The notes under the pieces are model-generated. The model worked only from the letters and a program-made list of their open reading frames with translations, was not told where the DNA came from and ran no database searches. Shown piece after piece: positions 1-64,000 of a stretch of 64,000 nucleotides of DNA. Source of the stretch: Bacillus sp. F19 (GTDB taxonomy: Bacteria; Bacillota; Bacilli; Bacillales; Bacillaceae); NCBI GenBank assembly GCA_023823795.1, contig CP085710.1:186001-250000 (forward strand), read 5' to 3'. Positions within the stretch are counted from its first letter, which is position 1. Each line of letters begins with the position of its first letter. Both the position numbers and the translations under genes were made by a program.

Positions 1-1414
<1,414 letters not shown>

Positions 1415-1542
1415 ACAGTCTAATAAAGTGTAAAACCTAAGTGAATCTTGTTATCAAACGTTATCTAGTTTTGAAAGAATAACTTCTTTCAAAAAAAAGC
1501 TTGAAATTTTTTGATTTCATAGTATAATAATTTTTGTCACTA

Positions 1543-1659
<117 letters not shown>

Positions 1660-1675
1660 CTGGTGAAAATATTAT

Positions 1676-1747
1676 TCCGCAGTAGCTCAGTGGTAGAGCT
1701 ATCGGCTGTTAACCGATCGGTCGTAGGTTCGAGTCCTACCTGCGGAG
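1676..1747 (+). tRNA. tRNA-Asn(GTT)
   Basis: Cloverleaf with acceptor stem TCCGCAG/CTGCGGA, anticodon loop CTGTTAA and T-loop GGTTCGAGTCC. The 3' CCA is not fully encoded: the discriminator G is followed by CCT. Confidence 0.96.
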
Positions 1748-1751
1748 CCTT

Positions 1752-1824
1752 GCTTCCATAGCTCAGTCGGTAGAGCACTTCCATGGTAAGGAAGAGGTCA
1801 TCGGTTCAAGCCCGGTTGGGAGCT
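1752..1824 (+). tRNA. tRNA-Thr(GGT)
   Basis: Acceptor GCTTCCA/TGGGAGC with two G-T pairs, anticodon stem CTTCC/GGAAG and loop ATGGTAA giving anticodon GGT. CCA is not encoded. Confidence 0.93.
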
Positions 1825-1843
1825 TACATTAAACTAATAAAAC

Positions 1844-1918
1844 GGCCCGTTGGTCAAGCGGTTAAGACACCGCCCTTTCACGGCGGTAACACGGGTTCGA
1901 ATCCCGTACGGGTCACCA
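1844..1918 (+). tRNA. tRNA-Glu(TTC)
   Basis: Acceptor GGCCCGT/ACGGGTC, anticodon loop CTTTCAC (TTC), T-arm ACGGGTTCGAATCCCGT; CCA is encoded. Confidence 0.96.
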
Positions 1919-1965
1919 TTCAAACGTAAGTCTTACTATGTGAAATATCAAACAATCTTTTATGC

Positions 1966-2041
1966 GGAGGATTAGCTCAGCTGGGAGAGCATCTGCCTTA
2001 CAAGCAGAGGGTCGGCGGTTCGAGCCCGTCATCCTCCACCA
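1966..2041 (+). tRNA. tRNA-Val(TAC)
   Basis: Acceptor GGAGGAT/ATCCTCC, anticodon loop with TAC, encoded CCA. Confidence 0.96.
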
Positions 2042-2105
2042 TTAAGACATTGCAGCAGACGACTTTAAAAAGCGAATAAACAGTATTGTATTTCTCACTT
2101 AATAT

Positions 2106-2181
<76 letters not shown>

Positions 2182-2190
2182 CTTATGTGT

Positions 2191-2275
2191 GGAGGGGTAG
2201 CGAAGTGGCTAAACGCGGCGGACTGTAAATCCGCTCCCTCCGGGTTCGGCGGTTCGAATCCGTCCCCCTCCACCA
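2191..2275 (+). tRNA. tRNA-Tyr(GTA)
   Basis: Class II tRNA of about 85 nt with a long variable arm, anticodon loop CTGTAAA (GTA), acceptor GGAGGGG/CCCCTCC, encoded CCA. Confidence 0.96.
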
Positions 2276-2390
2276 CTTTATTTAGACAAACTTAACTGAA
2301 TAGTTCTTGTCTAGACTGTAAATAATATGTTTAGTTAACATAAACCTTTTTACGGTCAATTAGAATTTTATAGAATACATACATAATTGA

Positions 2391-2465
2391 TGGGCTATAG
2401 CCAAGCGGTAAGGCAACGGACTTTGACTCCGTCATGCGCTGGTTCGAATCCAGCTAGCCCAGCCA
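2391..2465 (+). tRNA. tRNA-Gln(TTG)
   Basis: Acceptor TGGGCTA/TAGCCCA, anticodon loop CTTTGAC (TTG), encoded CCA. It is separated from tRNA-Tyr by about 115 nt of AT-rich spacer. Confidence 0.95.
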
Positions 2466-2471
2466 TTTTTT

Positions 2472-2510
2472 GTGCCATTATCTCAGTCGGCAGAGCACGA
2501 CCGAGTAATC
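2472..2510 (+). pseudogene. Degenerate 5' half of a tRNA-Lys
   Basis: The first 26 nt (GTGCCATTATCTCAGTCGGC...) match the 5' end of the intact tRNA-Lys at 2608 with two substitutions. The copy then loses the anticodon arm, T arm and 3' acceptor strand, so no cloverleaf can form. It is probably the residue of a tRNA duplication or deletion inside the cluster. Confidence 0.75.
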
Positions 2511-2607
2511 ATCGAAGCTTAGCTTCAGCACACAAATCGAGCCGCTCCTTGAATAATCTTTCTGAGATTTGGGTGTCTTGCAAAACTGAAGAGTGTTTTC
2601 TTATTAA

Positions 2608-2683
2608 GTGCCATTAGCTCAGTCGGTAGAGCATCTGACTTTTAATCAGAGGGTCGAAGGTTCGAGTCCTTCATGGCACACCA
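2608..2683 (+). tRNA. tRNA-Lys(TTT)
   Basis: Acceptor GTGCCAT/ATGGCAC, anticodon loop CTTTTAA (TTT), encoded CCA. Confidence 0.96.
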
Positions 2684-2688
2684 TTTTT

Positions 2689-2763
2689 GCGGAAGTAGTT
2701 CAGTGGTAGAACACCACCTTGCCAAGGTGGGGGTCGCGGGTTCGAATCCCGTCTTCCGCTCCA
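2689..2763 (+). tRNA. tRNA-Gly(GCC)
   Basis: Acceptor GCGGAAG/CTTCCGC, anticodon loop TTGCCAA (GCC), encoded CCA; only 5 nt after tRNA-Lys. Confidence 0.96.
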
Positions 2764-2781
2764 GAACTTCTTTTTTATATC

Positions 2782-2854
2782 GGGGCCTTAGCTCAGCTGG
2801 GAGAGCGCCTGCCTTGCACGCAGGAGGTCAGCGGTTCGATCCCGCTAGGCTCCA
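2782..2854 (+). tRNA. tRNA-Ala(TGC)
   Basis: Acceptor GGGGCCT/AGGCTCC, anticodon loop CTTGCAC (TGC). The genomic sequence after the discriminator is TCA rather than CCA, so CCA must be added. It is the last tRNA of the cluster. Confidence 0.95.
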
Positions 2855-2870
2855 TCATAAGTACCCTGTA

Positions 2871-2906
2871 AAAACCGTTAGACTTTGATGTCTAACGGTT
2901 TTTTGT
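2871..2906 (+). terminator. Terminator of the rrn-tRNA operon
   Basis: Inverted repeat AACCGTTAGAC/GTCTAACGGTT with a 6-nt loop followed by TTTTTTG, placed 20 nt after tRNA-Ala. Confidence 0.92.
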
Positions 2907-3028
2907 TTAGGAATAATGATTAAAAAATTTCATATAGATACGTGCTTCATAAACGTTCGTATCAATATATATGAATTCTATATCTTATCCTTTATGTTAT
3001 AACAGTTTTCTTGTTGAATATGAGGCTT

Positions 3029-3335
3029 GCGAGTTGGAGATCAATTTCCGCAAGTTAAACCATGATTTTTGCGAGTCAGAAATAAGGTTTTACTAATTGA
3101 AAGCCGATTTTTGCTAGTTGGAGGGCGGTTCTAAATATGAAGTTCCATACACAGCGTAACCTCTTTCTTAATTAGCAGCAGCTTTGATTCATAATGGCCA
3201 ACGGCAGCTAGTAACAGGCAATTTTATATACTTTTTTCATTGAATCATGAATTTTGCGAGCCGAAACCCCATTTTTGAACACTAATTCGCTCGAGTTGGT
3301 TATCGTCTTTCGTTAATTAAAAGCCGCTGGATCCA
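3029..3335 (+). repeat. Degenerate 21-bp periodic repeats
   Basis: In the 650-bp gap between the tRNA cluster and rocF, related starts GCGAGTTGG, GCAAGTTAA, GCGAGTCAG, CTAATTGAA and GCTAGTTGG fall at 3029, 3050, 3071, 3093 and 3113, a period of 20-22 bp. More diverged copies (TTTTGCGAGCCGAAAC near 3252, CGAGTTGG near 3292) continue to about 3335. No gene is visible in the gap. Function is unknown. Confidence 0.6.
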
Positions 3336-3497
3336 AATTGATGTTCATTTCAGATCGGTCATAAAGGGAAAGTAGAAATCCTGAAATGGTCAAATGACCA
3401 GGAAATGCTGACTCCGCATCATCTTATTACATATTTTCTAATATTTTGCCAATTATTTTACAGAAAACTCTGTATATATATACACGATTTTGTCGAG

Positions 3498-3527
3498 TTG
3501 AGTCATGACCCTTTTTATCAGTACAAT
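3498..3527 (+). promoter_or_regulatory. Putative sigma-A promoter of rocF
   Basis: TTGAGT (3498-3503), 18-nt spacer, TACAAT (3522-3527), about 20 nt before the ribosome binding site of rocF. No clear RocR or ArgR box was recognised by eye. Confidence 0.5.
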
Positions 3528-3562
3528 AGAGACAGAGTTTCTTACTAAGGGGGATGATTTAC

Positions 3563-4468
3563 ATGAAAGAAAGAATATCAATTATCGGGGTACCAATGGA
3601 TTTAGGACAAATGCGCCGCGGTGTCGACATGGGGCCTAGTGCTATCAGATACGCAGGGGTTGTAGAACGACTTGAGTGGCTGCAATATGAGATTGAAGAT
3701 AAAGGTGATATTAAAATTGGACGTCCAAACCGTGAAGAGGATAGCTCTTCGTTAAATAATTTAAGAAATTTGAAAGCGGTGTCAGAAGGCAATTTAAAGC
3801 TTTCTGAACAAGTTGACGAAGTGATTCAATCTGGTTCGTTTCCACTGGTGCTTGGCGGAGACCACAGTATTGCCATCGGAACACTCGCAGGAGTTTCAAA
3901 GCATTATAAAGAACTTGGTGTAATCTGGTATGATGCACATGGAGATCTCAACACAGGCGACACTTCACCGTCAGGCAATATTCATGGGATGCCGCTTGCT
4001 GTAAGTATCGGCATCGGCGATGAGACGTTAACGAGAATTGGAGGCTACACTCCTAAAGTGAAGCCGGAAAATATTGTGATTATCGGTGCCCGTTCCCTTG
4101 ATGAGGGTGAAAAGGAATTAATTAAGGAGAAAGGCATTAAAGTATATACAATGCATGAGATTGACCGTCTTGGCATGACTAAGGTAATGGAGGAAACCAT
4201 TCAATATTTGAAAGAGCGTACTGACGGTGTCCACTTGTCCCTCGATTTAGATGGACTTGATCCGCACGATGCGCCAGGAGTCGGCACACCGGTTATCGGA
4301 GGCATCAGCTACAGAGAAAGCCATTTAGCGATGGAGATGCTTGCAGAAGCAGATATCATCACTTCTGCTGAGTTTGTTGAAGTAAATCCTATTTTAGATG
4401 AAAAGAACAAAACAGCTACAGTAGCAGTAGCTCTGATGGGTTCTTTATTCGGCGAAAAACTCCTTTAA
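3563..4468 (+). CDS. rocF: Arginase
   Basis: Hydrolyses L-arginine to ornithine and urea in the cytoplasm, the first step of the Roc arginine degradation route. The 301-aa protein matches the usual bacillary arginase length. Seen are the N-terminal ISIIGVPMDLGQMRRGVDMG block and the manganese ligands: GGDHS (first His), WYDAHGDLN (two Asp and His), and SLDLDGLDP (two Asp). An upstream ATG at 3554 overlaps the ribosome binding site AAGGGGG (3547-3553); the ATG at 3563, nine nt after it, fits better and gives MKERISIIG. The gene stands alone, with its own promoter and terminator. In B. subtilis rocF belongs to rocDEF, so the isolated position here is a difference. Confidence 0.96.
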   Translation: MKERISIIGVPMDLGQMRRGVDMGPSAIRYAGVVERLEWLQYEIEDKGDIKIGRPNREEDSSSLNNLRNLKAVSEGNLKLSEQVDEVIQSGSFPLVLGGDHSIAIGTLAGVSKHYKELGVIWYDAHGDLNTGDTSPSGNIHGMPLAVSIGIGDETLTRIGGYTPKVKPENIVIIGARSLDEGEKELIKEKGIKVYTMHEIDRLGMTKVMEETIQYLKERTDGVHLSLDLDGLDPHDAPGVGTPVIGGISYRESHLAMEMLAEADIITSAEFVEVNPILDEKNKTATVAVALMGSLFGEKLL

Positions 4469-4480
4469 TTTTTTAAAAAA

Positions 4481-4510
4481 GACACAGTTTATAAACTGTG
4501 TCTTTTTTTT
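4481..4510 (+). terminator. Terminator of rocF
   Basis: Perfect inverted repeat GACACAGTTTA/TAAACTGTGTC followed by eight T, 12 nt after the rocF stop. Confidence 0.94.
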
Positions 4511-4591
4511 AAGAAAAATTTAAGGTAAACATGTTAAAAAGCCATCTACAGACAACCTAAAATTTGTTAAAATATTTTTATGCGAAAAAAA

Positions 4592-4618
4592 TGAAACCTT
4601 TTATGCGGCTTATGCGTA
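4592..4618 (+). promoter_or_regulatory. Sigma-W autoregulatory promoter
   Basis: TGAAAC (4592-4597) and CGTA (4615-4618) with a 17-nt spacer match the known sigma-W consensus (TGAAAC, 16-17 nt, CGTA). It lies 40 nt before sigW, as expected for autoregulation of the sigW-rsiW operon. Confidence 0.88.
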
Positions 4619-4657
4619 ATAAGGGGAACCCGCACTTGCGCGGGGGTAAGGGGTATC

Positions 4658-5221
4658 ATGGAGACGATCGTAAAAAATAGGATTAAACAAGTTAAAAAGG
4701 GCGACCAGAATGCTTTTGCCGAAATCGTAGATATATATAAAGACAAAATTTATCAGCTTTGCTACCGCATGCTCGGGAACTCCCATGAGGCGGAGGATAT
4801 AGCCCAGGAAGCGTTTATCCGGGCTTATGTGAATATTAACAGCTATGACATGGATAAGAAGTTCTCTACGTGGCTGTATCGCATTGCGACAAATTTAACG
4901 ATTGATCGAATCAGAAAGAAAAAACCGGATTATTACCTTGATGCCGAAGTGACAGGAACGGAAGGGTTAACGATGTATTCTCAAGTAGCAGCTGATGTAG
5001 TTCTGCCAGAGGATCAAGTGGAAACAATGGAGCTTCAGCAAATGATTCAAAAAGAAATTTTAAAGCTCCCCGATAAATATCGTACTGTCATCGTATTAAA
5101 GTATATTGATGAGCTTTCTTTAATTGAAATCAGTGAAATTCTAGATATGCCGATCGGTACGGTGAAAACAAGAATTCACAGAGGACGAGAAGCGCTGAGG
5201 AAGCAATTAAGGCATTTATGA
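4658..5221 (+). CDS. sigW: ECF sigma factor SigW
   Basis: Extracytoplasmic-function sigma factor that directs the cell-envelope and antimicrobial stress regulon. The 187-aa protein has region 2 (about residues 20-90, with YRMLGNSHEAEDIAQEAF and WLYRIATNLTIDRIR) and region 4 (about 130-185, with LPDKYRTVIVLKYIDELSL and GTVKTRIHRGREALRKQL). The start has AAGGGG seven nt upstream. The anti-sigma gene follows directly and a sigma-W type promoter precedes, so both regulation and partner are visible. Identity as SigW rather than another ECF factor rests on the promoter, the RsiW partner and the neighbouring cdaA-cdaR-glmM-glmS genes, the same order as in B. subtilis. Confidence 0.95.
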   Translation: METIVKNRIKQVKKGDQNAFAEIVDIYKDKIYQLCYRMLGNSHEAEDIAQEAFIRAYVNINSYDMDKKFSTWLYRIATNLTIDRIRKKKPDYYLDAEVTGTEGLTMYSQVAADVVLPEDQVETMELQQMIQKEILKLPDKYRTVIVLKYIDELSLIEISEILDMPIGTVKTRIHRGREALRKQLRHL

Positions 5222-5236
5222 TTTGAGGTGATAAGG

Positions 5237-5848
5237 TTGAAGTGTTCAGAACAAATGAAAGAATGGATCCATCAATATTTGGATCATGATATAAAGCAGC
5301 AAGATGAGCGAATCTTGAAAGAGCACCTTCAGTCATGCGCGGACTGCACGCAGCACCTGCATGAGCTTGAGAAGTCAATCGCCCTGGTGCAGAGTACATC
5401 TCATATTGAGGCTCCGATGGATTTTACTCAAGCCATCATGGAGCGTCTGCCCAAAGAAAAGAAAACGGTTGGTGTCAACAGATGGCTGAAGGGTCATCCA
5501 TTGTTGGCTGCTGCTTCTCTTTTCGTGTTATTGATGACAGGCAGTTTATTTTCTTCCTGGTCAACTGATTCAGATTTCAGTGTTTCAAAGCAGCCTAATT
5601 TGGTTGTTGAGAATAATACGGTTACCGTTCCTGAAGGTGAGACTGTTGAGGGAGATGTAACGGTTAAAGGCGGAACTATCAATATTGAAGGCAAAGTTGA
5701 AGGAAACGTCACGGTAATTAACGGAGAGAAGTATATGGCTTCTGCCGGACAGGTGACAGGTGATGTTGAAGAGATCAATGAGGCTTTTGAGTGGATTTGG
5801 TATCAAATGAAATCTCTTTCCAAAGAGGTTGTCGCCATATTTAAGTAA
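5237..5848 (+). CDS. rsiW: Anti-sigma-W factor RsiW
   Basis: Membrane-bound antagonist of SigW, released by regulated proteolysis in the model organism. The N-terminal domain holds the zinc-binding anti-sigma motif (HLQSCADCTQHL, His-x3-Cys-x2-Cys, near residue 30). One membrane segment follows near residues 85-105 (LLAAASLFVLLMTGSLF), then an outer region of polar beta-repeat character (GDVTVKGGTINIEGKVEGN). A GTG at 5228 lies inside the ribosome binding site; the TTG at 5237, six nt after AGGTG, gives MKCSEQMKEW, matching the short N-terminus of RsiW. It follows sigW by 15 nt in one operon. The 203-aa length fits the family. Confidence 0.92.
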   Translation: MKCSEQMKEWIHQYLDHDIKQQDERILKEHLQSCADCTQHLHELEKSIALVQSTSHIEAPMDFTQAIMERLPKEKKTVGVNRWLKGHPLLAAASLFVLLMTGSLFSSWSTDSDFSVSKQPNLVVENNTVTVPEGETVEGDVTVKGGTINIEGKVEGNVTVINGEKYMASAGQVTGDVEEINEAFEWIWYQMKSLSKEVVAIFK

Positions 5849-5997
5849 AGGTCACCTTTTGTATAAGGGGCCTCTTTTGTGCTGTACCATGCGTGAGACT
5901 CTGGCTAAAAAGATAATCCGGTATTTTTTGCCGAAGTCTTATCTGCCGGCATGCGATTTGCTTATGTGAGTACAATCCGGTTTAATTGCAGAATATA

Positions 5998-6006
5998 TGG
6001 TATAAT
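5998..6006 (+). promoter_or_regulatory. Extended -10 promoter before cdaA
   Basis: TGGTATAAT (TG-n-TATAAT) 52 nt before the cdaA start. The -35 region is weak (TTTAAT near 5981). No strong terminator separates rsiW from cdaA, so read-through from sigW is also possible. Confidence 0.55.
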
Positions 6007-6057
6007 ATCGTAGTTATAGTCCTATGCAAATGACTAAAACTGATGGAGGAAGAGAAT

Positions 6058-6879
6058 ATGGCACTTGAGGAATTTCCACTACTGCATTACCTCGGCATCG
6101 CCGTTGATATTCTCCTGGTTTGGTTCGTTATATATAAGTTGATTATGGTGATACGGGGAACGAAGGCCGTTCAGCTGCTGAAAGGCATTATCGTTATTAT
6201 TCTCGTTCGTACACTCAGCCAGTACTTAGGGCTGCAGACCTTGCAATGGCTCATGGACCAAGCATTAACATGGGGTTTTCTTGCGATCATTATTATTTTC
6301 CAGCCTGAGCTGCGAAGGGCGCTAGAGCAACTGGGCAGAGGAAAATTATTCTCAAGAAGCGGAGCTCCAGAGGAGGAAGAACAACAAAAAATAATCGATG
6401 CCATCATAAAAGCGACAGATTATATGGCAAAACGAAGAATTGGCGCTTTAGTTACGATTGAAAAAGAAACAGGGATGAGTGATTACATAGAAACGGGCAT
6501 ACCGCTTCATTCAGCTCTCTCTTCTGAGCTTTTAATTAATATCTTTATCCCGAATACTCCGCTTCACGATGGAGCTGTTATTCTCCAGAAGAATCAGATT
6601 GCTGCGGCAGCATGTTATCTGCCTCTTTCCGAAAGTCCTTTTATTTCAAAAGAATTAGGGACAAGGCACCGGGCAGCAGTTGGGATCAGTGAAGTAACCG
6701 ATAGCATTACGATAGTCGTTTCTGAAGAAACGGGCAGTATTTCTGTGACCAGAAACGGAGAGCTTCACAGAAATCTAACCGTTGAAGCTTTAAGTGAAAT
6801 CTTGGTTTCCGAATTTGGAAAGCAGGCAAAGGTCACTTCCTCAAACCTATGGCAGTGGAGGGGGAAGAAAAATGGATAA
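6058..6879 (+). CDS. cdaA: Diadenylate cyclase CdaA
   Basis: Makes the second messenger c-di-AMP from two ATP at the membrane. Three hydrophobic segments fill about residues 1-80 (HYLGIAVDILLVWFVIYKL, LLKGIIVIILV, WGFLAIIIIF). The DAC domain follows, with both catalytic signatures visible: NTPLHDGAVIL (DGA) and GTRHRAAVGISE (RHR). The ATG at 6043 is part of the GGAGG-containing leader; the ATG at 6058 gives MALEEFPLLHYLG, as in the Bacillus protein. Length 273 aa is typical. The reading frame overlaps cdaR by 8 nt, indicating translational coupling, and glmM follows, giving the conserved cdaA-cdaR-glmM operon in which CdaR and GlmM modulate cyclase activity. Confidence 0.96.
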   Translation: MALEEFPLLHYLGIAVDILLVWFVIYKLIMVIRGTKAVQLLKGIIVIILVRTLSQYLGLQTLQWLMDQALTWGFLAIIIIFQPELRRALEQLGRGKLFSRSGAPEEEEQQKIIDAIIKATDYMAKRRIGALVTIEKETGMSDYIETGIPLHSALSSELLINIFIPNTPLHDGAVILQKNQIAAAACYLPLSESPFISKELGTRHRAAVGISEVTDSITIVVSEETGSISVTRNGELHRNLTVEALSEILVSEFGKQAKVTSSNLWQWRGKKNG

Positions 6880-8128
6880 GATGATTAATAATCATTGGGT
6901 AATGAGAATAATTGCACTGTTAATGGCGCTCATTCTTTATGTATCTGTTAATATCGAAACGCCGGCTCCGAAAAAACAGCCGGGGCCAGTAACATCCGTA
7001 TTTCCATCTGCGCCTGCAAAAGACACAGAAACAATTCCCGATGTTGAAGTGAAAACGTATTTGGATCAAGAAGATGTTATTGTGACAGGAGTGCCTGAAA
7101 CGGTAGCTGTTACGCTAAGCGGGCCAACTAATTCATTATTAAAGGCAAAGCAGCTTAAAGATTTTGAAATTTATGCTGAGCTCTCGGATCTGTCCATCGG
7201 CTCACACCGGGTTCAATTAAAGCATAAGAATATACCGGATAATCTTGAAGTGAAATTGAACCCTTCCATTATCACTGTAAATGTGGAGGAGAAAGTTACC
7301 CGGGATTTTCCGGTACAAGTGGATTTTATAAATAAAGACCAGATTGAAACTGGTTATACCGCACAGGATCCAATTGTTAAACCGAGTGTTGTTAGAGTAA
7401 CCGGATCTAAAACTCTTATTGACAACATTGCTCTGATCAAGTCGAGGGTGAATCTGCAAAATGCTAATGAAACCATTGAGCAAGAATCAAAGGTCACGGT
7501 ATATGACGGCGACGGAAACATCCTGCCTTTAGAGGTCTACCCTTCGGTTGTTGATGTGACAGTGCCGATTACAAGTCCAAGCAAAAAGCTTCCTTTTAAA
7601 CTTATGAATGAAGGCGAGCTTGGAGAAGGATTAAGCATCTCAAACATTGAAGCAGTGCCGAATGAAGTGACCATATACGGACCGCTGGATGTGATTAATC
7701 CGCTTGAATTTATAAATGGTGTAACTGTAGATTTAAGCAAAATCAAAGATGATACCGTTCTTGATGTAGATATTCCTGTACCTGACGGAGTGACAAAAGT
7801 AAGTCCCGAAAAAATCCAAATTAAAGTTGACGTTGAAAAAGAAGAAGAAAAAGTACTTGAGAATCTGCCTGTTAATATCCGGGGTTTAGGGGAAGGGAAG
7901 ATTATACAGTTCCTTGATCCGGAATCCGAAGAGCTCGATTTAAGCGTTGTAGGAGCACCTAGTGTATTGAAAAATATTAAGCCGTCTGATCTTGAATTAT
8001 TTGTTAATGTGACAGATCTGTCGGACGGAGAGCATGATGTTAAGGTAGAAGTGAATGGGCCGCAGGGTATTAAATGGACCCTTCCTGTAGATGAAGTAAA
8101 AGTAAAAATTTCTTCTAAACAATCATGA
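6872..8128 (+). CDS. cdaR: CdaA regulatory protein CdaR
   Basis: Extracytoplasmic regulator of the diadenylate cyclase. A single N-terminal membrane anchor (IIALLMALILYVSVN, about residues 10-25) is followed by four YbbR-type beta domains, recognisable by repeats such as VPETVAVTLSGP, KPSVVRVTGS, VPNEVTIYGP and LDLSVVGAP. The ATG at 6872 lies in the end of cdaA and follows GGAGGGGG; it gives MDKMINNHWVMRI, like B. subtilis YbbR. A longer frame starting at 6794 would only read the cdaA end in another frame. The protein is 418 aa; glmM follows after 32 nt. Confidence 0.95.
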   Translation: MDKMINNHWVMRIIALLMALILYVSVNIETPAPKKQPGPVTSVFPSAPAKDTETIPDVEVKTYLDQEDVIVTGVPETVAVTLSGPTNSLLKAKQLKDFEIYAELSDLSIGSHRVQLKHKNIPDNLEVKLNPSIITVNVEEKVTRDFPVQVDFINKDQIETGYTAQDPIVKPSVVRVTGSKTLIDNIALIKSRVNLQNANETIEQESKVTVYDGDGNILPLEVYPSVVDVTVPITSPSKKLPFKLMNEGELGEGLSISNIEAVPNEVTIYGPLDVINPLEFINGVTVDLSKIKDDTVLDVDIPVPDGVTKVSPEKIQIKVDVEKEEEKVLENLPVNIRGLGEGKIIQFLDPESEELDLSVVGAPSVLKNIKPSDLELFVNVTDLSDGEHDVKVEVNGPQGIKWTLPVDEVKVKISSKQS

Positions 8129-8160
8129 TGATTGAAACTGTCTAAAGGAGCGATAAAAGA

Positions 8161-9507
8161 ATGGGAAAGTATTTTGGAACAGATGGAGTAAGAGGCGTTG
8201 CAAATAGTGAATTAACACCTGAATTAGCGTTTAAAATCGGTCGTTTTGGAGGTTACGTTTTAACAAAAAATGCGAACCGTCCAAAAGTGTTAATCGGAAG
8301 AGATACACGTATTTCAGGTCATATGCTAGAAGGTGCGCTAGTTGCAGGACTGCTCTCTATCGGTGCTGAGGTGATGCGTTTAGGAGTTATTTCAACACCT
8401 GGTGTTTCATATTTAACAAAGGCTCTTGGAGCACAAGCGGGTGTTATGATTTCTGCCTCACATAATCCTGTTCAAGATAACGGAATTAAATTCTTTGGTC
8501 CTGACGGTTTTAAATTGTCAGATGAGCAGGAATTTGAAATAGAAGGTTTAATGGATCAGGAAGAAGACACACTGCCAAGACCTGTTGGCGCTGATCTGGG
8601 ACAAGTTAATGACTATTTCGAAGGCGGTCAGAAATATCTTCAATTCCTGAAACAAACAGTAGACGAAGATTTCACAGCCATCCACGTTGCACTTGACTGT
8701 GCACATGGTGCTACGTCTTCTCTTGCAACGCACTTGTTTGCAGATCTTGATGCCGATGTTTCAACTATGGGCACAACTCCAAATGGATTGAATATTAATG
8801 ATGGTGTAGGTTCTACACACCCAAAAGCATTAGCCGGTTTCCTTATGGAAAAAGGCGCCGATATCGGGCTTGCTTTTGACGGTGATGGAGACCGCCTGAT
8901 TGCTGTTGATGAAAAAGGTCAAATCGTTGATGGCGATCAAATCATGTTTATTTGTGCAAAATTCCTTAATGAGCACGGAAGATTGAAGAAAGAAACAGTT
9001 GTCTCTACAATCATGAGCAACCTTGGTTTTTATAAAGCAATTGAAGCAAACAACATGAAGAGTTCACAAACGGCTGTAGGAGACCGTTATGTTGTGGAAG
9101 AAATGAAAAAAGGAGATTATAATCTTGGCGGCGAGCAATCTGGCCATATTATCTTCCTTGATCATAATACAACGGGTGATGGTCTGCTTACAGCTATTCA
9201 ATTAGTGAATATCATGAAAGTGACTGGCAAGCCTTTATCCGAGCTTGCAGCTGAAATGAAAAAGTTCCCTCAGTTGCTTATTAATGTGAAGGTAACGGAT
9301 AAGCATAAGGTAACGGACAACATGAAAGTGAAGCAGGTCATTACTGAAGTAGAGAGTGAAATGAATGGAGACGGACGCATTCTTGTCCGCCCTTCAGGCA
9401 CAGAGCCGCTTGTACGTGTAATGGCAGAAGCTCCAACAGCAGAATTATGTGAGAAGTATGTTACGCGCATCGTTGCTGTAGTGAAAGAAGAAATGGGTAC
9501 GGAATAA
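8161..9507 (+). CDS. glmM: Phosphoglucosamine mutase GlmM
   Basis: Interconverts glucosamine-6-phosphate and glucosamine-1-phosphate for UDP-GlcNAc and peptidoglycan synthesis in the cytosol. Seen are the start [15 protein letters not shown], the phosphoserine loop ([19 protein letters not shown]), the metal loop ([13 protein letters not shown]), the sugar-specificity loop (GGEQSGH) and the phosphate-binding loop ([12 protein letters not shown]). Length 448 aa is standard. AAAGGAG stands eight to ten nt before the ATG. It closes the cdaA-cdaR-glmM operon and is followed by a terminator. In B. subtilis GlmM also binds and inhibits CdaA, linking wall precursor supply to c-di-AMP. Confidence 0.97.
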
Positions 9508-9515
9508 AGCAAATG

Positions 9516-9545
9516 CGGGTCTGCCGATAAGACAGGCCCTTTTTC
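9516..9545 (+). terminator. Terminator of the cdaA-cdaR-glmM operon
   Basis: GGGTCTG/CAGGCCC stem (one G-T pair) with a 9-nt loop and a following TTTTT, about 10 nt after glmM. Confidence 0.85.
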
Positions 9546-9783
9546 TATTCTCACCTGCTTTAATTTAACTGAATTTCACAGTCATAAACCTGATGGAACA
9601 AGTCGAATACTATAACCATACCTCATTGTTTCTTGACTTTTTATCTTCAACGCAGCTGGGCAGTGCTTGACTGCGGAATGTTTGAGTTGCTGATGAAATA
9701 GGGTATTTCAGTCAAGAACAATCTTTTCAAAAAAACATATACTGAAGAGTGCATCTTTCTAAGCACATTTGCTAGGTACTGAA

Positions 9784-9813
9784 TTGACGATTTGAAGGTT
9801 AATATAGTATGAT
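9784..9813 (+). promoter_or_regulatory. Putative sigma-A promoter of glmS
   Basis: TTGACG (9784-9789), 18-nt spacer, TATGAT (9808-9813). Transcription would start near 9820, about 50 nt before the ribozyme cleavage site. The rest of the glmM-glmS gap (9546-9783) shows nothing recognisable. Confidence 0.6.
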
Positions 9814-9872
9814 TACTTTTGTGTTTTTATTTTAGAATGGAAAGGGGCATTGTGAGGTTGTATTAATGAAAA

Positions 9873-10027
9873 GCGCCTGAACTAAGCGGACCGAAAATAG
9901 CTTAGTTGACGAGGATGGAGGATTATCGAAAGTTCGGCGGATGCCTCCCGGTTGACGATTACAGCCGTAAGCTCTCTCCTAAAAACAAAGAGGCAACTTT
10001 TTGCACAAAGGGAAGAACGTAATCAAA
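9873..10027 (+). ncRNA. glmS ribozyme (GlcN6P-dependent)
   Basis: The leader of glmS contains AGCGCCTGAACTAAGC at the cleavage end, the conserved GTTGACGAGGATGGAGG and TTCGGCGGATGCCTCCCGG core, and ACAGCCGTAAG further on, all in the order known for the Bacillus glmS ribozyme. Cleavage is expected between A9872 and G9873. Glucosamine-6-phosphate binding activates self-cleavage and the cut mRNA is destroyed, giving feedback on glmS. The 3' end of the fold is approximate. Confidence 0.93.
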
Positions 10028-10050
10028 CTAAAAAATATAGACATGTGTGA

Positions 10051-10088
10051 GGGGACAGCAGAAGGTCCCCGTGGCTTGACCTGTCCCC
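10051..10088 (+). promoter_or_regulatory. Alternative hairpins between ribozyme and glmS start
   Basis: GGGGACAG (10051-10058) can pair either with GTCCCC (10065-10070) or with CTGTCCCC (10081-10088), so two mutually exclusive stems are possible just before the GGGAGG ribosome binding site (10098). Neither is followed by a T-run, so this is not a terminator. A role in mRNA processing or translation is only inferred. Confidence 0.45.
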
Positions 10089-10113
10089 CGCCTATTTGGG
10101 AGGATACTTTATT

Positions 10114-11916
10114 ATGTGCGGAATTGTAGGATATATTGGACAACAGGATACGAAAGAAATCTTATTGCGTGGACTAGAAAAGCTTGAATATCGCGGATAT
10201 GACTCAGCGGGCATTGCCGTAATCAATGAAGACGGAGTGCATGTTTTTAAAGAAAAAGGACGCATTGCCATTCTTCGTGAAGTAGTGGATGCAAATGTAA
10301 TGTCTACAGCAGGGATTGGACATACCCGCTGGGCGACTCACGGTGCACCAAGCAAACGCAATTCACATCCGCATCAAAGTGCATCAAGCCGCTTTACGCT
10401 AGTGCACAATGGTGTTATTGAAAACTATTCAAGCTTGAAACGCGAATATCTTCAGGATGTTATGCTAGTCAGTGATACAGATACAGAAGTAGTTGTTCAG
10501 GTCATTGAACAATTCGTTAATAAAGGAGCGGACGTGGAAGAAGCGTTCAGCCAAACACTTTCCATTTTAAAAGGTTCTTATGCGATCGCGCTTTTAGACA
10601 ATCAAAATCCAGATACGATTTTTGTTGCTAAAAATAAAAGCCCATTGCTTGTTGGTCTTGGAGAAGGCTTCAACGTTGTTGCATCTGATGCAATGGCTAT
10701 GCTGCAGGTAACAGACCAATATGTAGAATTGATGGATAAAGAAATCGTCATTGTGAAACGTGAAGCTGTTACAATCAAAAACCTTCAAGGTGAAACAATT
10801 GACCGTGCTCCTTATACAGCTGAATTAGATGCAAGTGATATTGAAAAAGGAACATACCCTCACTATATGTTAAAAGAAGTGGATGAGCAGCCGCTTGTTA
10901 TGCGCAAAATCATCCAAAAATATCAAAATGATCAAGGCAAGCTGACAATGGACCCAGCAATTGTAGATGCTATCAACACTTCAGACCGCCTCTATATCGT
11001 AGCGTGCGGAACAAGCTACCATGCAGGTCTTGTCGGTAAGCAATTCATTGAAAGATGGGCTAAGAAACCGGTTGAGGTTCACGTTGCAAGTGAATTCTCA
11101 TATAACATGCCGATTTTATCAGAGAAGCCATTATTCATCTTCATCTCACAAAGCGGTGAGACTGCAGACAGCCGTGCCGTTCTTGTTCAAATTAAAGAAC
11201 TTGGCTACCAGTCTTTAACCATTACAAACGTACCTGGTTCAACCCTTTCACGTGAAGCGAACCACACGTTATTGCTTCATGCAGGTCCTGAAATCGCTGT
11301 TGCTTCAACGAAAGCTTATACAGCACAATTAGGCGTTCTTGCCATTCTTGCAGCTGTAACAGCTGAAGCTAGAGGTGTAGAGTTAAGCTTTGATCTTGTA
11401 AATGAGCTTGGCATCGTGGCAAATGCAATGGAAGTCCTTTGCGATCAGAAAGACGAAATGGAGTACATTGCACGCGAATACCTTTCAACAACACGCAACT
11501 GCTTCTTCATCGGCCGTTCCGTTGACTACTATGTAGGACTTGAAGGTGCGCTTAAACTAAAAGAAATCTCTTACATCCAGGCAGAAGGATTTGCCGGTGG
11601 AGAGCTTAAGCACGGTACAATCGCGCTGATTGAAAACGGCACGCCTGTTATCGCGCTTGCAACACAAGAGCATGTAAACTTAAGCATCCGCGGAAACGTT
11701 AAAGAAGTAGCAGCACGCGGAGCTAATCCATGCATCATCTCGCTTAAAGGTCTAGAAGAAGAAGATGACCGTTTCGTTCTTCCTGCAATCCATGAGGAAC
11801 TTACACCACTTGCTTCTGTTATTCCTTTACAGCTGATTGCTTACTATGCAGCCCTTCACAGAGGCTGTGACGTTGATAAACCGCGTAACCTTGCTAAGAG
11901 TGTTACGGTTGAGTAA
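10114..11916 (+). CDS. glmS: Glutamine-fructose-6-phosphate aminotransferase GlmS
   Basis: Makes glucosamine-6-phosphate from fructose-6-phosphate and glutamine, the entry step to amino-sugar and wall synthesis. The mature N-terminal Cys of the glutaminase domain is supplied by MCGIVGYIG, so the start is the ATG at 10114 (GGGAGGA ten nt upstream), not an in-frame TTG at 10096. The N-terminal glutamine amidotransferase domain shows [17 protein letters not shown] and HNGVIENY. Two SIS sugar-isomerase domains follow ([10 protein letters not shown] and [29 protein letters not shown]), ending [12 protein letters not shown] as in the family. Length 600 aa. It is controlled by the upstream ribozyme. 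Confidence 0.98.
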
Positions 11917-11991
11917 GAGGGATTATAGAGAAACAGCGACTTGTAGACCGACAACAAAGTTGAAGTCGTTTAAAAACAAATAAAGTTGTTT

Positions 11992-12030
11992 AAAAGTGGC
12001 ATGGATTTGCGTTTTCATGCCACTTTTTTC
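11992..12030 (+). terminator. Terminator of glmS
   Basis: AAAAGTGGCATG/CATGCCACTTTT stem with a 12-nt loop, then TT-rich tail, about 75 nt after glmS. Confidence 0.88.
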
Positions 12031-12089
12031 TATTTTTAAGTATAATAATTGTAAGAATATGTCGGTATTCTTCAGTTTAAAGAATGAGC

Positions 12090-12117
12090 AGACACCTTGA
12101 AATAAAGGTGTCTTTTT
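12090..12117 (-). terminator. Terminator between glmS and the MocR gene
   Basis: AGACACCTT/AAGGTGTCT stem (12090-12114) with T-run on the plus strand; the minus strand has only a short A/T tail. It sits directly after the minus-strand regulator gene and can act for both directions. Confidence 0.6.
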
Positions 12118-12121
12118 GAGT

Positions 12122-13492
12122 TTAAAGATAAGATTTAAACGATAGTGGATTATATTTCTTCTTCTCACACATTTCCATTATACAAGCTGCTAATTGTTGA
12201 ATACCGAGTTCTATTTTATTTTCATATACTTGTGAAATACTTAGTCGAATGGCTTTCTGTTTGTTTCCAACTAAATACATTCTAGAAGCATTGTCTACAT
12301 AAATTTGTTTTTCATGTAATAGATAAATCAATTTATCAACATCTATATGTGAAGGCAAGAAGATGGTGAGATAAAAACCACTTTTGGGCTTTGTAAATGA
12401 TATATAGCTTGGTAAATATGATGAACAAGCATTTAGTAATGTCTTCATTTTGTTTATGTACAATTGTTTTACATTTTCTAAATGATAGTGAAACATCCCA
12501 CTTTTCAAATAGATTTCTAATGCTCCTTGTGAAAGTGCCGATGTATTGAAATCAGCACTAAATTTATAGCGTACAAAGGAATCAATCATTGTTTCTGGGA
12601 GTACAACAGTCGCAATGCGTAACCCTGGTAAAAATACTTTTGAAAAGCTTTTGACATAAATGATTCTTCCGTTGGGTTCATATGCAAACAAAGGGTCTGC
12701 TTTTGGATCCGCATCTAATTCTGCTAAGTAATCATCTTCTACAATGTATACATCATATTTTTCTGCAAGAGCAACGATTTTTTTCTTTTCTTCATTTGTA
12801 TAATGATGACCAAGTGGATTATGACACCTTGGCACAATATAAAAGAATTTAATATCGTTGTTGCGGAATAAAGATTCTAGTCGTTCAAAATCAATCCCAT
12901 CCATTGTTAAGTCAATTCCTAATGTTTCGCTTCGATTTAACTGTAAGGTATCCACCATACCAAAATAAGTCGGTTGCTCAATTAATACTTTCTTTTTGTC
13001 ATTTGGGAACGGCATCGTCGATAGTATATGTAACGCTTGTTGTGATCCAGAAGTAATAACAAGTCGCTCAGGTTTCGTGAATACTTGTAAACACTGTAAA
13101 TACTTCGTCAGCTCTTTTCTCAACGAATAGAGCCCTTGTCGCTCACTGTAAGTAAATAATTGTGCTTTATAATGATCAATTGCTTGGTTTATACAATGTT
13201 GAAAGTCTTCATAAGGCATGATTCGTTCATCTGGACCCGCAGATAAAAAATCTATATTTTCATTCGGACTAGGTACTCGATAATCATCAACAATGTAATA
13301 GCCACTTTTGGGTTTAGCATAGACAATATGTTGTTTCTCTAGTTCTAGTAATGCCTTTACAATCGTATTTTTACTGCATTGAAATTGTTCAGCGAGCGTC
13401 CGAATAGAAGGTAATTTATCTCCTGCTTTTAACTGCTCATCCTCTATTTGTTGTTTCATCCACTCTAAAATACCTCTATATTTTGTTATCAT
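12122..13492 (-). CDS. MocR-family PLP-binding transcriptional regulator
   Basis: A GntR-type DNA-binding domain (about residues 1-70, GDKLPSIRTLAEQFQCSKNTIVKALLELEKQ) is joined to a fold-type I aminotransferase domain (about 100-450). The PLP lysine is recognisable in VKSFSKVFLPGLRIATVV, with IVEDDYLAELD upstream. Such proteins sense pyridoxal phosphate or an amino compound and regulate a neighbouring gene. The ATG at 13492 is preceded by AAGGAGG; an upstream ATG at 13519 lacks one. Length 456 aa. It is divergent from the EamA transporter at 13644, its likely target. AT-rich codon use and position after the glmS terminator suggest an accessory insertion. The effector is unknown. Confidence 0.9.
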   Translation of the reverse strand: MITKYRGILEWMKQQIEDEQLKAGDKLPSIRTLAEQFQCSKNTIVKALLELEKQHIVYAKPKSGYYIVDDYRVPSPNENIDFLSAGPDERIMPYEDFQHCINQAIDHYKAQLFTYSERQGLYSLRKELTKYLQCLQVFTKPERLVITSGSQQALHILSTMPFPNDKKKVLIEQPTYFGMVDTLQLNRSETLGIDLTMDGIDFERLESLFRNNDIKFFYIVPRCHNPLGHHYTNEEKKKIVALAEKYDVYIVEDDYLAELDADPKADPLFAYEPNGRIIYVKSFSKVFLPGLRIATVVLPETMIDSFVRYKFSADFNTSALSQGALEIYLKSGMFHYHLENVKQLYINKMKTLLNACSSYLPSYISFTKPKSGFYLTIFLPSHIDVDKLIYLLHEKQIYVDNASRMYLVGNKQKAIRLSISQVYENKIELGIQQLAACIMEMCEKKKYNPLSFKSYL

Positions 13493-13504
13493 ATATATCC
13501 TCCT

Positions 13505-13526
13505 TGGTATCTGTACCATGACAGAT
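13505..13526. promoter_or_regulatory. Candidate operator between MocR regulator and EamA gene
   Basis: Two overlapping inverted repeats are seen: TGGTA-N4-TACCA (13505-13518) and ATCTGT-N6-ACAGAT (13509-13526). They lie just upstream of the regulator's start, in the divergent promoter region, a usual place for a MocR binding site. Binding is inferred only. Confidence 0.5.
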
Positions 13527-13643
13527 GTGAAATTCTACTGTATGGAAAAGAGTCGATATCAATTACAATCATGTTTAATTAGCTTATTTTAGTTTAACTA
13601 TGATTATGGAATACATTTATGTGCTTGTGAAGGGGGAGTTTGA

Positions 13644-14558
13644 ATGAAGAACAATATAAAAAAAGGAATGCTGCTAGGCTTTATTGGTATTATTTGTTTT
13701 AGTCTTACATTGCCAGCAACAAGCATCGCTGTACCTTACTTTGGTGCGACAATTGTTGGCTTAGGCAGGACAGTTATCGCAGCAATTATTGTTAGCATTA
13801 TTTTTATCGTAAAAAAAGAAAAATTACCTAATAAGAAACAAATGAAAAGCTTATGGATTGTAGCTATTGGTGCTGTACTTGCCTTTCCGCTATTAACAAC
13901 CTTTGCGATGAAATCATTACCTGTATCACACGGAGCAATTGAACTGGCTTTACTGCCGCTTGCGACAGCTGGATTTGCGATGTGGCGTGGAGGTGAGCGA
14001 CTTTCGAAACGCTATTGGATTGCGAGTATTATTGGTGCGATAACCGTTCTTCTTTATGCCGTGTATTTAGGCTTAGGTCAATTACAAAAAGGCGATATTG
14101 CACTAATTGTAGCTGTCTTAATACTTGGATTAAGCTATGCAGAAGGTGGAAAACTGTCAAAAGAGCTTGGAAGTTGGCAAGTAATCGCTTGGGCAATTTT
14201 AATCGGCGCTCCGTTTTTTGTGATTCCTGTGGGATTAAGTGTATCCTTTGATATGCTGCAAGCACCTATAGAGGCTTGGATTAGTTTATTATACTTAGCC
14301 ATTGTGAGCCAATTTTTAGCTTATGTAGCTTGGTATGGCGGGATGTCTTTAGGAGGGATTGCAAGAGTAGGACAGATGCAATATTTACAGCCATTTTTAA
14401 TGATTGGTTTTTCTGTATTATTCTTAGGGGAATCAATTACATGGCTAACTATTGTCTTAGCTATTATTGTTGTAATGTGTGTGATAATTGGAAAAAATAC
14501 ACCTGCAGCTAAGAAAGAAACACATTATGATAATCGTGTTCTTCATGAAAAAAGTTGA
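13644..14558 (+). CDS. EamA-family (DMT superfamily) transporter
   Basis: A 304-aa, highly hydrophobic protein with about ten membrane segments arranged as two EamA halves (for example MLLGFIGIICFSLTLPAT, VAVLILGLSYAEGGKLS, ITWLTIVLAIIVVMCVIIG). Family members export or import small metabolites and amino acids. AAGGGGG precedes the ATG by seven nt. The divergent MocR regulator suggests the substrate is linked to an amine, amino acid or B6 vitamer, but this is inference. No partner gene follows; a 14-bp hairpin lies 140 nt downstream. Confidence 0.88.
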   Translation: MKNNIKKGMLLGFIGIICFSLTLPATSIAVPYFGATIVGLGRTVIAAIIVSIIFIVKKEKLPNKKQMKSLWIVAIGAVLAFPLLTTFAMKSLPVSHGAIELALLPLATAGFAMWRGGERLSKRYWIASIIGAITVLLYAVYLGLGQLQKGDIALIVAVLILGLSYAEGGKLSKELGSWQVIAWAILIGAPFFVIPVGLSVSFDMLQAPIEAWISLLYLAIVSQFLAYVAWYGGMSLGGIARVGQMQYLQPFLMIGFSVLFLGESITWLTIVLAIIVVMCVIIGKNTPAAKKETHYDNRVLHEKS

Positions 14559-14697
14559 CGAATTTATTGATAGCAAAATTTTTTATGTAATCAGTCAGGA
14601 GCAATTTTTATAGATTCGTTCGCTGAAAATTAAACAACTTTATTATTCTTTAAAAATCAGATAACTAGAGAAAAATTTTACCTTTTAAACATCTTTA

Positions 14698-14732
14698 ATA
14701 ACCATCTATCAGTAAACAGATAGATGGTTATT
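14698..14732 (+). terminator. Long perfect hairpin after the EamA gene
   Basis: AATAACCATCTATC/GATAGATGGTTATT, a 14-bp perfect stem with an 8-nt loop. The tail GTATTTG is only partly T-rich, so terminator activity is probable but not certain. Confidence 0.6.
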
Positions 14733-14800
14733 GTATTTGTATGAATATAATTAAACGACTTTATTATTGATACACACAAGGAGTCTTTTTTCTATTTGTT

Positions 14801-15219
14801 TTACTTCAATCTATAATATGGTGAGTTAAGATTATGTTCTTGATCCTCAAGCAATAACAATTTCAATCTTTCTTTACTCAAATAATTTAATTTTTTCAAA
14901 ACCTGAGAACCATTATAATTTTGAAGTCCGTCTCGGATTTCACTAACACTTGCTGGACTTTTTTTCTAAGTAACTCTATAATTTTTTCTTCAATAAGCTT
15001 CCCTATTTGAAATTCTGCAATTTTCATTTCAAAGTCTACATAAAGGTCCCCAGCTTCTTGAGGTGTAATGGCAAAATGTTTACTAGCTTTGTCAGCGACA
15101 AGCTTATCATGTTTTTCTACATCATAAATATCACCGTTATTTGTAACTTTATTGTATTCTTTTCTCATAAACTTATAGATTGCATTCCTGTCTAAAGTAT
15201 CAATAAATTTTTCAATCAC
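14801..15219 (-). pseudogene. Hypothetical protein broken by a frameshift in an A7 run
   Basis: From GTG 15219 (AGGTGGAG upstream) the frame reads MIEKFIDTLDRNAIYKFMRK... to IIELLRKK, then drifts to a stop at 14896. At the homopolymer 14959-14965 (seven A on the coding strand), one added A would restore a continuous frame reading SPASVSEIRDGLQNYNG and ending LNSPYYRLK at 14801, about 139 aa in all. The restored C-terminal sequence looks protein-like, so either the gene is recently broken or the base count is a sequencing error. It is charged, soluble and helix-rich. I do not recognise the family. Confidence 0.65.
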
Positions 15220-15400
15220 TCAGAAGCTCCACCTTTTGTCATATTTTACAAATTCAATAGTGCGACATCCAGTGACTTATTACCTGACTTATTACCTTTA
15301 TTCTAAAGCAACAACAAAAGCTCCTTTAAATTCGAATTTATATACAAAGATTCATTTACAAATAAAGTGTATATTTGTAAAATTATTCTTGAGAAAATAC

Positions 15401-15528
15401 AGGAGGGTGCTAAAGCGAAGAAAACATTACCTATAATCTTTACCCTAGTTTTCACCTTTGTCGAATTTTTTGTATTTACCCCTAGTTCTTATGCTAAGCC
15501 AGGAGGAACATTTTTTCCTGAAACTTAG
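15401..15528 (+). pseudogene. Small secreted-peptide gene without a start codon
   Basis: A perfect AGGAGGG (15401-15407) is followed, at 15418, by the frame KKTLPIIFTLVFTFVEFF and then a signal-peptidase-like site SSYA/KPGG, ending FFPET-stop at 15528. It looks like a complete Sec signal peptide with a 9-residue tail. No ATG, GTG or TTG stands in frame between the ribosome binding site and the Lys codons: GCG-AAG occurs where ATG-AAG would be expected. Loss of the start codon, or decay of a longer secreted protein, is inferred. From 15220 to 15400 I see nothing else; a weak CACCAATA/TATTGGTG hairpin lies at 15555-15594. Confidence 0.45.
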
Positions 15529-15774
15529 TTTCAAACGATTGTATCGAAAGACATCACCAATACTGTTAGTCCTTAACTAGAAACTCTATTGGTGTTTCTT
15601 ATCAAACTTTTTATAAAATGAACATCAAAAACTTTGCCGGTTTACTCTTACCTGCATAGCTCTTTTTCTTCATTTGAATGTTTCCATATCGCCTTACAAA
15701 AAAAGCAGCTGTGCAAAATGTCGATTGTCGTGTCGTGTGGATTGTGCCAAAAATGGAGATGTGGAGGAAAGAAA

Positions 15775-17175
15775 ATGAAGAGAAAGTTGAAGTGGTTATC
15801 TGTTGCACTGGCGCTGACGATGCTGTTTGGTTTATTTGTCACACCAGACTCAGTGAAGGCCGCTCAAAACCAAGTATCTGGCAAGAAAGGTTCAGCAGAA
15901 GACACTTCTGAAAAAGGCGAACCGCAAATGTTTATTATCCCCACAAGTGATCCGCAAAAAGCGGATGAAGTACTTGAACAGCTTCAGAAAGGAAAATCGC
16001 CAAAGGAATTAGGGTTAATCTCCAATCAAAAACATACTCCAAGAAAACAAACGATTGAACAAATGGCTTCAGAAGCAGCAAAAAGCACAAAAACGTATCC
16101 AGTAGCGATGGGGGACATTAAACCTGCAGCTGAAGGGGATGATTGGACACCGCCGCCTTTTGGGTATGATGATATTCAATTTGATGCGTGTATTGGAAAT
16201 GAGAATTCGTCTGAAGGATGGATTAAAAATCATTACTCGTATTGCTGGTCCAACTATGTTGTCTACTCTGATCCGGCTGGCTGCGGCCCCAGCCCGTTTC
16301 CATTCTTTTGTGATTGGGTTTCTTTTAGGGTGACTGTCATTGCCAATAGTATGAACGGAGCCAGAACGGTGTTCTACAATTATACGGTAGATGATATTCA
16401 GATGGACTTTGACAGTAAAGGGTGGATTGGCTCAAAAGTATCCGTCAGTATTAAGTGTGACGGCATATCTGAGACACGTGATTGTTTAGGAGATGATTCA
16501 CCGGACAGCCGGACTCTCGCTCAATGGAAATCAAATGAAGATGGAGCCACATTATTTGATTCTGATCCGCCTCCAATCACTGCAGGAAATAAAGATCAAA
16601 TAAGTTATATGGACTTGTGGCCTAGAATAACAATCGATCCGCCGGGGAAAAAATATCCGGAGCTTGCAGAAGATGGCCCAAAAGAAAAAGTCCGTATGGA
16701 TTCTGCTGATTACATGTTCGTATTTAACCCGCAATTTTTTCCAAAAGAAGGGGCAGTCTTTGCGAACGTTCAGCCGGTCTTCTACTACGATATGAATAAG
16801 CCATATTTTAGTGTAATGAAAGATGCCTTTCAGCATCATAAGGATGCTCTCACTTCGCCGGGAAGTTTAATTCCCGGGATAGAGGGAAGGCCGCCGCTCA
16901 CCAGATTGTATTCTAAATATGATCCTGCGCAGTATGCTGCCAATAGAAAAGCCAAAGATGCAGCTTGTGCAAAATTAAGCAAGCCTGAAGGGTATGAGTG
17001 TGATGAATTTCCGTTTGCCAGCACTTATGAGGGAGCGGGGGCCGGAGATGGAAGATTCTCTGTGCGATATATATCAAGAGCAGCAAACAACACGCATGGA
17101 CGCTGGCTGGCTGCATGGTATGCATATGATCGGATTTTGCACAATGATAAATTCTTTATCGGATTTAATGAGTAG
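15775..17175 (+). CDS. Secreted protein with C-terminal NucA/NucB DNase domain
   Basis: The 466-aa protein begins with a Sec signal peptide (KRKLKWLSVALALTMLFGLF, cleavage likely after VKAA). A low-complexity linker follows, then a Cys-rich beta-type region (about residues 130-260, with SYCWSNYVVYSDPAGCGP and PFFCDWVSF). The last 80 residues match the NucA/NucB deoxyribonuclease family: ANRKAKDAACAKLSKPEGY, the acidic catalytic CDEFPFASTYEGAG (about 409-422) and NNTHGRWLAAWY. Known NucB proteins are about 110-140 aa, so the long N-terminal part is extra. Start ATG 15775 follows GGAGG by seven nt. Likely role: extracellular DNA breakdown for nutrition, biofilm dispersal or competition. No adjacent inhibitor gene is seen. 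Confidence 0.85.
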   Translation: MKRKLKWLSVALALTMLFGLFVTPDSVKAAQNQVSGKKGSAEDTSEKGEPQMFIIPTSDPQKADEVLEQLQKGKSPKELGLISNQKHTPRKQTIEQMASEAAKSTKTYPVAMGDIKPAAEGDDWTPPPFGYDDIQFDACIGNENSSEGWIKNHYSYCWSNYVVYSDPAGCGPSPFPFFCDWVSFRVTVIANSMNGARTVFYNYTVDDIQMDFDSKGWIGSKVSVSIKCDGISETRDCLGDDSPDSRTLAQWKSNEDGATLFDSDPPPITAGNKDQISYMDLWPRITIDPPGKKYPELAEDGPKEKVRMDSADYMFVFNPQFFPKEGAVFANVQPVFYYDMNKPYFSVMKDAFQHHKDALTSPGSLIPGIEGRPPLTRLYSKYDPAQYAANRKAKDAACAKLSKPEGYECDEFPFASTYEGAGAGDGRFSVRYISRAANNTHGRWLAAWYAYDRILHNDKFFIGFNE

Positions 17176-17241
17176 CTGACAGCCTGTAAATGTTCGTGAC
17201 AGTTATCCATTCATACGAATCATAAATAATGGGAAGACAAG

Positions 17242-17277
17242 AGGCGATACTGGGTACCAACAGTTCGCCTTTTTTTA
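17242..17277 (+). terminator. Terminator of the DNase gene
   Basis: AGGCGA...ACTG/CAGT...TCGCCT stem followed by TTTTTTT, about 65 nt after the stop. Confidence 0.88.
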
Positions 17278-17406
17278 ATAGCCGTATATTCGATTTTGTT
17301 ACTATTTATCTATGTAATCAAAAATGTGTGATGCAAGTTGTCACACTGCTATCTTTTGTAAAATACAAGTTTTCGAGGTGTTTTTGATCAAACTTTCTTC
17401 TAAAGC

Positions 17407-17438
17407 AACAGCGACTGGTTATCAGTCGCTGTTTTTTT
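17407..17438 (+). terminator. Second plus-strand terminator
   Basis: ACAGCGACT/AGTCGCTGT with a 7-nt loop and seven T. No gene lies between it and the terminator at 17242, so it may mark a lost gene or act as a backup. Confidence 0.8.
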
Positions 17439-17442
17439 ATTA

Positions 17443-17476
17443 AAAAAAGAGGAGCCAGGCACCTGGCTCCTCTTTT
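17443..17476 (-). terminator. Terminator of guaC
   Basis: GAGGAGCCAGG/CCTGGCTCCTC, 11 bp, flanked by an A-run on the plus strand that reads as a T-run after guaC on the minus strand. Confidence 0.88.
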
Positions 17477-17483
17477 ATAATCA

Positions 17484-18467
17484 TTAATAAACCTTATCAC
17501 CATTAAAGATCGAGTTCTTAACCACCACATAATCCACCGTTCGAATAGCATCAAGTTTGGTTCCGCCTGCATACGAGATAGATGACTGAAGATCTTGTTC
17601 CATTTCAGTCAAGGTATCCTTTAAAGCGCCTTTATGCTCCACGTACATTTTCTTGCCTTCTACGTTTTTCTTTTCGCCTTTTTGGAACTCTGAAGCTGAG
17701 CCGAAATATTCTTTGAAGAGCTTTCCATCCATTTCGATTGTTTCTCCAGGAGATTCTTCGTGCCCTGCAAACAAAGAACCGATCATGACCATAGAAGCAC
17801 CGAAACGAATCGACTTGGCGATGTCTCCGTGTGTCCGGATACCGCCGTCAGCAATGATTGGTTTGGTTGCAGCTTTTGCACACCAGCGGATTGCAGCTAA
17901 TTGCCAGCCGCCTGTACCAAATCCTGTTTTAATTTTCGTGATACATACTTTACCAGGGCCAATGCCTACTTTTGTTGCATCTGCACCGGCGTGCTCAAGT
18001 TCTCTTACAGCTTCTGGAGTACCAACGTTTCCAGCGATGACAAAGCTTTTAGGAAGATGCTTCTTGATGTGCTTAATCATTTCGATAACCGCATTAGAAT
18101 GACCATGTGCAATATCGATTGTAATGTAATCCGGTATCAACTGCTCTGCAGCCAATTGCTCAATGAATTCGTACTCTTCTTCTTTCACACCAACACTGAT
18201 AGAAGCGATTAATCCGCGTGATTTCATATCTTGAATAAATGAGTTTCTTTTCTCCGGCTGGAAGCGGTGCATGATATAGAAATAACCATTTTCAGCTAAG
18301 TTAACAGCAATTCTTTCATCTATAATCGTCTGCATATTGGCAGGCACAACAGGCAGCTTGAATGTGTGATTTCCTAAAGCAATTGTTGTATCACACTCTG
18401 AACGGCTGTTTACTACACATTTTGCAGGTATTAATTGAATATCTTCATAATCAAATACATTTTCCAT
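17484..18467 (-). CDS. guaC: GMP reductase
   Basis: Reduces GMP to IMP with NADPH, recycling guanine nucleotides. The protein belongs to the IMPDH/GMPR TIM-barrel family. Seen are the start [17 protein letters not shown], the nucleotide loop [13 protein letters not shown] with the catalytic Cys, and [20 protein letters not shown] for phosphate binding. No CBS domain is inserted, which separates it from IMP dehydrogenase. The ATG at 18467 (GGGGTG upstream) gives 327 aa, equal to the B. subtilis enzyme; an upstream extension to 18527 is not supported. It is monocistronic with its own terminator. No purine riboswitch is visible in the 250-nt leader region. Confidence 0.96.
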
Positions 18468-18723
18468 ATGATCTACACCCCTAAATACGAATGTTATTGT
18501 TGAATACCAATTTAATTGTTCGTCCATTTGGTACTTTACATCATTTGTATATGAATGTCAAAGATTTTTGGGGAAAAAGACGAAGAATAGTGATTATCCT
18601 TTTCATTTTAGAAAGCCTTTTCAAAAAAACAGGCAGATAGATATTGCCCGAAAAAGTCAAACCCTTTTATTCGGTAAAAACTACCGCTATTCTTCTAATC
18701 TAGTATTCGTATAAAATAAAACT

Positions 18724-19344
18724 ATGAAAACATTAAAATCTTTATCACTTATGTTGTTGGTTGTCGCTCTAGCCTTTGGATTCAGCAGTCAAGCAAGTGC
18801 TGCAAGTACATACACCGTTAAAAGCGGTGACACGATGTGGAAAATTGCATCGAAATATCAGGTTGGCGTCTCGGAATTAATCAAAGCCAATCCAAGCGTT
18901 AAAAATGCCAATGTGATCTATCCGGGTCAATCGCTTAACATTCCTTCTGGAAGCGCTTATCAAAGCATGGAAAGCGAAGTGGTTACTCTAGTTAACCAAG
19001 AACGCGCAAAATACGGATTAAAGCCGCTTACAGCCAATTGGGAAGTTGCAAGAGTAGCAAAATATAAGTCAGAAGATATGCGTGACAAAAATTACTTCAG
19101 TCACACATCACCTACATACGGTTCTCCATTCGATATGTTGAAGAACTTCGGTATTCAGTACAGCTATGCCGGAGAAAATATCGCAGCGGGCCAAACAACA
19201 GCGCAAAGCGTTGTGACAGCCTGGATGAACAGTGAAGGACACAGAAAAAATATCTTATCTTCAAACTTCAAGGAAATTGGAGTGGGATATGCGAAAGGCG
19301 GCTCTTACGGCCACTATTGGACGCAGATGTTTATTAGTAAGTAA
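18724..19344 (+). CDS. Secreted LysM-CAP domain protein
   Basis: The 206-aa protein has a Sec signal peptide (about residues 1-26, ending SQASA/AST). One LysM peptidoglycan-binding domain follows (about 28-73, YTVKSGDTMWKIASKYQVG to IYPGQSLNIPS). The rest is a CAP/SCP-like domain (about 80-205, VNQERAKYGLKPL, HTSPTYGSPFDML, GENIAAGQT, HRKNILSSNFKEIGVGYA), as in YkwD-type proteins. Such proteins sit at the wall or spore coat; their activity is unclear. Oddly, no ribosome binding site precedes the ATG: the upstream sequence is TATAAAATAAAACT, which itself resembles a -10 element. A bidirectional terminator follows. Confidence 0.88.
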   Translation: MKTLKSLSLMLLVVALAFGFSSQASAASTYTVKSGDTMWKIASKYQVGVSELIKANPSVKNANVIYPGQSLNIPSGSAYQSMESEVVTLVNQERAKYGLKPLTANWEVARVAKYKSEDMRDKNYFSHTSPTYGSPFDMLKNFGIQYSYAGENIAAGQTTAQSVVTAWMNSEGHRKNILSSNFKEIGVGYAKGGSYGHYWTQMFISK

Positions 19345-19379
19345 AGAAAGGATGAGTTCCGCTTAAATAAATAGTTCAA

Positions 19380-19418
19380 AAAAAAGGATGACTGATTGTT
19401 TTCAGTCATCCTTTTTTT
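19380..19418. terminator. Bidirectional terminator, CAP gene / sodF
   Basis: AAGGATGACTGA/TCAGTCATCCTT with A-run before and T-run after, between two convergent genes. Confidence 0.92.
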
Positions 19419-19447
19419 ACATATCATTCATGAAAATCCGATCGTCA

Positions 19448-20350
19448 TTAAAAAGGCTTCCATTTTAATTGCTGTGCTGCTTGAAAACGTCCTTCTGCTT
19501 CTTGCCAATTAACAACATTCCACCAATTTTCGATGTATTTTTTTCTGTCATTCTTATATTGCAGGTAATAGGCATGTTCCCACACGTCAAGGACAAGTAT
19601 TGGCACGACATCCCATTGACTTAAGTTTTGATGTTTTTCTGCCTGAAGAATCTCTAATCGTCGTGCACGAGGCGACCAGACTAAAATTGCCCAGCCAGCT
19701 GCTTCAACTTTGTCAGCTGCTTCTGAGAAGTGCCGTTTAAACTTTTCAAAGGTGCCAAAGGTGTGATTAATTTCCTTCATTAGCTTTCCAGCAGGTTTTC
19801 CTCCGCCCTTAGGACTCATAATACTCCAGAATATCGTATGAAGATAATGGCCGGCTCCATGAAATGCAGCTTCTCTTTCCCAATGCTTAATAAGATCATA
19901 GTTGTTAGATGAACGTGCTTTCTGCATTTCTTTTTCTGCTTTATTTAACCCATCCACATAACTTTTATGGTGCTTATCATGATGAAGCTTCATAATTTCC
20001 TGATCAATGTAGGGCTCTAATGCATCATATTTATAAGGCAGCGGGGGAAGAGTGTGCCCCCCGATTGGAACGGCAGCGGCGGATTCATTTTGAATCCGAG
20101 TTTGCTCATTTTCGCTGTCTAGTTCAAAATAAGGCGCAATCTTTACATATAGTGAATTAGCACGTTCATAGATCTCGCTGTCTTCAAATGATCCCGTTGA
20201 AAGTTCTTCTTTAAATTGGCTTATTTGCTGCAGCCAAACCTCTAAGTCTTGATGATCCACATGTTTTCGTATTTCTTCAAGTGACTGATTAAAGCATTCT
20301 AACATATTTTCACACCACTTTTTCATTAAGACAATGTAATCTTCAGACAT
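19448..20350 (-). CDS. sodF: Iron/manganese superoxide dismutase with long N-terminal extension
   Basis: Converts superoxide to oxygen and peroxide. The catalytic part (about residues 95-300) contains the metal ligands HHDKHHKSYVDGLNK, GAGHYLHTIFW and LDVWEHAYYLQYKNDRKKYIENWW, and the entry LPPLPYKYDALEPYI. In front lies a helical, acidic extension of about 95 residues (MSEDYIVLMKKWCENMLECF...) absent from ordinary SodA (about 200 aa) but present in Bacillus SodF-type proteins. Length 300 aa. The ATG at 20350 is preceded by AAGGGGTGGG. The metal ligand set is complete, so activity is plausible; the extension's role is unknown. The symbol is assigned by architecture. Confidence 0.85.
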   Translation of the reverse strand: MSEDYIVLMKKWCENMLECFNQSLEEIRKHVDHQDLEVWLQQISQFKEELSTGSFEDSEIYERANSLYVKIAPYFELDSENEQTRIQNESAAAVPIGGHTLPPLPYKYDALEPYIDQEIMKLHHDKHHKSYVDGLNKAEKEMQKARSSNNYDLIKHWEREAAFHGAGHYLHTIFWSIMSPKGGGKPAGKLMKEINHTFGTFEKFKRHFSEAADKVEAAGWAILVWSPRARRLEILQAEKHQNLSQWDVVPILVLDVWEHAYYLQYKNDRKKYIENWWNVVNWQEAEGRFQAAQQLKWKPF

Positions 20351-20606
20351 TCATATCCCACCCCTTAGTCAGTTGTAGACAATATATGCGTAAAGAGAAA
20401 ATGGATGATGTTTTTTAAAGGCTGCCTTTTACACTGGCTAATCTGTATAAGCTGTTGATTTCAAAAAAGACAGATCTCATCTTCATTTGCAGATATTTTC
20501 CTTTCTTTAAAAGGGAATCGAATTATATTTTCAATTTCTAAATAAAGCCACTATAATAATCATTAGAGTGCAAGTACTGAGTGCATAGAGAGAAAGGAGG
20601 ACACTC

Positions 20607-21767
20607 ATGAAACCGGTAAATCCCAGAGTAGGGACTTTTAAAAGGTTTATCCTTAATAATAGATTTGTTCTGTTTCTTCTGATTTTGCTTCTGATTGGAT
20701 TGAACATTCTTGTCTTTATGAAAGTATCCTTTATTTTTACTCCGATTAAGGTATTAATTAAAACGATTCTGCTGCCGATTATTCTTGCGGCCATCGTTTA
20801 TTATCTATTAAATCCGGTTGTTGATTTTTTTGAAAGAAAAGGCATTCGCAGAATATACACGATCCTGGCCCTGTTTATAGTGATTATTGGCTTGCTGACA
20901 ATCTTGATTGTGTCGGTTATCCCGTTTCTTAAGGAGCAGGTGTTGAGCCTGATTAAGAGCTTTCCGCAATATATAAGCGATGTGGAGCAGCTGGTCAGAG
21001 ATGTTGTCGGAAGTGATTTTGTGAATCAGGCGCAAAAAACACTGAATATCAACGTCGCAGATCTTTCGAGACAAATTTCGGAACAGGCATCAACCATTAT
21101 AAATAATATGTTTGCTGGAATTGGAAATCTCGTAGGGATAGTAAAGGATTTTATCCTTGCGCTTGTCACGCTTCCGTTCATTTTGTTTTATCTTTTAAAA
21201 GACGGCAAAAAGCTTGGGCCTTATGTTCTTAAGTTCATGCCTGTTTCTTTCCGCAGTTCAACGTATAAAGTAATGCATGAAATGAATAATCAAATCAGCT
21301 CCTATATTAGAGGGCAGATCATTGTCAGCTTTTGCATTGGTGCGTTAATGTACATAGGCTTTCTGATCATTGGCATGGAATATGCATCGCTTCTTGCCCT
21401 TATTGCAGCTTTTACAAGTGTTGTTCCGTATTTAGGGCCGGCAATTGCCATTACACCTGCACTCATCATTGCGCTTGTTTCATCCCCGTTTATGGTGCTG
21501 AAATTGATTATTGTCTGGACGGTTGTCCAATTAGTTGAAGGGAAATTCATTTCTCCTCAGATCATGGGACGGAATCTTCATATCCACCCGATCACCATTA
21601 TTTTCGTGATCCTGACTGCGGGAAATTTATTTGGAGTAGTCGGCATTGTCCTGGCTGTTCCGGGCTATGCGGTGTTAAAAGTGATTGTGACTCATCTGTT
21701 TGAATGGATAAAGATCCGAAGTAATATGTATGAACAAAGAAATCAGATCAACAGCAAAAATAAATAG
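20607..21767 (+). CDS. AI-2E/PerM-family membrane permease
   Basis: A 386-aa polytopic protein of the UPF0118 (AI-2E transporter/PerM) family. Hydrophobic segments occur near residues 17-37, 48-70, 80-105, 165-190 and a C-terminal group 225-375 with the family signature [18 protein letters not shown] and [17 protein letters not shown]. Between segments 3 and 4 lies the polar region (about 110-165) typical of the family. Members have been linked to autoinducer export or Na+/H+ exchange; the substrate here is unknown. AAAGGAGG precedes the ATG. Monocistronic, ending at a strong terminator shared with the convergent transporter operon. Confidence 0.88.
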
Positions 21768-21775
21768 CAAAAATA

Positions 21776-21809
21776 AAAAGTGCTGAAGAATCGTTCTTCA
21801 GCACTTTTT
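21776..21809. terminator. Bidirectional terminator, permease / betaine transporter
   Basis: AAAAAGTGCTGAAG/CTTCAGCACTTTTT, 14 bp with a 7-nt loop; the TTTTTATTTTTATTTTT tail on the plus strand and A-run upstream serve both convergent genes. Confidence 0.93.
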
Positions 21810-21813
21810 ATTT

Positions 21814-23547
21814 TTATTTTTTCAGGTCTTCAATTGACTCAATAGGCATGTATTCCGGAACGGTTAAACCTAATTTCGTTCCTTCAAGATTTGGCCCAAG
21901 ATCGACAATTTGATCTTTATATTCATTAATATAGTCCTGATGTGTTGTTGGGAGCCATGCAGCTACTAACGCGTCTGCACTGCCATTAGCAACACCTGTG
22001 AACATTGGTCCTGCCTCTACTTGTTTTAAGGCAACATCATAGCCCTGCTTCTTTAATGCAGCAGCAATGACATTCGTACTTGCGATTTCTGACTCCCAAG
22101 AAACGTAGACAAGGCTTACTTTTTCACCATTGCCTTTTTGAGCGCCATCCGTCCATTTTTTCACTTTGTCAGGATGGTCGTTAATCCATTTTTCAGCAGC
22201 TTCCTCGGGTTTCATGCCTTCCTGGATATCTCCCATCACTTCTTCCATATCTTTTGGTTCCCAGAAGAATTGATCGAGGATTTTATAAGCACCGGGATTT
22301 TCTTCTTCTAAGCCTTTTCTGACTATGGTGTGAATGGATTCACCTTTACCGAACGAGCCTTTAGGATCCTCTAAATATTTCAGCTTATACTTTGTAAACA
22401 TCCAGTGAGGTGTCCATCCAGTGACAATGATAGGTTCTTTTTGTTCATAAGCTTTTTGTAATTCAGCGGTCATGGCTGCTGAAGAGCCTTCTATTAATGT
22501 CCAATCTCCTTCTAGGCCGTAATCCTTCATTGCTTTTTCTGTGGATTTCATAAGTCCGGCTCCGGGATCAATTCCTGTAATTTTGTAATCAACCTGTTCG
22601 CCTATTTTACTCGGAGAAGCCTTTTCAGCCTGGCCTCCTCCAAAAGATACGGCAATGAAAGCACCAATTACCAATAAAGAAAAAATACTATATGCAAATC
22701 TTTTAGGTATAACTTGATGATAGGCAGGCTTTCGCAGGTTTTGTGAAATCCGGTCTAATATGATTGCAATAATAACAATGGCTAAACCAGCTACAAATCC
22801 TTCTCCAACTTTAACCTGTGTTACAGCACGGTAAACTTCTGCCCCTAATCCTGGCGCCCCTACCAATGACGCAATAACTACCATGGATAATGCAAGCATG
22901 ATACTCTGGTTAACTCCAGCTAAAATGGTAGGCGCTGCAAGCGGCAGCTGCAGGGTAAAGAGTCTTTGAGAAGTCGTTGAACCAAATGCATTCGAAGCCT
23001 CGATCAAATCCTTAGGAACTTCACGTATCCCTAAGTTTGTCAGCCTGATTGTAGGAGGTACAGCAAAGATGACAGATGCTATAATTCCTGGTACAACTCC
23101 GATTCCGAAAAACAGAATGGCTGGAATCAGATAAACAAATCCAGGCATTGTCTGCATGAAATCTAGAATTGGGGTGACAACCTGTCTTACTTTATCACTT
23201 TGCGATGCCCAAATTCCAATCGGAATTCCAATAAGAATTGTGATGACAACAGATGAAAGCACTAAGGCCAATGTGTTGACTGTTGCATCCCACAGTCCAA
23301 GATTCTCAATTAAAAGCAGACCGATCAGTGTAAAAAGACCAACAAACCAGCGGCTTGTGTAAAGAGCTAACAGCGTAATCAAAATAATAAGGAGTAAAGG
23401 TGGGCCAAGCTCTAAAACTTTTACCAGTCTTTCTATAAAGCCTTCGGTGACGGCAGATATGCCGCTGAAAAAGCCTTGAAAATTTGTTATGATCCATCTT
23501 ACAGCAGTATCTACCCAATCAGCGAGGGGGATTTGCGGGAGTCCCAT
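21814..23547 (-). CDS. opuABC: Glycine betaine ABC transporter, fused permease and substrate-binding protein
   Basis: Imports glycine betaine or related osmoprotectants. The N-terminal half (about residues 1-285) is an OpuAB-like permease with at least six membrane segments and the EAA-type loop (ASNAFGSTTSQRLFTLQLPLAAPTILAG shortened here to its core ASNAFGS...LPLAAPT). After a linker segment (FAYSIFSLLVIGAFIAVSFG) comes an OpuAC-like binding domain (about 310-577) with aromatic betaine-cage candidates such as GWTPHWMFTKYKLKYL and VYVSWESE. In B. subtilis these are two proteins; the fusion resembles Lactococcus OpuABC. The ATG follows the stop of opuAA directly, with GGAGG inside the opuAA end. 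Length 577 aa. Confidence 0.92.
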   Translation of the reverse strand: MGLPQIPLADWVDTAVRWIITNFQGFFSGISAVTEGFIERLVKVLELGPPLLLIILITLLALYTSRWFVGLFTLIGLLLIENLGLWDATVNTLALVLSSVVITILIGIPIGIWASQSDKVRQVVTPILDFMQTMPGFVYLIPAILFFGIGVVPGIIASVIFAVPPTIRLTNLGIREVPKDLIEASNAFGSTTSQRLFTLQLPLAAPTILAGVNQSIMLALSMVVIASLVGAPGLGAEVYRAVTQVKVGEGFVAGLAIVIIAIILDRISQNLRKPAYHQVIPKRFAYSIFSLLVIGAFIAVSFGGGQAEKASPSKIGEQVDYKITGIDPGAGLMKSTEKAMKDYGLEGDWTLIEGSSAAMTAELQKAYEQKEPIIVTGWTPHWMFTKYKLKYLEDPKGSFGKGESIHTIVRKGLEEENPGAYKILDQFFWEPKDMEEVMGDIQEGMKPEEAAEKWINDHPDKVKKWTDGAQKGNGEKVSLVYVSWESEIASTNVIAAALKKQGYDVALKQVEAGPMFTGVANGSADALVAAWLPTTHQDYINEYKDQIVDLGPNLEGTKLGLTVPEYMPIESIEDLKK

Positions 23548-24753
23548 TTAATCTGCCTCCTTCATGTTCAGATCATCTTTGTTTCCTGCAAGTGCTCCAA
23601 TAACGGCACCGCGTATAATAACACCTTTTAAGCGGTTTTCCTGATCAACTACTGCAACCGGGAGGGCAGAATTCGAAAGTGCTTCAATAACGTCAGTAAG
23701 CAATGTATCTTCTGATACTGTTGCTATATTTCTTGTCATCACTTCTTCAACCGTCTTATTCTCTTTGACTGCAATGGATGCTTCATCAGCGGTGAGCGCC
23801 CCTAATAGCTTTTGTTTGCGGTCTACAATAAAGATGCTTGAATATCCCTGAGCCTTCATAATTTGCAGAGCCACACGCGGACCGCGATCAGGAGTCATTC
23901 TCTCAGCACGTTTTAAAACATGAGATGCCTGCAGCACCTTAGAAAGGTCCACATCTTCTACAAAGCGTTCTACATATTTGTCTGCAGGATTCATCATGAT
24001 TTCTTCAGGGGATCCAATTTGAATGATTGTACCGTCTTTCATTAATGCAATACGATCCCCTATGCGAAGGGCCTCATCAAGGTCATGAGTAATAAAAATA
24101 ATCGTTTTCTTCATGGTTTCTTGAAGTTCCAGTAATTCATCCTGCATGTCTTTGCGGATCAGCGGATCCAATGCACTAAAAGCTTCATCCATTAACAGAA
24201 TGTCAGTATTGCTTGCAAGGGCTCTCGCTAGACCGACCCTTTGCTGCATGCCTCCGCTGAGCTGTGAAGGATACTGATTCTCATAGCCCTTCAAACCGAC
24301 AACCGCGAGTGACTGCATGGCTTTTTCTCTTCTTTCATTTGCTGGTACGTTTCGGAGTACAAGCCCATGTTCCGTATTTTCAAGTACGGTTTTATGAGGA
24401 AATAAAGCGAAGTTTTGAAAAACCATGCTGATTTTATTTCTGCGCACGTCTCGCAGCTGCTGCGCTGACATTTTAACAATATCGGCGTCATCGATTAAAA
24501 TTTCGCCAATTGTAGGATCTATTAAGCGGTTCAGCATACGGATCAATGTTGATTTTCCGCTTCCTGATAAACCCATTACAACAAAAATTTCACCTGGGTA
24601 AATTTCAAAACTAGCACTATTTACGCCAATGGTTGAACCCGTTTTTTCCAGTATCTCTTTTTTTGAATATCCTTCTTTAAGTAACTTAATAGCATTCTTG
24701 GGGGATTTTCCGAATACCTTCGTTACATTTTTCACTTCAACTTTTGGTCTCAT
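23548..24753 (-). CDS. opuAA: Glycine betaine ABC transporter ATP-binding protein
   Basis: Energises betaine uptake. The 401-aa protein has Walker A (GLSGSGKSTLIRML), Q-loop, signature LSGGMQQRVGLARAL and Walker B (DILLMDEAFSALD), plus the OpuA-specific N-terminal helix region (EGYSKKEILEKTG). Two C-terminal CBS domains (about residues 280-400, SSIFIVDRKQKLLGAL and ALPVAVVDQENRLKGVII) are present; in OpuA they sense ionic strength and bind c-di-AMP, which would tie this transporter to cdaA in the same window. GAGGTG precedes the ATG. It is first gene of the two-gene operon. Confidence 0.95.
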   Translation of the reverse strand: MRPKVEVKNVTKVFGKSPKNAIKLLKEGYSKKEILEKTGSTIGVNSASFEIYPGEIFVVMGLSGSGKSTLIRMLNRLIDPTIGEILIDDADIVKMSAQQLRDVRRNKISMVFQNFALFPHKTVLENTEHGLVLRNVPANERREKAMQSLAVVGLKGYENQYPSQLSGGMQQRVGLARALASNTDILLMDEAFSALDPLIRKDMQDELLELQETMKKTIIFITHDLDEALRIGDRIALMKDGTIIQIGSPEEIMMNPADKYVERFVEDVDLSKVLQASHVLKRAERMTPDRGPRVALQIMKAQGYSSIFIVDRKQKLLGALTADEASIAVKENKTVEEVMTRNIATVSEDTLLTDVIEALSNSALPVAVVDQENRLKGVIIRGAVIGALAGNKDDLNMKEAD

Positions 24754-25190
24754 CCATACACCTCAAAACTGCTTATTTTATTTAAATATAATGAGAAATC
24801 CTTTTGTTTTCCGCAATCTCCGGAGACTTACTAAACTTTTGCAAAAAACAATAACTTTTTAAGTATATAGAAGTTCTACTTTTGATTGCAAACGATATGG
24901 CAGCAGAAACAAGCGATAAAACCCTTACACTTCAACAAATACAAGACTGCTGCAACCGCTCCGGTGTCAATAGCGGTCCTATTTCACAGCTTATTTACTT
25001 TTGATAATTTAGTTTCTGCAAAAATTATTTATTTTATTTCAGGGAAAGGATGAAAGTTCTAAAAAAAATCTTTGAATATTAGGATTTTTTTCTTCAGATT
25101 GAAATAGTTTAAAAGAATAACATTCATAAAAAAGGGTATATAAAATATGTGTATAACAGCTCACGAATTTTCTGGAAAGGAAGATGAAAA
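24754..25190. other. 437-bp gap between opuA and ohr
   Basis: No gene is visible. A small ACCGCT/AGCGGT hairpin (24955-24976) lacks a T-run. The region must hold the divergent promoters for opuAA and ohr. I could not recognise a clear OhrR box. A GGGTAT at 25134 resembles a sigma-B -10 element, but the nearest GTTTAA is too far away. Confidence 0.5.
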
Positions 25191-25616
25191 ATGTCAGAAC
25201 CATTATTCACTGCCTCAGTTACAGCAGTAGGCGGAAGAGAAGGAAAAGTACACTCATCAAATGATGTAATCAACATGGATATTGCCATGCCGGGTTCACC
25301 CAGAGCTGAAAGAATGCCTGAAGCTACAAATCCGGAGCAGCTATTCGCAGCGGGATATGCCGCATGTTTCGATGGAGCCCTGCAGCATATGGCCAGAAAA
25401 GAAAAAGTGAAATTTGAATCTGAGGTTACGGCTAATGTAAGCTTTTTAAAAGATGAGGCTGATGGCGGCTTCAAATTAGCCGTAAAGCTTGATGTAAAAG
25501 GGAAAGGCATTGAAAAAGCTCAATTAGAAGACCTTGTTCACAAGGCTCATGAGTTTTGCCCGTATTCTAAAGCAACCAGAGGGAATATCGAGGTTACACT
25601 TGAGGCGATTGTTTAA
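25191..25616 (+). CDS. Ohr-family organic hydroperoxide reductase
   Basis: Reduces organic hydroperoxides with a reactive Cys pair, protecting membranes and proteins. The 141-aa OsmC-fold protein carries both signatures: NPEQLFAAGYAACFDGALQ (first Cys, about residue 62) and AHEFCPYSKATRGN (second Cys, about 126). Length is exactly typical. AAAGGAAG precedes the ATG. Bacillus has two paralogues, OhrA (OhrR-controlled) and OhrB (sigma-B-controlled); sequence alone does not let me choose. Monocistronic, with terminator. Confidence 0.94.
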   Translation: MSEPLFTASVTAVGGREGKVHSSNDVINMDIAMPGSPRAERMPEATNPEQLFAAGYAACFDGALQHMARKEKVKFESEVTANVSFLKDEADGGFKLAVKLDVKGKGIEKAQLEDLVHKAHEFCPYSKATRGNIEVTLEAIV

Positions 25617-25623
25617 TTAGAGA

Positions 25624-25653
25624 GAGGCACCGTAAATACGGTGCCTTTTTTTA
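25624..25653 (+). terminator. Terminator of ohr
   Basis: AGGCACCGT/ACGGTGCCT with a 5-nt loop and seven T. Confidence 0.94.
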
Positions 25654-25690
25654 TGTTTTATGTTGAAAATAAACAAACAATAATATAAAA

Positions 25691-25710
25691 TGTTTATTAT
25701 ATATTAAACA
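25691..25710. promoter_or_regulatory. Candidate autoregulatory operator
   Basis: TGTTTA-N8-TAAACA (25691-25710) lies 20 nt before the DUF2087 regulator start, in the AT-rich promoter region. It is a good dyad for a dimeric regulator; the assignment to the downstream protein is inferred. Confidence 0.45.
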
Positions 25711-25731
25711 AAATAGGGAAGTGTTTGTTGT

Positions 25732-26487
25732 ATGGATGTATCCGAATTGTTTTGGAGTGCTTCTCTGGATGAATGGAAACAAGGGTTCATCCAAAACCAG
25801 GAGCACTATATTTGTCTGCTTTGCGGAGACAAAACAGAAAAAGGCGTTATTTACCCTGATGATGACATGTTCTATGATGCTGAAAAAGCGATGAAGATTC
25901 ATATTGAAAAAGAACATGGATCTGTTTTTGATTATCTGATTGGACTTGATAAAAAGCTTACTGGGCTGACGGACCATCAAAATCGTTTACTGCGGCTCTT
26001 TTATGCCGGAAAAAATGATGCCGAAATCCAAAAAGAGCTAGAGATCGGAAGTTCAGCTACAATCAGAAACCATCGATTTGTATTGAAGGAAAAAGAACGC
26101 CAGGCAAAAATGATGCTGACGATTATGGAGCTTTTAAGAGAAAAAGATCAGCATGCTCCAGTATGGATAGCTCCTCACAAGGCAGCAAGAATGATTGACA
26201 GCCGCTACAATGTCACTCAGGAGGAAGAAGCAGAAATGCTTAAAAAGTTATTTCCTGAGGGGGCACATGGAAGGCTTAAGAAATTTCCGCTTAAAGAAAA
26301 GCAAAAGCTGATTGTCCTAAAAGCGATAGCTGACCGATTTGAAGGAAAACGGAAATATGACGAAAAAGAAGTGAACCAACTATTAGAATCCATTTATCAC
26401 GATTATGTCCTCCTCAGACGGTACTTAATTGAATATGGATTTCTTGCCCGCAAGGCAGATGGAAGCGAGTATTGGAGAATACTTTGA
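25732..26487 (+). CDS. DUF2087-domain transcriptional regulator
   Basis: A 251-aa soluble protein. The N-terminus has a possible metal-binding pattern (CLLCGDKTE... with HIEKEHG, about residues 25-65). A LuxR-like helix-turn-helix follows (about 80-110, LTDHQNRLLRLFYAGKNDAEIQKELEIGS shortened to core AEIQKELEIGSSATIRNHR). The C-terminal 75 residues match DUF2087 (RLKKFPLKEKQKLIVLKAIA ... YVLLRRYLIEYGFLARKADG), a domain of small DNA-binding proteins. It probably regulates itself and the GIY-YIG gene 20 nt downstream. Targets beyond this are unknown. Confidence 0.8.
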   Translation: MDVSELFWSASLDEWKQGFIQNQEHYICLLCGDKTEKGVIYPDDDMFYDAEKAMKIHIEKEHGSVFDYLIGLDKKLTGLTDHQNRLLRLFYAGKNDAEIQKELEIGSSATIRNHRFVLKEKERQAKMMLTIMELLREKDQHAPVWIAPHKAARMIDSRYNVTQEEEAEMLKKLFPEGAHGRLKKFPLKEKQKLIVLKAIADRFEGKRKYDEKEVNQLLESIYHDYVLLRRYLIEYGFLARKADGSEYWRIL

Positions 26488-26507
26488 AAAGGAAAGGAGA
26501 TTCAGTA

Positions 26508-26864
26508 ATGGATCGGAAAAAAGAATTAAAGCAGCTTTATAAAGAATCGAAGCCAGAAGCGGGAATCTATCAAATAAAGAATATCAAAAACGGGAAACTT
26601 TTTATCGGAAGCACAATGAATTTAAAAACATTGAATGGAAAGCAGTTTGAACTTGAAACAGGCTCAAGCACAAACAAAACTCTTCAAAACGAATGGAGTA
26701 CTTTTGGAAAAGAAGCTTTTTCAATAGAAGTGCTGGAAGTATTAAAAAGAAAAGAAGAGGGCCATTTTGATGTGAAACATGCTTTGAAAAAGCTTGAGGA
26801 AAAATGGCTTAACGAGCTGAAACCATATGGTGAAAAGGGATACAATAAAGAAAAGCTTCAATAA
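26508..26864 (+). CDS. GIY-YIG nuclease-family small protein
   Basis: A 118-aa protein with the GIY-YIG core: AGIYQIKNIKNGKLFIGST (the second motif reads FIG instead of YIG), then NEWSTFGKEAFSIEVLEVL and KLEEKWLNELKPYGEKGYN. Such stand-alone bacillary proteins are predicted DNA endonucleases or binders of unknown role. ATG 26508 follows AAAGGAG; an upstream frame from 26472 overlaps the previous gene and is not needed. It is co-transcribed with the DUF2087 regulator. Its native terminator hairpin is the target of the IS insertion just downstream. Confidence 0.82.
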   Translation: MDRKKELKQLYKESKPEAGIYQIKNIKNGKLFIGSTMNLKTLNGKQFELETGSSTNKTLQNEWSTFGKEAFSIEVLEVLKRKEEGHFDVKHALKKLEEKWLNELKPYGEKGYNKEKLQ

Positions 26865-26869
26865 GAAAA

Positions 26870-26893
26870 GGTGTTTACCAAATGGTAAACACC
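26870..26893 (+). repeat. Left 24-bp target copy (terminator stem)
   Basis: Palindrome GGTGTTTACC-AAAT-GGTAAACACC, identical to 28441-28464. In the uninterrupted site it would be flanked AAAA...TTTT, an ideal terminator of the GIY-YIG gene. Confidence 0.85.
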
Positions 26894-26897
26894 TCAG

Positions 26898-26947
26898 ACT
26901 GTCGACAAATCCCCCCCTTTTTGGGGGATTTGTCGGCAGTTTTTTTA
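26898..26947 (+). terminator. Read-in-blocking hairpin at the IS left end
   Basis: ACTGTCGACAAATCCCCC pairs with GGGGGATTTGTCGGCAGT and is followed by seven T. It follows the IRL and precedes the transposase promoter, so it should stop host transcription from entering the transposase gene. Confidence 0.8.
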
Positions 26948-26982
26948 TATAATGAAAATAGAACAATACAGAGGTGATTTGG

Positions 26983-28340
26983 ATGTTGTCTAAAAATAAT
27001 CAAATGAATCGTGATCAACTAGAAATGATTACACTTGAACAGTTGGTGCCGGAAGATCACTTAGTCCGTAAAATTGAACAAGCTCTCGATTTTTCTTTCA
27101 TCTATCCATTAGTAGAGAAAGTCTATTCCGCAGATCGAGGTCGTCCAAGTATTGATCCGGTCATATTGATTAAAATGACCTTCATCCAATACCTTTTCGG
27201 TATTCGATCCATGAGAAGAACCATTGAAGAGATTGAAACCAACTTAGCCTACCGTTGGTTTTTGGGTTTTGGTTTTCATGACAAGGTGCCCCACTTCTCA
27301 ACATTCGGTAAAACTATGAACGGCGCTTTAAGGATACAGATCTGTTTGAGCAGATATTTTACCGCATCTTAAAAGAGGCGATTGATAAGAAACTGGTCAA
27401 TGGAGAACAGGTATTTATTGATTCAACTCACGTAAAGGCTAGTGCTAATAAACGAAAGTATCAGAAAAAAATCGTACGAAAAGAAACGAAATCATATGAG
27501 GAAAGGCTCCAAAACGAACTCAATCTAGACCGCGAAGAAAACGGAAAAAAGCCTTTTCCCCCAGATAAATTTGAACCGGAAGAGAAAGAGATTAAAGAAA
27601 GTACGACGGATCCGGAAAGTGGCTATTACGTAAAAGATGAAAGAACAAAACAGTTCGCTTACTCATTTCACGCAGCCTCTGACGAAAAAGGATTTGTTCT
27701 GGGGACAATCGTTACGCCTGGTAACGTGCACGACAGTGCAATATTCGAGCCTCTACTTGATCAAGTAACTGAGCTTCACAAGAAACCTGCTGCTGTTGCT
27801 GCCGATGCTGCTTACAAGAACCCTGCTCTTGCTCACTATTTGAACGAAAAAGAAATTCGTCCGGTTTTTCCTTATACACGGCCAAAAACAAAAGATGGAT
27901 TTTTCAAGAAAAGTGATTATGTGTATGACGAACATTTTGATTGTTACATATGCCCGCACGATCAAGTGCTTCCTTACAGAACTACTACGAAAAAAGGATA
28001 CAGACAATACTCTTCCGATCCGAAGGTTTGTGAAAATTGCCCATTCCTAAGCCAATGTACGGAGAGCCAAAATCATCAGAAATTGATTGAAAGGCATCTC
28101 TGGCAAGAATACTTAGATGAAGCTGAACACCTTCGTCATACAGAAGAGAACAAAACAATTTATGCAAAACGCAAAGAAACGATAGAGCGTGTCTTTGCAG
28201 ATGCAAAAGAAAAGCATGGTATGCGTTGGACAACGTTGAGAGGACTCAAAAAATTGTCCATGCAGGCGATGCTTACTTTTGCTGCCATGAACTTGAAAAA
28301 GTTGGCATCCTGGACATGGAAGCCAGCGAAAGCGGTATAA
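26983..28340 (+). pseudogene. IS1182-like transposase, frameshifted
   Basis: ATG 26983 follows GAGGTGAT and opens MLSKNNQMNRDQLEMITLEQ. The N-terminal DUF772-type region (VLIKMTFIQYLFGIRSMRRT) is intact. In the A4 run 27310-27313 one A is missing: the frame then runs to a stop at 27372, while the next frame continues as NYERRFKDTDLFEQIFYRIL to the natural stop at 28340. Later parts keep the catalytic region (VFIDSTHVKASANK, AADAAYKNPALAHYL, KETIERVFADAKEKHGMRW). With one A added the protein would be about 452 aa, standard for IS1182. Either the copy is inactive or the base is a sequencing error. Confidence 0.85.
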
Positions 28341-28390
28341 AAATAATCAACGAATAGGCCTACAAACATCAAATTAGCCCCAGAAATGAC

Positions 28391-28426
28391 AAAAAGCATT
28401 CGGATAGAGTTCATCCGAATGCCTTT
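28391..28426 (+). terminator. Terminator of the transposase gene
   Basis: AAAAAGCATTCGGAT/ATCCGAATGCCTTTT stem near the right end of the IS. Confidence 0.85.
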
Positions 28427-28440
28427 TGTCTACAAACTGA

Positions 28441-28464
28441 GGTGTTTACCAAATGGTAAACACC
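28441..28464 (+). repeat. Right 24-bp target copy (terminator stem)
   Basis: Second copy of the palindrome at 26870-26893; it still ends in CCTTTT and now lies after the IS and after the minus-strand HAAS gene, where it can still form a hairpin. Confidence 0.85.
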
Positions 28465-28473
28465 TTTTGACTG

Positions 28474-29481
28474 TTAAAGAACATGCTTTCTGCTGTTTCT
28501 GAATCCTTTTGCCACATCCACTATTGAAAAGAGAATGACGATGGCAGCTGACGCCCAAAGCCAGTTTGACCAAACCTTATCATGATTTTCAGGCTGTACT
28601 CCAAAGGAATTCATCGTCAAGCTGATAAAATCATTGTTGAAAAGCGCCGGATTCAGCAGCATGATGCAGTAAAAGCTGCTGAAAAGGAGATTGCTGAGAG
28701 CATGGATCCAGGCGAGCCCTTTGTTCCATCTGCCTGTATAAAGCTTGTAAATGGCTATTAACATTTCTAATGCAAAAATGACAGCAATGCCGGGGAGATA
28801 CATTTTAAGAACATCTGCCTGAAATAGAGGGGCAGCAAGCTTAAGGTCTTCAAGACCAGTTCCCTGCTGTGTATACCAGCCAAGCAGGTTCGATGCGTTC
28901 AAAAAGATGGAAGCCCACAGCACCGTGAAAAATAATTCAAAAATGGATTCAGACCTGGGTATGGTTCTTTTAGGAGCGTTGGTCAAAGCGAGTAAATCGT
29001 CAGGGGTCCATTTCGTGTTTTTCACATGATCACTTAGTGTTACAGCGCGTTCCATAAAGGCGTAAGTCAGAGTTACCCATGTAAACACTTGAAAGCTGAC
29101 CAGCAGGGAGCCGATAAGAATGTCAAGGAAAATGGTCAGCATGAGAGAAAAAATGGATATATCTCCCTGATGCTGGATGATTCCTTCAAGAAACCTGGTT
29201 AAAAACGTGATGCACAATGCCGCAACAAGGGATATTTTCATGACATACAGGTAGGAACTATACAAAGCTGGCCCGATTAAATAATTGGGTTTACCAGAGT
29301 ATTTTTGTGCTAGTTCAGCGGGGTTTTCGAGTTTAGTCAGTACCTTTTTTACATCTTCTTCGGTATAGTCCGCAGGAAGCATATCTTCAATATTCGATCG
29401 AAGCTCAAGGGCAATATCCTCTTGAGCCTTTTCAGGAAGCCTTCGTGTGACCTCATTAATATAAAGATGAATCAGATTCAC
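28474..29481 (-). CDS. HAAS-domain membrane protein
   Basis: A 335-aa protein. The N-terminal 70 residues form a HAAS (helical, PadR-associated) domain (YINEVTRRLPEKAQEDIALE, EDVKKVLTKLENPAELAQKY). About seven membrane segments follow (for example SLVAALCITFLTRFLEGII, WASAAIVILFSIVDVAKGF). HAAS proteins are nearly always encoded next to a PadR regulator and are thought to sense or transport an envelope-active compound; no defined function exists. The start is GTG at 29481, with GGAGG 10 nt upstream inside the end of padR, so translation is coupled. Confidence 0.85.
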   Translation of the reverse strand: MNLIHLYINEVTRRLPEKAQEDIALELRSNIEDMLPADYTEEDVKKVLTKLENPAELAQKYSGKPNYLIGPALYSSYLYVMKISLVAALCITFLTRFLEGIIQHQGDISIFSLMLTIFLDILIGSLLVSFQVFTWVTLTYAFMERAVTLSDHVKNTKWTPDDLLALTNAPKRTIPRSESIFELFFTVLWASIFLNASNLLGWYTQQGTGLEDLKLAAPLFQADVLKMYLPGIAVIFALEMLIAIYKLYTGRWNKGLAWIHALSNLLFSSFYCIMLLNPALFNNDFISLTMNSFGVQPENHDKVWSNWLWASAAIVILFSIVDVAKGFRNSRKHVL

Positions 29482-29485
29482 TGAA

Positions 29486-29815
29486 TCATTCCTCCTCTAA
29501 AAGCTTTTTCATTTGATTAGAAGTTCTAAGCCATTCCACTTTAAGCTGTTCGTACACCTCTTTTCCAAAATCGCTCAATTTGTAATACTTTCTTGGCCGA
29601 GTCTCTGTCAGTTCCCATTCACTTATTAGGAGTTCTTGTTTTTCCAGTCTGCGGAGTAAGGGGTAGAGGGTGCTTTGATCAATTGTTATGTTGTTTTTTT
29701 CGAGAAGCTGGACGAGAGAATATCCGTATTGAGGTGTTTGCAGCTGGCTGAGGACGGCAAGTGTAAGGGTTCCTCTTCTTAGTTCAGTGGTCAGCGAGTT
29801 CAGTAATTCATCCAT
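29486..29815 (-). CDS. PadR-family transcriptional regulator
   Basis: A 109-aa winged-helix repressor of the PadR/PadR-like s2 type: TLTLAVLSQLQTPQYGYSLV, TIDQSTLYPLLRRLEKQELL and RPRKYYKLSDFGKEVYEQL are seen. It is followed four nt later by the HAAS-domain membrane gene, the usual pairing. An imperfect dyad upstream (29838-29860) is the likely operator. Confidence 0.93.
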   Translation of the reverse strand: MDELLNSLTTELRRGTLTLAVLSQLQTPQYGYSLVQLLEKNNITIDQSTLYPLLRRLEKQELLISEWELTETRPRKYYKLSDFGKEVYEQLKVEWLRTSNQMKKLLEEE

Positions 29816-29837
29816 TATGACACCTCCAATTTCATAA

Positions 29838-29860
29838 TAGTATGTGACGTACAGTATTGT
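29838..29860 (-). promoter_or_regulatory. Candidate PadR operator
   Basis: Imperfect inverted repeat AATAGTATGT...ACAGTATTG about 20 nt before padR, containing the TGT...ACA pattern of PadR sites. Assignment is inferred from position. Confidence 0.4.
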
Positions 29861-29899
29861 TAATAAAATAATACTAATATTTGTAAAATGAGCAATTCG

Positions 29900-29946
29900 T
29901 TGACATGCGAGAACAAATGAATTAAAATTATCTTTAATTCGAGATA
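29900..29946 (+). promoter_or_regulatory. Promoter and MhqR-like operator of mhqO
   Basis: TTGACA (29900-29905), 17-nt spacer, TAAAAT (29923-29928), then directly TATCTTTAATTCGAGATA (29929-29946), a palindrome over the transcription start. It agrees with the MhqR box known from B. subtilis (TATCT...AGATA). A second box occurs at 35122. Confidence 0.85.
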
Positions 29947-30011
29947 ATTATTAGGATAAGTTTTATAGAGATAAAATGAAAGAAATACAATTTATAAAGG
30001 AGAGGTTTTCA

Positions 30012-30941
30012 ATGACTAAGAAAACAGCAGGTATCCACCATATCACGGCAATCGTTGGTCATCCCCAGGAAAATGCGGACTTTTATGCAGGGGTTCTTGG
30101 CTTGAGACTGGTAAAGCAAACAATCAATTTTGATGATCCTGGTACGTATCATCTTTATTTTGGAGACGCAGCGGGAAAACCGGGAACGATTATTACGTTT
30201 TTCCCATGGCCTGATGCGTATCAGGGGAAAGTTGGGGATGGCCAGGTTGGAGTAACATCATATGTTGTTCCAAAAGGTGCATTGAACTTTTGGGAAGCCA
30301 GACTTGAAAAGATGGATGTCCCATTTTCTAAAATGGAGCGGTTCGGTGAGGAGTATGTGGTATTTGATGATCCGCATGGTCTGCACCTCGAAATCGTTGA
30401 ACGGGAAGAAGGAGAATCAAACACGTGGGAGTTTGGCGGAGTCTCATCTGATGTTGCAATAAAAGGATTTGGAGGGGCAACGCTGTTATCCGCTCAGCCT
30501 GAGAGAACAGCAGAACTGCTGGAGGCGATCATGGGATTTGAAAAAATCAGCCAAGAAGGAGATTTTATCCGTTTTCGCTCAACTGGAGAGATTGGAAATG
30601 TGATTGATTTGAAAATGACGCCAATTGGCCGCGGACAAATGGGAGTTGGAACGGTTCATCATATTGCGTTCCGCGCAGAAAATGATGAGGATCAGCTTCA
30701 GTGGCAAAAGCATGTTGCAAACGGCGGATATCAAGTCACTCCAGTACAGGACCGACAATATTTCAATGCGATCTATTTCAGAGAACACGGTGAAATCCTG
30801 TTTGAAATTGCAACAGATCCTCCAGGATTTGCTCATGATGAGGAGACGCTGGGAGAAAAGCTGATGCTTCCGAAATGGTATGAGCAGCAAAGAGAAAAGA
30901 TTGAAAAAGTGCTTGCACCATTTGAGATTAGAGAGCTTTAA
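30012..30941 (+). CDS. mhqO: Ring-cleaving dioxygenase MhqO-like
   Basis: VOC-superfamily dioxygenase of the Bacillus Mhq group, which detoxifies hydroquinones, quinones and other electrophiles. The 309-aa protein has two glyoxalase-like halves (GIHHITAIVGHPQENADFYA and VGTVHHIAFRAENDEDQLQW). Metal-ligand candidates are the first His pair, His in GTVHHIAFR and Glu in HGEILFEIATDPPGF. ATG 30012 follows AAAGGAGAGG; a longer start at 29976 has none. A flavin reductase gene follows by 12 nt in the same operon. The MhqR-type operator upstream predicts induction by quinones. Confidence 0.9.
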   Translation: MTKKTAGIHHITAIVGHPQENADFYAGVLGLRLVKQTINFDDPGTYHLYFGDAAGKPGTIITFFPWPDAYQGKVGDGQVGVTSYVVPKGALNFWEARLEKMDVPFSKMERFGEEYVVFDDPHGLHLEIVEREEGESNTWEFGGVSSDVAIKGFGGATLLSAQPERTAELLEAIMGFEKISQEGDFIRFRSTGEIGNVIDLKMTPIGRGQMGVGTVHHIAFRAENDEDQLQWQKHVANGGYQVTPVQDRQYFNAIYFREHGEILFEIATDPPGFAHDEETLGEKLMLPKWYEQQREKIEKVLAPFEIREL

Positions 30942-30953
30942 GGAGGAATGACA

Positions 30954-31562
30954 ATGCTGAGCATTGATCCAGCTGTTAACACGGAAAGGGAAAATTATAA
31001 GCTTTTAACAGGAAGCATTATTCCAAGACCGATTGCATTTGTCACTTCACTTGCAGAAGACGGAACATTAAACGGAGCGCCGTTCAGCTACTTTAACATC
31101 GTTTCCGCCAATCCCCCGATGATTTCAGTGTCCGTTCAAAGAAGCGGAGGAAATCAAAAGGATACTGCCAGGAATATCAGCAGTCTGAAAGAATTTGTTG
31201 TGCATATCGTTGATTATGATAACGTTGAAAAGATAAACATCACGGCAGCGAACCTTCAGCCTGATCAAAGTGAGATTGAATTGGCGCAATTAACGCCTAT
31301 TAAGAGCAGCAGGATTGCTGTGCCTGGAATAAAGGAAGCCAAAGTGCGCATGGAATGTGTGCTTGAACGAGTGATTGAGCTCGGCGGGAACGATTCGCCT
31401 GGATGTGATTTGATCATCGGGAAAATTGTTCAGTTTCACATAGAAGAGAGCATCTATGAAAAAGGAAGAATCAATCCTGATGGACTTGGCGCAGTCAGCA
31501 GACTTGCGGGAAATGATTACGCAAGTATCGGAGAGCTATTTTCAATCGAACGCCCAAAATAA
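30954..31562 (+). CDS. Flavin reductase (FMN-binding split-barrel) protein
   Basis: A 202-aa flavoprotein of the flavin-reductase-like family: NYKLLTGSIIPRPIAFVTSL, NGAPFSYFNIVSANPPMISV and NQKDTARNISSLKEFVVHIV are typical FMN-binding segments. It probably reduces FMN with NAD(P)H or uses FMN to reduce quinone-type substrates, matching its operon partner mhqO. The ATG at 30948 lies against GGAGG; ATG 30954, six nt after it, is chosen. A strong terminator follows. Confidence 0.88.
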   Translation: MLSIDPAVNTERENYKLLTGSIIPRPIAFVTSLAEDGTLNGAPFSYFNIVSANPPMISVSVQRSGGNQKDTARNISSLKEFVVHIVDYDNVEKINITAANLQPDQSEIELAQLTPIKSSRIAVPGIKEAKVRMECVLERVIELGGNDSPGCDLIIGKIVQFHIEESIYEKGRINPDGLGAVSRLAGNDYASIGELFSIERPK

Positions 31563-31566
31563 AATG

Positions 31567-31594
31567 CCGGACCAAATGCTGGTCCGGTTTTTTT
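31567..31594 (+). terminator. Terminator of the mhqO operon
   Basis: CCGGACCA/TGGTCCGG with a 5-nt loop and seven T. Confidence 0.93.
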
Positions 31595-31661
31595 GGCACT
31601 TAGGAAATTATAAAAGTCAAAAGGTTGAAATATCGGTTATAAAAATCGAAGTCAAGCCCGC

Positions 31662-32159
31662 TCAAAAAAATAAAACCATATGATCCTCATCATAATAGAT
31701 GCCATCAGCTTTTAGCGCTCTATTTTCATGACCATAAACGGTGAAGCCAAATGAAGTGTACAGCTGCTTTGCTGACTGATTGGTGCCCACAACTGATAAC
31801 TGAAGCTGCTCTGTATCGTCAAACTCCTGTGCTTTTTTTACCACTTCAGCCATCAGCTTTTTTCCAATGCCCCTTCCGCGATAATCAGGAGAAACATACA
31901 TCGCGAAAATCGAAGCTTTATGCTTAAGCTTGACCTTCGTTTCTTTTACTAGAGTGACAACACCGGCAAGTTCCTCCTTTTCAAAAGCTCCAAACGTATA
32001 GGCTGAATCTGATTCAAGTCGCGATTTGTAAAGATCAATCGGATAAAGCTGTTCTTCCTCGTAGCTTGATCCAAATGCTTCAGGGCTGTTTTTTAAACCT
32101 TCAAGCCGGATTTTACGGTAAGCGTCTGCATCATTTCCATTCAGGATTCGGATCTTCAT
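31662..32159 (-). CDS. GNAT N-acetyltransferase
   Basis: A 165-aa acetyltransferase. The acetyl-CoA motif is SPDYRGRGIGKKLMAEVVKK (about residues 90-109), followed by LSVVGTNQSAKQLYTSFGF, typical of the RimI-like group. GGAGG precedes the ATG by six nt. The substrate cannot be told. Monocistronic. Confidence 0.9.
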   Translation of the reverse strand: MKIRILNGNDADAYRKIRLEGLKNSPEAFGSSYEEEQLYPIDLYKSRLESDSAYTFGAFEKEELAGVVTLVKETKVKLKHKASIFAMYVSPDYRGRGIGKKLMAEVVKKAQEFDDTEQLQLSVVGTNQSAKQLYTSFGFTVYGHENRALKADGIYYDEDHMVLFF

Positions 32160-32245
32160 GGGTACCTCCAGAAATGTTTTCTTTTAGTTTACAAGGCTGA
32201 GACCGTTAGTTCCAGTCATTTCATTGTTGGCAACAGTGAAAATGA

Positions 32246-32407
32246 CAAAGTTGGGTTTTCTTTAATTTTGACAAAGATGAAGAAGCGGTTGAAATTCAGC
32301 AGCTGATTCAGGAAAAGGGCATTTCGGGTGCACTGCAGGAGGTTTCACAGCTTCCTGAAAATCATCCGCTGATTGGCCTTGTTGTAGAAAAATATCATAA
32401 GCTGTAA
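32246..32407 (+). pseudogene. C-terminal remnant, possibly of mannitol-1-phosphate dehydrogenase
   Basis: An open stretch reads FNFDKDEEAVEIQQLIQEKG, then ISGALQEVSQLPENHPLIGL and ends VEKYHKL-stop, with no start codon or ribosome binding site in front. The pattern (EAVE-QxLI-EKG, short helix, HPL, YHKL end) resembles the C-terminus of MtlD-type dehydrogenases as I remember it; this is not verified. The N-terminal 330 or so residues are gone. A terminator follows directly. Confidence 0.45.
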
Positions 32408-32412
32408 AGGGA

Positions 32413-32446
32413 AAAGCCTATCATTGTCTGACAATGATAGGCTTTA
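32413..32446. terminator. Bidirectional terminator
   Basis: AAAGCCTATCATTGT/ACAATGATAGGCTTT, 15 bp around a 3-nt loop, between the remnant and the convergent DUF4385 gene. Confidence 0.9.
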
Positions 32447-32893
32447 TTAACCATACTTTTTCTGATGCTCTTTCTTTAATTCCAAATATTCCTCGTCTTC
32501 TCTGACTGCCATCCACATTTGTTTGAAGATTGCAGCAGACTTGGCTTTTTCCTCATCAATTTCCCGTTTGTGGATGTTTCCATCTTCTTTATACTTACGT
32601 CCGCCTTTATAATTGGCATATCTTCTTGCCCGTGTGTAGCCCATTTGCAGAAATTTCCTCGCCATGTCCATACCGTCAAAGTCATCGTTATCTTTGTATT
32701 CAAGAAAAAGATGATAAATTTTTTCAGAGGATTCTTTTGCGATCTCAGGAGTTTTAAAGCGCCAATAAGGCAAGATTTCACTTTTATAGGGTTCTACAAG
32801 CAGGGCACCCTGTTCGCCTCTGCCAATGCGGTATTTCTCTGGATGCTTTCGGAAATCCGTGTTTTCAAAGTCCTCATCGTAATTAAATGGCAC
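32447..32893 (-). CDS. DUF4385-domain protein
   Basis: A 148-aa soluble, charged protein matching the DUF4385 pattern: FRKHPEKYRIGRGEQGALLV, YKSEILPYWRFKTPEIAKES and MARKFLQMGYTRARRYANYK. No function is known for the family. A GTG at 32902 lies inside AGAGAGGTG; the GTG at 32893, seven nt after it, gives MPFNYDEDFENTDF, the better start. Confidence 0.85.
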   Translation of the reverse strand: MPFNYDEDFENTDFRKHPEKYRIGRGEQGALLVEPYKSEILPYWRFKTPEIAKESSEKIYHLFLEYKDNDDFDGMDMARKFLQMGYTRARRYANYKGGRKYKEDGNIHKREIDEEKAKSAAIFKQMWMAVREDEEYLELKKEHQKKYG

Positions 32894-32996
32894 ACGAATC
32901 ACCTCTCTTTTTTTACCATACCCCGAATCAATTAAAAAGTGAAACGTCCTGAATGTGCCGGAAAAGAAAAATATACCTTTATGAAAAGGTCATGAC

Positions 32997-33965
32997 TTAT
33001 TCCATAAAGATAGATACTGCGCCCATACCAATCAATATGATAAATAACCCAGTAAGAATAGCGGTTGAAATTTTGACCTTCTGCCTTCTTCGGGTAATCC
33101 CGAACTTCCGCCTGACAAGCAGTCCTGTTATGTAATTGCTGACATAGTATGGACACAGCGTGAACAAAAGGTACAGCCAAAATAGCGGGTTAAAGGCAAA
33201 AAAGATAAAAATCATGATGGTCCAAAATAAGACGGCTGATCTTCTTCTCAGAAAGGAATTAACCTGTATAATTCGGAGGAAGAACGTGTGAATGGGATAG
33301 GCCGTTTTTAATAATTCCAGATATTGCTCTCTGTATGTTTCTTCCTCAGGCTCTATTTCGGCAGCAAGCTGGCTCAGCTCTCTGGCCTGCTTGAAGTCTC
33401 CGCGATTAAAAGCAGTATTGGCCAAAGAATAGAAGACGTGCGGATCATTCTCATTTTTTTCTAAGGCGATCTTTTCGAATTCCCTCGATTCTTTCTTCTT
33501 ATTGGAAAGCAGCAGGAAATCACTGTAGGCTGCAAGGTAAACAGGATCTTCGCTCTCATGGGCAAGAGCGCTCTCCATCAGCTTAAGTGAGTCCTTTAGC
33601 TTGTTTTTTTGAAAGGCTCTCAGAGCTTTTAAATAATAGAAATGAGCAACATCGGGATATATCCGAAGCGCATCTTCAACAGCGTGATCAAAGGATTTCA
33701 TATCCCCGCTTTGATAATAAGAGCTGACAAGCAGAAAGTTGCCTGTGTAATCCTCAGGGTCTTTTTTTAATGCTTCTTTTGAAAAGTGAATCGCTGATTC
33801 AAAGTCTTCTTTATGAGAATAAACATGTGCCAGAATTGAATAGAAATGGGCGATTTCCGGATCTGATGCGATGAGGTTCTGTGCTTCTTCTATTGCTTCA
33901 TCGTATCTTCTCCAGTCTCTGAGCTTTTTAATGCGCTCGATTGTCTGAATATGCCAATTAATCAT
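32997..33965 (-). CDS. TPR-repeat membrane protein, partner of AAA ATPase
   Basis: A 322-aa protein. About residues 5-220 form six tetratricopeptide-like repeats (RYDEAIEEAQNLIASDPEIA, DFESAIHFSKEALKKDPEDY, KLKDSLKLMESALAHESEDP, DFKQARELSQLAAEIEPEEE). The C-terminal 80 residues hold two or three membrane segments (VLFWTIMIFIFFAFNPLFWL, ISTAILTGLFIILIGMGAVS). Topology puts the TPR part in the cytosol. The ATG lies one base beyond the AAA stop codon with AGGTAAG in the AAA end, so translation is coupled. The TPR part probably presents clients or partners to the ATPase. I know of no assigned function. Confidence 0.85.
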   Translation of the reverse strand: MINWHIQTIERIKKLRDWRRYDEAIEEAQNLIASDPEIAHFYSILAHVYSHKEDFESAIHFSKEALKKDPEDYTGNFLLVSSYYQSGDMKSFDHAVEDALRIYPDVAHFYYLKALRAFQKNKLKDSLKLMESALAHESEDPVYLAAYSDFLLLSNKKKESREFEKIALEKNENDPHVFYSLANTAFNRGDFKQARELSQLAAEIEPEEETYREQYLELLKTAYPIHTFFLRIIQVNSFLRRRSAVLFWTIMIFIFFAFNPLFWLYLLFTLCPYYVSNYITGLLVRRKFGITRRRQKVKISTAILTGLFIILIGMGAVSIFME

Positions 33966-33968
33966 GTC

Positions 33969-34916
33969 TTACCTGATTCCGTGTGTCTTCATGTAGTGAA
34001 GCACATTCTTGTAATCTTTATTTGTATCGCTGAAGGTAGCGTAATTTTTTGCCGTGGCAAACCATTCAAGAGTTGTAGGATTACGATCTTTGGCTGACTT
34101 CAGCAAATCAGTATTGGACATTGGCTGAAGGGATCCTTGTTCAAGAGAACGCTCAATCGCTTTTGAGATAGCATCATCGATTACCTGTGTTAAATCAGCG
34201 CCTGAGAAATGGCCGGTAACCTTTGCTATTTTAGACAAATCAAGCTTATCCTGAGGCTTATTTTTTGTTTTGATTGAAAGAATCAGCTCACGTTCCTGCT
34301 CAGAAGGCGGCGGAATAAATAACAGCGAATTAAATCTTCCTGGACGGCGAAGGGCAGGATCCAGGTACCACGGGGTGTTCGTGGCTCCAATAATATATAC
34401 CTGATCGTTAAAAGATTGGAGGCCGTCAAGCTCAACTAACAGCTGATTCACAAGCACACGGTCATGATGCTGGCTCATGCGGTGACGATTGCCTCCCAGC
34501 GCATCCAATTCATCAATAAATAGAACGCACGGTTTTTGCTCTCGTGCCTTTTCAAAAATATCATGCAAATTGTGTTCGCTTTGGCCTACATACATTGAGA
34601 GAATAGCTTGCAGCTCCAGGTGAATGAAGCTGGCATCGATTTCACCGGCTATCGCTTTAGCAAGGAAAGTCTTTCCGCATCCCGGAGGACCATACAACAG
34701 CAAGCTTCCCCCTCCGGTTTTTCCGTATGCCTGAAAAAACTCAGGAGATTGGATGGGCATGATAAAGTCCATGCGGATCCGCTTTTTGACATCCTCAAGA
34801 CCCCCGACATCTTCAAACGTTTCCTTAGGCTGCAAGGTTTCTATTAAACTGTTTTTATCCTTATCAAACTGAATGACCTTCAAGTTTTTCCGTCTCTTGT
34901 CATCTCCAGAGCTCAT
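33969..34916 (-). CDS. AAA-family ATPase (Vps4/FtsH-like central domain)
   Basis: A 315-aa ATPase with one classical AAA module and no protease. Seen: TFEDVGGLEDVKKRIRMDFI, Walker A LLYGPPGCGKTFLAKAIAGE, pore-loop region MYVGQSEHNLHDIFEKAREQ, Walker B VLFIDELDALGG, sensor 1 IIGATNTPWYLDPAL, arginine finger RRPGRFNSLLFIPP, sensor 2 GHFSGADLTQVIDDA. The Asp-Glu-Leu-Asp Walker B is complete, so hydrolysis is expected. The N-terminal 40 residues are short and basic. ATG 34916 follows GGAGG; an upstream ATG at 34937 has no site. It is the first gene of a two-gene operon with a TPR membrane protein. A remodelling role at the membrane is inferred. Confidence 0.9.
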   Translation of the reverse strand: MSSGDDKRRKNLKVIQFDKDKNSLIETLQPKETFEDVGGLEDVKKRIRMDFIMPIQSPEFFQAYGKTGGGSLLLYGPPGCGKTFLAKAIAGEIDASFIHLELQAILSMYVGQSEHNLHDIFEKAREQKPCVLFIDELDALGGNRHRMSQHHDRVLVNQLLVELDGLQSFNDQVYIIGATNTPWYLDPALRRPGRFNSLLFIPPPSEQERELILSIKTKNKPQDKLDLSKIAKVTGHFSGADLTQVIDDAISKAIERSLEQGSLQPMSNTDLLKSAKDRNPTTLEWFATAKNYATFSDTNKDYKNVLHYMKTHGIR

Positions 34917-35078
34917 GAGATCCCTCCTATAAAACATTCCTCTTTGATACTAGCAAAATATGAAACTTTTTCCAACATTTAAAAGGAGAGAGATGCGATT
35001 GGATGACAAAATTCAGGGGTGAAAAGCCTTTTTCTAGCTGCCTTCGGCCATTGCTCATCAGGAACCAGCCGACTATAT

Positions 35079-35139
35079 TTGACATCACTAAACAGAGTGT
35101 GTATATTGTAAGTATAGAAATTATCTCGAATTCAAGATA
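35079..35139 (+). promoter_or_regulatory. Promoter and MhqR-like operator of the second dioxygenase
   Basis: TTGACA (35079-35084), 17-nt spacer, TATATT (35102-35107), then TATCTCGAATTCAAGATA (35122-35139), a near-perfect palindrome of the same class as 29929-29946. Confidence 0.88.
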
Positions 35140-35157
35140 TTATTTGGAGGGATGAAC

Positions 35158-36135
35158 ATGCAGCCATTAAAAGGCATTCACCATGTATCGGCCATTACAG
35201 CTAAAGCACCTGAAAACTACGAGTTTTATACAAAGACGTTAGGTTTAAGATTGATAAAGAAAACCGTTAACCAGGATGATGTATCTGTTTATCATTTATT
35301 TTATGGAGATGAGAAGGGAAATCCGGGTACGGAGCTTACCTTCTTTGAAATTCCAAATGCAGGACGCGTGCATGAAGGGGTCAACAGTATATCGGCAACC
35401 TCGCTGCGTGTGCGAAATGATAAGGCACTAAGCTTTTGGAAACAAAGATTTGAAGAACATGATGTGGAACACGGCGAAATTGTTCATGCAGGATACCGCC
35501 AAACTTTGTCATTCAAGGACTTTGAAGGACAGCGCCTGATCTTGGTTTCTGATGAAAATAACGCTGGAGTTGCCGGAGGACAGCCTTGGGATAAAAGTCA
35601 GGTTCCAGCCGAGTTTGCCATCATTGGACTTGGACCTGTGAAGTTAACGGTAGCAGTTCCGGAGAGAACAATTGAAATTTTAACAGACATTCTGGGCTTT
35701 AGAGCAAAAGGAAGCTATCCATCCGACGTGCCTGGACAGCCTGAAATTTTAGTATTTGAAACAGGTGAAGGCGGATCAGGAGCAGAGGTTCACATTGAAG
35801 AACGCCTCGACCTTCCTCAAGAACGTCTCGGCCGCGGAGGCGTGCATCACGTTGCGTTCCGTGTGGACAATGAAGAGGAAATGCATAAATGGATTGAAAA
35901 ACTGAAATCTGAGAGAATTCCAAGCTCAGGATTTGTAGACCGTTTTTATTTCCGTTCTCTGTACTTCAGAGAGCCGAATGGCATTCTGTTCGAGCTTGCA
36001 ACAGATGGGCCAGGATTTGATACAGATGAAGAATTGAATCACTTAGGAGAGTCACTTGCCCTGCCGCCGTTCCTTGAAAACCGCCGTTCAGAAATTGAGG
36101 CGAAATTGAAGCCTTTGAATACAAAATTGAGCTAA
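35158..36135 (+). CDS. Ring-cleaving dioxygenase MhqA/MhqE-like
   Basis: A second VOC-superfamily dioxygenase, 325 aa, related to the one at 30012 (GIHHVSAITAKAPENYEFYT versus GIHHITAIVGHPQENADFYA). Metal ligands: HH near residue 8, GGVHHVAFRVDNEEEMHKW, and Glu in PNGILFELATDGPGF. GGAGGG is followed by ATG 35152 too closely; ATG 35158 is chosen. It is monocistronic under an MhqR-like operator, so it should be co-induced with mhqO by quinones. Which Mhq paralogue it equals cannot be decided here. Confidence 0.9.
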   Translation: MQPLKGIHHVSAITAKAPENYEFYTKTLGLRLIKKTVNQDDVSVYHLFYGDEKGNPGTELTFFEIPNAGRVHEGVNSISATSLRVRNDKALSFWKQRFEEHDVEHGEIVHAGYRQTLSFKDFEGQRLILVSDENNAGVAGGQPWDKSQVPAEFAIIGLGPVKLTVAVPERTIEILTDILGFRAKGSYPSDVPGQPEILVFETGEGGSGAEVHIEERLDLPQERLGRGGVHHVAFRVDNEEEMHKWIEKLKSERIPSSGFVDRFYFRSLYFREPNGILFELATDGPGFDTDEELNHLGESLALPPFLENRRSEIEAKLKPLNTKLS

Positions 36136-36168
36136 AAAAAGCTGATCCGGGTGACGGATCAGCTTTTT
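36136..36168 (+). terminator. Terminator of the second dioxygenase gene
   Basis: AAAAAGCTGATCCG/CGGATCAGCTTTTT with a 5-nt loop. Confidence 0.93.
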
Positions 36169-36265
36169 GTCTTCTATCAGGGCAGCCATCAGCCATTTTT
36201 AGAATTTATCAGATAAAATCGGAATTATTACAGTCGAAATCCAAAGCTTTCAGCTGATTTCCTCA

Positions 36266-37981
36266 TTAAGACTGAAACTGGGCTTCATAAAGCCTGCGGT
36301 ACCCTTTCCCTTCTGCCATCAGTTCATCATGTGAACCCTGTTCAGCAATGCCCTCTTTATTTACCACAATGATTCTGTCTGCGTTCTTAATCGTTGCGAG
36401 CCTGTGGGCGATGACAAGTGTTGTCCTGCCTGCAGACAGCTTTGCCAGAGATTCCTGAATGGCTTTTTCCGTCTCGGTATCAAGGGCGGAGGTAGCTTCA
36501 TCAAGTATAAGAATTGGCGGATTCTTAAGGAACATTCTTGCAATAGACAAGCGCTGCTTTTGTCCGCCGGATAATTTGACGCCGCGCTCTCCAATTACCG
36601 TATCAAGCCCGTTTGGAAGAGAAAAAATCAGTTCTTCTAATTGTGCATGCTTCGCTGCAAGCCTTATGTCATGCTCCGTTGCATCAAGCTTGCCATAAGC
36701 AATGTTTTCTCTCATCGTTCCGGAAAAAAGGAACACATCCTGCTGGACAATTCCGATTTGCCTCCGCAGAGAGTGAAGAGTCAAGTCGCGGATATCCGTG
36801 CCATCAATCATAATTCGGCCTTCGCTCACTTCATAAAATCGTGGAAGAAGACTGCATAGCGTCGTTTTCCCGGCGCCGGAAGGGCCTACAAATGCAACGG
36901 TCTCACCGGCATGAATCGTTAAATCAATTTCGTTTAATACATTGTCCTCATTCTGATAACCAAAGGATACACCTTCATAGCGAATATCCCCGGTAAATGA
37001 TAAAGCGTCAGCTGCATCCGGTTTATCTTCAATGTCGGGTTCTGTATCAATCAATTCAATATAACGCTTAAATCCGGCGATTCCTTTCGGATAGCTTTCG
37101 ATGATGGCGTTGATCTTTTCAATCGGACGGAAAAGAACATTCGTTAACAGGACAAAGCCGATAAACTCACCGTAGGAAAGCTCATTTTGAATCACGAACC
37201 AAGTGCCGCACACTAAGACAAACAGTGTGACAAGGCGCATAAGGAAGTAGCTGATTGATAAGTTCATAGCCATAATTTTATAAGCGAGCAGTTTTGATAA
37301 GCGGAAGCGCAGGTTGTTTTCCTGAAACTGGGCTTTCTCAAATCTTTCATTTCCGAAAGCCTGCACAACGCGAATTCCGCTGACGTTGTTTTCGACACGT
37401 GCGCTGAAATCAGCAACGTCTGTATAGAGCTGATGAATTGCACCTGTCATTTTATTATTAAAATAAATGGCAAGGAAAAGGAGGAATGGAATGACTAAGA
37501 ATGTCAGCAGCGCGAGCTTTACATTTATAACAAGCATCACAGAAAAAGCTCCGATTAACGTCATCACAGCTATAAATAAATCTTCTGGGCTGTGATGGGC
37601 GAGTTCACCGATTTCCATTAAATCATTTGTAAGGCGTGAAATTAAATGACCGGTTTTCGTATTATCAAAAAAGCGAAAGGAAAGCTTTTGAATATGCTCA
37701 AACAGCTTTTTGCGCATATCGGTCTCTATGTTGATTCCAAGCATGTGCCCCCAGTAGGTGACAACGTATTGAAGGACTGTGTTTAAAATGTACAGCAAAA
37801 GCAATCCGGCGCATGCCCAGATAATCAGGTTCCAGTCTCCGCTTGGAAGGAGACGGTCAATAAAGGCGTTGACGACTAGCGGGAAGCCGAGCTCGAGAAG
37901 TCCGGCGATTACCGCACATGTAAAATCAATCAAAAATAACCCTTTATAAGGGCGGTAATAGGCGAAAAAACGCTTCAGCAT
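36266..37981 (-). CDS. ABC exporter, fused membrane and ATPase domains
   Basis: A 571-aa half-transporter of the multidrug/lipid exporter type. Six membrane segments occupy about residues 15-310 (for example LFLIDFTCAVIAGLLELGFP, FLMRLVTLFVLVCGTWFVI). The ATPase domain (about 330-571) has Walker A FVGPSGAGKTTLCSLLPRFY, Q-loop GIVQQDVFLFSGTMRENIAY, signature KLSGGQKQRLSIARMFLKNP and Walker B ILILDEATSALDTETEKAIQ. It probably works as a homodimer, since no partner gene is adjacent. The substrate is unknown. A palindrome at 38077 lies in the divergent promoter region. Confidence 0.92.
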   Translation of the reverse strand: MLKRFFAYYRPYKGLFLIDFTCAVIAGLLELGFPLVVNAFIDRLLPSGDWNLIIWACAGLLLLYILNTVLQYVVTYWGHMLGINIETDMRKKLFEHIQKLSFRFFDNTKTGHLISRLTNDLMEIGELAHHSPEDLFIAVMTLIGAFSVMLVINVKLALLTFLVIPFLLFLAIYFNNKMTGAIHQLYTDVADFSARVENNVSGIRVVQAFGNERFEKAQFQENNLRFRLSKLLAYKIMAMNLSISYFLMRLVTLFVLVCGTWFVIQNELSYGEFIGFVLLTNVLFRPIEKINAIIESYPKGIAGFKRYIELIDTEPDIEDKPDAADALSFTGDIRYEGVSFGYQNEDNVLNEIDLTIHAGETVAFVGPSGAGKTTLCSLLPRFYEVSEGRIMIDGTDIRDLTLHSLRRQIGIVQQDVFLFSGTMRENIAYGKLDATEHDIRLAAKHAQLEELIFSLPNGLDTVIGERGVKLSGGQKQRLSIARMFLKNPPILILDEATSALDTETEKAIQESLAKLSAGRTTLVIAHRLATIKNADRIIVVNKEGIAEQGSHDELMAEGKGYRRLYEAQFQS

Positions 37982-38076
37982 GAAACCACTCTTTTCTTTA
38001 CCATTTTCTATGATAAGTATAGCGACTGGCGCACTGTAAAAACAATGAAATTTTCACCGACTGGCATCTGGTCTTA

Positions 38077-38094
38077 ATTAAACGTTTGTTTAAT
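38077..38094. promoter_or_regulatory. Candidate TetR-type operator
   Basis: Perfect inverted repeat ATTAAAC-GTTT-GTTTAAT between the divergent ABC exporter and YqcI/YcgG-family genes. A similar AAACGTTTGTTTAA core recurs in reverse at 54295-54309. Confidence 0.5.
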
Positions 38095-38175
38095 AATATA
38101 AAAGGGGTTTAAGTGGTTGTTTGCAGGGTATTTAATGGGGGATGAATGTTTCACAATCTCTTTAGGAGTGAAAAG

Positions 38176-38916
38176 ATGATAACCAAATCTAAATACCTTT
38201 TAGAAAAAGAAGATATGACTAACCCTGAACTTGTTCCTGAATGGGTCATTCGTGAGTATGAAAATTTTCATAATGTAGTAACAGATAAAACCTTTCCATG
38301 CTATTTCGGGATGGCAGCCGAAAAAAAAGGAGAGCTCAGATATGCCTATGTTTCAAAGGAAGACTGGTCAAATCTTCCTGAAGCTCTGATTGCTTTCAAG
38401 CAATTATTTGATGATGCGAAAAGACTGATCCGCCACGGATTATTTGTTTTCGTGGAACCGGAAGAAGATGAAAAATCAATTCCTTATTACCGGGAGTATT
38501 TCTGGAACATTCTTCAATATCTTCATGACAATGACAAGGAACCCTGGCCTGAGGATTATCCTCATGATCCGGATCATCATCTTTGGGCGTTTTCTTTCGC
38601 AAATGAGGCTTACTTTGTTTTCGGAAACGCTCCATCATATAAACAGCGGAAAACGAGAGATCTGGGGAACAGCTTAGTGCTTGGTTTTCAGCCCCGACGC
38701 ATCTTTGAAGGGTTAGAAGGTACCTCAGAAGGCGGAAGCATGTCACGTGAAAAGGTGATAGAGCGCGTTGAGAAGTGGGATCAGCTTCCAAAGCATCCGA
38801 ACATCAGCCATTACGGAGATCCTGAACACAGAGAGTGGAAGCAATATTTTATCGGGGATGACATTCTGCCTATCCAAGGTAAATGTCCATTCCATCATGA
38901 AGCAATGAAAAAATAA
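38176..38916 (+). CDS. YqcI/YcgG-family protein
   Basis: A 246-aa soluble protein of the YqcI/YcgG family (PF08892 type), with the characteristic FPCYFG near the N-terminus (TDKTFPCYFGMAAEKKGELR) and the final KCPFHHE. Related proteins contain FPC and CPF motifs with conserved Cys; the two Cys here are in CYFG and CPFH. Function is unknown, possibly a redox or heme-related enzyme. AGGAG precedes ATG 38176 by eight nt; an earlier ATG (38146) with GGGGG is possible but adds residues not expected in the family. Confidence 0.82.
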   Translation: MITKSKYLLEKEDMTNPELVPEWVIREYENFHNVVTDKTFPCYFGMAAEKKGELRYAYVSKEDWSNLPEALIAFKQLFDDAKRLIRHGLFVFVEPEEDEKSIPYYREYFWNILQYLHDNDKEPWPEDYPHDPDHHLWAFSFANEAYFVFGNAPSYKQRKTRDLGNSLVLGFQPRRIFEGLEGTSEGGSMSREKVIERVEKWDQLPKHPNISHYGDPEHREWKQYFIGDDILPIQGKCPFHHEAMKK

Positions 38917-38918
38917 AG

Positions 38919-38948
38919 AAGCTGCTTGTTGATCAAGCAGCTTTTTTG
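38919..38948 (+). terminator. Terminator of the YqcI/YcgG-family gene
   Basis: GCTGCTTG/CAAGCAGC with a 5-nt loop and six T. Confidence 0.92.
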
Positions 38949-38984
38949 TATGCAAAAAGCTTTTCGCTATAAAAATATTGAAAA

Positions 38985-39050
38985 TGGCTAATAAAACTCT
39001 AAAAACGGCTAGAAAAAATGGAATAATGGCTAATAAAGTTTGAGTTTTCG
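38985..39050. repeat. Three degenerate 21-bp repeats
   Basis: GGCTAATAAA, GGCTAGAAAA and GGCTAATAAA start at 38986, 39007 and 39028, exactly 21 bp apart, between two convergent genes. On the minus strand the units read TTTTCTAGCCG and resemble TTTTGCGAGCCG of the repeats near 3250. Confidence 0.5.
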
Positions 39051-39095
39051 GTAATAACCTTGCAAAATCTTTTCTATGCATGCGATTATTTATGC

Positions 39096-40343
39096 TTATT
39101 TATAATTCTTAATATCTTTTAAAAGCACCCAGCATACAATCCCGATTGCAAAAAGAGACAGGCCGCAAATAAAGAGGACACGTCCTCCTCCAAATGCATC
39201 TGTAAAAAAGGAAGCGACAGCTAAGCCTGCAGGCGGAAGAACACTTGTGAGGGCACCAATCATTCCGAACACTCTGCCTTGCAGCTCGCTTGTTACTTCT
39301 AAACGAAGGATGACATTCACAAGCAGTGTACAAAAAGAAAACATGAAGCCTACCAATAGAATAAGCGGGATGCTCCATGCTGCGGAGTTTATTCCTCCAA
39401 GCAGCATGTAAAGCGGTCCAAGTCCTATCATGCTGCATATTATGAGGACACCCCGGTGCACCAGTTTTTTCCCTAAAAACATAATGAGTCCTGCACCTGC
39501 CATGTATCCAAGAGGAATGCTCGCCTCAATCAGTCCAAATTCAATTGGACTTGCCCTCCATTCTTTGATTGCCATAACCTGAATAATCATAAGAGAAGTT
39601 GTGAAAAACAAGATAAGGGTAGGAGAGAGAATAGTAATGGCTCTTGCAAACGGTTCTTTCCATATATAAGTGAAACCTGTCATAAAATCCTGCTTGAAAC
39701 TAGTTTTAGCTGCAAACGCTGCCCGATGTTCAGGGAAATCCTTTACGATGACGACAAGAATAACGGATAAAAGAAACATAAACGCATCAATTAAGATAGC
39801 AGTGACACCGCCAAAAGCGGCCACGACGACTCCGCCTGCTGCAAATCCAAGAGTTCTTGCAATATTATCTGCAAGACTCATGGCTCCTGTGGCGGTTTGA
39901 ATGTTTTCTTTCCCGACTACATCGATGAGGGAAGCGTTAAATGCCGGTGCTTTAAATAATCCTGATAAAGCAGTTAAAGCGGTTAAAAGTATGATGACCC
40001 AAAAAGGAGGCTGCACAGAAATCGCAGCTGCAAGCCCGATTACAAGCACGCACCGGATCAAATCCGAAATCCACATCATTTTTTTCCGGTTCATCCGGTC
40101 TGCTGCGGTCCCTGCAATGGAGGCAAAACAGGTGCTGACGAGAAGATGAGTAATTATTATCGCTGACATCAATGTCGCGCTGTCATACGTCTTCAATATC
40201 CAAATATTCAAGGCAATTGTTTGAAAGGTGCCTCCGAATATGGAGAGAGTATATGCAGCAAAAAGAGATAAAAAAGTACGGTTGCGCCACAAGCCGAGCT
40301 GCTTAATACCTGATTCTAACTGAACGGACTGAGGACTTTCCAA
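39096..40343 (-). CDS. MFS-family efflux transporter
   Basis: About 415 aa with twelve predicted membrane segments. The MFS loop 2-3 signature is visible as GTAADRMNRKKMMWISDLIR. It belongs to the MFS_3/enterobactin-exporter-like type (SLADNIARTLGFAAGGVVVA, ELQGRVFGMIGALTSVLPPA), often drug or macrolide efflux. TTG 40352 stands directly against AAGGGGG; the next in-frame TTG at 40343, nine nt away, is the better start. Its promoter overlaps two near-identical palindromes, so control by a dedicated repressor, whose gene is not adjacent, is likely. Confidence 0.88.
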   Translation of the reverse strand: MESPQSVQLESGIKQLGLWRNRTFLSLFAAYTLSIFGGTFQTIALNIWILKTYDSATLMSAIIITHLLVSTCFASIAGTAADRMNRKKMMWISDLIRCVLVIGLAAAISVQPPFWVIILLTALTALSGLFKAPAFNASLIDVVGKENIQTATGAMSLADNIARTLGFAAGGVVVAAFGGVTAILIDAFMFLLSVILVVIVKDFPEHRAAFAAKTSFKQDFMTGFTYIWKEPFARAITILSPTLILFFTTSLMIIQVMAIKEWRASPIEFGLIEASIPLGYMAGAGLIMFLGKKLVHRGVLIICSMIGLGPLYMLLGGINSAAWSIPLILLVGFMFSFCTLLVNVILRLEVTSELQGRVFGMIGALTSVLPPAGLAVASFFTDAFGGGRVLFICGLSLFAIGIVCWVLLKDIKNYK

Positions 40344-40360
40344 GGCTGTCAACCCCCTTC

Positions 40361-40464
40361 ACTTAATCGTTTAAGCGATTGCGGCCATATGAAAGGCGCA
40401 GCGCAATAGGTGAAAACACTTAAACGTTTAAGTTAAGTTTACGTTCAACCCGCATACATGTCAA
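40361..40464 (-). promoter_or_regulatory. Promoter and twin operators of the MFS gene
   Basis: On the minus strand TTGACA (40464-40459), 17-nt spacer, TAAACT (40441-40436), then the perfect 16-bp palindrome ACTTAAACGTTTAAGT (40433-40418) at the expected start point. A second, imperfect copy CTTAATCGTTTAAG lies at 40362-40375 near the ribosome binding site, 57 bp away. Confidence 0.75.
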
Positions 40465-40553
40465 TACAGCAAATTATCTTTCCGATGTAGTTTAACAAGC
40501 TGTGTTTAGTGATAAAGATAAGAAAAAGACGAATCCGTAAGAGGTGAGAGATA

Positions 40554-41151
40554 TGTTTTCAGCATTTACGAAAAATTTCAGTAAACCTAAAGGATTTCTT
40601 GGTATCATCGCCGGCAAGATTATGGCTCTTGAAAATCAAAAAACTGCGCATTAAACCAGGTGATCATATATTAGAAATTGGATTTGGCCCGGGTTACAGC
40701 ATGGGCTACATGCTTAAGAATTACCGCAGCATAAAGATTGATGGTGTTGAGGTATCAGACACAATGAAAGAGCAGGCTAAAAAAGCATTGCGAATCTGAC
40801 ATTGCAGAAGGGAGAGTTAAGCTCATGACAGCTGATGCAGAGAACGTTGAATTACGGCAGCGTTCCTATGATAAAATCCTTTCCGTTAATAACTATACAA
40901 TTTGGAACGATCCCTGTGCAGGGTTGGAAAATATTACAAAATCCTTAAAACCGGGCGGAGCAATCGCCATTACCTTGCAGCCAAGAGAAGAGGATGCAAG
41001 CGCAGAAAAGACAAGAATGTTCGGCAGGCAGATACACGATGACTTGCTTGCATGCGGATATGAAAACATAAAAGTATCATATAAAAATGTCCGTCCCGAG
41101 CTTACAGTTTGCGTAACCGCCAGAAAAAAAGATGGTGCAGGATTAAGATAA
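40554..41151 (+). pseudogene. SAM-dependent methyltransferase, broken by two frame changes
   Basis: GAGGTG precedes ATG 40554, which reads MFSAFTKNFSKPKGFLGIIA then ends at TAA. A second frame continues KLRIKPGDHILEIGFGPGYS (SAM motif I) to about 40798, and a third continues IAEGRVKLMTADAENVEL to KKDGAGLR at 41151. Compared with related methyltransferases the first break seems to be a deletion of roughly ten codons next to a short CTTGAAAATC-type repeat; the second is a one- or two-base shift near 40795. Two independent lesions argue for a true pseudogene rather than sequencing error. Confidence 0.8.
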
Positions 41152-41177
41152 ATTTAAGATACCGTTTCATTCATCCT

Positions 41178-41186
41178 TGTTATAAT
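41178..41186 (+). promoter_or_regulatory. Extended -10 promoter
   Basis: TGTTATAAT (TG-n-TATAAT) 31 nt before the small membrane protein gene; no good -35. Confidence 0.5.
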
Positions 41187-41216
41187 AAAAAAAGGAAAAA
41201 TAAGGATGATGATCGT

Positions 41217-41396
41217 GTGATAAACCGCAATAATATCGGTATGATTCTGTTTTTGACTGCCTGTGTCATGGCGATTTGCTATGTTTTTATCTTTAAAGAT
41301 ACTTCTTGCGGAATCTATATCAGAAGATTAGCCAGTATCCTCGGTTTGGCAGGATGTCTGCTTATACCTGGAACGGTAAAAAAAGGAGTGAAATAA
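41217..41396 (+). CDS. Small membrane protein (59 aa)
   Basis: GTG 41217, preceded by AAGGATGAT, opens a 59-aa frame with two hydrophobic segments (IGMILFLTACVMAICYVFIF and ILGLAGCLLIPGTV) and the basic end KKGVK. I do not recognise it. It has its own promoter-like element and ends one nt before the cupin gene start, with the cupin ribosome binding site AAAGGAG inside its end, so the two are probably co-translated. Confidence 0.6.
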   Translation: MINRNNIGMILFLTACVMAICYVFIFKDTSCGIYIRRLASILGLAGCLLIPGTVKKGVK

Positions 41397-41397
41397 C

Positions 41398-41886
41398 ATG
41401 AAACTTAAAACATTTATGTTTAAAGACGACGGCAGCATTCCAAATAATCCGGATTTGCCGCTTCTCGTTTACGAGGGAGCCTTTACTTCAACGGAACAAT
41501 TCGAGTACATGATTCTGGAACACGGCTGGTCGGGAACATGGATAGATGGTGTTTATGACTACCATCATTATCACAGCACCACTCATGAAGTTTTAGGAGT
41601 TATAAGCGGGAAGGCAAAAATCCTTTTCGGCGGGGAAAACGGGACAGCTGTTGCTGTTAAACAAGGGGATGTCGCAGTCATTCCTGCTGGCGTTGGACAT
41701 AAATGCATGGAAAAAAGCACAGATTTTCGAGTGATGGGAGCCTATCCGGATCAACAGGAAATGGATATGTGCACGGGAAAGAAAGAAGAGCGCCCAAAGG
41801 CATTGAAGCATATACAAAACGTGCCATTGCCTGAAAATGATCCTTTATTGGGCAAAGGCGGACCAATGTTTGATTATTGGAAGTAA
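41398..41886 (+). CDS. Cupin-domain protein (YjlB-like)
   Basis: A 162-aa single-cupin protein. The metal-binding motif is DYHHYHSTTHEVLGVISGKAK (about residues 58-78, shortened here to its key residues His-His-x-His and Glu), and the second is VIPAGVGHKCMEKS. It resembles B. subtilis YjlB as I recall it. No reaction is known. AAAGGAGTG precedes the ATG; a terminator follows. Confidence 0.82.
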   Translation: MKLKTFMFKDDGSIPNNPDLPLLVYEGAFTSTEQFEYMILEHGWSGTWIDGVYDYHHYHSTTHEVLGVISGKAKILFGGENGTAVAVKQGDVAVIPAGVGHKCMEKSTDFRVMGAYPDQQEMDMCTGKKEERPKALKHIQNVPLPENDPLLGKGGPMFDYWK

Positions 41887-41910
41887 AGCAGGCGAGCAGC
41901 CTGCTTTTAT
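41887..41910 (+). terminator. Terminator of the cupin gene
   Basis: AGCAGGC/GCCTGCT with a 5-nt loop and a short T-run. Confidence 0.75.
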
Positions 41911-41945
41911 GCGCAAAAATAATCTTGAAACTGATTCCATATTAA

Positions 41946-41997
41946 TTGACACCAAATCCAATCATCGTGTATTATATGTTTATAAGATTAAACATAT
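41946..41997 (+). promoter_or_regulatory. Promoter with overlapping dyad, ALDH gene
   Basis: TTGACA (41946-41951), 18-nt spacer, TATTAT (41970-41975). The inverted repeat ATATGTTTA-N6-TAAACATAT (41974-41997) covers the -10 end and transcription start, a repressor-like placement. Confidence 0.7.
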
Positions 41998-42024
41998 AAA
42001 CGCTTTAAAAGGTGGTTAAAATAA

Positions 42025-43404
42025 ATGAATACTCAAGAACAAATTCAAGCTCTTCTCTCAAATCAAAGAGCTTACTTTTTAAAAGGAAACACAAGAAGCG
42101 TGCAGGGAAGATGTAATCAGCTCGAAAAGCTTCGTCTTACTATAAAGAAAAATGAACGTGCGATCATGGATGCATTGAAAAAGGATATAAACAAATCCGA
42201 GTTTGAAGCCTATTCAACAGAAATCGGTATCCTCCTTGAGGAAATATCCTTTTCACAAAAGAATCTAAAAAAATGGGCTGCTCCTAAAAAGGTAAAAACA
42301 GCAATGACCCACATCGGTACAACCGGGAAAATTGTTCCGGAGCCTTTTGGAACAGCGCTGATTATCGCACCTTGGAATTATCCGTTTCAGCTGGCATTAT
42401 CGCCTTTAATCGGAGCGATTGCCGCAGGAAACACAGCGGTTTTGAAACCATCTGAATTTGCTCCAAACGTGTCTAAACTTTTGAAAGACCTTGTAGAAGA
42501 AACCTTTCCATCAGAACTTGTTGCAGTGATTGAAGGAGGAATCGAAACGAATCAAGTGCTGCTCGCCAAGAAATTCGATGTAATTTTCTTTACGGGAAGT
42601 GTGCCGGTCGGGAAAATCGTTATGGAGGCAGCATCCAAGCATCTTACTCCCGTTACCTTGGAGCTTGGCGGAAAAAGCCCTTGTATAGTGCACAAAGATG
42701 CTGATTTAAAGCTTTCTGCAAAAAGAATTGCGTTCGGAAAGTTTACAAATGCGGGTCAAACCTGTATCGCCCCAGACTATCTGCTTGTTCACAGCGAAAT
42801 AAAGAAAGAATTTTTATCTTTGCTTCAAGCTGAAGTAACAGAAATGTTCAGTGAGGACCCGCTTTTAAATGAAAATTACAGCAGGATGATCAGCGAGAAG
42901 CACTTCGACCGCTTAACGGAATTTTTCTCAGATGGCAAGGCTATTTTTGGCGGAAAAGCGGATCGTGATTCTTTAAAAATTGCTCCAACGATTTTAGATG
43001 AGGTAAATGCGGATGCTGCTGTTATGCAGGAAGAGATCTTCGGTCCGATTTTCCCGGTTATGGAATATACCGATTTAGATCAGACCATTACTTTTATTCA
43101 AGACCGCCCTAAACCACTAGCTCTCTACTTATTTACTTCAAGTAAACAGACTGAGCAGCAGATTATTGGACAGGTTTCCTTTGGCGGAGGGTGCATAAAC
43201 GATACACTGATGCATATTGCCACGCCGCATCTTCCGTTTGGCGGAGTGGGGGAAAGCGGAATGGGAAATTATCACGGCAAGTACAGCTTTGAAGCCTTCT
43301 CACATTACAAAAGTGTTCTTCACCAAACAACAAAATTTGATTTCAGTTTCAGATATCCTCATGCAAAAAATGGGCTGAAATTAATAAGAAAATTGCTTAA
43401 ATAA
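42025..43404 (+). CDS. Aldehyde dehydrogenase, YwdH-like
   Basis: NAD(P)-dependent oxidation of (probably long-chain) aldehydes to acids. The 459-aa protein has the class 3 ALDH features: IIAPWNYPFQLALSPLIGAI, AAGNTAVLKPSEFAPNVS, FFTGSVPVGKIVMEAASKHL, the general base Glu in LELGGKSP, the catalytic Cys in NAGQTCIAPDYLLV and EEIFGPIFPV. A mildly hydrophobic C-terminus (KNGLKLIRKLLK) suggests membrane association as in fatty-aldehyde enzymes. It resembles B. subtilis YwdH in length. AAAGGTGG precedes the ATG. The strong promoter carries a repressor-type dyad. Confidence 0.92.
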   Translation: MNTQEQIQALLSNQRAYFLKGNTRSVQGRCNQLEKLRLTIKKNERAIMDALKKDINKSEFEAYSTEIGILLEEISFSQKNLKKWAAPKKVKTAMTHIGTTGKIVPEPFGTALIIAPWNYPFQLALSPLIGAIAAGNTAVLKPSEFAPNVSKLLKDLVEETFPSELVAVIEGGIETNQVLLAKKFDVIFFTGSVPVGKIVMEAASKHLTPVTLELGGKSPCIVHKDADLKLSAKRIAFGKFTNAGQTCIAPDYLLVHSEIKKEFLSLLQAEVTEMFSEDPLLNENYSRMISEKHFDRLTEFFSDGKAIFGGKADRDSLKIAPTILDEVNADAAVMQEEIFGPIFPVMEYTDLDQTITFIQDRPKPLALYLFTSSKQTEQQIIGQVSFGGGCINDTLMHIATPHLPFGGVGESGMGNYHGKYSFEAFSHYKSVLHQTTKFDFSFRYPHAKNGLKLIRKLLK

Positions 43405-43409
43405 AAGAC

Positions 43410-43444
43410 AGCAGCGAACTGGACAAAGGTTCGCTGTTTTTTTA
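43410..43444 (+). terminator. Terminator of the ALDH gene
   Basis: CAGCGAAC/GTTCGCTG with a 9-nt loop and seven T. Confidence 0.92.
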
Positions 43445-43450
43445 ACAAAA

Positions 43451-43515
43451 AAGTGATTACTCACTTTACAAAACGCTTATTATCGAATACAGTATAAATG
43501 AGTGATTACTCACTT
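43451..43515 (+). promoter_or_regulatory. Promoter flanked by two identical operators
   Basis: AGTGATTACTCACTT occurs twice, at 43452-43466 and 43501-43515, each part of the palindrome AAGTGA...TCACTT. Between them lie TTTACA (43465-43470) and TACAGT (43488-43493), 17 nt apart. This is the expected layout for TetR-type repression; the TetR gene downstream (45712) is the likely partner. Confidence 0.8.
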
Positions 43516-43534
43516 CTATTTAGGAGGCATTTAA

Positions 43535-44260
43535 ATGAACGAAATGAGCATCGAACTCCAATCTGTTTCAAAATCATTCGGTAAAAAGGAAGTAATAAAA
43601 GATGTTTCATTTTCAGTAGGCAAGGGGGAAATCTTTGGCCTGCTCGGACCTTCAGGGTCAGGAAAAACAACCTTAATTAAAATGATAGTTGGAATTGAAG
43701 AAGCAAGCATCGGGGATGCGAACGTTTTAGGAGTAAAAATGCCGGACTTAAAATCTCTTCAAAAAATCGGATTTATGGCGCAGTCAGATGCTCTTTACGG
43801 AGAGCTTACCGGAAAAGAAAATATAGCTTTTTTCGCAGCTCTCAGCGGTTTAAAAGGAAAAAAGAAAAAAGAGAGAATTCAGTATGTGATGGATCTTGTT
43901 AACCTTTCTGAGCATGCATCGAAACGGACAGGAGATTATTCAGGGGGAATGAAGCGACGACTGTCGCTTGCAATCGCCATGCTTCATGAGCCTCAAATCC
44001 TTGTGCTTGATGAGCCGACGGTGGGAATCGATCCAATCCTGCGCCAGTCGATTTGGGAGGAGCTTAAAAACATCAGGCGTACAGGAACGACGATTGTTGT
44101 CACAACGCATGTGATGGACGAAGCTGAAAAATGTGACAGGATTGGTTTCATTCGCGAAGGAGTCCTGATCGCCTCGGGAACTCCAGAGCAATTGAAATCA
44201 GAAACGATGTCACACACCATTGAAGAAGCATTTTTAGCATATGGGGGTGCTAAACAATGA
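43535..44260 (+). CDS. ABC exporter ATP-binding protein
   Basis: A 241-aa ATPase of the drug/lantibiotic exporter type (ABC-2 partner). Walker A LLGPSGSGKTTLIKMIVGIE, signature DYSGGMKRRLSLAIAMLHEP, Walker B ILVLDEPTVGIDPILRQSIW, H-loop VTTHVMDEAEKCDRI. AGGAGGC precedes the ATG. The permease gene overlaps its stop by 4 nt (ATGA). Together with the TetR gene this resembles bacillary yfiLMN/yfiR-like efflux loci; the substrate is unknown. Confidence 0.93.
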   Translation: MNEMSIELQSVSKSFGKKEVIKDVSFSVGKGEIFGLLGPSGSGKTTLIKMIVGIEEASIGDANVLGVKMPDLKSLQKIGFMAQSDALYGELTGKENIAFFAALSGLKGKKKKERIQYVMDLVNLSEHASKRTGDYSGGMKRRLSLAIAMLHEPQILVLDEPTVGIDPILRQSIWEELKNIRRTGTTIVVTTHVMDEAEKCDRIGFIREGVLIASGTPEQLKSETMSHTIEEAFLAYGGAKQ

Positions 44261-45270
44261 GGGTACTTGCGATTGTGACACGTATCATTCAGCAATTTTT
44301 CCGGGATAAGCGGACGCTTGCGCTGATGTTGATTGCTCCGTTATTTATTCTGACTCTGATGAACTTTATTTTTGACAGTGAAGCCTATTCACCTAAAATT
44401 GGCTTGCACGGAGCTCCGGAGCAATTGGTGACAGTTCTCGGGGAGAACGATAGTAAAGTCATAGAATACGATGAAAATGAACCGGAAAAATGGATAAAAG
44501 CAGACAGCCTGGATGCCTTTATCTCTTTCAATAAAGGAAATCAAGAGATTACATTAGAAGGCTCAGATCCGAGTGTAAGCCGGGCAGTGCTGGGTCTGCT
44601 CCAAAAAAGCGGCCAGCCGGATCAACAAGCACAGCCATCTGTGAGCTATTTGCATGGATCAGAAGATATGACCTCCTTTGATTACATCGGTCCAGTTCTT
44701 ATTGGTGTATTTATCTTTTTCTTTGTTTTTCTGATTGCAGGCGTTTCATTTCTGCGTGAGAGAACAAGCGGGACATTGGACCGGATCATGGCGACTCCGC
44801 TTAAACGCTGGGAACTGGTTCTTGGGTATGTGATCGGATTTGGTATTTTTACTACCTTTCAGGCCATTTTGATTTCGGCCTTCTCCATAAGTGTGCTGGA
44901 CATGATGATGGAAGGCCCTTATTTCTATGTACTGCTAATTACGTTTCTGCTTGCCATGACTTCTTTGACTCTCGGAACCTTGCTGTCTACGTTTGCTAAT
45001 AACGAGCTGCAGATGTTTCAATTCATCCCGCTCGTCATTGTGCCGCAAGTGTTCTTTTCAGGTCTTTTTAAACTGGAAACGATGGCGGAGTGGCTGCAGT
45101 CCATCAGTTATGCCATGCCGCTTAAATACGGCGCAGAAGCTCTGCAGGGGATCATGATTAAAGGTTATGGGTGGGAGGAAATTGCACAGGATGTCTATAT
45201 TCTGCTTGGTTTTTCCCTGGCTTTTCTGATTCTGAATATCTTCGCTTTGAAAAAGGTGAGAAGGCTGTAA
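44257..45270 (+). CDS. ABC-2 type permease
   Basis: A 337-aa membrane protein. One membrane segment near residues 20-38 (LALMLIAPLFILTLMNFIF) is followed by an outer domain of about 110 residues (AYSPKIGLHGAPEQLVTVLG...), then five segments from residue 145 on (IGPVLIGVFIFFFVFLIAGV, RIMATPLKRWELVLGYVIGF, FIPLVIVPQVFFSGLFKLET). This is the YhgE/LnrM-like ABC-2 pattern. It overlaps the ATPase gene by 4 nt and works with it as an exporter. The TnpB remnant follows within 20 nt. Confidence 0.92.
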   Translation: MRVLAIVTRIIQQFFRDKRTLALMLIAPLFILTLMNFIFDSEAYSPKIGLHGAPEQLVTVLGENDSKVIEYDENEPEKWIKADSLDAFISFNKGNQEITLEGSDPSVSRAVLGLLQKSGQPDQQAQPSVSYLHGSEDMTSFDYIGPVLIGVFIFFFVFLIAGVSFLRERTSGTLDRIMATPLKRWELVLGYVIGFGIFTTFQAILISAFSISVLDMMMEGPYFYVLLITFLLAMTSLTLGTLLSTFANNELQMFQFIPLVIVPQVFFSGLFKLETMAEWLQSISYAMPLKYGAEALQGIMIKGYGWEEIAQDVYILLGFSLAFLILNIFALKKVRRL

Positions 45271-45285
45271 TGCTTATGTTCTCTT

Positions 45286-45672
45286 TTTCATTCAAGAACG
45301 CACGATCCGACTACTTGCACAAAGTCTCTTCTGAAATCATCAAAAACCACGATGTAATTGGAATAGAAGATTTGCAAGTAACCAATATGCTGAAAAACCA
45401 TAGATTGGCCAAAGCCATTAGCGAGTTCTCAACTTTGTTCAAGTTGTGGACACCAAAACAAAGCCGTTAAGAATCTCGTCTTGCGTGAATGGGATTGCCA
45501 TTCTTGTGGCACTCATCACGATAGAGATCTTAACGCAGGACTGAACCTTAGAAACGAAGCCATTCGTATCTTAACCGCAGGAACTGTGGAGATACCTAAT
45601 CAATTAGAAATCGATTGGTTTCTGTACTTAGGAATCCCCCGCTTCAAGGAGCGTTAGCGAGTAAGTGGCGGG
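45286..45672 (+). pseudogene. TnpB (IS200/IS605) remnant with right-end hairpin
   Basis: The first part reads SFKNARSDYLHKVSSEIIKN and [20 protein letters not shown] (RuvC-II Glu). After AISE the frame jumps: the second part reads [40 protein letters not shown] (zinc ribbon and RuvC-III Asp) and stops at 45657. About 35 residues between them and all of the N-terminal half are gone. CCCGC...GCGGG (45638-45672) is the usual right-end hairpin of such elements, which also forms the 3' part of TnpB guide RNAs. No tnpA is present. The remnant separates the ABC operon from its TetR gene. Confidence 0.85.
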
Positions 45673-45711
45673 TTCAAAATAGGGACATAGATGAATGAGG
45701 AGTTTTAAAAG

Positions 45712-46368
45712 ATGAGAAATCAATTTTCCATTGAAGAGCTGTTGAAGCTGACAGATGAAGATGTAAAGATGAGTGAAAAACAAAAAAAGGTAGTGGAAGC
45801 TGCCATTGAAATATTTGCAGATAAAGGCTTTGCAGCAGCATCAACAAGCGAAATTGCTAAAAAAGCGGGAGTAGCAGAGGGGACGATTTTCCGTCATTAT
45901 CAAACGAAAAAAGATCTGTTGTTTGCGATCGTTATGCCGACCATAACGAAATTCATTGCCCCGTTTTTAGTGAGAAATTTTCTTCAGGATGTGACGAAGC
46001 AAAATCATCAGGACGTTGAACAAATGCTGAGATACATTCTTGAAAACCGCTACGAGTTTATAAAGAAAAATCACCCTGTCATCAAGATTTTGCTTCAGGA
46101 AGTTTTTTTTCATGAAGAGTTCAGGGGGGAGCTTCGAAAGGTCGTTGAGGAACATGCAGTTGAGAAACTGAAGCAGCTGATCACGCACTTCCAGAAAAAA
46201 GGTGAGATGATTGACATTCCGCCTGAAACAGTTCTGAGGATGATCGTTACGACGATTATGGGATTCCTGATCGGAAGATTCATCATTCTGCCTGATCTGA
46301 ACTGGGACGATGAAGCGGAAAAAGAATATACGATCCAGTTTCTTCTGCATGGACTGATGAAGAAGTAA
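45712..46368 (+). CDS. TetR-family regulator of the ABC exporter
   Basis: A 218-aa repressor: after a short leader (IEELLKLTDEDVKMSEKQKK) the helix-turn-helix is FADKGFAAASTSEIAKKAGV with AEGTIFRHYQTKKDLLFAIV. The C-terminal ligand domain is helical. GGAGT precedes the ATG. It originally probably followed the ABC permease directly; a TnpB remnant now lies between. It is the natural candidate for binding the two identical operators at 43452 and 43501. A hairpin terminator follows. Confidence 0.9.
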   Translation: MRNQFSIEELLKLTDEDVKMSEKQKKVVEAAIEIFADKGFAAASTSEIAKKAGVAEGTIFRHYQTKKDLLFAIVMPTITKFIAPFLVRNFLQDVTKQNHQDVEQMLRYILENRYEFIKKNHPVIKILLQEVFFHEEFRGELRKVVEEHAVEKLKQLITHFQKKGEMIDIPPETVLRMIVTTIMGFLIGRFIILPDLNWDDEAEKEYTIQFLLHGLMKK

Positions 46369-46369
46369 G

Positions 46370-46397
46370 GCTGCTCATAGAATGAGCGGCTTTTTTA
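46370..46397 (+). terminator. Terminator of the tetR gene
   Basis: GCTGCTCAT/ATGAGCGGC (one mismatch) with a 3-nt loop and six T. Confidence 0.8.
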
Positions 46398-46409
46398 TTT
46401 TGCCTTATG

Positions 46410-46438
46410 AAAAAACAGAGTCCAGTTCTTGGACTCTG
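46410..46438 (-). terminator. Terminator of the metT-like gene
   Basis: AACAGAGTCCA/TGGACTCTGT stem; the A-run before it on the plus strand is a T-run on the minus strand. Confidence 0.85.
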
Positions 46439-47731
46439 TCAGACTTGCCGGGAATCTTTGAATTTCGGATAGCCTATAATAATAGCAACAATACCCATAA
46501 CGGCAATTAAGAATGGGTAATAAGAGAATGGCAGGATATCAGCTGGTGAAATCTTTGCAAATTGTGCCGCAGTAAGCATTTGAGCACCGTAAGGAATTAA
46601 ACCCTGTATACTGCAAGAGAAAATATCCAAAAGGCTGGCAGATTTACGTTTATCAATCTTATACTTATCTGCCATATCTTTTGCAAGCGGACCTGCTGCA
46701 ATAATAGAGATAGTATTATTCGCTGTCGCAAGGTTTGTCGTGCTTACAAGACCGGCAATGGCAAATTCTGCTCCTTTTTTAGAAGAAATTCTTCTTGTCA
46801 TTGCTTCTAAAATAAAGTGAATGCCGCCATTTCGCTTAATTAATTCAACCATACCGCCGATCAAGAGTGAAAGAATGACTAATTCGGCCATCCCCATAAT
46901 ACCATCTGCTATTTTCTGAAGAAAAGCCGTTAACGTATAGCTGCCATCAGAAAGGCCGATGACTCCGCTAAGCAGGATACCTCCACTTAAAACAATGATG
47001 ACATTTATTCCAAGAAGAGCTGTTACAAGAACGGCTATATAAGGCAGCATTTTAAGGAAACTGAATTCTCCAGGAGAAACAGGAGATTGATTGCCGAGAG
47101 TCATCACAATTAAGACAGCACAAGTAATGATGGCAGCCGGCAAAACTATGAAGAAGTTTACCTTGAACTTATCTCTCATTTCCGTCTGCTGTGTTCGAAC
47201 TGCAGCAATTGTTGTATCCGATATAAAAGACAGGTTGTCCCCGAACATCGCACCGCCAATAACAGCAGCCATAGCAAGAGCTATTGAAATATCAGCTTCT
47301 GCACTGATGCCAACGCCAATTGGAGCAAGTGCAGCAATTGTTCCCATTGAAGTTCCCATTGCAAGTGAAATAAAAGCTCCAATGATAAATAATCCAGCAA
47401 TCAAAAAGCTTTGCGGCAAAAATGAAAGCGCAAGATTGACTGTAGATTCAACTGCTCCCATCCCTTTTGCCACTTCTGAGAAAGCTCCGGCCAGGATGAA
47501 TATAAAGACCATGATCATCAAATCAAGATGTCCTGCCCCTTTAGCGAAATTCTCAACCTTCGCTGTGAACGTCTCTTTACGATTCATCATAAGAGCTGCA
47601 CCGGATGCAATAATAATTGCAACAAGAATCGGCATCTTATAAAAATCGCCTGTTATAATACCAGACCCTACAAATAGGGCAAGAAATATGATTAACGGCA
47701 ATAATGCCAGTCCATTTCCTTTTGTCTCCAT
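46439..47731 (-). CDS. metT: NhaC-superfamily transporter under SAM control, MetT-like
   Basis: About 430 aa with ten or more membrane segments, of the Na+/H+ antiporter NhaC superfamily (GAFISLAMGTSMGTIAALAP, FGDNLSFISDTTIAAVRTQQ, ATANNTISIIAAGPLAKDMA). An intact SAM-I riboswitch with terminator stands directly upstream. Comparative work on Gram-positive methionine metabolism named S-box-controlled NhaC-type proteins MetT, predicted methionine transporters; the call rests on that context. GTG 47746 lies against the ribosome binding site AAAGGTGG; ATG 47731 is the better start. Transport of methionine, or of another sulfur compound, is inferred. Confidence 0.85.
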   Translation of the reverse strand: METKGNGLALLPLIIFLALFVGSGIITGDFYKMPILVAIIIASGAALMMNRKETFTAKVENFAKGAGHLDLMIMVFIFILAGAFSEVAKGMGAVESTVNLALSFLPQSFLIAGLFIIGAFISLAMGTSMGTIAALAPIGVGISAEADISIALAMAAVIGGAMFGDNLSFISDTTIAAVRTQQTEMRDKFKVNFFIVLPAAIITCAVLIVMTLGNQSPVSPGEFSFLKMLPYIAVLVTALLGINVIIVLSGGILLSGVIGLSDGSYTLTAFLQKIADGIMGMAELVILSLLIGGMVELIKRNGGIHFILEAMTRRISSKKGAEFAIAGLVSTTNLATANNTISIIAAGPLAKDMADKYKIDKRKSASLLDIFSCSIQGLIPYGAQMLTAAQFAKISPADILPFSYYPFLIAVMGIVAIIIGYPKFKDSRQV

Positions 47732-47760
47732 GTGTACCAGTACCACCTTTCTTATTATAA

Positions 47761-47928
47761 AAAAAAGATCTCTTCTAAAGCAGAAGAGATCTTAAATCCG
47801 GAATGGAATAAACCTCTTCTTATCTTTCAAGCACGCGGCTTGCTGGAATTGGCACAGCACTCAGATATTCTGAGTCCGCTGCCGAGGCGTCACAGGGCCA
47901 GTCCCTCTGCCTCTCTTAATAAGAAGAT
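47761..47928 (-). promoter_or_regulatory. SAM-I riboswitch (S-box) of the metT-like gene
   Basis: On the minus strand: P1 strand CTTCTTATTAAGAGAGGC, AGAGGGACTGGCCC, the conserved TGACGCCTCGGCAGC, GTGCCAATTCCAGCAAGC and closing GATAAGAAG. A terminator AAGATCTCTTCTG.../AGAAGAGATCTT plus T-run follows (47793-47761). This is the standard S-box order. SAM binding should favour the terminator and switch the transporter off. Confidence 0.94.
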
Positions 47929-48085
47929 ATATTGTGTTTTTAAAAAATGACCTTTTCTACATTAAGGGGTTATTGTATAAAAGTCAAATGGTAGATTTAA
48001 CAAATATTTTTTTCGAAATTGTTTGAATTTACCGTCATCAGTGGAATAAAATAAACTGTATAGTCGGTTTTAAGGAGGTGTAAAG

Positions 48086-48712
48086 GTGGCTCCAATTGTT
48101 TCAGATGAATATAAGGAAAAAAAGAAACGCCATATCCTGGATAGTGCCCTTAAGGCTTTTGGAGAAAAAGGATTTCAGCTTGCAACAATAGACGATATTG
48201 TAGCTGAATCTGGGTTAAGTAAAGGCGCAATCTACAACTATTTTAAAAGCAAGGAAGAAATTTACCTTCAGCTGATGCAGATGCGGACAGAGCAGAATAT
48301 CGCCAAACTGAAAAGAAGTTTTCAAGAGAGAGGGACTGCAAAAGAAAAACTTCACCAGTTTTTCAAAAGCTATGCAGAAATTGAGCTATCTCAACAGTGG
48401 CAGAAAATGATCGGTGTTCACCTTGAATTCTGGATTCATTCAGGCCGTGATGAAGAACTTAAGAAAGTCATGACAGACCGGTATGACAACGTTTATCAAG
48501 TACTGCTTGTTGAGATCATTGAAGAAGGCATAAGACAGAATGAATTCAACAAAGAGACGGATCCATCGCTCATATCTTCTATGGTATGGGGAACCATAGA
48601 CGGCATTTGTCTTCACTATTCAGTGATAGGCGGGTATTACCCTTATCAAAAACAAATCCGTGCTTTAGAAGAAATGATCTTCATGTACTTAGAAAAGAGG
48701 GGATCTGCATGA
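48086..48712 (+). CDS. TetR-family transcriptional regulator
   Basis: A 208-aa regulator with helix-turn-helix FGEKGFQLATIDDIVAESGL and SKGAIYNYFKSKEEIYLQLM, and a C-terminal all-helical domain. Start GTG 48086 follows AAGGAGG by seven nt. The upstream AAACTGTATAGTCGGTTT is an imperfect dyad, a possible autoregulatory site. The acetyltransferase remnant overlaps its stop codon by 4 nt (ATGA), so the two were once an operon. Target genes are unknown. Confidence 0.9.
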   Translation: MAPIVSDEYKEKKKRHILDSALKAFGEKGFQLATIDDIVAESGLSKGAIYNYFKSKEEIYLQLMQMRTEQNIAKLKRSFQERGTAKEKLHQFFKSYAEIELSQQWQKMIGVHLEFWIHSGRDEELKKVMTDRYDNVYQVLLVEIIEEGIRQNEFNKETDPSLISSMVWGTIDGICLHYSVIGGYYPYQKQIRALEEMIFMYLEKRGSA

Positions 48713-48973
48713 GGTTTTTACAAGGAGAAAATGTATACCTGCGTCCTTTTAGAAAAGAAGACTTTGAGGTGGCGCTGAAGCGATGAAATTAATCCTTGAG
48801 CATGGCTTTCACAATTCAGGATTATACCGGTAGGGCTAAATGTTTATCACTACAACTCAAGAGTAAAAGGCTCCTATGAGAAATTAGGCTTTAAGCAGGA
48901 AGGCGTTATCTGGAGAGAGCTTTTTTATGATGGGGAGTTTCACGACAATAATGAGAAATGGGGTACGGTATGA
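48709..48973 (+). pseudogene. RimJ/RimL-type acetyltransferase, internally deleted
   Basis: The start reads MRFLQGENVYLRPFRKEDFE as in RimJ/RimL-like GNAT proteins, but the middle, including the acetyl-CoA motif, is missing. The C-terminal part (EAMKLILEHGFHNSGLYR, NVYHYNSRVKGSYEKLGFKQ, EGVIWRELFYDGEFHDNNEK) follows with an additional frame break near 48830. Its natural stop overlaps the start of the next gene (ATGA). Coupled starts on both sides show it was a middle gene of an operon. Confidence 0.8.
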
Positions 48974-49848
48974 TCACAATTAAGAGATTGTCTCAATGTA
49001 CGCTTGAAGAAGCTTTAACCGCATGGAATAAAGGTTTTGAGGGATATTATTTTGATATGACGCTGTCCCTTGAGAATTTTTTTAACCGAATGGTGCTTGA
49101 AAATCTTTCGCCGGCATTATCTGTTGTAGCTTTTCACGATTCAGAGCCGGTTGGACTGGTTCTGAATGGAATCAGAACCATAGACGGCAAAAAAATAGCA
49201 TGGAATGGCGGTACAGGTGTTGCTCCTAAATACCGAAGCAAAGGGGTCGGGGTAAAGCTGATGGAAGAGGTTTTGTCTCTTTATGAAAAAGAAAATGTAG
49301 ACACAGCTACTCTTGAAGCCGTCTCTCATAATGATCGTGCGATAAAGCTTTATGAAAAAATGGGCTATCAGGTTGTCGACCGGATTGCACACCTTGGTCT
49401 TTCAGCTCCTCTAAAGTTCGAAGAACCAAAAGGCGGATTCCGTGTCCAGGTTAAAAAGCCGAGGGACGTACAGGATGTCTCTTTTTATAACAAGCTGATG
49501 CCCTGGCAGGTGCAGTGGCAGAACATAAGGGACGGTGAATCCATTCATGCATTAGACGAAAAGGGTGAAACCATTGGCTTTGCCCTGTCAAAACGGAAAT
49601 ATGATGATGATGGAACGCTATCAAGCATCCTTTTATTTCAATGTGAGGCACACCCTGAACATCAAGAGAAAGAAGCTGTTCTGCGCACGCTGCTTCATGA
49701 AGCATTTGCATTTTCATACACAGAAGAGATTCACAGGACGGCTGTCAATCTATCGAAATCCAATCAGTTGGTCCATGAAATCTTAGAAAAAGAGGGTTTC
49801 ATTGAAAAAGCGGAGCAAGTGTTTATGATCAAAGAGATGTCTGCATAG
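48970..49848 (+). CDS. GNAT-family acetyltransferase, two-domain
   Basis: A 292-aa protein with an N-terminal GNAT domain (about residues 1-145; acetyl-CoA motif VAPKYRSKGVGVKLMEEVLS, then EAVSHNDRAIKLYEKMGYQV) and a second, more diverged acetyltransferase-like half. ATG 48970 overlaps the previous remnant's stop; an ATG at 48958 has no better site. Substrate unknown. Confidence 0.85.
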   Translation: MITIKRLSQCTLEEALTAWNKGFEGYYFDMTLSLENFFNRMVLENLSPALSVVAFHDSEPVGLVLNGIRTIDGKKIAWNGGTGVAPKYRSKGVGVKLMEEVLSLYEKENVDTATLEAVSHNDRAIKLYEKMGYQVVDRIAHLGLSAPLKFEEPKGGFRVQVKKPRDVQDVSFYNKLMPWQVQWQNIRDGESIHALDEKGETIGFALSKRKYDDDGTLSSILLFQCEAHPEHQEKEAVLRTLLHEAFAFSYTEEIHRTAVNLSKSNQLVHEILEKEGFIEKAEQVFMIKEMSA

Positions 49849-50056
49849 AATTCATTCATTTACAAACCCTATGAAAAAGAAGGCTCTTTTCTAAAAGATT
49901 GTTGCTTTTCATTTGTCTTTTGTTTATTAAATCGCTCCCTAACGGAAAAACTTCGAAAGATTATAAAGAAAAGAGCACGATATGATCCTGATAAACAGGA
50001 AATTGAAAACAACAATTTTTGCGAACACAGCCAAAAAGAAAGAAGGGATTGTAAAA

Positions 50057-50380
50057 ATGAAGAGCTGGCTGAACATCTTGCTGATTTTCTGTTTGGCAGG
50101 AAGTACGACCGCGTTTTCTGTTCATGCTCATGCAGAAACCAAAGTTCTTTCTTATGAAGAGTACGGAAGAATTGCTATGCGCAAGACCATGGAAAAATAC
50201 CCTGGTGCTCAAATCACAGATTACCTGCACGTAGGCAAAAAGAGAAAAACAGAAACTTCAATCGAAACGTTCAAGCTTACGCTGAAGGAAAAGAATAAAA
50301 CGTTTCAAGTGCTTGTTTTAGTTGAATATAATGAAAAGACGAAAAAAGTGGTCAAGGTTACATTTGAGAAAATATCATAA
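50057..50380 (+). CDS. Secreted DUF3889-like small protein
   Basis: A 107-aa protein with a Sec signal peptide (KSWLNILLIFCLAGSTTAFS, cleavage after HAHA) and a basic mature part (LSYEEYGRIAMRKTMEKYPG, then TFKLTLKEKNKTFQVLVLVE) matching the DUF3889 type, small bacillary secreted proteins of unknown role. AAGGGATT precedes ATG 50057; an earlier ATG at 49982 has no site. The preceding gap 49849-50056 shows nothing else. A hairpin follows. Confidence 0.8.
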   Translation: MKSWLNILLIFCLAGSTTAFSVHAHAETKVLSYEEYGRIAMRKTMEKYPGAQITDYLHVGKKRKTETSIETFKLTLKEKNKTFQVLVLVEYNEKTKKVVKVTFEKIS

Positions 50381-50381
50381 A

Positions 50382-50414
50382 ACAGGCGATCCCGTTAAGG
50401 GATCGTCTTTTTCA
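50382..50414 (+). terminator. Terminator of the DUF3889-like gene
   Basis: GGCGATCCC/GGGATCGTC with a 5-nt loop and TTTTTC. Confidence 0.88.
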
Positions 50415-50456
50415 TTTAAGATCTGACCCATTTTTTCTAAAAAAAGGATGCAGTCA

Positions 50457-50516
50457 TTGACAATGATTTACATTAAGGTATATAGTTAATTACATAAGTA
50501 ACTAACTAACTAACAA
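50457..50516 (+). promoter_or_regulatory. Promoter and GTTA/TAAC operator of the YtrA-like operon
   Basis: TTGACA (50457-50462), 18-nt spacer, TATAGT (50481-50486). Overlapping the -10 and start site is AGTTAATTACATAAGTAACT, with two further TAAC units in tandem. GTTA...TAAC half-sites suit a GntR dimer; autoregulation is inferred. Confidence 0.6.
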
Positions 50517-50537
50517 GTGAACCGAAAGAGGGGTCAT

Positions 50538-50915
50538 ATGAATCCATTTTTAGATACCGACAGGCCAATATTTCAGCAAATAGCGGAACAGATAGAAGAT
50601 GACATCATCAATGGCATGGTTCAGGAAAGAGAAAAAATTCCATCAACAAATGAGTTTGCGGCACATTATCAAATTAATCCGGCAACAGCGGCAAAAGGAA
50701 TCAATCAATTAGTGGAGAAAGGCATTCTTTTCAAGAAGAGAGGGATTGGAATGTTTGTAGCTGAAGGGGCAAAGGGGAAGCTGGTTCAAAAGCGTAAAGA
50801 GCAATTTTATGAAGCATTTATTTTGCCGCTGAAATCTGAAGCGGCAAAACTGAATATCAGTGTAAACGACTTAAAAGAAATGCTTGAAAAGGGGAGCGGC
50901 CTTAATGAAAGTTAA
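50538..50915 (+). CDS. GntR-family regulator, YtrA type
   Basis: A 125-aa repressor with an N-terminal winged helix (PIFQQIAEQIEDDIINGMVQ, STNEFAAHYQINPATAAKGI, FKKRGIGMFVAEGAKGKL) and the short helical tail that defines the YtrA subfamily. The ATG at 50538 follows AGAGGGG. It overlaps the ABC ATPase gene by 11 nt. In B. subtilis YtrA represses its own ABC operon in response to cell-wall antibiotics; the same arrangement is seen here. Confidence 0.92.
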   Translation: MNPFLDTDRPIFQQIAEQIEDDIINGMVQEREKIPSTNEFAAHYQINPATAAKGINQLVEKGILFKKRGIGMFVAEGAKGKLVQKRKEQFYEAFILPLKSEAAKLNISVNDLKEMLEKGSGLNES

Positions 50916-51774
50916 CATTAGCGGATTAACGAAGGTCTATGGCAAAAAAAGAGCGCTTGACGGCATTACCCTGCAGCTTGAAGAAAATAAGATTTACGGA
51001 CTGCTGGGCAGGAATGGAGCCGGTAAAACAACATTGATGCAAATTCTTGCCGGGCAGATTATGCCTACTGGGGGATCAGTCTTGATTAATAACCAAAAGC
51101 CTTTTGAAAATCAAGAAATAACGGAGTCAATCTGTTTGATCAATGAAAGCGAAAATTTTAAAAAAGGGTTAAAGATAAAAGATATCTTTAAAATTGCAAA
51201 TTACTTTTATCCAAATTGGAGCCGGGAAACAGCTGAAAAACTGCTTGAGGATTTTTATCTGAATGAAAATATGAAAATCAAAACTTTATCAAAGGGAATG
51301 GAATCTGCGCTGGGCATAACAGTTGGTCTTGCAAGCAGATCGCCGATTTCGATATTTGATGAGCCGTATATCGGACTTGATGCAGCAGCCAGAAGTAAGT
51401 TTTATGATTTGCTTTTGGAAGAGTACGAAGAATATCCGCGGACATTTATTTTATCCACTCATTTAATAGACGAAATCAGCCGGCTGCTGGAAGAAGTGCT
51501 GATTGTATCTGAAGGCAGGCTGCTGATGCAGAAAAATACAGATGAACTAAGAGAGGAATCATTTGTGGTCAATGGATCTTCAGCCGCCGTTTCAGAATTT
51601 GTAAAAAACAAAAACGTGGTTTACCGCAAATCATTTGGAAGTATGGAACACGCCGTCTTATACGGAGAAAACCGCATGGAAGCTAATGAGGCTGGATTGC
51701 AGGTTGAACATGTGCCGGTTCAGGATTTAATGGTTTATTTAACAGCAAAACCGAAAGGCGGGGTTTCTGCATGA
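50905..51774 (+). CDS. ABC transporter ATP-binding protein, YtrB-like
   Basis: A 289-aa ATPase: Walker A LLGRNGAGKTTLMQILAGQI, Walker B SISIFDEPYIGLDAAARSKF, H-loop ILSTHLIDEISRLLEEVLIV. The signature is degenerate (TLSKGMESALGITVGLAS, LSKGM instead of LSGGQ), as in the YtrB group. AAAAGGGGAG precedes ATG 50905 inside the regulator gene. It is in an operon with GntR before and permease after. Confidence 0.9.
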   Translation: MKVNISGLTKVYGKKRALDGITLQLEENKIYGLLGRNGAGKTTLMQILAGQIMPTGGSVLINNQKPFENQEITESICLINESENFKKGLKIKDIFKIANYFYPNWSRETAEKLLEDFYLNENMKIKTLSKGMESALGITVGLASRSPISIFDEPYIGLDAAARSKFYDLLLEEYEEYPRTFILSTHLIDEISRLLEEVLIVSEGRLLMQKNTDELREESFVVNGSSAAVSEFVKNKNVVYRKSFGSMEHAVLYGENRMEANEAGLQVEHVPVQDLMVYLTAKPKGGVSA

Positions 51775-52472
51775 TGAGACAATGTCGCGGAATCTTACTG
51801 TTTGAAGTATTGGATATTCGAAATTCACTCACGATTTTCTGGACCATCCTGTTCAGCTGCATGGCTCTTTCCTTTGGCATTCAGCTTTCAACTGGAGGGA
51901 ATCTGACGGTCTCAAGCGGAATAGCGGTTTATATTTTCAGTGCCACTGCCGGGTTTCTGACTGTAAAAGAAACGTATCCGTTCAGCATCAAAATTGGGTC
52001 AACCAGAAAAAATTATTATGCAGCCACGAGTCTCTTTCTCCTTTTGCTTGCTATATTTATGGCAGCTGCGCATACTCTTTTGATCATGGTGCTTGAAGGA
52101 ATGGAATCAAGTATGGTTCGAGCAGATCTGAAGATTTTTTACTTTGCAAAGATTCTTGGTGATGAAAATCTGTATCTAGTTAATTTCTTTATTGACGGCG
52201 CTATCTGTTTTTTCTTATTGTCCGGCTTCTTTTTGCTTGGCAGTTTGTTTTACCGCTTTGGTTTAATAGGGGGATATGCCGCGATTGGATTGGCGGCTGT
52301 CCTTCTGTTCATTCCAGTTGTCCGCGACGAGTTTATCAAACTTGTTTTTGAGTTTGGAGGCGATCAGGCCCTTCAGTATTTTGCTTATTTGTTTGGAATC
52401 GGCGGGGTCTTCCTTGCAATAGGCTGGTTTGTATTGATAAAAGCTGCCGCAAAGACAGTTTCATCTCGATAA
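51771..52472 (+). CDS. ABC permease of the YtrA-type operon
   Basis: A 233-aa hydrophobic protein with about six membrane segments (LTIFWTILFSCMALSFGIQL, AATSLFLLLLAIFMAAAHTL, YAAIGLAAVLLFIPVV, GIGGVFLAIGWFVLIKAAAK). It overlaps the ATPase gene by 4 nt and is last in the operon. No outer binding domain is seen, so an exporter or envelope-stress function is more likely than import. Confidence 0.85.
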   Translation: MMRQCRGILLFEVLDIRNSLTIFWTILFSCMALSFGIQLSTGGNLTVSSGIAVYIFSATAGFLTVKETYPFSIKIGSTRKNYYAATSLFLLLLAIFMAAAHTLLIMVLEGMESSMVRADLKIFYFAKILGDENLYLVNFFIDGAICFFLLSGFFLLGSLFYRFGLIGGYAAIGLAAVLLFIPVVRDEFIKLVFEFGGDQALQYFAYLFGIGGVFLAIGWFVLIKAAAKTVSSR

Positions 52473-52482
52473 TTAACTTTAA

Positions 52483-52519
52483 AAGCAGGCTAAAACCATG
52501 GCTTGCTTTTTTTTTTAGT
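52483..52519 (+). terminator. Terminator of the YtrA-type operon
   Basis: AAAGCAGGC/GCTTGCTTT (one G-T pair) with a 10-nt loop and a long T-run. Confidence 0.85.
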
Positions 52520-52592
52520 ATATAACTTGATTTCCATTTAATAGATTATAATAAAAGGAACACGTATATATATTAAAAGGGGAAACGAAAAG

Positions 52593-53627
52593 GTGAACAA
52601 GAAAAAATGGATTTTGCTCAGTATTTTGATCGTCGTGGTCATGATCCTTTTGCCGCTAAGCCTATCTCTTTTATTCGCATTAATTACTGCGCTCTTACTG
52701 GAAGGGGCTGTGCAAAGGCTGCAAAAACACTTGAATTTTGGACGCGGTCTTGCCGTTTTTGCCGCATTTACAGCCTATGTTGCACTGCTGGGGATGATTG
52801 GCTACTTTACAGTTAAAGTTGTTTTTGATCAATTTGTTGCATTTGCATCGAGTCTCCCTGAAATCATTAAAGAGGTTTATGCAAGCATCATTCAGCCCAC
52901 TTTAACGAAATGGGAACAAGTGCAGGAAACCATTCCAGGAGGAGTTGTTCAATCACTTGAGGAATCGTTTACAGCTGGACTTAAATCGTTTGAAGAAGGC
53001 GTGAATGGTTTTTTAAACAGCTTGCTTGATTTTATCGCCTTTCTTCCTGGTTTAATGTTTGAAATCCTGATTTATCTAATCGCATTATATTTATTCAGCC
53101 TTGAGCTTCCGCGATTAAAAAGGATGATTGCAGACAGTTTAACCGAGAAAACGAAAGAGAAACTCACTCTTGTCCTGGAAGAATTAAATAAAGCAGGTAT
53201 TGGGTTTGTAAAAGCGCAGATTTTTTTAAGTGCCCTGACTTTCGTGATGGCGTTTGCAGGTCTTTCCATCCTGGGAGTTCCCTACACAGTGGTCTTGTCT
53301 CTCCTGATTGTCATTGTGGATATTCTCCCGATACTCGGCACAGGATCTTTCCTCGTTCCATGGGCAATTTACGCATTTTTTCAAAATGACCAAGCATTAT
53401 CAATTGGGCTGGTGATTCTCTTTTTAGTCATCACTGTGGTCAGAAGAGTCATTGAACCTAAAATCTTTTCAAGCAGTATGGGCATTACACCTTTAGCGGC
53501 GCTGATCAGCCTGTTCATAGGATTTAAGCTCCTTGGATTTATCGGTTTATTCGCTGGACCGGCGCTTGTCATTGTCTTTGACACACTTCGTAAAGCCCGC
53601 ATGATTCGAACGGACTTTAAATTCTAA
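52593..53627 (+). CDS. AI-2E/PerM-family permease, YtvI-like
   Basis: A 344-aa polytopic protein of the same UPF0118 family as the one at 20607. It shows paired N-terminal segments (ILLSILIVVVMILLPLSLSL), a polar linker (about 80-150), and the C-terminal bundle with VVLSLLIVIVDILPILGTGS and RRVIEPKIFSSSMGITPLAA. Its compact size fits the sporulation-associated YtvI subgroup. Start GTG 52593 follows AAAAGGGG. The DedA gene follows by 64 nt. Confidence 0.85.
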   Translation: MNKKKWILLSILIVVVMILLPLSLSLLFALITALLLEGAVQRLQKHLNFGRGLAVFAAFTAYVALLGMIGYFTVKVVFDQFVAFASSLPEIIKEVYASIIQPTLTKWEQVQETIPGGVVQSLEESFTAGLKSFEEGVNGFLNSLLDFIAFLPGLMFEILIYLIALYLFSLELPRLKRMIADSLTEKTKEKLTLVLEELNKAGIGFVKAQIFLSALTFVMAFAGLSILGVPYTVVLSLLIVIVDILPILGTGSFLVPWAIYAFFQNDQALSIGLVILFLVITVVRRVIEPKIFSSSMGITPLAALISLFIGFKLLGFIGLFAGPALVIVFDTLRKARMIRTDFKF

Positions 53628-53691
53628 CCCGAGAGTACAGGAACGATCATGCTGTTTTCTTTATAGAAAATACAAAGCAGAGGGAGCAAAT

Positions 53692-54291
53692 ATGAAGGAA
53701 TTCATTTATTCACTTTTAGAGGTTCTGGCTGATTTAGGCTATTACGGAATTGCTCTGGGTTTAATGGTTGAGGTTATTCCAAGTGAAATTGTTCTGGGGT
53801 ATGGCGGCTATTTAATCTCTCTTGGACAAATTAAGTTTACGGGAGCGGTTGTTGCCGGAGTGATAGGTGGAACGCTTGCACAAGTTTTCCTTTATTGGAT
53901 GGGGTATTATGGCGGAAGACCCTTTCTTGAAAAGTTCGGAAAATTTTTATTTATTAATAAACATCATTTGGATCTATCAGAGGCCTGGTTTGAAAAATAT
54001 GGTGCCGGGGTTGTTTTTACAGCAAGATTCATTCCGGTTGTGAGACATGCCATTTCCATTCCTGCTGGAATCGGAAAGATGCCGTTATGGAGATTCACTA
54101 TTTATACTGTTGCTGCCATGATTCCATGGACCATTTTCTTTTTGTACTTAGGGATTCAGCTCGGCACGAATTGGACCGAGATTAAATATGCTGCTGAGCC
54201 ATATATTATTCCGATTGTCATTATTATGGCGCTTGCAGGTATCGGCTACTATCTTGTAAAACGCAATGATCCGCGCACAAAAAGGATTTAA
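53692..54291 (+). CDS. DedA-family membrane protein
   Basis: A 199-aa DedA/SNARE-associated-type protein. Seen are the re-entrant region (EVIPSEIVLGYGGYLISLGQ, GGTLAQVFLYWMGYYGGRPF) and the conserved GVVFTARFIPVVRHAISIPA with essential Arg residues. Bacterial DedA proteins include undecaprenyl-phosphate and phospholipid translocases (UptA, PetA types); which one this is cannot be told. GAGGGAG precedes the ATG. Confidence 0.9.
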   Translation: MKEFIYSLLEVLADLGYYGIALGLMVEVIPSEIVLGYGGYLISLGQIKFTGAVVAGVIGGTLAQVFLYWMGYYGGRPFLEKFGKFLFINKHHLDLSEAWFEKYGAGVVFTARFIPVVRHAISIPAGIGKMPLWRFTIYTVAAMIPWTIFFLYLGIQLGTNWTEIKYAAEPYIIPIVIIMALAGIGYYLVKRNDPRTKRI

Positions 54292-54509
54292 GAGTTAAAC
54301 AAACGTTTGATTGGATGAGATAAGACAGTAATTTAGCGTATTGATGTCAAGCTGCATCGCCCAACTTCACGGCCAAAACAATTCCGGCAAAAGGTAAACC
54401 CGGACTTTTCTGTCTGCCGGGCTAAACGGGCGATTCCGCATTTCTTATGTATGAGGCACAGGATTAAGGCTATAAATAATAACATAATTCTAGCGGGGAG
54501 GCTGGTTAC
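54292..54509. other. Gap between dedA and methyltransferase gene
   Basis: Contains TTAAACAAACGTTTG (54295-54309), similar in reverse to the palindrome at 38077, and a CCCGG/CCGGG hairpin (54399-54421) without T-run. No gene is supported; a 79-codon minus-strand frame overlaps the next gene and has no ribosome binding site. Confidence 0.5.
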
Positions 54510-55280
54510 ATGTTCAGCAGCTACAGCAAGCTTGCAACGGAAGTTTATGATATTGATAAGCCGGTCGGCCATTCTTTTGGAGACATCGAATATTACCGTG
54601 AGCGTCTCAAGGACGTAAAAGGACGTATTTTAGAGCCGGGTGCCGGTTCAGGAAGAATCTTTATTCCTTTGCTTCAGGATGGGCTGAAAATCGAAGGAAT
54701 CGATCAATCAAAAGACATGCTCGAGTCATGCAAAAAGCGCTGCGAGGAGAGGGGGCTGACTCCAGTCCTGCAGGAAATGGGAATGAGCGAAATGAAACTC
54801 CCCCGCACCTTCGAGGCGATTATCATTCCAGCAGGGACGTTTTTGCTGATTGAAGACAGAAAGCAATCCATTTTGGCGCTTAAGAATTTTTACGATCATC
54901 TGGCTGCAGGCGGCCGTCTGATTCTTGATTTGTATCTTCAGCCTGATACTGCTCTAAATGAAGTCAAGACGAAAACTTGGGTTACACCCGAACAGAACGT
55001 TATTACAATGGAATCAAAGCGGGTGGAAGTGAATTACCTTGAGCAGTATTCGGTAAGCTATTTGAAATATGAAAAGTGGCAGGATGGGAAGCTGATTGAC
55101 ACTGAACTGCAGAGGTTTGCGATGAGATGGTACGGTGTACGTGAATTTAAATTAGTTTTAGAGCGGCTTGGATTTACAGACATTGTGATATCAGCTGATT
55201 ATACATATGGAAAAGAACCCGTGCATGCGGAGCAAACCATTACGTTTGAAGGAAGAAAACCAGAAAGCACATACTCATGA
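54510..55280 (+). CDS. Class I SAM-dependent methyltransferase
   Basis: A 256-aa soluble methyltransferase. Motif I is RILEPGAGSGRIFIPLLQDG, motif II IEGIDQSKDMLESCKKRCEE, motif IV FEAIIIPAGTFLLIEDRKQS, and motif VI LAAGGRLILDLYLQPDTALN. The acceptor substrate is unknown. GGGGAGG precedes the ATG. Its last codons form one arm of a terminator stem and overlap the convergent sfnG-like gene by 6 nt. Confidence 0.9.
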   Translation: MFSSYSKLATEVYDIDKPVGHSFGDIEYYRERLKDVKGRILEPGAGSGRIFIPLLQDGLKIEGIDQSKDMLESCKKRCEERGLTPVLQEMGMSEMKLPRTFEAIIIPAGTFLLIEDRKQSILALKNFYDHLAAGGRLILDLYLQPDTALNEVKTKTWVTPEQNVITMESKRVEVNYLEQYSVSYLKYEKWQDGKLIDTELQRFAMRWYGVREFKLVLERLGFTDIVISADYTYGKEPVHAEQTITFEGRKPESTYS

Positions 55281-55302
55281 AGAGTGTGTGCTTTCTGGTT
55301 TC
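55257..55302. terminator. Bidirectional terminator formed by overlapping gene ends
   Basis: AAACCAGAAAGCACA.../...TGTGCTTTCTGGTTT, an almost perfect 20-bp stem around ATGAA. It is made of the final codons of the methyltransferase gene and of the convergent monooxygenase gene. Confidence 0.88.
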
Positions 55303-56339
55303 GCTTTTCTTTTTTCTTCCACAAGCGGCATGACTTCTGCTGAGAATCGTTCCATTTCCTCTAGCTGCGGAGAGAATTGCAGCAGAAGCAAGTCGAGTCC
55401 GGCATCTTCATACTGAATAATCTTATCTGCAATCTGCTCAGGCGTTCCGATTAGATTCGGTCGCAATCCGCGATTTGAGACAGAGTAATCATAAAGCTCG
55501 AGCTTTTGTTCAAGCTGGGATTTTGTTGTGAAATCTTTATATCCCGCATAAGCTGATGATTCCTTAATATCCGTGATTCTTGCTAGCTCCTCCTGAACTT
55601 CAGCATCCGTATCTCTGCACACAATGTAAGCAGCCATTCCAAAGGATTGAAACGGTGTGCCTTCAGCAGATGCTCTTAACCTCTTCATCTCATCAATCTT
55701 GCTTCTGATTTCATCAACCGTTCCGCCGTGCATAACATAGGCATCACAATGTCTGGCAATGGTTTCTTTTCCGCGGGGGCTTTCGCCGCCTGCATAAAGA
55801 ATCGGATTCGGCTTTTGCACAGGCTTTGGATAGAGATGTGTATGGCTGAACTGATAGAAATCACCTTGATAGGTGAAGGTTTCTTTTTCCCACAGCCCTT
55901 TTAATACTTGGATGAATTCCTCGGTCCGGTCATATCTTGCATCATGCTCAGTAAAAATTCCGCCATATTGCCGTGCTTCTTCTTCCCACCAGGCTGATAC
56001 GACGTTTAAGGTGAATCTGCCATTGCTGATGTGATCGATGTTGGCTGCCATTTTTGCTGTGACCGCGGGATTATGAAAACCGGGTCTTACTGCGGTCATG
56101 ATTTCAATCTTGTCTGTCACTGCTGCAAGTGCGGCAGCTGTGGTCCATGCTTCGAGGGAATCGTGCTCAGGTCCTTTAATATCATTTAAGTAAAGCTCGG
56201 CAATCAAGCTTGTATCATAACCCCATTTTTCCGCCTTCTGAATGACCTCTTGTGCATAAGCGTAGGTCGGGGGCATATTCTCATTTTCCACATTCCGAAG
56301 CCATCCGCCGAAGATCGGCAGCCAAAATCCGTATTTCAT
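55275..56339 (-). CDS. sfnG: FMNH2-dependent monooxygenase, SfnG-like
   Basis: A 354-aa luciferase-like (LLM) flavin monooxygenase resembling dimethylsulfone monooxygenase SfnG: MKYGFWLPIFGGWLRNVENE, TAVRPGFHNPAVTAKMAANI, NGRFTLNVVSAWWEEEARQY, PNPILYAGGESPRGKETIAR. SfnG releases sulfur from dimethylsulfone using reduced flavin. The gene lies behind a SAM-I riboswitch, so it is off when methionine/SAM is ample, matching sulfur scavenging. ATG 56339 follows AGGAG; the upstream frame to 56366 reads into the riboswitch. The related alkanesulfonate enzyme SsuD is an alternative. The flavin reductase is not adjacent; the one at 30954 is an unproven candidate. Confidence 0.88.
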   Translation of the reverse strand: MKYGFWLPIFGGWLRNVENENMPPTYAYAQEVIQKAEKWGYDTSLIAELYLNDIKGPEHDSLEAWTTAAALAAVTDKIEIMTAVRPGFHNPAVTAKMAANIDHISNGRFTLNVVSAWWEEEARQYGGIFTEHDARYDRTEEFIQVLKGLWEKETFTYQGDFYQFSHTHLYPKPVQKPNPILYAGGESPRGKETIARHCDAYVMHGGTVDEIRSKIDEMKRLRASAEGTPFQSFGMAAYIVCRDTDAEVQEELARITDIKESSAYAGYKDFTTKSQLEQKLELYDYSVSNRGLRPNLIGTPEQIADKIIQYEDAGLDLLLLQFSPQLEEMERFSAEVMPLVEEKRKAKPESTHSS

Positions 56340-56367
56340 CAATAAAACACTCCTCTCTTTCCGCATA

Positions 56368-56527
56368 AAAAAAGCCTCTCTTGTGTAAGAAGAGAGGCAG
56401 AATCTGCTATTTTCAGTTCCATCTCATCTGTCAAACATAACGTTTGCTGGAATTGGCACGGTTTCTGTTAAGATCCGTTGCCGAGGCTTCAAAGGGCCAT
56501 GTCCCTCCACCTCTCTTGATAAGAAAG
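56368..56527 (-). promoter_or_regulatory. SAM-I riboswitch (S-box) of the sfnG-like gene
   Basis: On the minus strand: CTTATCAAGAGAGGTGGAGG, GACATGGCCC, TTGAAGCCTCGGCAAC, CCGTGCCAATTCCAGCAAAC and closing GATGAG, the full S-box order. It is followed by a terminator GCCTCTCTT/AAGAGAGGC (56399-56373) with seven T, 30 nt before the gene start. The terminator arm AAGAGAGG repeats the aptamer's 5' AAGAGAGG. Confidence 0.94.
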
Positions 56528-56583
56528 CATATGAAATTAGTTGTATCATAAATAAAATTGTTTAATCTGTCAATTCTAAAAAT

Positions 56584-56904
56584 TCAGCCGAGATTTTCTT
56601 GCAGGAATTCAGTTACTTGCTCCGGCGATTTTGCATTAGCGCTGTGAAGATGCCCGAGTTTTTCTCCGTTTTTGAAGATCAGAATGCTTGGGATGCCCAT
56701 TACCTGATAAGTTTCTGCAAGTTCTGGGAACTCGTCTTTATTGATTTCGTACCAATCATATTTAGAATAAGCCCCAATGATTTCATCAATAAACATATTC
56801 ATTCTAGTACAGTCAGGGCACCAGTCTGCGAAAAATTTGATTAGCACCTCTTGATCTTGGGTAATTAACTCTTGAAACTGTTTTTTGGATGTAATTTGCT
56901 TCAT
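56584..56904 (-). CDS. ydbP: Thioredoxin-like protein YdbP
   Basis: A 106-aa thioredoxin-fold protein with the active site FFADWCPDCTRMNMFIDEII (Cys-Pro-Asp-Cys, about residue 28-31), the cis-Pro VMGIPSILIFKNGEKLGHLH and no signal peptide. The CPDC pair and length match B. subtilis YdbP, whose gene likewise lies just upstream of ddl. ATG 56910 lies against AAGGAGG; ATG 56904, seven nt after it, is chosen. The tandem palindrome array begins about 195 bp upstream of its start. Here the gene is on the minus strand, opposite to ddl. Confidence 0.85.
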   Translation of the reverse strand: MKQITSKKQFQELITQDQEVLIKFFADWCPDCTRMNMFIDEIIGAYSKYDWYEINKDEFPELAETYQVMGIPSILIFKNGEKLGHLHSANAKSPEQVTEFLQENLG

Positions 56905-57075
56905 GATCATGCCTCCTTGCTTTTATTTTAATACATAATGAGGATTTTGCATTCACGAATTGCTTATGCATGTCAAAATAAACTTTTTAAAGAGCTCTGG
57001 TCAACCGCAAACCGCGCTGAATGGAATAGGGAATTTGGTGTTCGCAAATAGCTGTTGATTTGTTACATGGGTGTG

Positions 57076-59220
57076 GAAAGTGCCTGCTGGATCCCCGGAA
57101 CAGCCTAAAACCTGATTTAGGGGAATCATAAGTCCTGTTTGGGTCTCCAGAACAGGCCAAAACCTGATTTAGGGAATCATAGGTCCTGTATGAGTCCCCC
57201 GAACAGTCCAAACCCTGAATTAGGGGAATCAAAGAGCTAGTATGAATCCCCCGAACAGTCCAAACCCCGATTTAGGGGAATCAAAGAGCCAGTTTGAGTC
57301 CCCCGAACAGTCCAAACCCCGATTTAGGGGAATCAAAGAGCCAGTTTGAATCCTTAGAACAGCCCAAAACCTGATTTAGATGAATCAAAGAGCAGTTTGA
57401 GTCCCCAAAACAGCTCAAACCCTGATTTAGGGGAATCAAAGAGCCAGTTTGAGTCCCCCGAACAGTCCAAACCCTGATTTAGGGGAATCATAGGTCCTGT
57501 ATGAGTCCCCCGAACAGGCCAAACCCTGATATAGGGGAATCAAAGAGCCAGTTTGAGTCCCCAGAACAGCCGAAACCCCGATTTAGGGGAATCAAAGAGC
57601 CAGTATGAGTCCCCCGAACAGTCCAAACCCCGATTTAGATGAATCAAAGAGCAGTTTGAATCCCCCGAACAGTCCAAACCCCGATTTAGGGGAATCAAAG
57701 AGCCAGTTTGAATCCTTAGAACAGCCCAAAACCTGATTTAGATGAATCAAAGAGCAGTTTGAGTCCCCAAAACAGCTCAAACCCTGATTTAGGGGAATCA
57801 AAGAGCCAGTTTGAGTCCCCCGAACAGGCCAAACCCTGATTTAGGGGACTCATAGGTCCTGTATGAGTCCCCAAAACAGTCCAAAACCCGATTTAGGGGA
57901 ATCATAGGTCCTGTATGATTCCCCAAAACAGCCCAAAACCTGATTTAGGGGAATCAAAGAGCCAGTTTGAGTCCCCCGAACAGGCCCAAACCCAATTTAG
58001 GGGAATCAAAGAGCCAGTATGAATCCCCCGAACAGGCCCAAACCCAATTTAGGGGAATCAAAGAGCCAGTATGAATCCCCCGAACAGCCCAAACCCCGAT
58101 TTAAGGGAATCAAAGACTCTGTATGAATCCCAGAAACAGTCCAAAACCTGATTTAGGGGAATCAAAGAGCCAGTATGAGTCCCCAGAACAGCCCAAACCC
58201 CAATTTAGGGGAATCAAAGAGCCAGTATGAATCCCCCGAACAGGCCAAACCCCGATTTAGGGGAATCAAAGAGCCAGTATGAATCCTCCGAACAGCCCAA
58301 ACCCCAATTTAGGGGAATCAAAGAGCCAGTTTGAATCCCCCGAACAGCCCAAAACCTGATTTAGGGGAATCAAAGAGCCAGTTTGAGTCCCCCGAACAGC
58401 CGAAACCCCGATTTAGGGAAATCAAAGAGCCAGTATGAGTCCCCAGAACAGGCCAAACCCTGATTTAGGGACTCATAGGTCCTGTATGAGTCCCCAGAAC
58501 AGGCCAAACCCTGAATTAGGGGAATCAAAGAGCTAGTATGAATCCCCCGAACAGTCCAAACCCCGATTTAGGGGAATCAAAGAGCCAGTTTGAGTCCCCC
58601 GAACAGTCCAAACCCCGATTTAGGGGAATCAAAGAGCCAGTTTGAATCCTTAGAACAGCCCAAAACCTGATTTAGATGAATCAAAGAGCAGTTTGAGTCC
58701 CCAAAACAGCTCAAACCCTGATTTAGGGGAATCAAAGAGCCAGTTTGAGTCCCCCGAACAGTCCAAACCCTGATTTAGGGGAATCATAGGTCCTGTATGA
58801 GTCCCCAAAACAGTCCAAAACCCGATTTAGGGGAATCATAGGTCCTGTATGAGTCCCCAAAACAGTCCAAAACCTGATTTAGGGGAATCAAAGAGCCAGT
58901 TTGAGTCCCCAGAACAGTCCAAAACCTGATTTAGGGGAATCAAAGAGCCAGTTTGAGTCCCCAAAACAGCTCAAACCCTGATTTAGGGGAATCAAAGAGC
59001 CAGTTTGAGTCCCCAGAACAAGCCAAACCCTGAATTAGGGGAATCAAAGAGCCAGTTTGAGTCCCCCGAACAGTCCAAACCCCGATTTAGATGAATCAAA
59101 GAGCCAGTTTGAGTCCCTCGAACAGCCCAAACCCCGATTTAGGGGAATCATAGGTCCTGTATGAGTCCCCAAAACAGTCCAAACCCCGATTTAGGGGAAT
59201 CAAAGAGCCTGTATGAGCCG
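57076..59220. repeat. Tandem array of 41 palindromic 52-bp units
   Basis: The anchor AACAG recurs 41 times from 57099 to 59173 with steps of 51 or 52 bp only. Consensus unit in two pieces: AACAGTCCAAACCCCGATTT and AGGGGAATCAAAGAGCCAGT, then TTGAGTCCCCCG. Each unit contains CCCC-GATTTA-GGGG and GGGGAATCAAA-N7-TTTGAGTCCCC, so two adjacent hairpins. In a variant the inner arm TCAAA/TTTGA becomes TCATA/TATGA, both sides changing together. Segment 57208-57509 is repeated exactly at 58504-58805. Because 52 is not a multiple of 3 and stops abound, the array is not coding. The flanking gap (56905-57075, 59221-59426) shows no gene. Confidence 0.95.
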
Positions 59221-59426
59221 CGAAGCAGCTAATAAACCATAATAGGGTAACCTCAGAGCCTGCAGAGACACTGCACCAACTCAAAAAGCTGAAAATATGA
59301 GAATCAAAAGCGGACGGAAAAAGGCTTGTCACTCGAATGTTATAAAGAATTGCATGATGAGCTATAACAATTTGATTTGAAAATGATAATATAGAAGAGA
59401 TGAACTTTCTTTAGGGGGATATCCAC

Positions 59427-60512
59427 ATGAAAATTAAAGTCGGATTATTATACGGCGGCAAGTCAGCAGAGCATCAGGTTTCATTGCAGACCGCACTTGC
59501 TGTTATAAAAGCTTTAGATACAAAGAAATTTGATATACATCCAATCTACATTTCAGATAAAGGCGAATGGATTCGCGGTGCAAAATTGCAGGAGCCTGTT
59601 GCAAACGTTGCTGCTCTTCAGTTTAGAGACGGCGGCACAGCTGTATCGCCGGTTGCTTTGAATCAGGATCTCTTTCCTTCAAAAACGGACAATGAGCATG
59701 AGCAAATTGATGTAGTGTTCCCGCTTCTGCATGGACCAAACGGTGAAGACGGAACGGTTCAGGGCATGCTTGAATTGCTGAATATTCCTTATGTAGGGAA
59801 TGGCGTTCTTGCTTCTGCAGCCGGCATGGATAAAGTGATCATGAAAAACCTGTTTGCACAGGCCGGACTCGAGCAGGCTAAATACGTTTCATTCATTAAA
59901 AACGACTGGAAGAAATCTCCGGAGAAAGCTTACGAGACAGTTGAGCAGGAGCTAGGCTACCCATGCTTTGTGAAACCAGCAAATCTTGGATCAAGTGTCG
60001 GCATCAGCAAATGCAAAGACAGGGAATCACTTGTAAAAGCTTTTGATGAGGCATTCAATTATGACCGCAAGATTATTATTGAAGAAGGCATTATCGGACG
60101 AGAAATCGAAATTGGCGTCATTGGGAACGATGAACCAAGCTGTTCTGTAGTCGGAGAGATTGCACCTAAAAAAGAATTTTACGACTACAAAGCAAAATAC
60201 GTTGATGGCGATACAGATATGATGATTCCGGCACAAGTAACAGAAGAAGAATATGCTCTGATCAAAGATTTAGCTATTAAATCATTTAAGGCCATTGACG
60301 GATCAGGCCTTGTACGTGCAGATTTCTTTTTAACAGAAGACGGAAGAGCCTTGATTAATGAAGTGAACACGATGCCTGGGTTTACTCCATACAGCATGTT
60401 CCCGCTGCTTTGGAAGCATGCAGGTGTTGAGTACCCTGAGCTTATTGAGAAATTAGTTGAGCTTGCGCTTGAACGCCACGAAGGAAAACAGCAAATTAAA
60501 CATACGTTTTAA
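59427..60512 (+). CDS. ddl: D-alanine-D-alanine ligase
   Basis: Joins two D-Ala using ATP for peptidoglycan precursors. The 361-aa ATP-grasp enzyme starts [20 protein letters not shown] and shows [80 protein letters not shown] with the metal-binding Glu-x-Asn and [20 protein letters not shown] precedes the ATG. murF follows after 87 nt, the usual ddl-murF pair. Tyr in the active-site loop ([10 protein letters not shown]) indicates a D-Ala-D-Ala rather than D-Ala-D-Lac enzyme; this is inferred from family knowledge. Confidence 0.97.
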
Positions 60513-60521
60513 GAATGCATG

Positions 60522-60550
60522 GAAACACTATTCTTAGGAATAGTGTTTCT
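60522..60550 (+). terminator. Intercistronic hairpin between ddl and murF
   Basis: GAAACACTATTC/GAATAGTGTTTC, 12 bp, loop TTAG; the tail TTGG is not T-rich, so it may only partly terminate or may protect the ddl mRNA end. Confidence 0.6.
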
Positions 60551-60599
60551 TGGTTTACATATTGATGAATAAACATGATTTGAAAGGAGTTTTCACAAA

Positions 60600-61967
60600 A
60601 TGATACGACGTTCGTTATTGGACATTCAAACGATGGCAGGCGGATCAGGATTATCTGCTGAAAAAGAAAATGAGTTCATTCATGGAATTACAACGGATTC
60701 GAGGAAGATTGAAGCCCGAACCCTGTTCATCCCGATTGTCGGCGAAAATTTTGACGGGCACGAGTTTGCCGGAAAAGCGCTCGAAGAAGGTGCTGCTGCA
60801 ACTTTATGGGACCGCAATAAACCGAATCCTCCGTCAGGTGCCGTTATATTAGTTGATGATACGTTAAAGGCATTGCAGCAATTGGCGAGCAGCTATTTAG
60901 AGCAGCTTCAGCTTAAGGTAATCGGCATAACGGGAAGCAATGGGAAAACTACCACAAAAGATATGGTGGCTTCGCTGCTGGCCACAACATACCGTGTACA
61001 TAAAACCAAAGGGAATTTTAACAATCATATCGGATTGCCGCTTACGATCCTCAGCATGAACGAGGATACAGAAGTAGCTGTACTCGAAATGGGCATGAGC
61101 AGCAGGGGCGAAATCGAACTCCTTTCAAATCTTGCAAAGCCTGATGCTGCGATCATAACGAATATCGGCGAATCCCATTTAATGAACCTGGGATCAAGGG
61201 AAGGCATAGCAGAAGCAAAGCTTGAAATTGTCAGCGGGCTAAAGCCTGATGGCGTTCTTATTTATGACGGTGAGGAACCTCTGCTTACAGAACGGGTTCA
61301 AGCTTATTCGTTTAAAACGATTTCTTTTGGCGGGTCTGAGCGGAATGCTTATTCTCCTTCTGAGATTCAGCAAACAGAAAACGGCACATTCTTTAAAATC
61401 AGCGGGCGGGAAGAGAAGTTATTTTTACCTGTGCTCGGAAAACATAATGTTAACAATGCGCTCGCAGCAATCGCTGCAGCAGAATTCTTAGGTGTGCCGC
61501 AAGAGAAAATCAGTGAAGGATTAAAAGCAATCCAAATGACGGGCATGCGTCTCGAATTAACAAAAACAAAAGAGAATCTTGCTGTTATTAATGATGCATA
61601 TAATGCAAGCCCGACTTCAATGAAGGCAGCCATCAGGCTTGCGTGTGACATGCAGGGTTACAATCAGAAAATTCTTGTGCTGGGAGACATTCTTGAACTG
61701 GGCGAAGAGATGCAGGTGAAGTTTCATCAAGAGGTCGGAGAATCGATCGATTCAAAAGAGATTCATCATCTCTTCACGTTCGGGAAACTCGGTGCGGAAA
61801 TAGCTGCCGGTGCACGTAAAAAAATGGATCCGGCCCTAATTCATGTCTATCAAGATAAACAAGAGCTTGTTAATCAATTAAGACAGACGGCAAAATCCGG
61901 GGATCTCGTATTAGTAAAAGCTTCACGCGGCATGAAGCTTGAAGAAGTCGTTAATGCGCTTTTTTAA
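60600..61967 (+). CDS. murF: UDP-MurNAc-pentapeptide synthetase MurF
   Basis: Adds D-Ala-D-Ala to UDP-MurNAc-tripeptide in the cytosol, using the product of Ddl. The 455-aa Mur ligase has an N-terminal substrate domain (ITTDSRKIEARTLFIPIVGE), the P-loop VIGITGSNGKTTTKDMVASL, NFNNHIGLPLTILSMNEDTE, AVLEMGMSSRGEIELLSNLA, NIGESHLMNLGSREGIAEAK and the C-terminal VINDAYNASPTSMKAAIRLA with VLGDILELGE. AAAGGAG precedes the ATG. It lies directly after ddl. Confidence 0.97.
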   Translation: MIRRSLLDIQTMAGGSGLSAEKENEFIHGITTDSRKIEARTLFIPIVGENFDGHEFAGKALEEGAAATLWDRNKPNPPSGAVILVDDTLKALQQLASSYLEQLQLKVIGITGSNGKTTTKDMVASLLATTYRVHKTKGNFNNHIGLPLTILSMNEDTEVAVLEMGMSSRGEIELLSNLAKPDAAIITNIGESHLMNLGSREGIAEAKLEIVSGLKPDGVLIYDGEEPLLTERVQAYSFKTISFGGSERNAYSPSEIQQTENGTFFKISGREEKLFLPVLGKHNVNNALAAIAAAEFLGVPQEKISEGLKAIQMTGMRLELTKTKENLAVINDAYNASPTSMKAAIRLACDMQGYNQKILVLGDILELGEEMQVKFHQEVGESIDSKEIHHLFTFGKLGAEIAAGARKKMDPALIHVYQDKQELVNQLRQTAKSGDLVLVKASRGMKLEEVVNALF

Positions 61968-61979
61968 GGGAGAAATCAC

Positions 61980-62081
61980 ATGAACGAAACAACAGAGGGA
62001 CGCATTAAAAAAAAATTGACTATTTTTTTAAAAACTGCAGAAAAAATTAGAACAAAATGCGGAAGCAGCTGTCTTTTTTAA
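61980..62081 (+). CDS. Possible 33-aa peptide after murF
   Basis: GGGAG lies seven nt before ATG 61980, 12 nt after the murF stop. The frame reads MNETTEGRIKKKLTIFLKTA then EKIRTKCGSSCLF-stop. It is basic and amphipathic. There is no recognised homologue; it could also be the decayed start of a longer gene. The following 62082-62170 shows nothing else. Confidence 0.3.
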   Translation: MNETTEGRIKKKLTIFLKTAEKIRTKCGSSCLF

Positions 62082-62176
62082 TGGACTTGCACCTTGATTG
62101 AACATCCGGAATCAAAATGCTGCAGAATAAAAAGAGACTGTCATGATGAACGCTCCTTTTTGTTTTGAAATATAGT

Positions 62177-62214
62177 AACCCAGGGTACTTTAAATATACC
62201 CAGGGTTTTTTTGT
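62177..62214 (+). terminator. Terminator of the ddl-murF unit
   Basis: AACCCAGGGTA/TACCCAGGGTT (one A-A mismatch) with a 7-nt loop and seven T. Confidence 0.85.
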
Positions 62215-62267
62215 TTAAAACAACAGCTGGCGCAGTTTTACAAAATTGATGTTTGGGAGAGAGCGAC

Positions 62268-62975
62268 ATGAAAGGATGCCTATGTATTCATGGATTTACC
62301 GGTGCCCCGTATGAAGTGGAACCTCTTGTCCGCCATCTGAAGGAAGAGACAGACTGGGTGCTGAAAGTGCCTACTCTGCCGGGACATGGAGAGACCCCAG
62401 GTCTGAAGGGAATACAGTTCAGTGAATGGATTGCCCATGCTGAAAATGAATTAAGAGATCTGTTAGAAGAATGCACAGAAGTCTATATCATCGGTTTTTC
62501 AATGGGCGGATTAATTGCCGCGTATCTGGCATCGAGGTACCGGGTAGATAAACTTGTCCTGCTGAGTGCAGCGGCTTATTACCTTAATCCCCGGCAGATG
62601 CTTATTGATGTAAAAGAACTCTTTGCAGATGCCATTAGAGGAAATGCGGCAAACAATGAACTTTTTATAAGATACCGAAAAAAAATCCTTGAAACACCTA
62701 TTGCAGCTACGCTTGAATTCAGGAAACTCGTCAGGTATATCCGACCAATATTGGATAAAATAACTATACCTGTTTTGATTGTCCAAGGAGAGTGTGACGG
62801 AATTGTGCCTGTGAAAAGCGCAAAATATATCTATGAAAGAATCACTTCAGAGCAGAAGGAGCTTTGTTTTCTGCCCTGTTCAAAACATCTTATTTGTCAT
62901 GGGGAGGATTTCCCAATGCTTGTTGAAGTTATAGAATCCTTTCTGATGACACAAAATAAAATGAGTGCAAAATGA
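62268..62975 (+). CDS. Alpha/beta hydrolase (carboxylesterase / monoacylglycerol lipase type)
   Basis: A 235-aa cytosolic hydrolase resembling the small bacillary carboxylesterases (Est30 type). Seen: oxyanion HG in LCIHGFTGAPYEVEPLVRHL, PTLPGHGETPG, the nucleophile elbow IIGFSMGGLIAAYLASRY (Ser), Asp in VLIVQGECDGIVPVKSAKYI, His in PCSKHLICHGEDFP. The triad is complete. TTG 62253 overlaps the ribosome binding site GGGAGAG; ATG 62268 is chosen. Substrate unknown. Confidence 0.9.
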   Translation: MKGCLCIHGFTGAPYEVEPLVRHLKEETDWVLKVPTLPGHGETPGLKGIQFSEWIAHAENELRDLLEECTEVYIIGFSMGGLIAAYLASRYRVDKLVLLSAAAYYLNPRQMLIDVKELFADAIRGNAANNELFIRYRKKILETPIAATLEFRKLVRYIRPILDKITIPVLIVQGECDGIVPVKSAKYIYERITSEQKELCFLPCSKHLICHGEDFPMLVEVIESFLMTQNKMSAK

Positions 62976-62994
62976 ATCACATCTCTACGGCTTG

Positions 62995-63087
62995 TTGTAA
63001 AAGGATAAAAAAAGTGGTATGATTAAAGTTAAGTGTTTACGGGCTTTTATAAAGCTAACGTTTTGCCCGATGGGGCGTTTTTTGTTT
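62995..63087 (+). promoter_or_regulatory. cshA promoter and terminator-like leader hairpin
   Basis: TTGTAA (62995-63000), 17-nt spacer, TGGTATGAT (extended -10, 63016-63023). The 115-nt leader contains GCCC-GATG-GGGC flanked by AACG/CGTT and followed by TTTTTTG (63057-63087), which looks like an intrinsic terminator ahead of the gene, hence possible attenuation. Confidence 0.6.
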
Positions 63088-63140
63088 CACCATACATGAA
63101 AGTCTGTGAAAGCTATAGAGATTAAAAGGAGTAGAACAAA

Positions 63141-64000
63141 TTGACAATTACGTTTCAAGAACTAGGTATCAGCCCATTATTAATGGAAGCTATTAATAAA
63201 ATGGGGTTTGAAGAAGCTACACCTATCCAAGCACAAACCATTCCACTGGGGCTACAGAATAAAGATGTGATCGGCCAAGCACAAACTGGAACTGGTAAAA
63301 CAGCTGCATTCGGTATTCCGCTTATTGAAAAAATCGATGTTAAACAAGATAAGATTCAAGGGATCATCATTGCACCGACTCGCGAACTTGCGATTCAAGT
63401 ATCTGAAGAGCTTTACAAAATCGGATCTGCTAAACGCGCTCGCGTTCTTCCGATTTATGGCGGACAGGACATTAACCGCCAAATTCGCTCATTGAAGAAG
63501 TTTCCTCACATTATCGTTGGTACTCCAGGCCGTCTAATTGACCATATCAACCGTAAAACATTGAAATTATCTGACGTTCAAACAGTTGTAATGGATGAAG
63601 CAGATGAAATGCTGAACATGGGCTTCATTGAAGACATTGAAAACATTCTTTCAAATGTTCCTTCAGAGCACCAAACATTGCTGTTCTCCGCTACAATGCC
63701 TGATCCGATCAGACGCATTGCTGAGAAATTCATGACAAACCCTGAGCTTGTTAAAGTAAAAGCGAAGGAAATGACTGTTTCAAATATTCAGCAGTTCTTC
63801 ATTGAAGTACAAGAAAAGAAGAAGTTTGATGTATTAACACGTCTTCTTGACATTCAATCACCTGAGCTTGCGATCGTTTTCGGACGCACAAAGCGCAGAG
63901 TTGATGAGCTTTCTGAAGCATTAATGCTTAGAGGATATGCAGCTGAGGGAATTCATGGCGACTTAACTCAAGCTAAACGTATGTCTGCTCTTCGCAAGTT
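63141..64000 (+). CDS. cshA: DEAD-box RNA helicase CshA (5' part)
   Basis: Main DEAD-box helicase of the bacillary RNA degradosome and cold adaptation. The start is TTG 63141, after AAAGGAG, giving [20 protein letters not shown]. Seen: Q motif [16 protein letters not shown], Walker [16 protein letters not shown], Ia [13 protein letters not shown], Ib [17 protein letters not shown] box [17 protein letters not shown] motif [13 protein letters not shown], and the start of helicase domain 2 ([20 protein letters not shown]). The frame is open to the window end; the C-terminal part lies outside. Position after ddl-murF matches B. subtilis ydbR/cshA. Confidence 0.97.

Follow-up and report, generated by a model that had tools for sequence, protein, structure and literature searches.

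The 41-copy tandem array that lies between a thioredoxin-family gene and ddl in Bacillus sp. F19 is real, and it belongs to a known yet unexplained kind of sequence, the 52-nt repeats of Bacillus. A dyad, TCAWA-N7-TWTGA, is common to arrays of several genera, its outer arms being specific to the lineage and the linker variable. There is, in our judgement, an even chance that the array is a phased series of sites for a putative dimeric DNA-binding protein. The window is the whole 64,000-nucleotide stretch that was analysed, and coordinates below are those of the window unless a fetched locus (L031 and the like) is named. G000 denotes the window genome and G001–G007 the genus relatives compared with it.

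The array in the window

TRF places the array at 57092–59217, with a period of 52, 41.0 copies, 87% matches and a score of 2788; the second-best tandem array of the window scores 66. Its anchors span 57099–59173 (n = 41), and the 40 steps between them measure 52 bp in 34 cases and 51 bp in six. This bears out the 41 copies and 51–52 bp steps of the earlier note on this DNA, save that one anchor reads AACAA and the other 40 AACAG. The features of the array and its surroundings are as follows.

56584–56910, minus strand: thioredoxin-family protein, left neighbour (ORF; TIGR01068, E 3.2e-18, below cut-off)
57092–59217, no strand: tandem array, 41 units of 51–52 bp (TRF and unit split)
57254–57460, no strand: 4-unit block, with an identical copy 25 units downstream at 58550–58756
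57254–57274, no strand: more variable, array-private stretch of the unit that serves as dyad example (unit comparison)
57275–57303, no strand: dyad example GGGGAATCAAA-N7-TTTGAGTCCCC in that one unit
59427–60512, plus strand: ddl, D-alanine--D-alanine ligase, right neighbour (ORF; NF002526, above cut-off)
60600–61967, plus strand: murF, the gene after ddl (ORF; TIGR01143, above cut-off)

As to the neighbours named earlier, ddl is thus confirmed on the plus strand, and ydbP stands only as a member of the thioredoxin family. With the one gene on the minus strand and the other on the plus strand, the junction is divergent. The longest stop-free frame within the array amounts to 82 codons, on the minus strand, in keeping with the earlier view that no open frame runs through it; because, in addition, 52 is not a multiple of three, the array does not encode amino-acid repeats.

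Of its 41 units, 32 are distinct. Runs of identical successive units occur at lags of 25 units (4), 18 units (3) and 7 units (3); three units of the 57254–57460 block recur at 57668–57822, and blastn against the own genome finds 211 bp at 99% identity at a lag of 1296. From these recurring runs it follows that the array grew at least partly through duplication of multi-unit blocks. An assembly artefact, which the earlier note had named as a way for the array to be false, is unlikely, since at this junction the genome of another species (G002) carries 14 copies between flanks of 96% identity; the copy number is given as assembled.

Between 56850 and 59450, one promoter-like site was found against 2.5 expected, and no terminator-like site against 7.2 expected. 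An Rfam search of 56400–59500 gave nothing at gathering score within the array, the sole inner match being a sub-threshold rivX. Outside the array, a SAM riboswitch (RF00162, 89 bits) lies at 56421–56525 on the minus strand, and the gene downstream of it resembles SfnG/SsuD monooxygenases (below cut-off). A phage or plasmid origin was considered and set aside, there being no blastn match to the array at E 1e-5 in two collections, from which the records nearest the window genome are possibly excluded.

Occurrence in the genome, the genus and other genera

The earlier note had called for a search of the consensus in this genome and its relatives, and the outcome depends on the means. By blastn, a 211-base piece of the array meets only the window array in its own genome and has matches in 2 of 150 relatives, so that a core pattern was needed to find other arrays. 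In all, at least ten more arrays with the dyad come to light in the window genome. Among the matches listed for the pattern GGAATCAWA-N7-TWTGATTCC at up to two mismatches, forward matches number 103 in G000, 121 in G001, 124 in G002, 101 in G007, 11 in G006, two each in G003 and G005 and none in G004; the reversed pattern gives none in the genus genomes except one in G005. TRF arrays of 52, partly 53 bp occupy 28 of the 29 regions fetched from three genomes, L042 having none.

The dyad arrays of the window genome, at least 11 with the window array included, lie near 243, 370, 686, 935, 1086, 1116, 1141, 2727, 2801, 2834 and 4350 kb, have the same unit length and differ in their linkers. That near 935 kb is short and degenerate, and near 1715 kb lies one more array of 52-bp units, this one without the core. 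A genome without core matches may still hold 52-nt arrays with another core. The idea of a unique or unnamed array is ruled out by the dyad matches in relatives, together with the published class (PMC8161180).

A scan of species genomes for pairs of dyads at a distance of exactly 52 bp gave at least 120 loci, which are a sample and not a distribution. Arrays of four or more units occur in 89 of the 120 sampled loci, under titles that include Cytobacillus, Neobacillus, Peribacillus, Sutcliffiella, Ammoniphilus, Lysinibacillus, Aquibacillus, Alkalihalobacillus, Pseudalkalibacillus, Evansella and Robertmurraya, and in none of the 14 sampled loci with plainly non-Bacillales titles. A record titled Pseudomonas sp. 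ISL-84 (L059, L096 and L117) carries Bacillales-type 52-bp arrays at two of its three loci, and its label may be wrong. Bacillus indicus is now placed in Metabacillus. It stands in Table 1 of the published survey (PMC8161180) as an example of how a genome may lack core matches and still hold 52-nt arrays.

Unit anatomy

Both palindromes had been said to be present in each unit, which was an overstatement: exact CCCC-N6-GGGG is found in 11 of the 41 window units, exact GGGGAATCAAA-N7-TTTGAGTCCCC in 12, and the two together in just two. The looser core TCAWA-N6/7-TWTGA is present in 40 of the 41, with the left edge unit as the sole exception, and the CCCC-GATTTA-GGGG hairpin that had been stressed falls outside the core common to other arrays.

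The anatomy of the unit was drawn from 127 arrays with 1322 units, in which comparison of array consensuses shows inverted half-sites GKAMTCAWA within units. Symmetrised profiles of 123 of these arrays (28 Metabacillus and 95 other; four M. idriensis arrays were dropped) reveal a dyad of about 35 bp whose core and arms are rich in information; the remaining linker of about 17 bp is poor. The Metabacillus half-site approximates TTTGRGGKAMTCAWA (28 arrays), and the outer arms differ in other genera, with GTCG, GGCA and GACG as examples (95 arrays). The core was itself included in the search for L053–L172, and the core with GGAA arms (two mismatches allowed) in the Metabacillus search. Eight arrays were met at hairpin places without the core in the search, and seven of these have core sites at no more than one mismatch (just three sites in L195, none in L188).

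The fetched loci contain 135 arrays of about 52 or 104 bp, and the consensus of 11 is at least two mismatches from the core, which counts against its being universal. Among published 52-nt consensuses, 18 of 25 have some dyad at p ≤ 0.05 against shuffles, uncorrected for the number of tests, and the other seven have none at p 0.05; one consensus, of B. alkalitelluris, has exactly the TCAWA core, and most use others.

Some arrays depart from the common plan. In L110, L066 and L120 (Neobacillus niacini and Bacillus sp. FJAT-29937), each unit seemingly carries two dyads, with distances of 22 and 30 bp. Core-less or unscored arrays of 52 bp (or 156–159 bp) lie in L079 (401–670 and 1090–1311), L115 (1118–1823), L147 (191–623), L126 (6338–6808) and L055 (1057–1550); these are other subfamilies, in genomes that also carry core arrays.

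Spacing of the units

A length of 52 bp corresponds to five turns of B-DNA. Spacing in the genus was taken from 37 sources and 412 steps between 26 and 78 bp, the sources having mostly been found by the single-copy pattern or the hairpin (L024–L027 first by multi-unit blastn). Steps of 51–53 bp account for 403 of the 412 (364 at 52, 29 at 53 and 10 at 51); 41 bp occurs three times, and six other values once each. When the gap was left open (N{20,50}), 22 of 28 pairs in a Sutcliffiella genome stood at 52 bp and six at 51, and all 17 pairs in B. piscicola at 52. In the latter, 93 of 96 steps are 52 bp, and linkers are at most 50% identical in 50 of 92 scored neighbour pairs, which are still 52 bp apart. 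The spacing thus stays steady even between neighbours whose linkers have diverged that far. Out-of-phase spacings of 32, 35, 57 and 78 bp also occur. At about 2680–2900 of L046, units of about 41 bp, one helical turn less, stand in an array otherwise of 52–53 bp.

Arrays at gene junctions

Across species, arrays persist at gene junctions even as their sequence is replaced. G000 and G002 have five array pairs at common junctions, with flanks 90–97% identical, and L034 and L179 make up a sixth junction pair. One junction is common to three species, M. idriensis among them (L152), and the G002 array L025 has an M. idriensis counterpart in L048. At the ddl junction the copy number is 41 in G000 and 14 in G002. 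Across six pairs, which are not independent (three share loci), divergence between arrays at common junctions is 0.03–0.14 in TCAWA, 0.08–0.32 in the arms and 0.27–0.54 in the linkers.

Replacement and loss are also seen. L031 and L039 represent different subfamilies at one junction in two species; in place of the G002 array L035, the genomes G000, G001 and G007 have a short terminator-like hairpin; and at the place of L043 in the window genome about one degenerate unit remains. A set of 125 array intervals, which counts three M. idriensis loci twice, includes 95 with both neighbours seen, of which 58 are tandem, 27 convergent and 10 divergent; the window array therefore lies in the least common setting. 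An ORF of at least 90 aa is overlapped in 12 of the 125.

A bulged hairpin beside the arrays

A bulged, terminator-like hairpin with A- and T-tracts, consensus GGRTACTAAATTGC-ACA-GCAATTTGTAYCC, recurs in the genus. The copy in L031 (2262–2326) has a 17-bp stem with one bulge, at -19 kcal/mol, and the bulge is probably why a simple terminator scan does not report the hairpin. At up to three mismatches there are seven copies in G000, nine in G002, 11 in G007 and none in G004, the reversed control giving none. Beside these 27 copies, 52-bp arrays start within 200 bp on the 3' side in 14 cases and on the 5' side in none, and the core occurs within 400 bp on the 3' side in 18 and on the 5' side in four. 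The other 13 are without an array within 200 bp; the array of L188 lies farther off and on the other side. Several arrays (L184, L186, L189, L191, L192, L195 and L197) were first met through the hairpin.

At up to two mismatches the hairpin is present in 5 of 81 family genomes, G000, G001, G002, G006 and G007, the very members of the genus in which core matches exceed ten, and it is absent in G003–G005; these five could merely form a single clade, the ones with the hairpin. The hairpin may mark where arrays sit, or it may belong to what spreads. In other genera, no 12-mer was common to four or more arrays among flanks searched in a single orientation, of which 52 were from Sutcliffiella-type arrays, 18 from Ammoniphilus, 42 from B. 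piscicola and 18 from 'P. bovis' DE0126.

Arm matching and folding

If hairpins were selected array by array, the arms of an array should match each other better than they match those of other arrays of the same genus. Among 97 arrays the match was 0.691 within the same array and 0.685 between different arrays of a genus (p 0.39), with a cross-genus level of 0.39. This is as a genus-wide half-site would give. With no protein involved, like arms could also come about because the arrays of a genus are related. The test drew on 124 of the 127 arrays (three dropped), or 97 after a mixed group of 27 was left out, and groups for it and for the flank 12-mers were assigned by hand from record titles. 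With the mixed group kept, the match was 0.648 against 0.612 under permutation (p 0.014, 124 arrays), an excess that genus mixing can explain but need not.

Folding varies from array to array. For tiled consensuses of 31 genus arrays against tiled shuffled units, the median best-strand z is -1.4, with 11 arrays below -2 and 12 above -1. Four actual units of the window array reach z -4.5 and -2.7 on the two strands, its tiled consensus gives -1.4 and -0.7, and L039 has no fold signal (+1.3 and +0.2). Read as a hairpin, the core often mispairs (A-A 41 and T-T 22 among 620 core cells, 124 arrays), and in the arms of the same arrays G-T mismatches (80) barely exceed A-C (65). At the inner positions of the spacer, symmetry is lower than under permutation, 0.21 against 0.35. 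The arm test and the folding both favour half-sites read by a protein and make an RNA less likely; on the same two grounds, an RNA hairpin as the conserved function is a weak candidate.

Proposed function and alternatives

We infer from these observations a protein that would bind the arrays as follows. Each 52-bp unit would offer one site for a symmetric, homodimeric DNA-binding protein, made up of two inverted half-sites, TCAWA and the lineage-specific outer arms, 7 bp apart. The five-turn length of the unit would set all bound dimers on one face of the DNA, where they could form a regular nucleoprotein fibre, probably with a role in local chromosome organisation. Array size would change by duplication of multi-unit blocks, and linkers would drift while selection held the sites and their spacing. 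A more ambitious form of the proposal, which we regard as doubtful, takes the arrays as filament sites for a putative lineage-diversifying homodimeric nucleoid protein of Bacillales and adds, in Metabacillus, an oriented terminator hairpin that would shield many arrays from transcription of neighbouring genes.

The earlier note had offered a binding platform, a structured RNA and a selfish minisatellite. The platform is the best supported of the three, because the dyad is conserved, the five-turn spacing is steady, left and right arms do not vary together from array to array within a genus and the RNA fold is inconsistent. We count against it the seven dyad-less published consensuses and the different cores in most of the others, the 11 off-core arrays, the arm match at p 0.014, the out-of-phase spacings and the B. 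coagulans repeats of the class in RNA-seq. Its main rival is a passive or selfish satellite, spread and maintained by slippage and unequal exchange, in which the amplification machinery would produce the dyad and the 52-bp length as side effects, with no host role. Such turnover would fit the block duplications, the 41 and 14 copies at one junction, the exchange of subfamilies between L031 and L039, the G002 array with no counterpart at its place in G000, G001 and G007, the patchy occurrence of the core across the genus and the few overlaps with genes. It sits less well with a core and spacing that are kept while linkers diverge, with five G000/G002 pairs at kept junctions and one junction held in three species, and with the absence of the RAYT Y1 transposase family from all five genomes with more than ten core matches; we think it unlikely, if well worth keeping in view.

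Transcription of the arrays to a hairpin-rich RNA, acting as a sponge or small RNA, we judge improbable. The folding of the four window units on both strands agrees with it, as does the reported occurrence of B. coagulans 52-nt repeats in RNA-seq (PMC8625621); against it stand the modest median z, the lack of any signal in L039, the often mispaired core with its near-equal arm mismatches, and the shortage of promoter-like sites about the window array. The inner spacer, less symmetric than permuted, is what an oriented overlap would give if the dyad were a tyrosine-recombinase core site, made up of two arms plus an asymmetric overlap of 7 bp, and the arrays changed size by site-specific recombination. 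The arm and spacer lengths do fit such sites. A circle of 52 bp would be very short, however, and ordinary homologous exchange explains the block duplications, so that we give recombination sites very little credence.

The cross-genus half-sites of the dyad, the five-turn spacing and sister species with and without the core make the satellite testable by means of a single labelled DNA fragment. Were a protein to bind the arrays, it would be a bacterial parallel to the satellite-binding proteins of eukaryotic chromosomes, and if the filament-site reading is true, the arrays would amount to a satellite of bacteria that has a sequence-specific binding protein to itself.

Comparison with known systems

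REP/BIME elements are intergenic imperfect palindromes in tandem arrays, of lineage-specific sequence and mobilised by RAYT. The 52-bp arrays resemble them in being palindromic, tandem and lineage-specific and differ in their fixed 52-bp period. Matches to PF01797 (Y1_Tnp) among the eight genomes are two in G003 and one in G004, with none in the others, G000 included; RAYT/REP mobilisation was accordingly rejected. The MIRU-VNTR minisatellites of mycobacteria consist of intergenic tandem units, about 50 bp long, that are dispersed and vary in copy number. Their layout is alike and their taxon another, the likeness being one of description only, and we know of no dyad core in common. With CRISPR the window array shares part-palindromic repeats at regular spacing; its linkers, in contrast, repeat within the array and unique spacers are absent, as the earlier note had seen, and no CRISPR family is among the Rfam matches up to E 1 at 56400–59500.

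On the features compared, the window array falls within the 52-nt class of Subirana & Messeguer (IJMS 2021, PMC8161180), so the earlier statement that no named family fits does not hold. Those authors counted 1886 arrays of 51–53 nt in 176 Bacillus genomes and described them as non-coding, constant in length, variable in sequence and of no known function, with a polymerising protein or small RNAs as proposals (PMC8161180). The class is stated to lack sequence conservation, to comprise several unrelated families per genome and to be partly conserved between strains, and it is reported from Firmicutes only; arrays have mostly 4–10 copies, some being longer, and contain short signals particular to a species, whose reverse is often present in the unit as well (PMC8161180). 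Two helical turns were noted for the separate 20–21 nt class (PMC8161180).

The class is defined by at least four regular repeats of 51–53 nt, and the window array has 41 at steps of 51–52. Several arrays of the same unit length and different sequence are likewise found in the window genome, amino-acid repeats are absent from the window array, and the inverted half-sites GKAMTCAWA are short signals with their reverse in the unit. Among the literature matches listed beside the papers of these authors (PMC8161180, PMC8625621, PMC6749651), none names a function for 52-nt repeats. Relative to the main text of the published survey (PMC8161180), the new elements are the cross-genus dyad core, the five-turn argument for a length of 52 nt, the arm test, the comparison of junctions and the adjacent hairpin.
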